From Sulfurirhabdus autotrophica (GTDB lineage: Bacteria; Pseudomonadota; Gammaproteobacteria; Burkholderiales; SMCO01), in assembly GCF_004346685.1 (NCBI RefSeq), contig NZ_SMCO01000029.1:1-33160 (forward strand): a stretch of 33,160 nt of DNA, read 5' to 3'. The translations under genes were made by a program, and so were the position numbers. Under the pieces are notes generated by a model, which worked only from the letters and a program-made list of their open reading frames with translations, ran no database searches and was not told where the DNA came from. Shown one piece after another: positions 1 through 33,160 of this stretch; the stretch's first letter is position 1, and each line of letters begins with the position of its first letter.

Positions 1-143
1 ATGATTTCAAATCGGCACCAAAATATTTTGCTTTCTAAACCCCGCCCAGATTGGATCTTGGCGGCTCGATTCGCGATTTAACCGGACACTACTGAGTAAA
101 AATGATCACTCAAACTGAGGCGATTTCTTAAAGGGGAGTTCTG

Positions 144-1010
144 ATGGCACGGATTCTGGGTATTGGTGTTGCAACGCTGGACATGATATTTGACGTGGCG
201 CGTTATCCTTCGGGAGACGAAGAAGTCCGGGCGAAAAATCTACGGGTAGCTCGTGGCGGCAATGTTGCCAACACGTTAGTCATGTTGAGCCAGTTAGGCC
301 ATGCATGTAGCTGGGGTGGTGTACTGGCAGAAGGGCTGGATAGTAATGTCATCGTCGAAGATCTTGCTCGCTACGAAGTGGATCTCAGTTCGTGTGTCAT
401 GCATCTGGGGCGCCCCCCCACTTCGACTATTATGTTGAGTCGTGAGACAGGCACCCGAACCATAGTGCATTATCGCGATTTACCCGAGTTTTCTGCGGCT
501 GATTTTGATCAAATCGTGTTGTTACCCTATGACTGGATACATTTTGAAGGGCGCAATGTGCCCGAATTGGACAAGATGCTAAAACGCGTCAAGGAAGTCC
601 GGCCTGATATTAAAATCTCCCTTGAAGTGGAAAAACCGCGCCCTGGTCTGGAAAGCGTTTTTCCCCTGGCAGATGTACTTTTGTGTTCCCATGCTTTTGC
701 AATACACGCGGGTATGAACGACCCACACAAATTTTTAGCCTGGCTGCGGCAACGTACCTCTCGCTCAGAACTTTTAGTTGGTTGGGGGAATGACGGCGCC
801 TATGGACTGGATACATCAGGTAATGCACATGAAAGCCCGGCATATCCGCCAGATATAGTGTTAGATACGCTAGGGGCGGGCGATACTTTTAATGCCAGTA
901 TGATTGATGCATTTGTGCGCCGCCTCGGTATGAAAGAGGCATTGGATGCGGCTTGTCGATTGGCGGGCCGTAAATGCGGGATAGAAGGGTTTGCAGGGGT
1001 AGTGGTTTAA
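144..1010 (+). CDS. PfkB-family sugar kinase, ketohexokinase-like
   Basis: Predicted ribokinase-superfamily kinase of 288 residues, a normal length for the family. GGN near residues 38-40 is the first PfkB signature. DTLGAGDTF at 241-249 is the second, with the catalytic base Asp at about 247. The stretches WIHFEGRN and SLEVEKPR, and GAGDTFNAS followed by a C-terminal AGRKCGIEGF, resemble animal ketohexokinase more than ribokinase or 1-phosphofructokinase, so phosphorylation of a ketose such as fructose at C1 is the best guess. The substrate is not proven by sequence. The ATG follows a strong AGGGGAG ribosome site by about 6 bases. No sugar transporter or other catabolic gene is adjacent, so the context gives no support for a pathway. 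A run of seven C at 413-419 lies inside the gene. Confidence 0.85.
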   Translation: MARILGIGVATLDMIFDVARYPSGDEEVRAKNLRVARGGNVANTLVMLSQLGHACSWGGVLAEGLDSNVIVEDLARYEVDLSSCVMHLGRPPTSTIMLSRETGTRTIVHYRDLPEFSAADFDQIVLLPYDWIHFEGRNVPELDKMLKRVKEVRPDIKISLEVEKPRPGLESVFPLADVLLCSHAFAIHAGMNDPHKFLAWLRQRTSRSELLVGWGNDGAYGLDTSGNAHESPAYPPDIVLDTLGAGDTFNASMIDAFVRRLGMKEALDAACRLAGRKCGIEGFAGVVV

Positions 1011-1128
1011 CCTGCAAAGTTAATTATGTATGTGAACTATCGAACCACATTCGTGCGTCAGTAATATTGTCATGAAGGTATGTAATCCTGCCTTTGCAAC
1101 CAGCCGATATTGACCGCTCTTTTCATGA

Positions 1129-1524
1129 TCATTCGATTAAACGCATACCACTATCCTTGGCAGCACCTCGATCAAATGTTGTTGTGTAGTTGCACCCCGC
1201 TTCATTACCTGACCGCTCTATCATGCAGTCGGCAAAATCGGCCTTACCATCCTTGAAAAGTCGCAAAGCCTTCCAAACAGTATCGGCGTGCGCTACCACG
1301 ATTTCCTTGGTGCGCAACATGGTTTCCAATACCTCGCATATTTCGCCCTTGGTAGATTTGTAGCAGCCTGATAGTACCCAAACCAACTCCACCACCGAAA
1401 CGACGCTCACATAGCCTGGCGCATCTACCGTCAATGATTCAATCAGACGTGTTGCCTTAGGGGACTGCTTAGGATCGTCTTGCGCGATATAGCGAACGAG
1501 AACATTAGTATCCAGACCAATCAT
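1129..1524 (-). CDS. VapC-type PIN-domain toxin
   Basis: PIN-domain ribonuclease of 131 residues, predicted toxin of a type II toxin-antitoxin pair that cleaves RNA with Mg2+ held by acidic residues. Visible PIN residues are Asp5 (in GLDTNVLVRY), Glu46 (SVVELVWVL), Asp96/Asp99 (ADFADCMI) and Asp118 (TFDR), in the expected order. The ATG overlaps the stop of the upstream antitoxin by four bases (ATGA), so translation is probably coupled. No truncation is visible. The exact RNA target cannot be read from sequence. Confidence 0.9.
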   Translation of the reverse strand: MIGLDTNVLVRYIAQDDPKQSPKATRLIESLTVDAPGYVSVVSVVELVWVLSGCYKSTKGEICEVLETMLRTKEIVVAHADTVWKALRLFKDGKADFADCMIERSGNEAGCNYTTTFDRGAAKDSGMRLIE

Positions 1525-1763
1525 TTTGCCTTGCCGCCATGAGTAGCGATAGCATCATTCATCGCCGTGATCGTTATAGCAGATGCAGGCTTACTCACTA
1601 GCCCCTTTAAAGCAGTTACCGACTGCGTTGCGGCTACTAGTTCAAAACGCCCTGGCTCAACTTGGACAAACTCGATCCGGTCTCCAGCTTCAACGCCAAG
1701 GGCGGTCCGAACTGTAACGGGAATGGTGATCTGGCCTTTACTGGTCATGGTTGCGGTTGACAT
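1521..1763 (-). CDS. AbrB/SpoVT-fold antitoxin (VapB-like)
   Basis: DNA-binding antitoxin of 80 residues, first gene of the pair with the PIN toxin. The N-terminal swapped-hairpin signature TSKGQITIPVTVR, followed by LGVEAGDRIEF, is typical of AbrB/MazE-type antitoxins. The C-terminal half, about residues 46-80, would be the toxin-neutralising tail. The start at 1763 is preceded by a good GAGGAG site. It probably represses its own promoter through the palindrome just upstream (1785-1802). Confidence 0.9.
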   Translation of the reverse strand: MSTATMTSKGQITIPVTVRTALGVEAGDRIEFVQVEPGRFELVAATQSVTALKGLVSKPASAITITAMNDAIATHGGKAK

Positions 1764-1784
1764 AATATCTCCTCAGATAGATAT

Positions 1785-1817
1785 CCTTACTATATGGTAA
1801 GGAGGTTGCAAGATCAA
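1785..1817 (-). promoter_or_regulatory. Toxin-antitoxin promoter with overlapping palindromic operator
   Basis: Read on the minus strand, TTGATC (1812-1817) and TATAGT (1789-1794) are separated by exactly 17 bases, a good sigma-70 promoter for the VapBC-like pair. The -10 element lies inside the inverted repeat CCTTAC-N6-GTAAGG (1785-1802), the expected arrangement for autorepression by the AbrB-type antitoxin. Binding itself is inferred. Confidence 0.65.
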
Positions 1818-2145
1818 GAGTATCTGCAACTTCTAAAATGATTCCGGGTTTTACTTTGGGTGATAAATTGCTGCGACAGCTGTTTCGCAACAAAATCGTA
1901 ATGGCAGCAATTGGAAAGGTTTACTGGTGTTCGCGACCCTTTGCCGCCCCCGGCACCTTCATATTGAAGGTCAGTTAAGTCGCATATAGCAGCTGAACAA
2001 CTTAAAGCTAACTCGCGTAAGTCGTATGTAGGGTATCAATAAGCGAAGCGCATTGCACCGGATGTTTACGAGTTTGTATATGTTCATTTTGTGGGGTGTT
2101 TGGTATTGCATGATAATTTAAGAAAGTCGAATTGAATAGGCCTTG
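1818..2145. other. Intergenic stretch, no gene seen
   Basis: No convincing coding region or RNA gene is seen between the toxin-antitoxin promoter and the hairpin repeat at 2146. The only recognisable item is a short REP-like motif near 2028-2060. Confidence 0.5.
2028..2060. repeat. Possible short REP-like motif
   Basis: GTAGGGT, then CAATAAGCGAAGCGC and ATTGCACC, form an imperfect stem. It resembles short intergenic repeats seen widely in bacterial genomes. Only one copy is present here, so the call rests on recollection of the motif rather than on repetition within the window. Confidence 0.3.
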
Positions 2146-2375
2146 CCGGGGGTAGCCCGGCGGCTAGTCACTTTTCTTGCTTCGCCAAGCAAAGTAACCA
2201 AAATAAGGCGACGCCAACTACGCCGTCCCTTCGGGATACCTGAGCGTTACCGAATAAATCGGGCGGCAGCGCAAACTCGCACGATCCGCTGTGCGTCCAC
2301 GTGCTCAGACATGCGCTGCCTTTATCCCGATTTATTCGGTAACGCTCAGCAGCGCAGATGGGGAATAGTCAAAAG
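2146..2375 (+). repeat. Structured multi-hairpin repeat, copy 1
   Basis: Begins with the hairpin CCGGGGGTAGCCCGG (2146-2160), then a TTGCTT/AAGCAA hairpin, GGCGACGCC, TCCCTTCGGGA, and a large stem with perfect 24-base arms at 2240-2263 and 2326-2349. Nearly the same element occurs at 6721-6930, and an opposed variant at 6990-7205. The start resembles repeats seen between genes of many proteobacteria. Small reading frames across it are artefacts of the repeat. Confidence 0.85.
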
Positions 2376-2535
2376 CCTGTTTTTGGCACATTTGAGACGA
2401 GTTGTTTAGATTTAAAACTTGAATCTGCGCCTCATCGTAAGCCACATATAATGATCAAATAAAAAGGGCTTAGTATTTCACCGAACCCTATAATTTATTC
2501 AATCAGCTTGTGGCTGGCATGATTGTTTTAGTGAA

Positions 2536-5500
2536 TTACTCTTCTTTATCCGTTACTTCATCTGGCGTATTTTCAATGGCTTCATCATCAACATTGGGCG
2601 CTTTTGGTTTGGCCTTTGAAGGGGCGGCCTTTTTAGGTTGCATTTCAGCAGCCAGTATTTGTTCAGGCAATTGTTTTGCCTGGTCGGTTAATGGTTTGAG
2701 TGTTGGTAGTAAGTGTTTGAGCGCCTGGGCTGAAAGGGCGGATGTAAAGTGATATTGTGATGCATCAGCGCCAGGTATGAAGGCGGTTAGGGTGCCAAAG
2801 AAACGGTCACCAATAAAAAACACGAACGTAGCTGAACGATTGACCGAGCGAGAGTCTTTGATGACGCCAACTGATGAGAATGTTACGTAGCGATGATCTC
2901 CGGTACCGGTTTTACCGCCAATCGGAATTTGGGTGCCATCTTCTCTGACGATGGCGTGTGCAAGTCGGGAAGCGGTTCCCTTTTCTACCACATCAATAAT
3001 CGCAGCACGCACTTTTTCGGCAATTTCCGGGGCAAACAGTTGCACTGATTTGACAGGTGCTGGCTTGATGATGGTTTCAAATGGGGTGTCTTTGCCAAAA
3101 TGCATCTGTTCAATCAAAACGGTGGGCACTTTAGCCCCGTTGTTCAAAATGATTCCCATGAGTTCAGCGAGCGCGGCTGGCCTGTCTGCAGAGCTGCCAA
3201 TAGCGGTTGCCAGTGAAGGTACGAGTGAATCGAACGGATAGCCTAGTCGTTTCCAGCTTTTGTGAATTTCGAGGAAGGCTTCTACTTCAAGCAAGCTGCG
3301 GATACGGATATCCTGTGCGTTTTTGTGGCTGGTTTTGCGCAGCCAGTCATACACGGCAATACGCTCTTTGCTGCTGGCTTTGATCACATCGTTGTAGCCG
3401 CTTCCCGGATGTGAGACCAGATACTGAACCAGCCACAATTCCAATGGGTGAACGTGGGCAATATAACCTTGATCAGATAGTGAATATTTTCCTGGTGGGT
3501 AGCTGTCAAATAATCCTTGCAAGGTGCGTTTGCCAGATATTCGCTCACTTGGAAGGTGATCAGTCATGAACTTTTCATAAGCATCGAAGCCCGCGGCAGG
3601 GTAAATGTAGCGGAAGGCTGCCGATAGCCGACGTGGCGTAGGATGGATCTCTGCCAAAAAGGTGTTCATGACTTCTTCAACCGGCTTGCCTTTGTATTTC
3701 TGGTAGAAGCGGGCAATAAAAGCTTTTCCTTCCTTATCGGCAAAGCGATTCAGATATTCGGTGCGCTGAGGAGCATCAATGTCTTTCAGTACATTGGCAG
3801 TTGAGCCCGGTGTCTGGAATGTGTAGTAGCGCACGACATCCCGCATTAGTCGGATAAAAACCAGATTGACAGAATTACGGGTGGCTTCGCGCACGCTGAT
3901 GATCTTGCTGTCATCGTCATGTTTGAAATTGTTAAAGAATTGAGCGCCGCCCCCTGTGAAAAACTGTTCATGAGGGTTTGCAGAATATTTGCGCTCCATC
4001 GCTGCATCCAGCATGTTCGATAGAGACTTATCTTCATTTGTCAGGAGATAATCAATTGCCCAGCGCGTGATCACATCATTGGGCCCGACTGTTACTTCGC
4101 GTAATTCTTTGGGGTCTGAAGCAGCATATTTATCGTGCAGTGTTCCGACGATTTCCAGGTAAGTAACCAGGGTTCTCAATTTTGCTGTGGAACCTAAATC
4201 AAGTTTTGCCCCCTTATTAATATCAAAGGGCTGGTCAAAGTTATCTGCCTGTACGCGCAGTTTTGCCCCTTGAGGGGTCAGTTCGTAAAAAGTCAAGCTG
4301 TAAATAATCTTGCCTGGGTCGGCGCTTCCAAGTAACCGTTCGCCATAAAGCCCTGCATTACGTGCATATTCAGGATCATTGAATTTTTTTAGAATGGCTG
4401 TAACGTTTTTCTGAATGTTGCCATCCAAAGTACTGCGAACCGATAAATCCAGATGATCTAATTCGTACATGCGCGATAGCCCCAAAAGAGAAGCTAAACG
4501 AACCCGTACCGCGTTGGTTGCTTTAAGTATTGTGAAGTCATCGGTGGATTCAGAAGGGGCGCCCTTTGTAAAATGCAGCGGTGTTTTGATAGCGGCATTT
4601 TTCAGTGCCGGCGAAATGACACCTTCTTGAGCAAGCAAGCGGATGTGACTATTGGTAAGCGCCTCTAGAGCCTTGCGTTCTGAAACCAGATAACCGGATG
4701 GTCTGCGCTGGGCAATCATCAGGCTTAGCAAATGTTTATAAGCACTGGCAGTTTCATTCAGGTTGGCGTTATCAGATGGCCAGGCCTGTAAAAGTTGATT
4801 TACTTTCTTGAAATCCAGGCCATACCAAGCCCACAAGCCGTCACCAATACCGTTTACTTCACCAAATCCTGCTACACCAGCCAAAGGGACCGTATTTAGA
4901 TAATCAACCACGATGCGTTTGCGTGCGGGCATTGTCTGTTCACCATCAAGGTATGCCCGAACAGAAGCAGATGCCATTTGCTGGAGTTTGTCCTTTGCGG
5001 TCAGCGTTAAACCATCCGGTGAATGTCTGTATTTTTCAATTTGAGTCGCAAGAGTGCTTCCTCCTGGTACATCGTGTTCAGGGCGAATATATTGAATTGC
5101 CTTGTCGAGTACAGCGCGTGCCAATCGTTCCCACTCGATGGCCGGATTTTTCTTGGGTTGTGTCGGGTCAAGCAATTCGCGGTTTTCTATAAACAGCAGG
5201 CTTTGCGTGACAATAGGTGGAACGGTCTCGAAATTTGAGTAAATCCGATGCGGAAAAATTGCCTTATGCAGTGAATTGCCGTTGTCGTCAATAATGCTCA
5301 GACCAGCCTGGGTTTTTTCTTTGTAGGGCGCAAAAAGTCCCTCGTCGATCAGTTCCTGCATGCGGGGTGAAAGTCTGGCCTGAGCAGTCACCTGAAAACC
5401 CTCGCCGGCTAGTCTGGGAATCATGGCTTGTTCAAGGCTGTAACCCATCCTGATGTCGTATGGGCCCGCTTGTGGAATTTTAAAGTGTGGATTGGGACCG

Positions 5501-5691
5501 TCTTTCACTTCATATTTTAAATCTTTGGCAAGTTTAGAAAGATACTCGGCCTGATAAGTGGAAGTCTTTGCTTCTCTCGCAACCAAAAAGCCTGCGATAA
5601 CCAGGGCGATAATGATCAGGAGCAAAAGTGTCAGAAGAAAATGCTTCAGTAATCGTTTTGCGAGGGAAGCGCGAGGTTTGATTTGTGTCAC
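2536..5691 (-). CDS. Large bifunctional penicillin-binding protein (transglycosylase/transpeptidase)
   Basis: Class A PBP-like protein of 1051 residues that would polymerise and cross-link peptidoglycan at the inner membrane. A cytoplasmic basic tail is followed by one membrane segment at about 16-37. The GT51 region is about 150-300, with IENREL around Glu169, GGSTLATQ at 210-217 and a DYLN motif near 263. The transpeptidase motifs are STAK with Ser501 as nucleophile, SVN at 607-609 and KTGTG at 927-931. The roughly 320 residues between the second and third motifs are unusually long, so the protein exceeds the common 750-850 length. The C-terminus is a Lys/Pro/Glu-rich tail. GT51 motif 1 departs from the usual EDRRF form. 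The start is GTG with no clear ribosome site. It is monocistronic. Confidence 0.85.
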   Translation of the reverse strand: MTQIKPRASLAKRLLKHFLLTLLLLIIIALVIAGFLVAREAKTSTYQAEYLSKLAKDLKYEVKDGPNPHFKIPQAGPYDIRMGYSLEQAMIPRLAGEGFQVTAQARLSPRMQELIDEGLFAPYKEKTQAGLSIIDDNGNSLHKAIFPHRIYSNFETVPPIVTQSLLFIENRELLDPTQPKKNPAIEWERLARAVLDKAIQYIRPEHDVPGGSTLATQIEKYRHSPDGLTLTAKDKLQQMASASVRAYLDGEQTMPARKRIVVDYLNTVPLAGVAGFGEVNGIGDGLWAWYGLDFKKVNQLLQAWPSDNANLNETASAYKHLLSLMIAQRRPSGYLVSERKALEALTNSHIRLLAQEGVISPALKNAAIKTPLHFTKGAPSESTDDFTILKATNAVRVRLASLLGLSRMYELDHLDLSVRSTLDGNIQKNVTAILKKFNDPEYARNAGLYGERLLGSADPGKIIYSLTFYELTPQGAKLRVQADNFDQPFDINKGAKLDLGSTAKLRTLVTYLEIVGTLHDKYAASDPKELREVTVGPNDVITRWAIDYLLTNEDKSLSNMLDAAMERKYSANPHEQFFTGGGAQFFNNFKHDDDSKIISVREATRNSVNLVFIRLMRDVVRYYTFQTPGSTANVLKDIDAPQRTEYLNRFADKEGKAFIARFYQKYKGKPVEEVMNTFLAEIHPTPRRLSAAFRYIYPAAGFDAYEKFMTDHLPSERISGKRTLQGLFDSYPPGKYSLSDQGYIAHVHPLELWLVQYLVSHPGSGYNDVIKASSKERIAVYDWLRKTSHKNAQDIRIRSLLEVEAFLEIHKSWKRLGYPFDSLVPSLATAIGSSADRPAALAELMGIILNNGAKVPTVLIEQMHFGKDTPFETIIKPAPVKSVQLFAPEIAEKVRAAIIDVVEKGTASRLAHAIVREDGTQIPIGGKTGTGDHRYVTFSSVGVIKDSRSVNRSATFVFFIGDRFFGTLTAFIPGADASQYHFTSALSAQALKHLLPTLKPLTDQAKQLPEQILAAEMQPKKAAPSKAKPKAPNVDDEAIENTPDEVTDKEE

Positions 5692-5878
5692 AGGAATAAT
5701 TCGTATCTTCTAGTTAAATCATGTTGAAATATGATAGCGCAATAGCCGTACTATGCCTAATATTTATGCTCAAAAACAACTAATTGAGCAATTCAAGTGA
5801 GGGCGATTGGCGTAAAACATAAATTATCAATTTTCATCTTCTATTTTAATTGTGCATGCTGCCAGATTGATCTTCTGC

Positions 5879-5923
5879 GGCCGGGGGTAGCCTGGCGGTT
5901 AGTTACTATTCTTGCTTCGCCAA
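5879..5923 (+). repeat. Truncated fragment of the multi-hairpin repeat
   Basis: Matches the first 45 or so bases of the repeat at 2146 and 6725 (terminal hairpin, CTAGT-like box and the start of the TTGCTT hairpin) and then stops. CCCGG has become CCTGG and other bases have drifted, as expected for a decaying remnant downstream of ccdB. Confidence 0.75.
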
Positions 5924-5959
5924 TGGTTGGTTGTTGAGCCTGCGGAAAGGTAACGCCTG

Positions 5960-6274
5960 TCAAATACCAGTAAATAATAAATCCAATGCTGCGATAATTT
6001 CATCGCGCTTTGTTTTCAGGGAAGTGACTTTGTCACCCAGTGAGCGATTGGCGATACCAGCCAGTTCGGCGGTGGACATCACGACTGCCGTGCCCCTGAT
6101 TGTGAATTTCGGATTGAGTTGTTTTGCTGCCGCCCCCATTTCTTTCACCATAACGAGTGGCACAACGACACGCGTCGCCAGCGTATCCAATAGTTCGGTT
6201 TGCACGTCCAGCAGATAAGGGATTATTTTGCGTGTGTCAGGGTTCGGATTAAGATAAACGTCGAACTGTGCCAT
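5960..6274 (-). CDS. ccdB: CcdB-family gyrase-poisoning toxin
   Basis: Toxin of 104 residues, the family's usual length. It is predicted to bind the GyrA subunit and trap DNA gyrase on cleaved DNA. Family features are the start AQFDVYLNPN, DVQTELLDTLATRVVVPL, and the C-terminal LLFTGI. The ATG at 6274 overlaps the antitoxin stop by one base (TGATG), so a TTG one codon earlier is not needed. The last three residues are TGI rather than the WGI of the F-plasmid protein, a variant also known in chromosomal homologues. Confidence 0.9.
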   Translation of the reverse strand: MAQFDVYLNPNPDTRKIIPYLLDVQTELLDTLATRVVVPLVMVKEMGAAAKQLNPKFTIRGTAVVMSTAELAGIANRSLGDKVTSLKTKRDEIIAALDLLFTGI

Positions 6275-6522
6275 CAAAACCGCCGTAAGCCGTCGCTGAA
6301 GGTGCCGCGCATTTCAATGCGGCGGTTGTATTCATCGAGTGCACTCTGATTTTCTGCCAGCCAGCGCTCACGTTGTGCTTGCCGCACGATCTCGGCCAGA
6401 TGTTGCTCAAGGGCTTGTGAGAGATTGATGTTGAGTTGTTTTGCTTGCTGCAAAAGATCGGCATTGATGCTGAGATTGGCTGACTTCTTCGGCGCAGATA
6501 AGTTGTAAACGGGATTGTTCAT
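6274..6522 (-). CDS. ccdA: CcdA-family antitoxin
   Basis: Antitoxin of 82 residues partnering the CcdB protein directly downstream. The N-terminal ribbon-helix-helix region (KKSANLSINADLLQQAKQL, about 12-30) would bind the operator. The C-terminal RRIEMRGTFSDGLRRF resembles the disordered CcdB-binding tail of CcdA. The ATG at 6522 follows an AAGGAT ribosome site. The pair sits in an apparently chromosomal setting between hairpin repeats, so it looks like a resident module rather than part of a plasmid. Confidence 0.9.
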   Translation of the reverse strand: MNNPVYNLSAPKKSANLSINADLLQQAKQLNINLSQALEQHLAEIVRQAQRERWLAENQSALDEYNRRIEMRGTFSDGLRRF

Positions 6523-6551
6523 GGTTGCATCCTTGGTGTTTCTATGCGCAT

Positions 6552-6591
6552 AAATTACACGTATGATTAGTGCGTGTCAATCGTGTGTAAT
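6552..6591 (-). promoter_or_regulatory. ccdAB promoter with inverted repeat
   Basis: On the minus strand, TTGACA (6575-6580) and TAATTT (6552-6557) are spaced by 17 bases, about 30 bases upstream of ccdA. ATTACAC (6554-6560) and GTGTAAT (6585-6591) form inverted arms flanking the promoter, a likely site for the CcdA-CcdB repressor complex. The regulation is inferred from the family. Confidence 0.6.
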
Positions 6592-6720
6592 AATATTGCG
6601 TATTTGGAAATGCAAGATGTTACGGTAAGTGGCAGGATGGGTGGAACGTAGCGGTGCCCATCGAATGGCAATGTGAAGAACTAGACGTTCAGATTGCATT
6701 TGTTTCAGGTTTGGACTTAC
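6592..6720. other. Intergenic spacer, nothing recognised
   Basis: Between the ccdAB promoter and the composite hairpin element I see no gene or motif. The stretch 7206-7320 on the other side of the element is likewise without recognisable content. Confidence 0.5.
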
Positions 6721-7205
6721 GAGGCCGGGGGTAGCCCGGCGGCTAGTCACTTTTCTTGCTTCGCCAAGCAAAGTAACCAAAAGAAGGCGACGCCAACTGC
6801 GCCGTCCCTTCGGGATGCCTGAGGGTTACCGGATAAATCGGGCGGCAACGCGAACTCGCACGTAAACGTGCTCAGACAGGCGCTGCCTTCATCCCGATTT
6901 ACCCGGCAACCCTCAGCGGCGTAGATGGGGGTTCAAAGTCAAAGGCCACGCGCAAAGCGCGTGACGGGTGGCTGGCTGTGCCAGCTTAAATATCCCTTTG
7001 TTGCATCGCCTCGGTTTGGGTTTTGAATCGGGGAAAAGGCAAGTATGTCTGAGCACGTTTACGTGCGAGTTTACGCCGCCGCCCGATTCAAAAACCAAAC
7101 CGAGGGAACCCGCAGGGCGATGCAAGTAGGGTGCCCTTTTCTTTGGTTTCTTTTCTTTTGGGCAAACAAAAGAAAGATACTAGCCGTCGGGCTACCCCCG
7201 ACCTC
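6721..7205. repeat. Composite hairpin element with terminal inverted repeats
   Basis: Two opposed copies of the structured repeat. The forward copy is at about 6721-6930 and the reverse copy at about 6990-7205, joined by two further perfect hairpins (6947-6963 and 6971-6985). The ends GAGGCCGGGGGTAGCCCGGC and, inverted, GAGGTCGGGGGTAGCCCGAC give the whole 485 bases the shape of a non-autonomous mobile element. The main stems are 6819-6842 with 6893-6916 (two mismatches) and 7009-7032 with 7082-7105 (one mismatch). The apical motif GCACGTAAACGTGC occurs once in each copy. No flanking target duplication is obvious. Reading frames across it are spurious. Confidence 0.85.
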
Positions 7206-7320
7206 AGGTGCCAATATATTGCGAAGTCGGGCCATTTATCCATAAAATAAGTTGAAAATTTATTTTTGTTAATCATATCGATTCAATACTTTTCGATCTG
7301 CCATGCTCAATTATTCGCGT

Positions 7321-10215
7321 TCAGCTTCTTTCAAGATTCAGGACAAGCAAACGCCGCAAAATTTCCTCGTCTGGCATATCCGGCGTGTAGTCATTCCAGC
7401 CGTAGGCATGCGCTACCGCCCTATCCAGCGTTTTATGGACATTATCCAGCCACGCTGGACGTGCGTTGTAAAGATTGGTCAGGGTGCGCTTTTTCAGTTC
7501 CGCTTCAAAGCCAGTTTTGGCAATAATTCTGTCCGGGTATCCGGCAACTACTTCCGGCACGCGTTCTGTCCATTCCACAGGGTTGAGCCAGTTCTCACGC
7601 AGGGTGTTCAATTGCTGTGCGGCCTCGGCGATTTCAGCGGCGGAAGGGTTGGCGTAGTCCGATGGCACGAGGTTGGGTGTTAGTCCTGTAGGAAAGGGGA
7701 AGGTTTCAAAACACGATTTGGCATTGTAAGTGGGTGTTCCTCCATCGCCATGTATCGAAACTTGTGCCAATGCCCATGCTTCGTGAAAGCGCGAATGTAA
7801 AATTCCAAATGCAGTATCGTCAGATCGGCTGATAACATTTAAACGTGTATCTGGTAATACCACGATAGGAAGCCAAACAAAAATTCGATGCTTGGCGACG
7901 CGTGGGGTCACAATGAAGCGGGTAAGTCCTTTGAGGGCTTTTCTCATGGAGATGCGTGCTTCTTCGTGAATCCACCAGTTACGGCGAGTACGCTCTCGGT
8001 TGACTGTTTCGCGGTATGGTTTGACGTGCGTTAGCACATAAGTAAACGGTGTTTCATATAAAGCTGCATCGACCTCGGTCATGTCAGTGCCGAAATCTAT
8101 AATCCAAGTGTCAGAAGAGCGGCGAGCAATGTCCATACCATTCGCCCACGGGCGCACGACATCGCTGTTCGGTTTGCCGTTGGGGTTGGGCTGTTTCAGC
8201 CATTGCCGCGCCAGTTCGCCTGGAATATCAAAAGCGCCATATTTTTTGGTGCCTTCAAAAGTTGTATTTGTGTTTTCATTGAGTTGATTAGCTTGAGTGA
8301 GATCAAGGCCACTACCTGAAGTTAGGTCAGCATGAATAGCCTCGACAGGTTTTCCATCAAGTATTACCCCATTGCCTTGACCAAAACAAACCAGCGATAC
8401 GCGTACGGCTGCGCCTTCATTAATCCATTCTTCGTCTGACCATGCATTGAATATGCGAGTGGTGTCGCAAATGCGCGCCAGCACTTTCTGGTTTGAACCT
8501 TTGCGAATCGCTTGTGTGGTCACCAGTCCGGTACGATCACACTTCCCAATTTCAATCTGCGCACGTGCTTTTTCAAACCAGTAGGTCACCAAATCTGCCC
8601 CGCCCGGCACACGGCCTTTGTAAAGCATGCGCAGAGCTTCGATATAGCCATCACCCAGCTCGCCACGCATTTTTGATCCGCCCAAAAACGGCGGGTTGCC
8701 AATGATCGCATTCGCGGCTGGCCAAACCGCTTCAGCGCATGCTGAACTCTCCCCTTCTGTCCCTACGATGTTGCCATCCTCATCATGAACAGTGATATCG
8801 CTACCCAAAATAAGCTCCATCACTGCATCGCGGTTTTCAATATGGTCGAGCGGTTGCAGTATGGGGTTCTTGCGGATGGGATAGCCGTTTTTCAGCATCC
8901 ACTGGATTTCTCCGATCCAGACCGTTACGCGCGCCAGTTCGGCGGCGTAGGGGTTGAGTTCTATGCCCAGCACGTTTTCCGGCGATACTTCAATAAAGGC
9001 CTGGCGTTGCAAGCCCAGCACTTCGGCTTCCAGGTTGGCTTTGTGTTCGAGGTCTTTTAGCGTGCGCAGGGCAAGGTAGAGGAAGTTGCCGGAACCGCAA
9101 GCGGGGTCGAGTACGCGGAAGTTTTTGAGGCGTTCGAGATGACTATGAAACAATGCGCTGGCTTCCTGCAAGGCTTTTTGCGAGCCTTTACCGCCCTTTT
9201 GATACAGGGCCATGTGTTTACTGATCTGCGTTTTGGCGCTGTGCCATTCTGCGCTCAGGGGTTCAACGATTACGGGGTCGATAATGCGCTGGATGGATTG
9301 CGGGTCGGTGTAGTGTGCGCCAAGCTGGGAGCGCTTTTTGGGGTCGAGGCCGCGTTCGAACAAGGTGCCGAAGATGGAAGGTTCGATGCCGCTCCAATCC
9401 AGATTGGCTGCTGCGTGCAGGATTTTTATTTCCGGGATGGTGAGTGGCAGTACAGCGACATTTTCGAACAGGCCGCCGTTGAACCAGTTGATATCTTCCA
9501 GTGCAAAATCCCCGCCTTTACGCATAGCGGCAAACAACTCTTTAAGGCGGGTTGTGAGTTTGGCAGGGTCGGTTCGGCTCTTATCGAGCAAGCGTTCGAA
9601 TAGTTTTTCCGGCAATAGACCTGCATCTTCTGCGAACAGGCAAAACAGGCACTGGTTCAGGAAGTGCGCAACCTGTTGCGGTGAATGGCCTCTGGTGTTG
9701 AGTGATTGCGCAAGGTCAGCAAATTTGCCTGCGGCTTCCTCGGTGATTTGTGCAATGGTGCGGCCAGGGTGAAACTTGTCCGGCGTTTCAAACAACCAAT
9801 GCAACTTGGTGAGGTTTTCAGGCTGGTTTATGTTTTCCAGCGAAATGGTATGTACTTCAGAGGGGGCATTGGTAAAGTGGGTGTGGATTTCAATGATGTT
9901 GGTATCGCACACCACTAGCAGGGGCGGGTTATCCAGTGCCAGCGCGTAGGTCATCAGCTGTTTGAGCGCTTCCCCCAGGTTGCGTCTGGTTGCCTTGTAT
10001 TCAAAGGCAAAGAAGCCCTGTTTCCATACATCCGCCCAGCCTTGTCCTGCCCCGGTTCGGGTTGCGCCACGTTCGAAGCAGTAGGATTCGTGACTGGAAG
10101 GGGAAGGGGTAGGTACACCCAGTAATGCGCACAAATCAATAAAGTGCAGTTGGTAGCTGGCCCGTTCTTTGAGCGGGTTGTCTTTCCATTTTTCGATAAA
10201 GGCTTGGGGCGTCAT
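7321..10215 (-). CDS. MmeI-like type IIG/IIL restriction-modification enzyme
   Basis: Single polypeptide of 964 residues predicted to methylate adenine and to cut DNA at a distance from its site. The N-terminal nuclease has Asp62, Glu72 and Lys74 (WADV...FEYKA). This D-x9-ExK spacing is the same as I recall for MmeI (919 residues). A helical connector follows. The gamma-class methyltransferase has LGAHYT (298-303), motif I DPACGSGNF (370-378) and motif IV NPPF (507-510). The C-terminal half should hold the target-recognition domain. No separate specificity or nuclease gene is adjacent, as expected for this class. The reading frame is intact. A perfect inverted repeat abuts the ATG (10216-10261). 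Confidence 0.88.
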   Translation of the reverse strand: MTPQAFIEKWKDNPLKERASYQLHFIDLCALLGVPTPSPSSHESYCFERGATRTGAGQGWADVWKQGFFAFEYKATRRNLGEALKQLMTYALALDNPPLLVVCDTNIIEIHTHFTNAPSEVHTISLENINQPENLTKLHWLFETPDKFHPGRTIAQITEEAAGKFADLAQSLNTRGHSPQQVAHFLNQCLFCLFAEDAGLLPEKLFERLLDKSRTDPAKLTTRLKELFAAMRKGGDFALEDINWFNGGLFENVAVLPLTIPEIKILHAAANLDWSGIEPSIFGTLFERGLDPKKRSQLGAHYTDPQSIQRIIDPVIVEPLSAEWHSAKTQISKHMALYQKGGKGSQKALQEASALFHSHLERLKNFRVLDPACGSGNFLYLALRTLKDLEHKANLEAEVLGLQRQAFIEVSPENVLGIELNPYAAELARVTVWIGEIQWMLKNGYPIRKNPILQPLDHIENRDAVMELILGSDITVHDEDGNIVGTEGESSACAEAVWPAANAIIGNPPFLGGSKMRGELGDGYIEALRMLYKGRVPGGADLVTYWFEKARAQIEIGKCDRTGLVTTQAIRKGSNQKVLARICDTTRIFNAWSDEEWINEGAAVRVSLVCFGQGNGVILDGKPVEAIHADLTSGSGLDLTQANQLNENTNTTFEGTKKYGAFDIPGELARQWLKQPNPNGKPNSDVVRPWANGMDIARRSSDTWIIDFGTDMTEVDAALYETPFTYVLTHVKPYRETVNRERTRRNWWIHEEARISMRKALKGLTRFIVTPRVAKHRIFVWLPIVVLPDTRLNVISRSDDTAFGILHSRFHEAWALAQVSIHGDGGTPTYNAKSCFETFPFPTGLTPNLVPSDYANPSAAEIAEAAQQLNTLRENWLNPVEWTERVPEVVAGYPDRIIAKTGFEAELKKRTLTNLYNARPAWLDNVHKTLDRAVAHAYGWNDYTPDMPDEEILRRLLVLNLERS

Positions 10216-10261
10216 CTACTGGTATCATTTTTATTTTAGAGTGGTGCAATGATACCAGTAG
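10216..10261 (-). promoter_or_regulatory. Perfect 14-bp inverted repeat abutting the restriction-modification start codon
   Basis: CTACTGGTATCATT (10216-10229) and its exact complement (10248-10261) enclose an 18-base loop, ending right next to the ATG at 10215. In the mRNA the stem would enclose the ribosome-binding region, and no normal Shine-Dalgarno sequence is free. A TAAAAT box lies in the loop. It could be an operator or a translation-limiting hairpin. Confidence 0.7.
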
Positions 10262-10374
10262 GGCACAAAGAATGGATCTTTTACGCGATTTTTCAGCTCG
10301 CGCAATCGTTATGAGCAGAGTGAAATGTGCTTCGCAGGGATGGGCGGCTTGTGCGAGTTGCATTCCTTGAATGA

Positions 10375-10659
10375 TCATGCAGCGTGAGGCAGAGGCTCCA
10401 CAGGGGGTCTGGGTTTCTGCGCTGCCAGCCAAAGATCCCATTTCATCTGCCCCGTGAGCCAAGACTCTGGAGTTGTGCCTGTCAGTAAACTGATTCGGAT
10501 CGCCATTTCCGCAGAAATTGACGAGCGACCATTGAGTGCGCGGGAAAATTGAACGCGTGACACGCTCAGCCGGTGTGCCATTTCCTCAACCATAGCGCCT
10601 TCCGGCAGATACTCCCGTAATATTTCACCAAGGTGGGGTGGGTTGAACATTCGTGCCAT
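10375..10659 (-). CDS. higA: HigA-family antitoxin (XRE helix-turn-helix)
   Basis: Protein of 94 residues of the HigA addiction-antidote family. It starts with MARMFNPPHLGEILREYL and carries a helix-turn-helix at about 24-60 (EEMAHRLSVSRVQFSRALNG), followed by AEMAIRISLLTGTTPESWL and the usual DLWLAAQ end. It would bind its own promoter and neutralise HigB. The upstream HigB is broken (10669-10910), so this antitoxin appears to be an orphan, able to act only as a regulator or to neutralise toxins encoded elsewhere. The ATG is preceded by AAGAGG. The restriction enzyme lies 159 bases downstream on the same strand. Confidence 0.88.
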   Translation of the reverse strand: MARMFNPPHLGEILREYLPEGAMVEEMAHRLSVSRVQFSRALNGRSSISAEMAIRISLLTGTTPESWLTGQMKWDLWLAAQKPRPPVEPLPHAA

Positions 10660-10668
10660 TGCCGCCTC

Positions 10669-10910
10669 TTAATGATAGTCCAGGTAATCCACCAAGATGG
10701 CGTCTTCGCCCTCATAATGTGAAGGTCAACCGCCAGTTGCCGCCGATCCTTACAATTCAGTGGTTCTTTAATGATTCCTTGAGCCGATGCAGCTTCCGGT
10801 CAGATGCATCCATGTCCTTGGCTTGTTTGACATCGTCCAGAAGGAATAATTGTATGCGTAATCTGCGTTCGTGCCGAGCCAATGCCCCCATCAACCTGGA
10901 AGTTAGGTTG
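10669..10910 (-). pseudogene. higB: Relic of HigB/RelE-type toxin
   Basis: On the minus strand, ERRLRIQLFLLDDVKQAKD, then KLHRLKESLKNH, can be read toward a TGA at 10757-10759, where the family has Trp (TGG). The same frame resumes as IVRIGGNWRLTFT, then needs a one-base shift near 10711-10724 to reach EGEDAILVDYLDYH and TAA at 10669-10671. Together these match the HigB C-terminal fold, GNWR...DYH. The expected N-terminus is also missing, with no good start. One stop plus one frameshift make it inactive. It lies 9 bases before higA, as in intact higBA pairs. Confidence 0.8.
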
Positions 10911-11001
10911 TGAATGGACCGTGTACAACTGGTTCAAACTGAATTTTAAGTTATGTTAAAATAATCAGCCACTTTTATGTAATCTCGATATTTTCTGGAT
11001 C

Positions 11002-11943
11002 ATGACATTAACTGAGCTTCGCTATATTGTTGCGCTTGCCCGTGAACGCCATTTTGGTCGTGCAGCGGAGGCTTGTTTTGTCAGTCAGCCTACACTGAGT
11101 GTGGGTATTAAAAAACTGGAACAGGATTTGGGTGTGACGCTTTTTGAGCGTGGTACCAATGAAGTGGGTGTTACCGCGATAGGCGAATTGGTGATTGAAC
11201 AGGCAAGCCGTGCGCTTGAAGAGGTTGCTGTGGTGAAAGCCATTGCGCAGCAAGGTAAGGATCCGTTATCCGGCCCTCTGCGCATTGGGGTGATTTACAC
11301 GATAGGACCTTATCTTTTACCTTATCTGATCCCGAAGCTTCGTAAGAAAGCCCCTAAAATGCCGTTGCTGATTGAGGAGAATTTTACGGCTGTTTTGACT
11401 GAGCAGCTCAAGCAAGGCAAGCTGGATGTGATTGTCGTTGCCTTGCCATTTGATGAGCCAGGTACTGTGACGCAACCGCTTTATGATGAGCCGTTTGAAG
11501 TGGTGTTGCCGGCAGACCATGACTGGAGCAAAAAAAAATCAATCAAATCTGAAGATCTGGCTCTGGAAAGTATGTTGTTGCTGGGTTCGGGTCATTGTTT
11601 TCGCGACCAGGTGATGCAGGTTTGCCCGGCACTGAATCGTTTTAGTGCGACAGCAGGCAGTATTCAGAAAACGCTGGAGGGGAGCTCGCTGGAAACAATA
11701 CGCCATATGGTCGCCTCTGGCGCGGGGATTACGGTATTACCCTGTTCTGCAGTAGGGACATCCAGAAAAGAAAGCAAGTTGCTTGCTTTCAGGCCTTTTG
11801 CAAAGCCTGTTCCCGCTCGGCGTGTAGTGCTCGCGTGGCGTAAAAGCTTCCCTAGAATGCAGGCGCTGGAGGTGTTGAGGCAGGCGGTATTGTCTTGTGA
11901 TTTATCTTGTGTAAAGATGATCGACTCTGTCGCTTTGAAGTAA
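11002..11943 (+). CDS. oxyR: OxyR peroxide-sensing LysR-family regulator
   Basis: Transcription activator of 313 residues. It has an N-terminal winged helix-turn-helix (about 1-60, with AAEACFVSQPTLSVGIKKLE) and a LysR effector domain. The sensor cysteines sit at 199 and 208 in GHCFRDQVMQVC, exactly the E. coli OxyR numbering, so peroxide would form the activating disulfide. It is followed on the same strand by rubrerythrin, rubredoxin and rubredoxin reductase genes, a peroxide-removal set that it probably controls. A run of nine A at 11530-11538 encodes consecutive Lys residues and could be prone to slippage. Confidence 0.95.
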   Translation: MTLTELRYIVALARERHFGRAAEACFVSQPTLSVGIKKLEQDLGVTLFERGTNEVGVTAIGELVIEQASRALEEVAVVKAIAQQGKDPLSGPLRIGVIYTIGPYLLPYLIPKLRKKAPKMPLLIEENFTAVLTEQLKQGKLDVIVVALPFDEPGTVTQPLYDEPFEVVLPADHDWSKKKSIKSEDLALESMLLLGSGHCFRDQVMQVCPALNRFSATAGSIQKTLEGSSLETIRHMVASGAGITVLPCSAVGTSRKESKLLAFRPFAKPVPARRVVLAWRKSFPRMQALEVLRQAVLSCDLSCVKMIDSVALK

Positions 11944-11952
11944 AATATCACC

Positions 11953-11989
11953 ATAGTAATAAACTATCGATATGATTGTAACAATTAAT
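11953..11989 (+). promoter_or_regulatory. Candidate OxyR binding site
   Basis: ATAG, seven bases, CTAT, seven bases, ATTG, seven bases, TAAT lie just downstream of oxyR and about 90 bases before rubrerythrin. The spacing matches the four-part OxyR consensus ATAG-N7-CTAT-N7-ATAG-N7-CTAT. The first two quarters are perfect and the last two are degenerate. Function is inferred from the spacing and context. Confidence 0.5.
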
Positions 11990-12079
11990 TAGATTAATCG
12001 TTGTTCCCTCCGTATCATTGGAATCGTTGGCTAAGCAATACAAGCAAAACGAATTTTAACCACTTGAACGGAGATTACA

Positions 12080-12553
12080 ATGAACAACACAGAATCAGTG
12101 ACAGTTAAAAATATTGAATCGGCTTTTGCAGGCGAATCCATGGCACATATCAAGTACATGTATTTTGCTAAAATGTGTCGTTTGCAAGGTGATGAAGAAA
12201 CGGCGCAGGCTTTTGAAGAGACGGCAAAGCAAGAAGTACAGCATGCATTTGGTCACCTTGATTTGCTTTATCCCAAGGATGAGATGACCCCGGCCAGATG
12301 TCTTGAAATGGCGATAGCAGGTGAAACTTACGAATACACTGAGATGTACCCGTCATTCAGGCACATGGCAGTGGAAGAACAGAACCACGCTGCAGTTGCT
12401 GAAATGGACGAGCAGATTGCTGAATCAAAAGAGCATGCAGCCTGCTTCCAGAAAGTATTGGAAACAGCAGCAAAGCGTTTCGCGGCATTGGCGAAAGTGG
12501 AAGAGCGTCATGCTAACCATTATCGCGAAGCGCTTACTAAAGTAACCGCTTAA
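12080..12553 (+). CDS. Rubrerythrin (ferritin-like diiron, no rubredoxin domain)
   Basis: Peroxide-reducing diiron protein of 157 residues. The four-helix ligands are visible as FAGES (Glu19), EVQH (Glu52, His55), the acidic ETYEYTEMYP segment (82-91) and EERHANHY (141-148). Classical rubrerythrin carries a rubredoxin domain at its C-terminus. Here that domain is missing, and a free-standing rubredoxin gene follows 28 bases later and can supply electrons. The ATG follows a GGAG site. Together with the next two genes this forms an NAD(P)H-to-peroxide chain in the cytoplasm. Confidence 0.92.
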   Translation: MNNTESVTVKNIESAFAGESMAHIKYMYFAKMCRLQGDEETAQAFEETAKQEVQHAFGHLDLLYPKDEMTPARCLEMAIAGETYEYTEMYPSFRHMAVEEQNHAAVAEMDEQIAESKEHAACFQKVLETAAKRFAALAKVEERHANHYREALTKVTA

Positions 12554-12581
12554 TTTATAAATTTATTGAAAGGAAATGATG

Positions 12582-12752
12582 ATGAAAAAATGGCAATGTG
12601 TAGTGTGTGGATATATTTATGACGAAGCAGAGGGAATCCCTGAAGAAGGTATTCCGGCCGGCACACGCTGGGAAGATGTGTCTGACGAATGGGTTTGCCC
12701 TGATTGCGGCGTGACCAAGTCTGACTTCGATATGGTGGAAGTAGCTGCATGA
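12582..12752 (+). CDS. Rubredoxin
   Basis: Small one-electron carrier of 56 residues binding a single iron by four cysteines, CVVC (6-9) and CPDC (39-42), with the usual [12 protein letters not shown] and GTRWED core. Three ATG codons occur in tandem (12576, 12579, 12582). The last gives the typical MKKWQC start and about 7 bases from AGGA, so it is preferred. The gene sits between rubrerythrin and a rubredoxin reductase, which fits a role as the electron shuttle between them. Confidence 0.95.
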
Positions 12753-12816
12753 TGATTAAGGCTGCTGTGGGCAGATTGTTTTCAGCGGCCACTTTTGAAA
12801 CAAATTGAGGGTTATT

Positions 12817-13962
12817 ATGTCTCCGATTATTATTGTTGGAACCGGACTGGCTGGATATACCCTGGCACGAGAATGGCGAAAGCTGGATAAAGAGACGCCA
12901 CTTGTGATGATCACCTCTGACAATGGTTCTTTTTATTCCAAGCCAATGCTGTCTAATGCTTTTGCTTCAGGTAAAACACCAGCGGCCCTTGCAACGCAGG
13001 ACGTAACGCAAATGCAGACACAATTGAATGCGGAGATTCGATCCCATTCAACGGTGGATGGTATTGATGCAAGTAAGCATACGGTTACTGTTAATGGTGA
13101 GATGCTGGCATATAGCAAATTGGTGTTGGCCCTTGGTGCAGATACGATAAACCCTGGTTTGAGTGGTAATGCTGCAGATAAAGTATTTTCGGTAAACGAT
13201 CTGGCTGACTATGCACGTTTTCGTGAAGCCATTGAGGGCAAAAAGCGCGTAGCCATTCTGGGGGCAGGATTGATAGGCTGTGAGTTCGCCAATGATCTGG
13301 CTGGTGCAGGATATGCAGTGGAAGTGATTCATCTTGCCGCTCAGCCACTTGATCGTTTGTTACCCGCTGAGGCTTCTCAAGCTGTACGACAGGCTTTGGA
13401 AAAGTTAGGTGTAGTCTGGCATTTCAACAAGAAGGCCGTAACTGTTGATCACACTGATCAAGGCTACCGGGTCACTTTGTCTGATGGGTCAATCGTCGAG
13501 GCGGATGTTGTACTGTCGGCAATTGGTCTCAGGCCGCGTGTTGCCATGGCACAAGCTGCTGGTATAACGATCAATCGGGGTATTGTGACGAATCGATTGA
13601 TGGAAACCAGTGCGCCAGATGTTTATGCGCTGGGTGATTGTGCTGAAGTGGCAGGGCATGTATTGCCTTTTGTTTTACCCCTCATGCAAGGAGCTCGGGC
13701 GCTGGCCCAAACCTTAAGCGGTAATGTTGTTGAAGTTTCTTACCCTGCTATGCCTGTGGCAGTAAAAACACCGGCTTGTACCGTTTCAGTTTGCCCTCCA
13801 CCATTTGGTGCAGAAGGAAACTGGCAGGTGACGTGTGATGATGAAGGTGTGTGTGCGTTGTTTTATGGTGCAGAAAATCAGCTTCTGGGATTTGCTCTGA
13901 CGGGAAAGGCTACCGCGCAAAAAGGGGCTTTAGGGAAACAGTTACCCCCTGTGCTGGGTTGA
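12817..13962 (+). CDS. NAD(P)H:rubredoxin reductase (FAD-dependent)
   Basis: Flavoprotein of 381 residues with two dinucleotide folds. An N-terminal FAD site has GTGLAGY, an NAD(P) site is seen as VAILGAGLIGCEFA about 150 residues in, and the second FAD motif is VYALGDCAEV. The family passes electrons from NAD(P)H to rubredoxin or similar small carriers. The immediately upstream rubredoxin makes rubredoxin reductase the most likely role. A TTG at 12805 is in frame, but the ATG at 12817 has GAGG at 6 bases and starts exactly at the family's MSPIIIVG. It ends at a strong terminator. Confidence 0.9.
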   Translation: MSPIIIVGTGLAGYTLAREWRKLDKETPLVMITSDNGSFYSKPMLSNAFASGKTPAALATQDVTQMQTQLNAEIRSHSTVDGIDASKHTVTVNGEMLAYSKLVLALGADTINPGLSGNAADKVFSVNDLADYARFREAIEGKKRVAILGAGLIGCEFANDLAGAGYAVEVIHLAAQPLDRLLPAEASQAVRQALEKLGVVWHFNKKAVTVDHTDQGYRVTLSDGSIVEADVVLSAIGLRPRVAMAQAAGITINRGIVTNRLMETSAPDVYALGDCAEVAGHVLPFVLPLMQGARALAQTLSGNVVEVSYPAMPVAVKTPACTVSVCPPPFGAEGNWQVTCDDEGVCALFYGAENQLLGFALTGKATAQKGALGKQLPPVLG

Positions 13963-13977
13963 TTCTGAATGAGCGTT

Positions 13978-14015
13978 AAACTAAAAAGCGGCCTTACTGG
14001 GCCGCTTTTTAGTTT
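13978..14015. terminator. Bidirectional intrinsic terminator
   Basis: Perfect 16-base stem, AAACTAAAAAGCGGCC (13978-13993) against 14000-14015, with a 6-base loop. A T run follows on each strand, so it can end both the rubredoxin reductase operon and the convergent thioredoxin gene. Confidence 0.9.
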
Positions 14016-14387
14016 TTAAGCTTTTGCAGCCTGTTCTTCTGCAATTTCCTTGTGAACTACCGCCATATCGATTGATTTGACTTTGCCGATAATGTCTTCA
14101 AGTCCGCTGGCAGGCATTGCACCTGGCTCAGAGAATAATATGACTTTTTCACGGAAAATCATCAGGGTCGGAATGGAACGAATCTGGAAATAGCCTGCTA
14201 ATTCCTGCTCAATTTCGGTATTGACCTTGGCGAAAACGATTTCCGGGTATTTTTCGGATATTTGCTCGTAGGTAGGGGCAAATGATTTGCAAGGGCCACA
14301 CCAAGGTGCCCAGAAATCGACAATCACCATGTCGTTGCCGATAATGACTTCTTCAAAATTTTCTTTAGTGATTTCCACTGTTGCCAT
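14016..14387 (-). CDS. Thioredoxin-family protein
   Basis: Thiol-disulfide reductase of 123 residues. The redox motif WCGPCK spans 29-34 (Cys30, Cys33), followed by the cis-Pro segment RSIPTLMIF. Residues at the C-terminus (about 108-123) form an extra acidic and alanine-rich tail compared with classical 105-residue thioredoxin. The ATG at 14387 is preferred over the one at 14399, because GGAG lies 6 bases before it and the family starts MATVEIT. There is no signal peptide, so it is cytoplasmic. It is convergent with the OxyR-linked operon, a second disulfide or oxidant function in this block. Confidence 0.9.
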   Translation of the reverse strand: MATVEITKENFEEVIIGNDMVIVDFWAPWCGPCKSFAPTYEQISEKYPEIVFAKVNTEIEQELAGYFQIRSIPTLMIFREKVILFSEPGAMPASGLEDIIGKVKSIDMAVVHKEIAEEQAAKA

Positions 14388-14742
14388 GAATAGCTCCATT
14401 ACTTGCGAGGCACAAGGCTCGTCGCGGGTTGAAATAGTTACTTGCTCGGGGACTCGACCTAGGTGGTGCGGAGAGATAAAGTGCCGTGCGTAGCGAGAAA
14501 GGAAACTGCTGATTAAAAAATGCTTGGCTTAAACGCTTGATCATTTAATCAGAATTTCTCTGCAGGTATAACAATACCATTTTTCACTGGCAAGAATCCA
14601 CCCTGTTCTGGCACACTAGTCATAGTTAAAGTTAAGGCTATAATGTGAACACCCGGCTAATAGCAAGCTGGAAAGCATTATTTACCGGTTGAAATAGCCT
14701 GTTTCGCGACATTAGATAGATTATAAGAATGATGAGGGGACT
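14388..14742. other. Divergent intergenic region with -10 box for pilU
   Basis: No gene is seen between thioredoxin and pilU. A perfect TATAAT at 14639-14644 lies about 100 bases before pilU, with no convincing -35 box at 16-18 bases. The thioredoxin promoter must also lie here but is not obvious. Confidence 0.45.
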
Positions 14743-15891
14743 ATGGATTTAAATCCGCTTTTTAAACTGATGGCTGATAAAAAGGCTTCAGATATTTTCT
14801 TCTCTGCGGGTGCGCCCGTTTATATCAAAATTGAGGGTCAGTTGCACCCGGTAAACAAACAGATATTTGATGCGAAATTAGTGAAGCAGGCTGCATATGG
14901 GATCATGACCCAAGAGCAGATGAATAAGTTTGAAGCCGAGAAAGAACTTAATTTTGGCTTCGGTGTGCAGGATTTAGGGCGCTTCAGGGTGAATGTGTTT
15001 CGCCAGCGCGGCAGTGTGGCAATGGTTATTCGCCATAATAAGAATGAAATTCCAGATTTTGACTCCCTGGGCTTGCCCCCTGTTTTGAAAAATCTGGCCC
15101 TGGAAAAACGAGGTCTGGTATTGGTGGTAGGTTCTACTGGTTCGGGCAAATCTACTACCTTGGCCAGTATGCTGGATTATCGGAATAGCAACCAATGTGG
15201 CCATATTCTGACTGTTGAAGACCCGATTGAATTTGTTCATACCCACAAAAAATCTTTGGTCAATCAGCGCGAAGTGGGTGCAGACACCGATTCGTTTTCC
15301 AATGCGCTGAAGAATGCCATGAGGGAAGCGCCAGATGTGTTGATGATTGGTGAAATTCTGGATGCAGAAGCGATGCAACAAGCTTTGATATATACTCAAA
15401 CCGGCCATTTGTGCGTGGGTACGCTGCACGCAAATAATTCCTATCATGCACTCATGCGGATTTTGGGTTTTTTCCCGATTGAAAACCGTGAACATATGCT
15501 GCATGATCTGTCTGTCAGTTTGCGCGCTGTGATTTCCCAACGTTTGGTTCGTGGTAAAGATGGCAAGCGGGTTGCTGCAGTGGAAGTGCTGTTAAATTCG
15601 CTTTATATTTCAGAATTGATCCAGAAACAGGAAATTGATGCGATCAAGGAAGCCATGGAAAAATCCATGTCGGATGGATCTGAGACGTTTGAACAGGCGC
15701 TGTTTCATCTGTACCAGTCCGGTAAAATTACCATTGATGAAGCTTTGCAGCACGCCGATTCACGCAGTAATCTGGAATGGTTAATCAAGAGTGGTGGCGG
15801 CAAACAAACCAAAGGAGAGGGAACAAGCTCCAGGTCAAGACCAAAAGGTGGTTTTGAAGAAATGACGATTATGCCGGAAATGCTTGAGTAA
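14743..15891 (+). CDS. pilU: PilU-like type IV pilus retraction ATPase
   Basis: Hexameric PilT/PilU-family motor ATPase of 382 residues that would depolymerise type IV pili from the cytoplasmic side. An N-terminal PAS-like domain (1-110) is followed by Walker A GSTGSGKS (130-137), the Asp box TVEDPIEF (158-164), Walker B DVLMIGE (198-204) and the His box GTLHANN. The C-terminal SETFEQALFHLYQ...ADSRSNLEWL signature points to PilU rather than PilT. The usual GEIRD reads GEILD here (203-207), so a conserved Arg is missing. The start has a GAGGGG site. No pilT is adjacent, and sfsA ends 5 bases away on the other strand. Confidence 0.88.
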   Translation: MDLNPLFKLMADKKASDIFFSAGAPVYIKIEGQLHPVNKQIFDAKLVKQAAYGIMTQEQMNKFEAEKELNFGFGVQDLGRFRVNVFRQRGSVAMVIRHNKNEIPDFDSLGLPPVLKNLALEKRGLVLVVGSTGSGKSTTLASMLDYRNSNQCGHILTVEDPIEFVHTHKKSLVNQREVGADTDSFSNALKNAMREAPDVLMIGEILDAEAMQQALIYTQTGHLCVGTLHANNSYHALMRILGFFPIENREHMLHDLSVSLRAVISQRLVRGKDGKRVAAVEVLLNSLYISELIQKQEIDAIKEAMEKSMSDGSETFEQALFHLYQSGKITIDEALQHADSRSNLEWLIKSGGGKQTKGEGTSSRSRPKGGFEEMTIMPEMLE

Positions 15892-15896
15892 ACCCT

Positions 15897-16610
15897 TTAC
15901 GGGCAAACGACCGGTATGTTGTTTTTGAGCGTAATACCTTCCAGACTGATTTCTGCACTGTAAGCAATTACTTCTACGCCGTGGCTTATAGCCAGGCGCA
16001 AGGTGCTGCCATAGAGCGGGTCAATCTGGTCGGCAGGTCGTACTGACTTTACATCCCCTCTCTGCACGCAGTAGCACAAAACGGCACGTTCTCCCCCTTC
16101 CACCACAGCGATTAATTCCCTCAGGTGTTTTGTCCCGCGCGCACTGACTGCATCTGGAAAAATGGCGATGCCATCCACGACAGATGCGGTGACATTCTTA
16201 ACTTCTATATAGCAGTCTGGTTGTCCTGTGGCGGATTCCAGGAGCAGGTCGACGCGACTGTTTTCCAGGCCAAAACGTACTTCAGTTCGAATTGTGTTGT
16301 AGCCGGAAAAAGACGAAATCAGCCCGCCTTCAATGGCCTCTTTGACTAACCGGTTGCTCAGGCCGGTATTGATGCCAATTAGCGTTCCGCTTTGATTTTT
16401 CAATATTTCCCACGTAAGTGGGTACTTGCGGTCAAGATTTTTTGCGCGACTTAACCAGACAGTGCTGCCTGGTTCGGCGCATCCCAGCATGGACCCCGTG
16501 TTAGGGCAATGTGCAGTGATGATTTCACCATTAGGGAGCGCAATGTCAGCCAGAAAACGTTTATACCGCTTGATCAAGCTTCCTTCTATCAGGGGTTGGT
16601 CGAATTTCAA
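15897..16610 (-). CDS. sfsA: SfsA family protein (sugar fermentation stimulation)
   Basis: Protein of 237 residues. The start KFDQPLIEGSLIKRYKRFLA, the central HCPNTGSMLGC and the later DCYIEVKNV are hallmark SfsA segments. SfsA proteins have an OB-like N-terminus and a nuclease-like fold with conserved Asp/Glu. They were linked to maltose use and nucleic-acid binding, but their biochemical role is unsettled. The best start is TTG at 16610, which gives the family N-terminus. No ATG lies nearby and no Shine-Dalgarno is evident, so expression may be low. It is convergent with pilU, with a gap of 5 bases. Confidence 0.9.
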   Translation of the reverse strand: MKFDQPLIEGSLIKRYKRFLADIALPNGEIITAHCPNTGSMLGCAEPGSTVWLSRAKNLDRKYPLTWEILKNQSGTLIGINTGLSNRLVKEAIEGGLISSFSGYNTIRTEVRFGLENSRVDLLLESATGQPDCYIEVKNVTASVVDGIAIFPDAVSARGTKHLRELIAVVEGGERAVLCYCVQRGDVKSVRPADQIDPLYGSTLRLAISHGVEVIAYSAEISLEGITLKNNIPVVCP

Positions 16611-16840
16611 TGGGGTGATATAGATAAAGTGTGTGAGGGAGCCATCATAGTCTATTTATGCGTGCTGAGGTCAGTTGCTGTTGATATATCGACACGTGTG
16701 TCCAGTTTTACACTGTTAATAAGTATATTCTTAAAAATTTTCTATATAAAACAGCGTGATGAAAATTACAAAGGAAGATGTTTTCAGGCATGAGTCTTGC
16801 TCAGTTGATTATATACATTAAGCATCATAGGTGAGTGGCG

Positions 16841-18628
16841 GTGATAACTGAATATAAGAGTACCCAACAAGTTAAGCGTCTGGTTTCAAACTCCGCAGAA
16901 CTCCGTAAGGCAATGGAAGCGCAAACCGGCTTTAATCCCACCCAATTGGGCAGGGAGTTAGCACGTGAAGGGGTGATCACCAAAGAGCAACTATTAAAAG
17001 CGATCGATCTTCAAAAACTAACACCTGGTAGAAAATTGGGCAGCATCCTTGCTGATATGGGAGTGGCATCGACAGAGCAAGTTCATCTGGCTGTCGCACT
17101 TTCACTCGGAGCGCCAAGTGTCAAGCTGGATGGTTTTGATTTTGAACGCAAAGCACTAGCCAACATATCTGCAGAACTTGCCCGCACCTATAACGTCATT
17201 CCACTGATTATTCACAATGAACGTCTGGTGCTGGCGATGGAAAACCTGCTGGATATGGAAGCGGTCAGTGCCATTGGGTTCATCGCGCAGCGGATGATTG
17301 AAAGTGTGTACGCTCCGAATCATGATATCAAGCAGGCCATCAACAAACATTATGAACTTCAGGAGCAGGAGCACGAACTCGATCAGCTGCAATTGAGTAA
17401 TTTCTATAACGAAGATGATAATTCCCTTTGGAAAGAGGCAGAACGGCTGGCAAATGAGCAGCCAATTGTCAGATTGGTGAACAGCATTCTGATGGATGCT
17501 ATATATCAGCGTGCTTCTGATGTGCATATTCGTCCCGGAAACAAGCAGGTTGAATTGCTCTACCGGATAGATGGTGTGTTGATAAATAAACGGGAAATCC
17601 AGAAAGGCCTTTTACCCGCTATTGTCAGTCGTATCAAGATCTTATCCAGACTGAATATTGCAGAACATCGGTTGCCGCAAGATGGCCGTTCAAGAATGCT
17701 GGATGGGGCGAATATCATTGATCTGCGCGTTTCGGTAATACCTTGTCAGTACGGTGAGAGTATCGTGATACGGATTTTGAACAAAGGTGAAGGTCTGCGC
17801 TCACTGGATGAAATCGGTTTTACACCTAAGGATGAGGAGCGGTTTGCCGGCCTGATCAATAAAAACTACGGCATTTTGCTGGTAACAGGGCCGACAGGGT
17901 CAGGCAAAACAACCACGTTATATGCGGCATTAAGGGAGGTGCAGAAGCGCAACCTGAATATTGTCACGGTTGAAGATCCGGTAGAGTATGAATTTGAGGG
18001 GATGCGCCAGATCCAGATTCAACCTGCTATTCATTTCGGCTTTCCACAGGCTTTGCGGCATATTCTTCGACATGATCCCGATGTCATCATGATCGGTGAA
18101 ATCAGGGACAGGGAAACATGTAATATCGCTGTGGAAGGCGCGCTCACAGGGCATCTTGTTTTGAGTACGTTGCATACCAATGATGCACCAGGTGCAGTTA
18201 CAAGATTAATGGAAATGGGGGTGGAGCCTTATTTGCTGAAGTCAGCAATAATCGGCGTGTTGGCGCAGCGTCTGGTGCGGCGAAATTGCCCGCATTGTCT
18301 GGCCGAGGAAACAGTTGATCCTAAAGTCAGAAGTGGTCTGGGAATATCAAAGACGGAAAGGTTTTATAAGGGAACAGGGTGCGAAAAATGCAATCACACA
18401 GGGTTCCATGGTCGATTGGCTGTTTACGAGTTGCTGATTGTCAGTGAAACCCTACGTAACCATATTGAATCGGGTGTGGCCACGGGCGTTTTGCGCGATC
18501 TGGCAATTAGTGAGGGAATGGTGCCGTTGACTGCTCAGGCAATCGAGCAGGCCAGATTGCATAATACTTCACTATCTGAAGTGTACCGGATAGGAATGGA
18601 AACGGTTTTTTCGGAAAACTTAGTCTGA
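16841..18628 (+). CDS. GspE/PilB-family secretion or pilus assembly ATPase
   Basis: AAA-type traffic ATPase of about 595 residues. An MshE-type N-terminal domain (roughly 35-170, the type that binds nucleotides such as cyclic di-GMP in MshE) precedes the motor: GPTGSGKT Walker A near 350, VEDPVEY Asp box, MIGEIRD Walker B near 415 and TLHTND His box. A zinc-binding tetracysteine CPHC...CEKC follows near 479-513. All key residues are present. Without neighbours of the type II secretion or pilus operons, GspE and PilB/MshE cannot be told apart. GTG at 16841 has AGGTGA at 6 bases. GTG at 16835 is the alternative. The end overlaps the next gene by 9 bases, tail to tail. Confidence 0.88.
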   Translation: MITEYKSTQQVKRLVSNSAELRKAMEAQTGFNPTQLGRELAREGVITKEQLLKAIDLQKLTPGRKLGSILADMGVASTEQVHLAVALSLGAPSVKLDGFDFERKALANISAELARTYNVIPLIIHNERLVLAMENLLDMEAVSAIGFIAQRMIESVYAPNHDIKQAINKHYELQEQEHELDQLQLSNFYNEDDNSLWKEAERLANEQPIVRLVNSILMDAIYQRASDVHIRPGNKQVELLYRIDGVLINKREIQKGLLPAIVSRIKILSRLNIAEHRLPQDGRSRMLDGANIIDLRVSVIPCQYGESIVIRILNKGEGLRSLDEIGFTPKDEERFAGLINKNYGILLVTGPTGSGKTTTLYAALREVQKRNLNIVTVEDPVEYEFEGMRQIQIQPAIHFGFPQALRHILRHDPDVIMIGEIRDRETCNIAVEGALTGHLVLSTLHTNDAPGAVTRLMEMGVEPYLLKSAIIGVLAQRLVRRNCPHCLAEETVDPKVRSGLGISKTERFYKGTGCEKCNHTGFHGRLAVYELLIVSETLRNHIESGVATGVLRDLAISEGMVPLTAQAIEQARLHNTSLSEVYRIGMETVFSENLV

Positions 18629-18904
18629 GCCTTCATGACCCACGTTTCTGCTGTATTCCGGGTCGCTCCAGATAGTCCTGTCATTTGGCATGTCGGAACC
18701 GTGCAGACGTATTTCATGTAATACTTTGAGGAACATTAATTCGGCTAGTACATCTCCGGGAAAACCTTTTCTGTCACCCCGTTCGTCGAACAGCAAATGA
18801 TCCAGCAAGTCTGTAAATGCCGGAAGCCCCCACTGTAATGTCATGTCCATGACAATGCGCGGAAAACCTTTTTCAATATCTGAAACGTATGTTAGATCAG
18901 CCAT
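18620..18904 (-). CDS. Small protein of unknown function
   Basis: About 94 residues, not recognised. It has alternating hydrophobic and acidic helices (FTDLLDHLLFDERGD, DVLAELMFLKVLHEIRL), no membrane segment and no cysteine motif, so a soluble helical protein is likely. ATG at 18904 is preferred, with GGTGA a few bases upstream. An in-frame TTG at 18979 would add 25 residues. Its 3' end overlaps the 3' end of the GspE-like gene by 9 bases on the opposite strand. It lies 115 bases downstream of the arginine-rich protein on the same strand and may be co-transcribed. Confidence 0.6.
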   Translation of the reverse strand: MADLTYVSDIEKGFPRIVMDMTLQWGLPAFTDLLDHLLFDERGDRKGFPGDVLAELMFLKVLHEIRLHGSDMPNDRTIWSDPEYSRNVGHEGSD

Positions 18905-19018
18905 TGCATCACCGTAAGGGAAGTGGGTTCGATATGATTGTACGGCGAAGGGTGTTATCTGGCAATAAATACCATGCAAAATGCATTTAAATAGCGCGAA
19001 ACGTTCATATTTTCAGTG

Positions 19019-19453
19019 TCAGGTTTCTCTGCCTCGTCTTTCTGACATGCTGCGTCGATCCATGCCACCGAGTAGGCGTCTGTCAATGTCTCCCCGTTGG
19101 TCTTGTCGTAGTTTGAAACGCCTGTCAATGAGGTTACGGACGCCACCCAGGGACCGTCTGCGCCGTTCAATATCGAAGCGTCTCTCGGACGATGCTATAC
19201 GCCGGGATGAATTGAAGCGTCTGTCCGGCTTGCGCCGGATTGCCAATCTGTCAGAAAAATGGGAAAGAAACGTGATCAAGTCATTTTCTGAATAAAAAAT
19301 CCGCCCATCAGCTTCAATGAAAGGGATGGTTGGATTGTTTTTTCGATCAGTATTCAGCCAGGAAATGGCATCACGATCAGGTAAGTGACGTTGAAGTAAT
19401 GCCCCTGCTTGAGTCAGGCTGAGAAGCGGAGGGTATTGAAAAGTGTAGCTCAT
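19019..19453 (-). CDS. Arginine-rich protein with DRR/ERR repeats and possible winged-helix N-terminus
   Basis: Protein of 144 residues in two parts. Residues 1-67 (LSLTQAGALLQRHLPDRDAI, then IPFIEADGRIFYSENDLITFL) follow the pattern of an excisionase/MerR-like winged helix: helix-turn-helix, then a two-strand wing and a final helix. Residues 72-144 are dominated by spaced arginine pairs, including DRRF, SRR, ERRF, ERRRR, DRRF, DRRL, DRRS and ERRG, and are very basic. Such a tail suggests nucleic-acid or other polyanion binding. The family is not recognised. There is no strong Shine-Dalgarno. A plus-strand frame covers 18981-19295 but looks like its shadow. Confidence 0.6.
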   Translation of the reverse strand: MSYTFQYPPLLSLTQAGALLQRHLPDRDAISWLNTDRKNNPTIPFIEADGRIFYSENDLITFLSHFSDRLAIRRKPDRRFNSSRRIASSERRFDIERRRRSLGGVRNLIDRRFKLRQDQRGDIDRRLLGGMDRRSMSERRGRET

Positions 19454-19563
19454 TTTTTGTCAAGTATGGTGAGGTGGATTTAACTGAATAGCATATAAAT
19501 CATATTAGCAGTTTTGTGTGAAATGGTTAGTTAAAAATTAGCAATATTGAAGCTTATTTTGAG

Positions 19564-19589
19564 CCCGGTGGTCTGGTCGCGTCACCGGG
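19564..19589. repeat. Inverted repeat downstream of the nitroreductase
   Basis: CCCGGTG (19564-19570) and CACCGGG (19583-19589) form a perfect 7-base stem with a 12-base loop beyond the nitroreductase stop. No T run follows on either strand, so terminator function is uncertain. Confidence 0.4.
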
Positions 19590-19642
19590 TATATGCACTT
19601 CAGAAACTGTTTGCGGGCATGAAAGTCAAACTGTTACAGGTT

Positions 19643-20245
19643 TTACTTGATTCCAGCATCCCAGCTGTTTTCAAAAAAGCATTCTTCCAGTGGCCTGCGG
19701 GCACGTTCTTCTATTTCTTTTGCTTCAAGGTCTTTGGGCAAAACATCCGGGGTGGTCTGATAGCCGACCGCGATCATGGCTAAGCAGGCAAACTCCTTGG
19801 GGATGTCGAATTCCTGACGAATTTTGTCGGCGTCAAAGCCGCCCATCTGGTGTGCAAATAAGCCCAGTGAAGTGGCTTGCAGGCAAATATTTTCACTGGA
19901 GGCTCCCGTGTCGTACATGTGCCATGCATTGGGTTTTCCATTGTGCCGGAAGGTGCTGCTGGCCGTAGCCAGCATGAGTATGGGGGCATTTTTTACCCAT
20001 TGCTGGTTGAATTCACCCAGACAATCGAAAGCGCGCTGCCATGCTGCCAGGTTGCTGTTTTTGTCCCAAACAAGGTAGCGCCAGGGTTCATCGCCAAAAC
20101 AGGATGGTGCCCAGCGTGCTGCTTCCAATATGGAAATCAATTGTTCTCTAGTTACGGGCTTGCTGGCATCAAATGCCCGGGGGCTCCAGCGGCGGGCGAT
20201 AATGTCGTGAACTGGGACTTGTGTTTTTGCAATCTTACTGGTCAT
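19643..20245 (-). CDS. Nitroreductase family protein (FMN-dependent)
   Basis: Flavoenzyme of 200 residues, typical family length, reducing nitro groups, quinones or related acceptors with NAD(P)H. FMN-binding features are the N-terminal RRWSPRAFD, AARWAPSCFGDEPWR, and the GLFAHQMGGFD and MIAVGYQ segments. The start has AAGGATAATTT before ATG. It is the last gene of a minus-strand operon, starting 40 bases after the Old Yellow Enzyme stop. All three operon products suggest detoxification of electrophilic compounds. Confidence 0.9.
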   Translation of the reverse strand: MTSKIAKTQVPVHDIIARRWSPRAFDASKPVTREQLISILEAARWAPSCFGDEPWRYLVWDKNSNLAAWQRAFDCLGEFNQQWVKNAPILMLATASSTFRHNGKPNAWHMYDTGASSENICLQATSLGLFAHQMGGFDADKIRQEFDIPKEFACLAMIAVGYQTTPDVLPKDLEAKEIEERARRPLEECFFENSWDAGIK

Positions 20246-20285
20246 AAATTATCCTTAACTGTTATAAAGGGCAGTCAGAAACATA

Positions 20286-21365
20286 TCAGCCTAAAGCGGG
20301 ATAGTCCGTATACCCTTTTTCGTCGCCACCGTAGAATGTGGCTTGATTTGGCGTGTTGAGCGGGGTATTTTGACGTATGCGTTCCGGTAAATCCGGGTTG
20401 GCGAGAAATAGCACACCAAATGCGATTAAATCTGCGTAGCCAGAAGCAAGCGCCCTTTCAGCTCGTACTTTATCATAACCACCATTGGCCATGTAGGTTC
20501 CATTGTAGGCAAGACGTAATTTGTGGAAATCAAAATCCTGTTTAGGGTGCTTGTTTTCGCCGATGGCAGTTTCCATTATATGAAGATAGGCCAGGCCAAA
20601 GGGAGATAGGGTTTTGGCTGCGGTTTCGAAAGTGTGCTGCGGGTTTGAGTCATGCATATCGTTGAATGGGTTGAGCGGCGATAGGCGTACACCCACGCGG
20701 TTTGCTCCCCATACATTCGTTACTGCTTCGGTCACTTCTTTCAGCAGGCGGCAGCGATTTTCCGGTGTGCCGCCATAGTTGTCTGTGCGCTGATTGGATC
20801 CGTCTCGAATAAACTGATCCAGCAAGTAACCGTTTGCTGCGTGGATTTCAACACCGTCAAAGCACGCATCCAGCGCATTTTGTGCCGCCGTGCGAAATTC
20901 GTCAACAATACCAGATAACTCTGCTGCTTCAAGTGCGCGTGGCGTCACAAATTCTTGCATCCCTTGATAAGTGACCGCCTGCCCTTCGGGTTTGATGGCG
21001 GACGGCGCAACGGGTAATGCATTGCCAGGTAACATAGAAGGGTGTGAAATCCGTCCGCAATGCCAAAGCTGCAGAAATATTCGACCACCACTGTGATGGA
21101 CTGCTTCTGTGACTTGCTTCCAGCCGGCTATCTGTTCCGTACTGTGGATGCCGGGCGTGGCTGGATACCCTACGGCTCCGGCTGAAATTTGAGAACCCTC
21201 TGAGATGATCAGGCCCGCTGAAGCGCGCTGGCGGTAATACTCCACATTTAACGGTTGGGGTGCATTTCCTGCGCCAGCACGGTTTCTTGTTAAAGGCGCC
21301 ATAACCAGACGGTTGGGTAAAGTGTATGGTCCCATATTAAAAGGGGTAAACAGATCAATATGCAT
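20286..21365 (-). CDS. Old Yellow Enzyme family alkene reductase (NemA-like)
   Basis: FMN ene-reductase of 359 residues, reducing the C=C bond of activated alkenes such as maleimides, enones and some nitro compounds with NADPH. Thr26 (PLTRNR) modulates FMN in the family. His175, Asn178 and Tyr180 in HAANGY have the same spacing as His191/Asn194/Tyr196 of OYE1, so substrate binding and protonation are intact. QLWHCGR and FIRDGSNQRTDNYGG are further signatures. GGGAG precedes the start. It lies between pirin and nitroreductase in one operon. Confidence 0.93.
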   Translation of the reverse strand: MHIDLFTPFNMGPYTLPNRLVMAPLTRNRAGAGNAPQPLNVEYYRQRASAGLIISEGSQISAGAVGYPATPGIHSTEQIAGWKQVTEAVHHSGGRIFLQLWHCGRISHPSMLPGNALPVAPSAIKPEGQAVTYQGMQEFVTPRALEAAELSGIVDEFRTAAQNALDACFDGVEIHAANGYLLDQFIRDGSNQRTDNYGGTPENRCRLLKEVTEAVTNVWGANRVGVRLSPLNPFNDMHDSNPQHTFETAAKTLSPFGLAYLHIMETAIGENKHPKQDFDFHKLRLAYNGTYMANGGYDKVRAERALASGYADLIAFGVLFLANPDLPERIRQNTPLNTPNQATFYGGDEKGYTDYPALG

Positions 21366-21408
21366 TTAAAGCTCCCAAAATGTAAATAATATAAATTTGT
21401 TATGATTG

Positions 21409-22107
21409 TTAAGCTAAATCAAACAATATGACTTCAGCAGCAGTATGCGTGCTCAGGCTGAGGGTTGTTTCCTGAGTGATGGCAGCAGCGTCGCCACTTT
21501 TTAATTCGATGCCGTTAACTTCGACCTCGCCCCGGGCGACGTGCAGGTATGCTTTACGATCAGCGGCCAGCGAATAGCTCACCTGGTCGTCTTTTTCAAG
21601 TAGCCCCGCAAGCATGGCTGCATCCTGATGGATAGTTACCGAACCATCGCGGCCATCCGGAGATGCGACTAAACGTAAATGTCCTTGTTTATCGGTTGTT
21701 GTAAAAGTTTTCTGTTCATAGCCGGGTGTTAAGCCTTTTTGATTGGGCTGAATCCATATTTGCAATAGATGAATCGGCTCGGTTTCAGAGGCATTGAACT
21801 CACTATGGGTAATGCCTGTACCAGCGGTCATGCGTTGTACATCACCGGGGCGAATGACAGATCCTGTCCCCATGCTGTCTTTGTGTTCCAATGCGCCTTC
21901 CATGATATAGGTAATGATTTCCATGTCGCGGTGAGGATGCGTGGGAAAACCAGCTCCCGCAGCAATTCGATCATCGTTAATCACCCGCAGGCTGCCAAAT
22001 CCCATATATTCAGGGTCATAATATTCGGCAAAAGAAAAAGAATGCCATGAATCGAGCCAGCCATGATTAGCGTGACCGCGATCAGTGCTTTTACGAATTT
22101 TAATCAT
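21409..22107 (-). CDS. Pirin-family protein (YhhW-like, possible quercetinase)
   Basis: Bicupin protein of 232 residues. It begins [20 protein letters not shown], standard for YhhW-type pirins. Metal ligands of the N-terminal cupin are seen in [12 protein letters not shown] and [10 protein letters not shown]. Some members oxidise quercetin and others act as redox-responsive regulators. ATG at 22107 has AAAGGAAA upstream, whereas an ATG 24 codons earlier adds a non-family leader. It is the first gene of the operon, followed after 43 bases by the Old Yellow Enzyme. The product is cytosolic. Confidence 0.9.
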
Positions 22108-22171
22108 GCTTGTTTCCTTTGTAATATCGAAATTATTGAATAATTTTTTATAGAATAGGCTTGTATCTATG

Positions 22172-22188
22172 TTATTCATAGCGAATAA
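22172..22188. promoter_or_regulatory. Candidate LysR operator between pirin operon and lysR
   Basis: TTATTC-N5-GAATAA is a perfect interrupted palindrome with T-N11-A character, placed 65 bases upstream of pirin and 30 bases before the divergent LysR gene. This is the usual recognition-site position for a LysR regulator controlling a divergent operon. No binding data are available. Confidence 0.5.
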
Positions 22189-22203
22189 TTCTGGTTAAAT
22201 CAT

Positions 22204-22216
22204 TCAAATTATTTGA
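22204..22216. promoter_or_regulatory. Palindrome at the LysR gene start
   Basis: TCAAAT-T-ATTTGA is a perfect palindrome ending 2 bases before the preferred ATG. It could serve in autorepression of the LysR gene. No ribosome-binding site is visible near the start. Confidence 0.35.
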
Positions 22217-22218
22217 TC

Positions 22219-23121
22219 ATGCAATTTAGCCTGGATTCACTTCTCATTTTAGACGCCATTTCACGCAATGGCAGCTTTGCTGCTGCGGCAGATGAATTGC
22301 ACCGTGTGCCTTCTGCGCTGAGCTATAGCGTGCATAAACTGGAGCAAGATCTGGGGGTTAAGCTGTTTGACCGCAGCGGGCATCGGGCTGCTTTGACTGA
22401 AGCAGGTAATGAATTGCTACAAGAAGGCAGAATTCTTTTACGTTCAGCCGAAGAACTGGAAGCAAGAGTGAAACGGGTGGCAACAGGCTTTGAAACCGAA
22501 CTCCGTATTGCCGTGAGCGATCTGGTGCCTTTGCACCGTTTGTATCCTCTGCTTGACGCATTTTATAAGGAGGCATGTGGAACCAGATTGCGTATTTTGA
22601 CAGAAGTTTACGGTGGTTGTTGGGATGCACTGGCGAGCGGTCGTGCTGATCTGGCTATTGGTGCGCCAGGAGAGGGGCCAGCAGGTGGTGGATACAATTC
22701 GCGGTCAATGGGTATATTGGAATTTGTATTTGCTGTTGCGCCGTTCCACTCATTGGCATCTTCCCCGGAACCCCTGAAAAACACCGATATTATGCAGCAC
22801 CGAGCAGTTTCTGCCGGGGATAGCTCGCGCAATCTCCCACCGCGCACTTCCGGGTTGCTAAGTGGTCAGGACGTATTAACCGTGCCAAGCATGACCGCAA
22901 AGATACAAGCACAATGTATGGGTTTGGGTGTGGGATACCTTCCCAGACAATTAGCGGAACCTGAATTTACAGCGGGGCGTCTGATTTTAAAAGTAGTCGA
23001 AGAGCATAAGCCGGGAGTGCAATTATTCATAGCATGGCGGAGTAATCACAAAGGGAAAGCTATGTTGTGGTTTATTGATAAACTAACACAAAAATTCTGG
23101 CTGGAAAAACTGCTGGGGTGA
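22219..23121 (+). CDS. LysR-family transcriptional regulator
   Basis: Regulator of 300 residues. The winged helix-turn-helix is at about 1-60 (FAAAADELHRVPSALSYSVHKLEQDLGVKLFDR) and a substrate-binding domain fills the rest. It is divergent from pirin/OYE/nitroreductase and probably controls that operon in response to an electrophile or quinone-like ligand. It lacks OxyR-type paired cysteines, so direct disulfide sensing is not indicated. A TTG at 22213 is an alternative start, but the ATG gives the normal family N-terminus. Confidence 0.92.
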   Translation: MQFSLDSLLILDAISRNGSFAAAADELHRVPSALSYSVHKLEQDLGVKLFDRSGHRAALTEAGNELLQEGRILLRSAEELEARVKRVATGFETELRIAVSDLVPLHRLYPLLDAFYKEACGTRLRILTEVYGGCWDALASGRADLAIGAPGEGPAGGGYNSRSMGILEFVFAVAPFHSLASSPEPLKNTDIMQHRAVSAGDSSRNLPPRTSGLLSGQDVLTVPSMTAKIQAQCMGLGVGYLPRQLAEPEFTAGRLILKVVEEHKPGVQLFIAWRSNHKGKAMLWFIDKLTQKFWLEKLLG

Positions 23122-23263
23122 GCGTTTCTCGGTTTGTTTATGGCGAGTTAATTTTTTTTAATTTCTATATTAGCAAGATTGCGTTATAAATATGCTTTTA
23201 TCATTTGGTTGGTGATTTATAGTTGCTTTAAATATTTAATCACAATCTAACGGGTGTTTAAAA

Positions 23264-23503
23264 ATGGTAGTAATGATGATAACCGGCTTAGGCGCATTAG
23301 TAGCGCTACTTTTGCTGCTGGTGTGGATGCGCAGGTCCTCAAAAACAGAAAAGGAAAGTGCTTATGTTGATCCTTTGGCAGAAGCTGAGGTGTATCTGGC
23401 ATATGGGCGTAAGCAGCAAGCGATAGAAAAACTTGAGCACGCTTTGAAAAATGATGATACCCGTCAGGATATCAGGCGCAAGCTGGCTGAATTAAAAAAA
23501 TGA
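23264..23503 (+). CDS. Small membrane protein with FimV-like C-terminal motif
   Basis: Protein of 79 residues. One membrane helix (about 5-22) is followed by a cytosolic part where DPLAEAEVYLAYGRKQQAIEKLEHAL matches the single TPR-like unit at the end of FimV, the polar hub for type IV pilus and secretion assembly. The large LysM and linker part of FimV is absent, so this is a miniature version or an independent partner. It lies 142 bases after the LysR gene. Three in-frame ATGs (23264, 23273, 23276) leave the exact start open. The link to the pilus ATPases upstream is inferred. Confidence 0.7.
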   Translation: MVVMMITGLGALVALLLLLVWMRRSSKTEKESAYVDPLAEAEVYLAYGRKQQAIEKLEHALKNDDTRQDIRRKLAELKK

Positions 23504-23519
23504 ATATTGTTGGCCGGTA

Positions 23520-23661
23520 CTAGCTGGCTAATTTCATACAGTAATACCTGTATTCTTCGGGCGTTTCATTTTCTTCCCAGGTATCAATCAAGTTTTTGGG
23601 GCAGATCTAAGCACTGGTTTGATGCTTCACGATGGCGATTGTTTCATCAAACTATTTCTTT
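23520..23661 (-). pseudogene. Possible short gene relic
   Basis: On the minus strand, one frame reads FDETIAIVKHQTSA, a TAG, then ICPKNLIDTWEEN and PEEYRYYCMKLAS before a final TAG. The amino-acid composition looks protein-like, and a single stop interrupts it. No family is recognised and no start is present, so it is at best a degraded C-terminus. Confidence 0.25.
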
Positions 23662-23766
23662 TGTTTTTCCAATTTTCATCTAATCTCAACTATAAATAAG
23701 AAGTTGCCAATAGCATTTTGTGCATTGCTGTCGATCAATGGGCAATATTCTAATAGGGAGTGATGT

Positions 23767-24243
23767 GTGAATACCGAGGATGAGTTGCAGCATAAACTGC
23801 TGAGCAAAATCAAAACCAGAAGAGAAAGTATTAATGTATTCGTGCGTAAACTGGATCGCCGTGCTGTTCGCTTGACCAATCTGAGTATTATCTGTAGCGC
23901 ATTGACGAGCGCATTAACCGCCGCTCCGGCGTTTGGTGGCGGGAACTTCATTGAAGGCATGCAGCAATTGGGCATGTCCGGTGATCCACCTGTGTGGCGA
24001 GTGGTTTGTTTTTTGGCATTATTCCTTTCTCTGGTTGCAGCCATTTCAACCAATATGTACAAATCCCATGATATGGCTGCCCGCATTGCAAAAGCACAGG
24101 CTTCCTGCGTATTGCTAGAAGGGTTGGAAACGTCTGTCGAATTTGGGCAATTTTCAGTACAGGAAGCCATGAAGTTATACGCGCAATACATAGCGGATAT
24201 TCCGTTTATTCACGAAGTAGATTCCGAGCCAGTCAAAGATTAA
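23767..24243 (+). CDS. Two-transmembrane helical protein (SLATT-like or holin-like)
   Basis: Protein of 158 residues. A charged N-terminal helix (1-33) precedes two membrane segments at about 36-56 and 77-96, separated by a Gly/Pro-rich loop, and a C-terminal helical tail (98-145) follows. The layout resembles SLATT effector proteins, which have two membrane helices then a helical tail, and also holin-like lysis proteins. Neither is proven. The start is GTG with GGGAG upstream. A peptidoglycan-hydrolase-like gene starts 66 bases downstream, so the two probably form a module. A nucleotidyltransferase or SLOG partner typical of SLATT defence is not seen nearby. Confidence 0.55.
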   Translation: MNTEDELQHKLLSKIKTRRESINVFVRKLDRRAVRLTNLSIICSALTSALTAAPAFGGGNFIEGMQQLGMSGDPPVWRVVCFLALFLSLVAAISTNMYKSHDMAARIAKAQASCVLLEGLETSVEFGQFSVQEAMKLYAQYIADIPFIHEVDSEPVKD

Positions 24244-24309
24244 TCAGTCTTATTTTGAATAACGGTAAATTTTTGTCGATGTGATTAAATATTACTAAGG
24301 GAGCGAATT

Positions 24310-25281
24310 GTGGCAACTTATCGTGTTGGATCCAAAGGACCAGAAATCTTGCAAATTCAAACCAGGCTGAAAACCCTGGCACTTTACAATGGACCGCTGG
24401 ATGGAGAGTTTGGTGGCGGAACTGAAGCGGCGGTAAAAGTATTCCAGAAAAGTAATCAGCTGGAAATTGATGGGCAGGTGGGGGCAATAACCTGGAAAGC
24501 ATTATTTAATCGAAAAATTCCTGATCCGGCAATTGTCAGCAAGCCTGCTGATTACAAATGCCTCGCGTTGACAGGCGCATTTGAAACGGGTGTGGGTATA
24601 CCGGAATGTTTTGCAGGGATTAGCGGGGATTTTGATGGGCAGGGCTTGAGTTTTGGGGTGCTGCAATGGAATTTTGGCCAGGACTCATTGCAGCCACTGC
24701 TCAAAGATATGATTAAAAATAACAAGAAAATCGTCAAATCAATTTTTCAGGATCACTATGATGTGCTGATAGAGGCGCTAAACGCAGACAAACATGAATT
24801 GATGCAATTTGCGCGTTCCATCCAGCATCCCATCAAACATTTTGTGTTTGAACCCTGGCGAGGGATGTTCAAGGCGCTGGGCAGGACGGAAGAATTTCAG
24901 GCGATTGAGCAACAGTATTCAAATGGACTCTACAAATCCGCATTAAAGCTGTGTAACGACTATGGCTTGAAGAGTGAGCGAGGGGTCGCCTTGATGTTTG
25001 ATATCAAGGTGCAAAATGGCAGTATTAATAAATTGGTTCAGGCGCAGATTCAGCGTGATTTTGCAAACCTGCCAGCAAGTTTATCTAAAGAGGAGATCGA
25101 AGTAGAAAAGATGAAAATTATTGCCAATCGTCGCGCTGAGGCATCCAATCCGCGTTGGGTGGAAGATGTGAGAGCTAGAAAACTGTGCATTGCTCAAGGG
25201 GGCGGCACGATACATGGTATTACCTATGAACTGGATTCCCAGTTTGGGATCAGTTTGAATAACGTTGATGTGAGTAGTTAG
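24310..25281 (+). CDS. Peptidoglycan-binding, lysozyme/chitosanase-like protein
   Basis: Protein of 323 residues. A PG_binding_1 domain spans about 6-68 (GSKGPEILQIQTRL, then DGEFGGGTEAAVKVFQ, DGQVGAITWKALF). A second domain starts with LTGAFETGVGIPECFAGI and GLSFGVLQWNFG. The Glu in FET (about 92) followed by the SFG..QW strand is the pattern of lysozyme-superfamily hydrolases of the chitosanase type, so it may cut glycan strands. There is no signal peptide, so delivery would need a holin, a lysis event or another route. The two-transmembrane protein directly upstream is a candidate partner. GTG start with GGGAG at 7 bases. Confidence 0.65.
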   Translation: MATYRVGSKGPEILQIQTRLKTLALYNGPLDGEFGGGTEAAVKVFQKSNQLEIDGQVGAITWKALFNRKIPDPAIVSKPADYKCLALTGAFETGVGIPECFAGISGDFDGQGLSFGVLQWNFGQDSLQPLLKDMIKNNKKIVKSIFQDHYDVLIEALNADKHELMQFARSIQHPIKHFVFEPWRGMFKALGRTEEFQAIEQQYSNGLYKSALKLCNDYGLKSERGVALMFDIKVQNGSINKLVQAQIQRDFANLPASLSKEEIEVEKMKIIANRRAEASNPRWVEDVRARKLCIAQGGGTIHGITYELDSQFGISLNNVDVSS

Positions 25282-25523
25282 TTGTTTTGTAAATGACCGA
25301 TTATGGAACCACATCTGAACCTTTTCAGGTGTCGAAGTGGTTGAAGCATGCATCTTGCGAGCATAAGGGAAAATTTTTTTCGGGAGAATAACTTCGGGGC
25401 TTGAAGCGGGTTTAGAAAACATTCAACATTACATAATGTTCATGTCAACTCCCTATTTTAGCGTAACATCGTTATAATGATCAGGGAGATACACTTGCTA
25501 TAGCATTGTAACGGAAAAAAATA

Positions 25524-26519
25524 ATGACACAGAATCATGATAAATCCGTAGCGGAACTATCCAAAAATGGCTATGAATTGCTACGCAAAAGACTTTTTTG
25601 GGAAGCGGAGAAAGCGTTTAGAGAGGCGCTGGCAATAGATAATCAGAACAAATATGTTCTGGTAGGCTTGGGGAATCTTTATTCCGCACTCCGAAAGTAC
25701 GAAGAAGCAATCATCTTTTACGAGCAGGCGCTTTTGGCTGACCCCTCAAACCAGTTTGCATTGAGGGGGATAGGTGATGCCTATCGCGGGTTGCAGCTAC
25801 CTGAAAAAACCATTCCATACTGGACACGTTATTTAGAGCGCAATAGTAAAGATGCGCAAGTGATGGTTCGCATTGCTGATTCGCTGCTGAAATTAAGAAA
25901 AATTGATGAAGCTGAGGTCTATTGTGCCGATGCGCTGAAGTACGGTGCTAAAGATAAAGCCGTGCTGCTGGGGGTAGGGCGTCTCTATTACAAGGCAGGC
26001 TTGAATGCTCAGGCACTATCCTGTTTTGAACAGTTGCTGGTTCTGGATCCGACGCATTTAATGGTATTGCTCATGTCAGGTGATATTCATCAGCAGATGA
26101 TGAGTTTTGAGCAGGCAGCAGATTACTATAAACGGGCACTGGAAATCGAACCTTCCAATTCAGTGGCACTTTACGGTTTGGGTAACTGTATGCGCGGGCT
26201 GAAAGATCACTCAGAAGGTATGCAGTGGTGGAATAAAGCACTTGAGAAAAATCCAGAAAACCAGCGCTTGAATACGCGCGCGGGTGAAGCGCTGTTTAAT
26301 ACGGGTGATTTGCAAGGCGCGCAAAAGCATTTCGAGAAAAGCATGCAAACTGGATTCGATCCTTATGCGCTGCTTGGGCTCTCACGAATTTATCGTATGC
26401 AAGGAAATCTGCAGGATGCTGAAGCGTGCTGCCGTAGAGTATTGGAAAACGCGCCAGAACATCCGCGTGCGATAGAAGAAATGTCCAAAATCACAGCCGC
26501 GAGAAATAGCACGTCATAA
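25524..26519 (+). CDS. TPR-repeat protein
   Basis: Protein of 331 residues made of about nine tandem tetratricopeptide repeats (for example ALAIDNQNKYVLVGLGNLY, ALLADPSNQFALRGIGDAY, ALEIEPSNSVALYGLGNCM), each a helix-turn-helix of about 34 residues. There is no signal peptide, membrane helix or catalytic domain, so it is a cytoplasmic scaffold for protein contacts. Its partner is unknown. It starts 242 bases after the lysozyme-like gene and ends at a hairpin (26523-26564), suggesting a separate transcript. TPR proteins of this kind often serve pilus assembly, but nothing here proves it. Confidence 0.8.
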   Translation: MTQNHDKSVAELSKNGYELLRKRLFWEAEKAFREALAIDNQNKYVLVGLGNLYSALRKYEEAIIFYEQALLADPSNQFALRGIGDAYRGLQLPEKTIPYWTRYLERNSKDAQVMVRIADSLLKLRKIDEAEVYCADALKYGAKDKAVLLGVGRLYYKAGLNAQALSCFEQLLVLDPTHLMVLLMSGDIHQQMMSFEQAADYYKRALEIEPSNSVALYGLGNCMRGLKDHSEGMQWWNKALEKNPENQRLNTRAGEALFNTGDLQGAQKHFEKSMQTGFDPYALLGLSRIYRMQGNLQDAEACCRRVLENAPEHPRAIEEMSKITAARNSTS

Positions 26520-26522
26520 TTA

Positions 26523-26564
26523 CTTTATCCCTTTCGATAACGCCTTTTTTCTAAAGGGATAAAG
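26523..26564 (+). terminator. Hairpin after the TPR gene
   Basis: CTTTATCCCTTT (26523-26534) pairs perfectly with AAAGGGATAAAG (26553-26564) over an 18-base loop, just after the stop. Only a weak T run follows, so it may be a leaky terminator or an mRNA-stabilising stem. Confidence 0.5.
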
Positions 26565-26620
26565 TTCTACATTTTCCACTGTGTTTAGTGCATAAACTGA
26601 CCAGTTATCAGGAGTCGTTC

Positions 26621-27073
26621 ATGCAAATCTGGGTTGATGCCGATGCGTGTCCCAAGGTCATCAAAGATATATTGTTCAGAGCGGCTGAAAGAACGAAAAT
26701 TACCACCACACTGGTTGCCAATCAATTATTGCAAACGCCGCCATCCCTGTATATCAAAGCCATACAAGTTCCTGCAGGCTTTGATGTGGCTGACCACAAA
26801 ATAGTCGAACAAGTTAATTTTGGCGATCTGGTGATTACGGCTGACATTCCCTTGGCGGCCGATGTTATCGAAAAAGGTGGGCATGTACTGAATCCCCGTG
26901 GTGAGTTTTATACCAAAGACACAATCAGAGAGTTTCTTTCCGTGCGTAATTTCATGGATGAATTGCGCGGGAGCGGTGTGAATACAGGCGGACCTTCAGC
27001 GCTTTCGCAATCCGATCGCCAGGTGTTTGCAAACCAACTGGATCGTTTTCTGGCTAAATATGGAAAGTGTTAA
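26621..27073 (+). CDS. YaiI/YqxD family protein (DUF188)
   Basis: Protein of 150 residues with the family start [22 protein letters not shown] and [12 protein letters not shown]. The family has a PIN-like fold with conserved acidic residues (DADACP, DHKIVE), suggesting nuclease or metal binding, but no established function. ATG at 26621 has AGGAG at 6 to 7 bases. A GTG 33 bases earlier adds a non-family leader. It is not a toxin-antitoxin member: no small partner gene lies next to it. Confidence 0.9.
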
Positions 27074-27107
27074 GCTGGAAAATAGCTGGCTTCCTGAATT
27101 CTGGGTG

Positions 27108-28145
27108 TTATAAAAGTGCTTCTGATGAATGTCTTCTCGCGTCAATCCACACCTTGCCTCCTTTGCGTTCTACCTGCGTTCCCATTTCGCTGCAAAGCGT
27201 TGTCATGGAATTGACGATCAATTCAAATTGTTTCCCCGTTGCAAGCCGAGTGTGACACGCTTCAATAAAAACCGGGAGCAGGCGGATGCTATGAAGTGTT
27301 GAGTTTGATAGTTCCAGTTCAAAAAGCATTTGGTGATCATTTTTAAAGGCCGGGTCGACAAAATAGTCGTCAACCAGATTTCCAGCTGCAAAAATGATCG
27401 GGCAGCCTTTGTAAATCTCAATACCTTGGAAAACATGAGCACTATGTCCAAATATGACTTTCCAGCCCATGTCTATAAGATTATGAGCCAATCTTTTAAA
27501 TTTTTCTGAAGGGCGGCTAACCATATTAGGCCCCCAGTGTAGCGATAGGATAGGCCAGTCTACTTGTGCATCAAGCAGTTTTTTCAGAGCGGCCCTCAAT
27601 ATACGCAGCGCCTGTTCCTCTTCCTCGATATTAATATAAGCCATTCCTGGTGTGTGAGGACCGGCAGCAAAATCGCTTTGGTGGTCACAATATCCTGCCA
27701 TGCCAAACCGGACACTTTTGATGGTAATGATGGCGGGCGCAAGCGCCTCTTCAAGATCAATTCCGGCACCTGTGAAATGGATGTCATGTTCATGCAGGGT
27801 GTGCAGTGTTTCCAGCAGGCCTTTAGATCTGAAATCGAGGCTGTGATTGTTTGCCAGGTTGACTATGTCAATGCCTGCGTCAATCAGAGAATGGATGGCC
27901 TGTTTAGGTGCGCCAAAATAAAATGCCTTGGGATTCCCTTGCCAGATTTTATCTGAATCTGTAATGGCGCATTCCAGATTAACAATCGTCAAATCGGCTT
28001 GCCGCATGCATTCAGCAATTTTTCCTAAAGGGTAATAAGGTGAGCAGCGCTGGATATATTCTTTGACGTTTCGCCCGAGCATGACATCGCCACCAAACAT
28101 GATATGCAAGACTTTATTATTATTTTCATCCTGGTGTTGGGGCAT
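27108..28145 (-). CDS. CapA-family metallophosphatase-like protein
   Basis: Protein of 345 residues of the CapA/PgsA family. Motifs in order are GGDVMLGR (18-25), VNLECAIT, LANNHSLDF, LSLHWGPN and FGHSAHVFQG. These are the metal-binding and fold-defining segments of the calcineurin-like CapA domain. Family members help make poly-gamma-glutamate capsule or related envelope polymers. There is no membrane anchor, signal peptide or capB/capC gene nearby, so the real substrate is open. The N-terminus MPQHQDENNNK is short and polar. It is monocistronic and convergent to the YaiI-like gene. Confidence 0.85.
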   Translation of the reverse strand: MPQHQDENNNKVLHIMFGGDVMLGRNVKEYIQRCSPYYPLGKIAECMRQADLTIVNLECAITDSDKIWQGNPKAFYFGAPKQAIHSLIDAGIDIVNLANNHSLDFRSKGLLETLHTLHEHDIHFTGAGIDLEEALAPAIITIKSVRFGMAGYCDHQSDFAAGPHTPGMAYINIEEEEQALRILRAALKKLLDAQVDWPILSLHWGPNMVSRPSEKFKRLAHNLIDMGWKVIFGHSAHVFQGIEIYKGCPIIFAAGNLVDDYFVDPAFKNDHQMLFELELSNSTLHSIRLLPVFIEACHTRLATGKQFELIVNSMTTLCSEMGTQVERKGGKVWIDARRHSSEALL

Positions 28146-28580
28146 GTTTTCAGCGTTTTAATTGGCTAATTTTAAATGGCACATGAAGTTAACGAGTAGG
28201 TTCGATAGGTAATTGACATAGAGAATAATAACTATAGTAAATTTAAAGCGGTTTTCTGAATCTTGATTCAATACGCCGCCAAAGTACTGATAATTAGCAC
28301 TGATCAAATTGCAGACTTTGAATCCGTCTTGCTCAGGTATGGGAAAGTCATTCTAAGTCTCGCACTTGAAATAATTTTGGTGGCGGGTTAAGGTGTTAAT
28401 AATAGAAAAATATAGATGGTTTATTGTCTAAATTCGAAATACATTAATTTAATTTTAATTTTCAATAGTTTTTTAGCTGAATACCTCGTAGAAATAAGGA
28501 CTTTGGTAAAAGTTTCTAAGCAAATGAAAAACAATTAACTAGAATTTTTTTTAGTTCCAACTATGATGATAATTACAGGG

Positions 28581-28610
28581 TTGGATATTTGTTTGAGCTT
28601 AAGCTATTAT
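28581..28610 (+). promoter_or_regulatory. Candidate promoter for the 20-residue ORF
   Basis: TTGGAT (28581-28586) and TATTAT (28605-28610) are separated by 18 bases, ending about 35 bases before the small ORF. Both boxes are fair matches to the sigma-70 consensus. Confidence 0.4.
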
Positions 28611-28644
28611 CTTAGATAAATCGCAATAATGGGGAGGGGTTATT

Positions 28645-28707
28645 ATGTTTAATGCATTTGGATTCATGATGTTAGGAATGGTTTTATTTGTACTGGTGAC
28701 TGCCTGA
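28645..28707 (+). CDS. Possible 20-residue hydrophobic membrane peptide
   Basis: The ORF encodes MFNAFGFMMLGMVLFVLVTA, almost entirely hydrophobic and long enough for one membrane helix. It begins 5 bases after GGGGAGGGG, one of the strongest ribosome-binding sequences in the window. It has a promoter-like pair upstream and a terminator-like hairpin 50 bases downstream. No family is recognised. Small subunits of respiratory or transport complexes and type I toxins share this look. Its size makes chance possible. Confidence 0.45.
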   Translation: MFNAFGFMMLGMVLFVLVTA

Positions 28708-28757
28708 TTTATCTGAAATGGCTTTGCCGCAGGTTGTCCGTTCTGACCAAAATGATT

Positions 28758-28783
28758 AAAAAACACATAAGTATGTGGTTTTT
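28758..28783 (+). terminator. Hairpin with T run after the small ORF
   Basis: AAAAAACACATA pairs with TATGTGGTTTTT over a 2-base loop with one mismatch. The right arm ends in five T, consistent with a weak intrinsic terminator usable in both directions. Confidence 0.45.
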
Positions 28784-29075
28784 AGATTTTTATTTTCAAT
28801 TCCGAAGCCGCTATATTAATGCGCGTGCGTTTCATGGTTTATTGTGTTTTTCTTTTAATTTTCCGAATGATACTAAAAATCTAACTCCATAAGTCTGTAT
28901 CACTCCGGCAACACCTTCACAAAACGTTCAGTCATGCTGGCTATCTGCGAATTCAATAAATATCAGGGTAAGTTATTAGCGTAGTCTATAATTACATCCG
29001 GGTTTAACCGGTGGCAATACTTTGCTGGCTTATGATACCTTAAGGCATACCAACTCAGATAAGCAGGAATGATCA

Positions 29076-29954
29076 GTGAAAGAGCAAGATAGTTTGCACC
29101 GCTTTGTTTTCGAAAACTCACCCGTACGTGGTGAAATAGTGAATCTCGATGCAACTTGGCGAGCTGTGCTGGAAAAACATGCATACCCTTTACCACTCCA
29201 AACCCTGCTAGGTGAAATGATGGCAGCAGCGGCGTTATTGGCGGCCACATTGAAATTTTCCGGTACGTTGATCATGCAAATGCATGGCAGTGGGCCCGTT
29301 AAGCTCTTGGTTGTTGAATGTACCAGTGAAATGACCATGCGGGCGACCGCCAAATGGGATGGTGAAATTGCTGATGGTTCGATTTCAGATCTGCTTGGGG
29401 AGGGGCGTTTTGCAATCACAATTGATCCTGAAGAAGAAGGTAAACAGAGCTACCAGGGAATAGTGAGCCTGGAGGGAGCAACTGTTTCTGAGGTGTTGGA
29501 AAGTTATATGCAGCGTTCAGAGCAACTTGAAACGCGCTTATGGCTGGAAGCAGATGCAGGGCAAGCGGCAGGAATGCTGCTGCAGAAATTACCCCAGGAA
29601 GAAAATGAAGAAGATGATGCCTGGAACCGAGCGGTGCATCTGGGGAGTACAATTTCCCGTGAAGAATTGCTTAATTTGCCTGCAACCGAGATCATGTTTC
29701 GCTTGTTTCACGAAGAAGACATTCGTGCCTTTGAAAGAACACCAGTGAGTTTTCGTTGTTCCTGTTCTCAGGAGCGGGTAGCCAATATGTTGCGCATGCT
29801 AGGCCAGGAAGAAGTGCATTCAATTCTGGATGAACTGGAAACGATTGAAGTGGATTGTGAATTTTGTAATCGACATTATGCATTTGATGCGGTTGATGCC
29901 GAGCAATTGTTTGTGACAAATGTAATTACTGCCGTACCACCAACGGTGCACTGA
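29076..29954 (+). CDS. hslO: Hsp33 redox-regulated chaperone
   Basis: Holdase chaperone of 292 residues, switched on by oxidation in the cytoplasm. The N-terminal fold has VRGEIVNLD and LLGEMMAAAALLA. The zinc switch cysteines sit at 228, 230, 261 and 264 (CSC...CEFC). These four bind zinc when reduced and form disulfides under peroxide or heat stress. The start is GTG at 29076 with AGGA at 9 bases. In E. coli the gene follows hslR. Here a Panacea-domain gene on the opposite strand lies between them. Its redox switch fits the OxyR, MsrB and thioredoxin genes in the window. Confidence 0.95.
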   Translation: MKEQDSLHRFVFENSPVRGEIVNLDATWRAVLEKHAYPLPLQTLLGEMMAAAALLAATLKFSGTLIMQMHGSGPVKLLVVECTSEMTMRATAKWDGEIADGSISDLLGEGRFAITIDPEEEGKQSYQGIVSLEGATVSEVLESYMQRSEQLETRLWLEADAGQAAGMLLQKLPQEENEEDDAWNRAVHLGSTISREELLNLPATEIMFRLFHEEDIRAFERTPVSFRCSCSQERVANMLRMLGQEEVHSILDELETIEVDCEFCNRHYAFDAVDAEQLFVTNVITAVPPTVH

Positions 29955-30015
29955 TTTATGGGTATTTAAAAGCAGTGGCTTACGATACTTATCTCTTCAG
30001 CCACAAATTTAAAGC

Positions 30016-30501
30016 TTAATTTGCTCTGATTCGTTTTCGGGCTAGCATGCGTGCTTGATAATATTTGCGCATGGCGTTTTCATCAATTAACGTGCGGCTG
30101 GGGTAACCGGGAAATATCCCTTTGCGAGCATTTATCCAAGGGTCTTCATCATGGGTCATTTGTTCCAGTTTACTGGCGGAAAATTGTCCATAAACTTCCC
30201 ATATTTCTTCTAAAAAAGTGAGCGTGTCGCCATCCAGAGCTTGCTCATTACTTACGGTAGCTGAATCCGGTATGGGGTTCCAGGACAAATGACGAAATCG
30301 TTCGTAAATTTCCCGGCATACAGGACCGTGTTGCCAGGCTTCCATTTTGTTGCTGAACAGAGGTTGGTCATACATCGCTAAATACCATGCCTGAGCATAG
30401 TAAAGTAACTTCTGAAGTTTTAGCTGAGTGATATTATCTCCAGCGTCTCTTTCGACTTTCCGGATAAAATAATCAGCAATAACATGTACTGAAAACGCCA
30501 T
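30016..30501 (-). CDS. Panacea-domain protein (SocA/GepA-like, DUF4065)
   Basis: Protein of 161 residues. ITQLKLQKLLYYAQAWYL followed by WQHGPVCREIYERF is the diagnostic Panacea/DUF4065 core, the domain of the SocA proteolysis adaptor and of PanA antitoxins that neutralise many different toxins. No toxin gene is adjacent on either side: the neighbours are hslO and hslR. It could be an orphan antitoxin or a proteolysis adaptor. The ATG follows AGGAG at 9 bases. It is transcribed against its neighbours, as expected for an inserted gene. Confidence 0.85.
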   Translation of the reverse strand: MAFSVHVIADYFIRKVERDAGDNITQLKLQKLLYYAQAWYLAMYDQPLFSNKMEAWQHGPVCREIYERFRHLSWNPIPDSATVSNEQALDGDTLTFLEEIWEVYGQFSASKLEQMTHDEDPWINARKGIFPGYPSRTLIDENAMRKYYQARMLARKRIRAN

Positions 30502-30636
30502 GAAGAAATACTCCTGAGAAGAGGGTTTTTAATCTTCAAACATGCATCGAGATTGATATAGTTATAATAGTACATACGAACTCATTCGCAAGAATTAGCA
30601 AAGCACTTTTGCCAGCCAGGAAATAACGTACCTCAC

Positions 30637-31029
30637 ATGGAAACCAAGGCAAACATACGAATAGACAAGTGGCTCTGGGCTGCCCGTTTTTTTAAAACGC
30701 GTTCAATAGCGGCGGATGCTGTTGCGGGTGGTAAAGTGAAAGTGAATGGTGAGCGTGTGAAGGCGGCTAAAGCTGTTAAGGTTGATGATGAATTGAGTAT
30801 TCACATCGGCCCCTATGAGTTTATTGTGCGCGTTTCTGGTTTATCCGGCAAGCGAGGCCCTGCTTCAGAAGCGATGTTGCTCTATGAAGAAACTGCTGGT
30901 AGTCAAGCTGCCAGAGAAGCACTCGTAGCGCGTTTGTCAGCCGAAAGAACGCATGTTTCCCATGAAGGGGGGCGACCCACTAAAAAAGCCCGGCGTCAGA
31001 TCATTCGATTTACAGAAGGTGGACGTTAA
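30637..31029 (+). CDS. hslR: S4-domain RNA-binding heat-shock protein Hsp15
   Basis: Protein of 130 residues. The S4 RNA-binding domain (about 8-70) starts with IRIDKWLWAARFFKTR and has GGKVKVNGERV. A basic C-terminal tail follows (HEGGRPTKKARRQI). In E. coli, Hsp15 rescues stalled 50S subunits carrying nascent chains after heat shock. The length matches the family (133 in E. coli). The ATG has only a distant AGGA. A TATAAT at 30563-30568 may be its -10 box. It is the usual partner of hslO. Confidence 0.92.
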   Translation: METKANIRIDKWLWAARFFKTRSIAADAVAGGKVKVNGERVKAAKAVKVDDELSIHIGPYEFIVRVSGLSGKRGPASEAMLLYEETAGSQAAREALVARLSAERTHVSHEGGRPTKKARRQIIRFTEGGR

Positions 31030-31133
31030 ACAGACGACATTCAGCTGGCAAGTTTGCTGGCGATTCAATACAGAGTATGGCGACCAGATCAGCATTCTGG
31101 ATGAATGGTGGCCGGGGATTTTAGAGGTGAGAG

Positions 31134-32246
31134 ATGACAGTTGCTTTTAAATATGGATATTCTGCCACTCCACAGTGGAATGAGGCAGCACAAGCGTGTT
31201 TGTCGCAAATAGGCGAAATACCGGCAACAGCGAATCTGGGTTTTATTTATGTAACAGATGCGCTGGCAAACCGCATGCCGGATATACTCGGCTTTATCAA
31301 GCAAGAAACCGGCCTGGAGCATTGGGTAGGGACGACTGGCATAGGGATATGCTGCACAGAGCATGAATATCTCGATCAACCCGCTATTGCGATCATGCTG
31401 GGTGAGTTCCCTGTGGATTCATTCCAGGTTTTACCCACAATCAAAAATACCGCGGAAATACCTGGTGAGTTGATGGTGGGCAAACATCCTGCTTATTTCG
31501 GCATCGTGCATGGCGACCCGCAAAATCAACATATTGCAGCATTAATTGAGCAGTTTGCAGCGAAGATGGAGAGTGGGTTTGTCGTGGGCGGACTTACCAG
31601 CTCACGGCATAAAAATGTGCAAGTGGCAGATGAAATCACACAAGGCGGCATTTCCGGAGTGGTATTTTCATCGGAAGTGGCGCTCACCACTCGATTGACT
31701 CAAGGTGTTTCGCCAATTGGTAGCATGCACCAGATCACGGAGTGCGATCAAAATATCATTATCAGTATTGATGGCAGGCCTGCTTTTGATGTGCTGAAAG
31801 AAGAAATTGGTGAGGTTTTGTCTCGTGATTTAAACCGTGTAGCGGGTTATATTTTTGTAGGCTTACCCATTGCTGGTTCTGATACTGGCGATTATCTGGT
31901 ACGAAATCTGATTGGAATCGATGTAGAACAAAAACTATTGGCAATTGGCGATTACCTGCAACCAGGCGCACCATTGCAGTTCTGTCGCCGAGATGGCGCC
32001 AGCGCAGTAGAAGATATGGAGCGCATGCTGAATGACATTAAATCCGGAAGTGCAGCAACGCCTAAAGGTGCCGTGTATTACTCATGTCTGGGTAGAGGCG
32101 AGAGCATGTTCGGGCCGGATTCAGAAGAACTGAAAATGATCAGCCGTGCATTGGGTGATATTCCGTTGGTTGGCTTCTTTGCAAACGGAGAAATTTCCCA
32201 TGACAGGTTATATGGTTACACAGGTGTGTTGACTGTATTTTTGTGA
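31134..32246 (+). CDS. FIST-domain signal-sensing protein
   Basis: Protein of 370 residues with FIST N- and C-terminal domains. Recognisable segments are TGLEHWVGTTGIGICCTEHEYL, ESGFVVGGLTSSRHK, the mid-protein MHQITECDQNII, and FMIST-type end PLVGFFANGEI followed by LYGYTGVLTVF. FIST proteins are thought to bind small ligands such as amino acids and pass signals to chemotaxis or nucleotide-cycle proteins. Here no such fused domain is present, so it stands alone. GAGGTGA is 4 bases before the ATG. The gap to hslR is 104 bases. Confidence 0.88.
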   Translation: MTVAFKYGYSATPQWNEAAQACLSQIGEIPATANLGFIYVTDALANRMPDILGFIKQETGLEHWVGTTGIGICCTEHEYLDQPAIAIMLGEFPVDSFQVLPTIKNTAEIPGELMVGKHPAYFGIVHGDPQNQHIAALIEQFAAKMESGFVVGGLTSSRHKNVQVADEITQGGISGVVFSSEVALTTRLTQGVSPIGSMHQITECDQNIIISIDGRPAFDVLKEEIGEVLSRDLNRVAGYIFVGLPIAGSDTGDYLVRNLIGIDVEQKLLAIGDYLQPGAPLQFCRRDGASAVEDMERMLNDIKSGSAATPKGAVYYSCLGRGESMFGPDSEELKMISRALGDIPLVGFFANGEISHDRLYGYTGVLTVFL

Positions 32247-32263
32247 TTCTAAAAAACAGTCCA

Positions 32264-32300
32264 TTAACCGCTGAGACGCAGAGGCGCAGAGAAAGACGAG
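32264..32300 (+). repeat. Short dispersed repeat, copy a
   Basis: TTAACCGC, then GAGACGCAGAGGCGCAGAG and AAAGACG, just after the FIST gene. It closely matches the inverted copy at 32404-32436 and the forward copy at 32956-32986, so a stem of about 30 bases could form between copies a and b. Confidence 0.75.
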
Positions 32301-32403
32301 GGTGCATAGGTAGGGAATAATATTGCCCAACTCTGAAGCGATTGCTTATAACGTCGACTTCTTTGCCAAACGAGAGACAGAGTGGATTTTGTAACCTCAT
32401 GAT

Positions 32404-32436
32404 TTTCCTCAGCGCCTCCGCGCCTCTGCGGTTAAG
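32404..32436 (-). repeat. Short dispersed repeat, copy b (inverted)
   Basis: On the minus strand it reads TTAACCGCAGAGGCGCGGAG and GCGCTGAGGAAAA. Opposite in direction to copy a, it forms with it a large inverted pair flanking about 100 bases of unassigned sequence. Confidence 0.75.
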
Positions 32437-32529
32437 TTGATTTTTAAGGATGTGATAATGAAGTTAACAATATATTTAGCGTATTTTTTCGCCAAAATTA
32501 AAGTATCTTGAACCAAAGGAATAGCAATC

Positions 32530-32928
32530 ATGAGCGATAAGATATCCAAGAGTAAAGAAGAATGGCAAGCTGAGCTCACGCCAGAGCAATTTCATGTTTG
32601 CCGTGAAAAAGGGACTGAGATGGCTTTTACCGGCGCCTATTGGAACAACAAGGAAAAAGGCATCTACAAATGTGCCTGTTGTGGAGAAGATTTGTTCAGT
32701 TCAGAAACAAAGTATGACTCAGGTACTGGATGGCCAAGTTTTTGGGCGCCGGTTACTGAAGAAAATGTGGCAACTGAAACTGATAAGAGTTTGTTTATGT
32801 CCAGGACGGAAGTGTTGTGCAATAAATGTGGTGCACATCTGGGGCATGTGTTTGAAGGTGGGCCGCAGCCGACTGGGCTACGCTATTGCATTAACTCTCT
32901 TTCACTTAAGTTTGATGAAGATAAATAG
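32530..32928 (+). CDS. msrB: Peptide methionine-R-sulfoxide reductase MsrB
   Basis: Enzyme of 132 residues reducing methionine-R-sulfoxide in proteins, with thioredoxin as donor. Zinc cysteines are C48/C51 and C97/C100. The catalytic Cys120 lies in [14 protein letters not shown] has Thr where some members have the resolving Cys, so another reductant or cysteine may be used. ATG at 32530 follows AAAGGAA. It adds to the oxidative repair functions in the window. It is flanked on both sides by copies of the short dispersed repeat. Confidence 0.95.
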
Positions 32929-32955
32929 TTTGATTCGCTATCACATCGGTTTTTT

Positions 32956-32986
32956 CCGCAGAGGTGCGGAGATGCTGAGAAAGACT
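32956..32986 (+). repeat. Short dispersed repeat, copy c
   Basis: CCGCAGAGGTGCGGAGATGC and TGAGAAAGACT, 28 bases after msrB and in the same direction as copy a. Confidence 0.65.
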
Positions 32987-33081
32987 TAGTATCTAATTAC
33001 TTAAAAGTATTGTGCTCTGCCCAATTGTGAAACTGAAACAATAATTGAAATTCAATAATAAAAATAAAGGGTCTTAGGAAG

Positions 33082-33160
33082 TTAAAGCGGGTTTAGTCTC
33101 AACAATTTGAGTAGTCCAAGGTAAAGATTATCACGACGATGATTAAAGCGATATTCAGTT
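33082..33160 (-). CDS. C-terminal end of a probable IS1595-type transposase (partial)
   Basis: An open frame of 25 codons runs off the window edge and ends in TAA. It reads YRFNHRRDNLYLGLLKLLR and NPL. The FRFNRR-like motif near the end resembles the C-terminus of IS1595/ISXO2 transposases. Only this fragment is visible, so the call rests on a short match. Confidence 0.5.
   Translation of the reverse strand, partial: TEYRFNHRRDNLYLGLLKLLRLNPL

Follow-up and report, generated by a model that had tools for sequence, protein, structure and literature searches.

The element at positions 6721–7205 of the window (the whole 33,160-nucleotide stretch of Sulfurirhabdus autotrophica DNA analyzed here) is, as we read it, an empty copy of a two-armed gene-cassette family. 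What is new here is that in other genomes such arms enclose single, foreign-looking genes, which differ between bacteria at the same site. We regard this cassette architecture as probable, and the evidence for it is strongest in Thiobacillus. The full statement, that this is a two-armed gene-cassette family whose arms are mostly resident and whose cargo is exchanged mainly by homologous recombination, stands in our judgement evenly between acceptance and doubt. A search of the open-access literature found no description of the arm family, which is not proof of absence. The features of the window are as follows.

6721–7205: whole element, empty; two convergent arms and no cargo ORF (inverted pairs and profile matches)
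6722–6973, + strand: left arm (profile match, profile positions 10–266)
6961–7206, − strand: right arm, inverted (profile match, profile positions 8–251)
6724–6740, + strand: stem a, GCCGG at 6724–6728 pairing with CCGGC at 6736–6740 (read from the sequence)
6732–6745, + strand: stem b, TAGC at 6732–6735 pairing with GCTA at 6742–6745 (read from the sequence)
6746–6777, + strand: stem c, the most conserved box, GTCACTTTTCTTG ... CAAGCAAAGTAAC (read from the sequence)
6819–6916, + strand: left-arm main stem, 6819–6842 with 6893–6916; inner hairpin GCACGTAAACGTGC
7009–7105, − strand: right-arm main stem, 7009–7032 with 7082–7105, 96% complementary
2145–2377, + strand: solo arm, 85% identity to the left arm
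5878–5923, + strand: arm remnant, the first 45 nt of an arm, adjoining the 3′ end of ccdB

Each arm of the element is about 245 nt long, within the 230–290 nt found across the family, in which every arm is built of several stems. The order from the outer end is the overlapping stems a and b, the highly conserved stem c and a small CCCTTCGGG-type hairpin; the inner part consists of the long main stem and an inner hairpin flanked by AACTCGC and GCTCAGACA. Stems a and b are interleaved in the order a-b-a′-b′, which makes them either a compact pseudoknot or alternative folds. In the window arm, the motif GTAG is internal to the first stem and does not form a head. The initial annotation had described a 485-base pair with terminal inverted repeats, and the inverted pairs 6721–6765/7161–7205 and 6836–6878/7046–7088 of the element are 80% and 91% complementary. 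The short stems named there can be read in the sequence, and the main arms of different sequence are real: the solo-arm main stem (2240–2263/2326–2349) is 100% complementary, next to the 96% of the right arm, and the left-arm main stem has two mismatches. A covariance model built on the arm's 5′ part has nine matches in the organism's own genome.

The segment that follows stem c (window positions 6766–6789) is a mirror of the purine side of that stem, as in triplex-forming repeats. Four haplotypes of this mirror, pairing CAAGAAAA with AAAAGAAG, AAAAGAAA with AAAGAAAA, CAAAGAAA with AAAGAAAG and AAGAGAAA with AAAGAGAA, cover 88 of the 102 parsed alignment rows, and rarer haplotypes fit worse. 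A third-strand reading of the segment is seen in the four main haplotypes and was set aside as a general one. Two neighbors of the arms in the window are also of note. A CcdA/CcdB toxin-antitoxin pair (PF07362, PF01845) at 5878–6540 directly adjoins the arm remnant and may be former cargo. An MmeI-like restriction-modification protein (7321–10215, − strand) adjoins the element itself.

The fold of the arms is strong and is kept while the sequence changes. The 484-nt element strand folds at −148.8 kcal/mol as DNA, compared with a mean of −85.6 (sd 5.3) for 100 shuffles (z −11.9), and the left arm alone, folded as RNA, has a z of −5.3. The claim of the initial annotation that stems change and keep pairing is borne out across the family by a partner-binding test and by double changes. 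For the former, 189 arms were collected from the organism's own genome, its relatives and a collection of genome contigs, and 123 were used, the remaining 66 being omitted because their inner boxes were not recognized. In this alignment-free comparison, binding between the two sides of a main stem averages −63.5 kcal/mol within a copy, versus −42.5 with partners taken from dissimilar copies; the own partner is better than all dissimilar ones in 88 of the 123 copies and within the best 5% in 103. Among 48 Thiobacillus arms, double changes occur at 16 of 57 predicted pairs; one pair, for example, is C-G in 27 arms and G-C in 19, and another is A-U in 28 and G-C in 20.

The 5′ segments of the arms, of which 117 distinct ones from many families were aligned, have double changes at 18 of 22 pairs. 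Their covariation score is 0.273, compared with a mean of 0.118 for shuffles, which ignore the relatedness of the copies; none of 500 shuffles reached it, and sliding the partners gave at most 0.110. The count of further pair types in the same segments is unexceptional, being matched by 48 of 500 shuffles. Double changes are found at all five pairs of stem a (helix 1; 69% of cells paired), all four pairs of stem b (helix 2; 73.5%) and nine of the 13 pairs of stem c (helices 3 and 4; 88.5% and 97.9%). The low pairing of stems a and b arises because some subfamilies lack stem a. As to whether the family is already catalogued, a point the initial annotation had raised, it lies outside Rfam at the gathering score, with no match in the window or 15 other loci; a permissive scan of 6600–7300 returned two matches, both far below that score.

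The arm family is found well beyond this one genome. DNA matches occur in 20 of 60 relatives. The model of the 5′ part is matched by 38 of the 229 class genomes and 13 of the 200 phylum genomes scanned, the own genome being included in both counts. Two of the 13 come from another class and have weak E-values. A scan of the contig collection gave at least 119 stretches with matches, and Thiobacillus, Herbaspirillum, Pseudorhodoferax, Variovorax, Noviherbaspirillum, Deefgea and Crenobacter are among the matches listed. An arm profile built from the 123 arms has 304 matches in 182 of 186 loci. Phages and plasmids as carriers were considered and set aside: the window's left arm, the only query used and one that would miss divergent arms, matched none of 50,697 phage records and one of 72,556 plasmid records.

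Neighboring arms less than 3 kb apart form 76 convergent, 22 divergent and 19 tandem pairs. The gap is shorter than 300 nt in all 22 divergent pairs, while cargo-sized gaps of 300–1600 nt are convergent in 26 of 31 cases, a count that omits L262, which duplicates L188, and nine Herbaspirillum pairs with arms that matched only partly. Convergence is found at 13 of 18 distinct cargo-sized sites when orthologous loci are merged by hand. The p-values for orientation are indicative only, since arm pairs were the reason for choosing many of the loci, and orthologous loci do not count as independent cases. Other arrangements occur as well. Pseudorhodoferax and Variovorax loci (L127, L079, L131, L147 and others), unlike those of Thiobacillus, have divergent, head-to-head arms with gaps below 300 nt and no cargo, and runs of tandem arms in one orientation are found in L265 (G068 C1:4650500–4657000; spacing about 370 nt) and L082. 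Outside the arms, L120, L161, L165, L199, L205 and L211 carry short palindromes of several types, and the same type tends to occur on both sides of a locus, so that in some loci the inverted symmetry reaches up to about 190 nt past the box.

The interiors of cargo-sized pairs have the appearance of foreign genes. In the first set of loci, G+C is lower than in the flanks in 29 of 29 interiors, and an ORF of at least 100 codons is present in 26 of 29, a count that includes the doubtful L103 and in which L120, L183 and L209 were read separately. In a second set, mostly from outside the order, interior G+C is below the flanks in five of nine loci and above them in four. Only L280 of this set has a long, clear ORF (251 codons), the ORFs of L279 and L281 being 101 and 102 codons long. 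The cargo names obtained from Pfam are AbiU2 (L205), Exo_endo_phos (L121), Mrr (L253), macro (L250), methyltransferase (L251) and PH domain (L072). At the limits used, 13 of the 20 cargo proteins scanned have no Pfam family, and one more has a weak match only; there is no transposase among the named families. PADLOC gave two weak matches among 10 cargo proteins, and NCBIfam gave weak matches to a BRCT region for one of seven and none for the other six. For the many cargo ORFs without a family, the status of gene is taken from length, composition and, in one family only, conservation. A trailer motif matches at 14 or more of 18 letters on the 3′ side of the cargo in nine of 15 Thiobacillus loci and on the 5′ side in none of the 15; it was picked by eye from the loci counted, and a single cargo family accounts for four of the nine. 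From this motif the slot seems to have a polarity.

Sites that are orthologous by comparison of their flanks differ in content in seven groups. One of these, site A, adjoins a gene present in 60 of 61 genomes of the bacterial family and has arm pairs in twelve Thiobacillus loci. Four of these hold one and the same gene family; one locus each holds AbiU2, a 424-residue membrane protein, a 128-residue protein and a 249-residue protein; two interiors lack an ORF of 60 codons, and two slots are empty. The left flank is common to all twelve loci and the right flank is common within subgroups. In one such subgroup (L199, L205, L217 and L223) both flanks are common and there are four different contents: the 128-residue protein, AbiU2, the 249-residue protein and nothing. 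Three more genomes with the left gene of site A (L221, L226 and L229) have no arm motif there, and in L229 the element is absent and another gene is present. The other groups that differ in content are L204/L212, L113/L125, L116/L201/L207, L188/L253, L093/L254 and L092/L251 (with L088 on one side).

Homology at these sites spans flank and arm on both sides and ends at the inner borders of the arms. Between L199 and L205 it ends at 2271 and restarts at 2776, the arms lying at 2009–2299 and 2775–3058; between L204 and L212 it ends at 2382 and restarts at 3123, with arms at 2069–2406 and 3121–3420. The loci compared include no clean empty site bearing a target duplication: L119 is a collapsed copy that retains some 85 nt of one arm and the outer tail of its partner, and L229 has the other gene. 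One cargo family could be followed through the Thiobacillus family, where it is present in seven of 117 genomes. Four of its seven copies are enclosed by arms at site A. Of the rest, one follows a lone left arm at another place (L305), one is beside an empty pair (L304) and one is armless (L306).

Arms are 81.8% identical within a pair, 84.2% on the same side of the same site and 82.5% between different sites and genomes. Judged by these identities, arms do not follow their site. Homogenization of the two arms of a pair was considered and not seen, given the same-pair value. The identities fit recombination among arms, with the reservation that arms saturate near 82% identity, where mixing and old age look alike.

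In the model we propose, two multi-helix arms of 230–290 nt would converge on a slot that is empty or, as a rule, holds a single gene whose G+C is usually below that of the surroundings. The arm pairs would mostly have been resident at their sites for a long time, the arms having been spread originally by a mover, none of which was found here. Cargo would then turn over mainly as incoming DNA with similar arms recombines homologously with the resident ones, the arms serving as the shared homology, and the fold would be kept since a single strand, RNA or DNA, does something. This route calls for no unknown enzyme and accounts for the fixed sites, the borders at the arms and the mixing of arms; exchange of cargo in this way we rate a little short of an even chance. 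Homologous recombination by itself leaves the conservation of the fold unexplained. An enzyme that reads folded arms would account for it, and none was found. A broader proposal, that unrecognized cassettes occur class-wide (Gammaproteobacteria in the GTDB sense), with inverted, covarying docking arms between which single foreign genes, some of them for defense (AbiU2, Mrr), are swapped by an arm-reading process, is possible and on balance somewhat doubtful.

The arms could instead be the ends of a non-autonomous transposon or composite MITE, in which a transposase acting in trans reads the structured ends and moves arm, cargo and arm as a unit, the pattern of sites arising by insertion into hot spots. 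Inverted ends, many unrelated sites per genome and arms mixed across sites and genomes would all be expected of such an element. The initial annotation had put forward a REP-type Y1 transposase as the mover, and one RAYT is in fact present in the own genome (NF047646, 196 bits; L051, on G000 C8 near a contig end), with no element nearby, but at a locus that ends with the contig. Two further Y1 transposases of that genome are of the IS200 type by score. Among the relatives, a RAYT above the cut-off accompanies the element, being found in 10 of 20 genomes with it and five of 40 without it (p = 0.003). The association does not extend to the loci: of 21 RAYT loci inspected, 19 of them from element-bearing genomes, only L307 has the element in the fetched stretch, and on one side of the RAYT only. 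We therefore rejected RAYT as the mover, the element being absent near the other 20. At L307 (G024 C1:212776–213575) the element lies about 270 bp downstream of the RAYT gene, which has a short palindrome of its own on both sides; most printed RAYT flanks carry short palindromes of the usual GTAG REP kind. PF01797 has no match in three of eight element-bearing genomes, which are drafts. As no transposase is among the named cargo families and homology continues through the arms at common sites, we consider movement as a transposon rather unlikely.

Alternatively, palindrome-templated repair (quasi-palindrome correction), rather than selection on the fold, might have produced the paired changes. 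Almost every change replaces a whole pair, as such repair would give, and G-U accounts for few cells. However, the boxes and the layout of stems are kept across a class, and the two strands differ in their mismatches, an asymmetry not expected of strand-blind repair. In the 48 Thiobacillus arms, A-C occurs in 33 cells (22 pairs) and G-U in 11 (nine pairs) of 2688 cells, the constant U-G pair 157–185 being excluded, and in 87 of 123 copies the main stem is more stable when folded from its complementary strand. This asymmetry, which is indicative only since the copies are related, hints that the folded strand is the one read outward from the slot. Templated repair as the source of the paired changes is, in our view, fairly unlikely.

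The same preference for the outward-read strand, together with the strong folds as DNA and RNA, would suit an ordinary structured intergenic repeat that acts on RNA, as a terminator or a stabilizer of 3′ ends, with genes lying between copies by chance. Chance gives neither the excess of convergent cargo-sized gaps, nor the low G+C of the interiors, nor swaps at the arm borders, and as an account of the whole pattern this explanation is strongly disfavored; an action on RNA may nevertheless be the present function of the arms.

An integron integrase was likewise examined and rejected as the mover. IntI is above the cut-off in eight of nine cassette genomes and none of 14 control genomes, a striking result that weakens against the 60 relatives, where it is found in 13 of 20 with the element and 13 of 40 without it (p = 0.027); seven element genomes have no IntI, four of them assembled in one to three contigs. 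In two genomes that were read with IntI and the element 5–10 kb apart, L298 has no direct-repeat array and L299 has one attC-like site, away from the element. An account of the elements as integron cassettes in an atypical context, mobilized by IntI, is scarcely credible despite their low-G+C single genes and structured sites.

Set beside known systems, the proposed cassettes come closest in concept to composite MITEs such as TIME-COMPs (PMC13367494, PMC10969869). In these, short non-autonomous repeats in direct or inverted orientation bound genes that are possibly mobilized, as here; TIMEs derive from Tn3-family transposons and occur predominantly in plasmids (PMC13367494). In contrast, the arms described here are nearly absent from plasmids as judged with the window's left arm as query (1/72,556 records), are much longer and fold into covarying stems. 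REPs, with their REPINs and RAYTs, are like the arms chromosomal, intergenic, palindromic and often in inverted pairs; in PMC2817692 they are some 20–35 nt long with a GT(A/G)G head, flank their rayt gene, and also have complementary mutations. The arms differ from them in measuring 230–290 nt, in enclosing cargo, in lying beside one of 21 RAYT genes and in having no GT(A/G)G head.

Integron gene cassettes are single, low-G+C, mostly unnamed genes whose adjoining sites keep their structure and vary in sequence, and in all of this they resemble the cargo and arms found here. They carry one attC per gene, whereas here two inverted arms make one slot per site, the array is absent and the integrase is inconsistent (13/20 versus 13/40 relatives). 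In the minimal mobile elements of Neisseria, variable genes are exchanged between conserved flanks by homologous recombination. Variable genes between conserved flanks are also what we propose; there the flanks are ordinary genes, whereas here they are inverted, folded repeats common to many sites.

If the proposed cassette reading is true, a common repeat that passes for intergenic filler would mark slots at which single genes are traded with no visible transposase or integrase. The arms would then offer a sequence handle for tracing cargo genes, which are numerous, small and mostly without a name, and a case in which to test how a folded strand could guide gene exchange.
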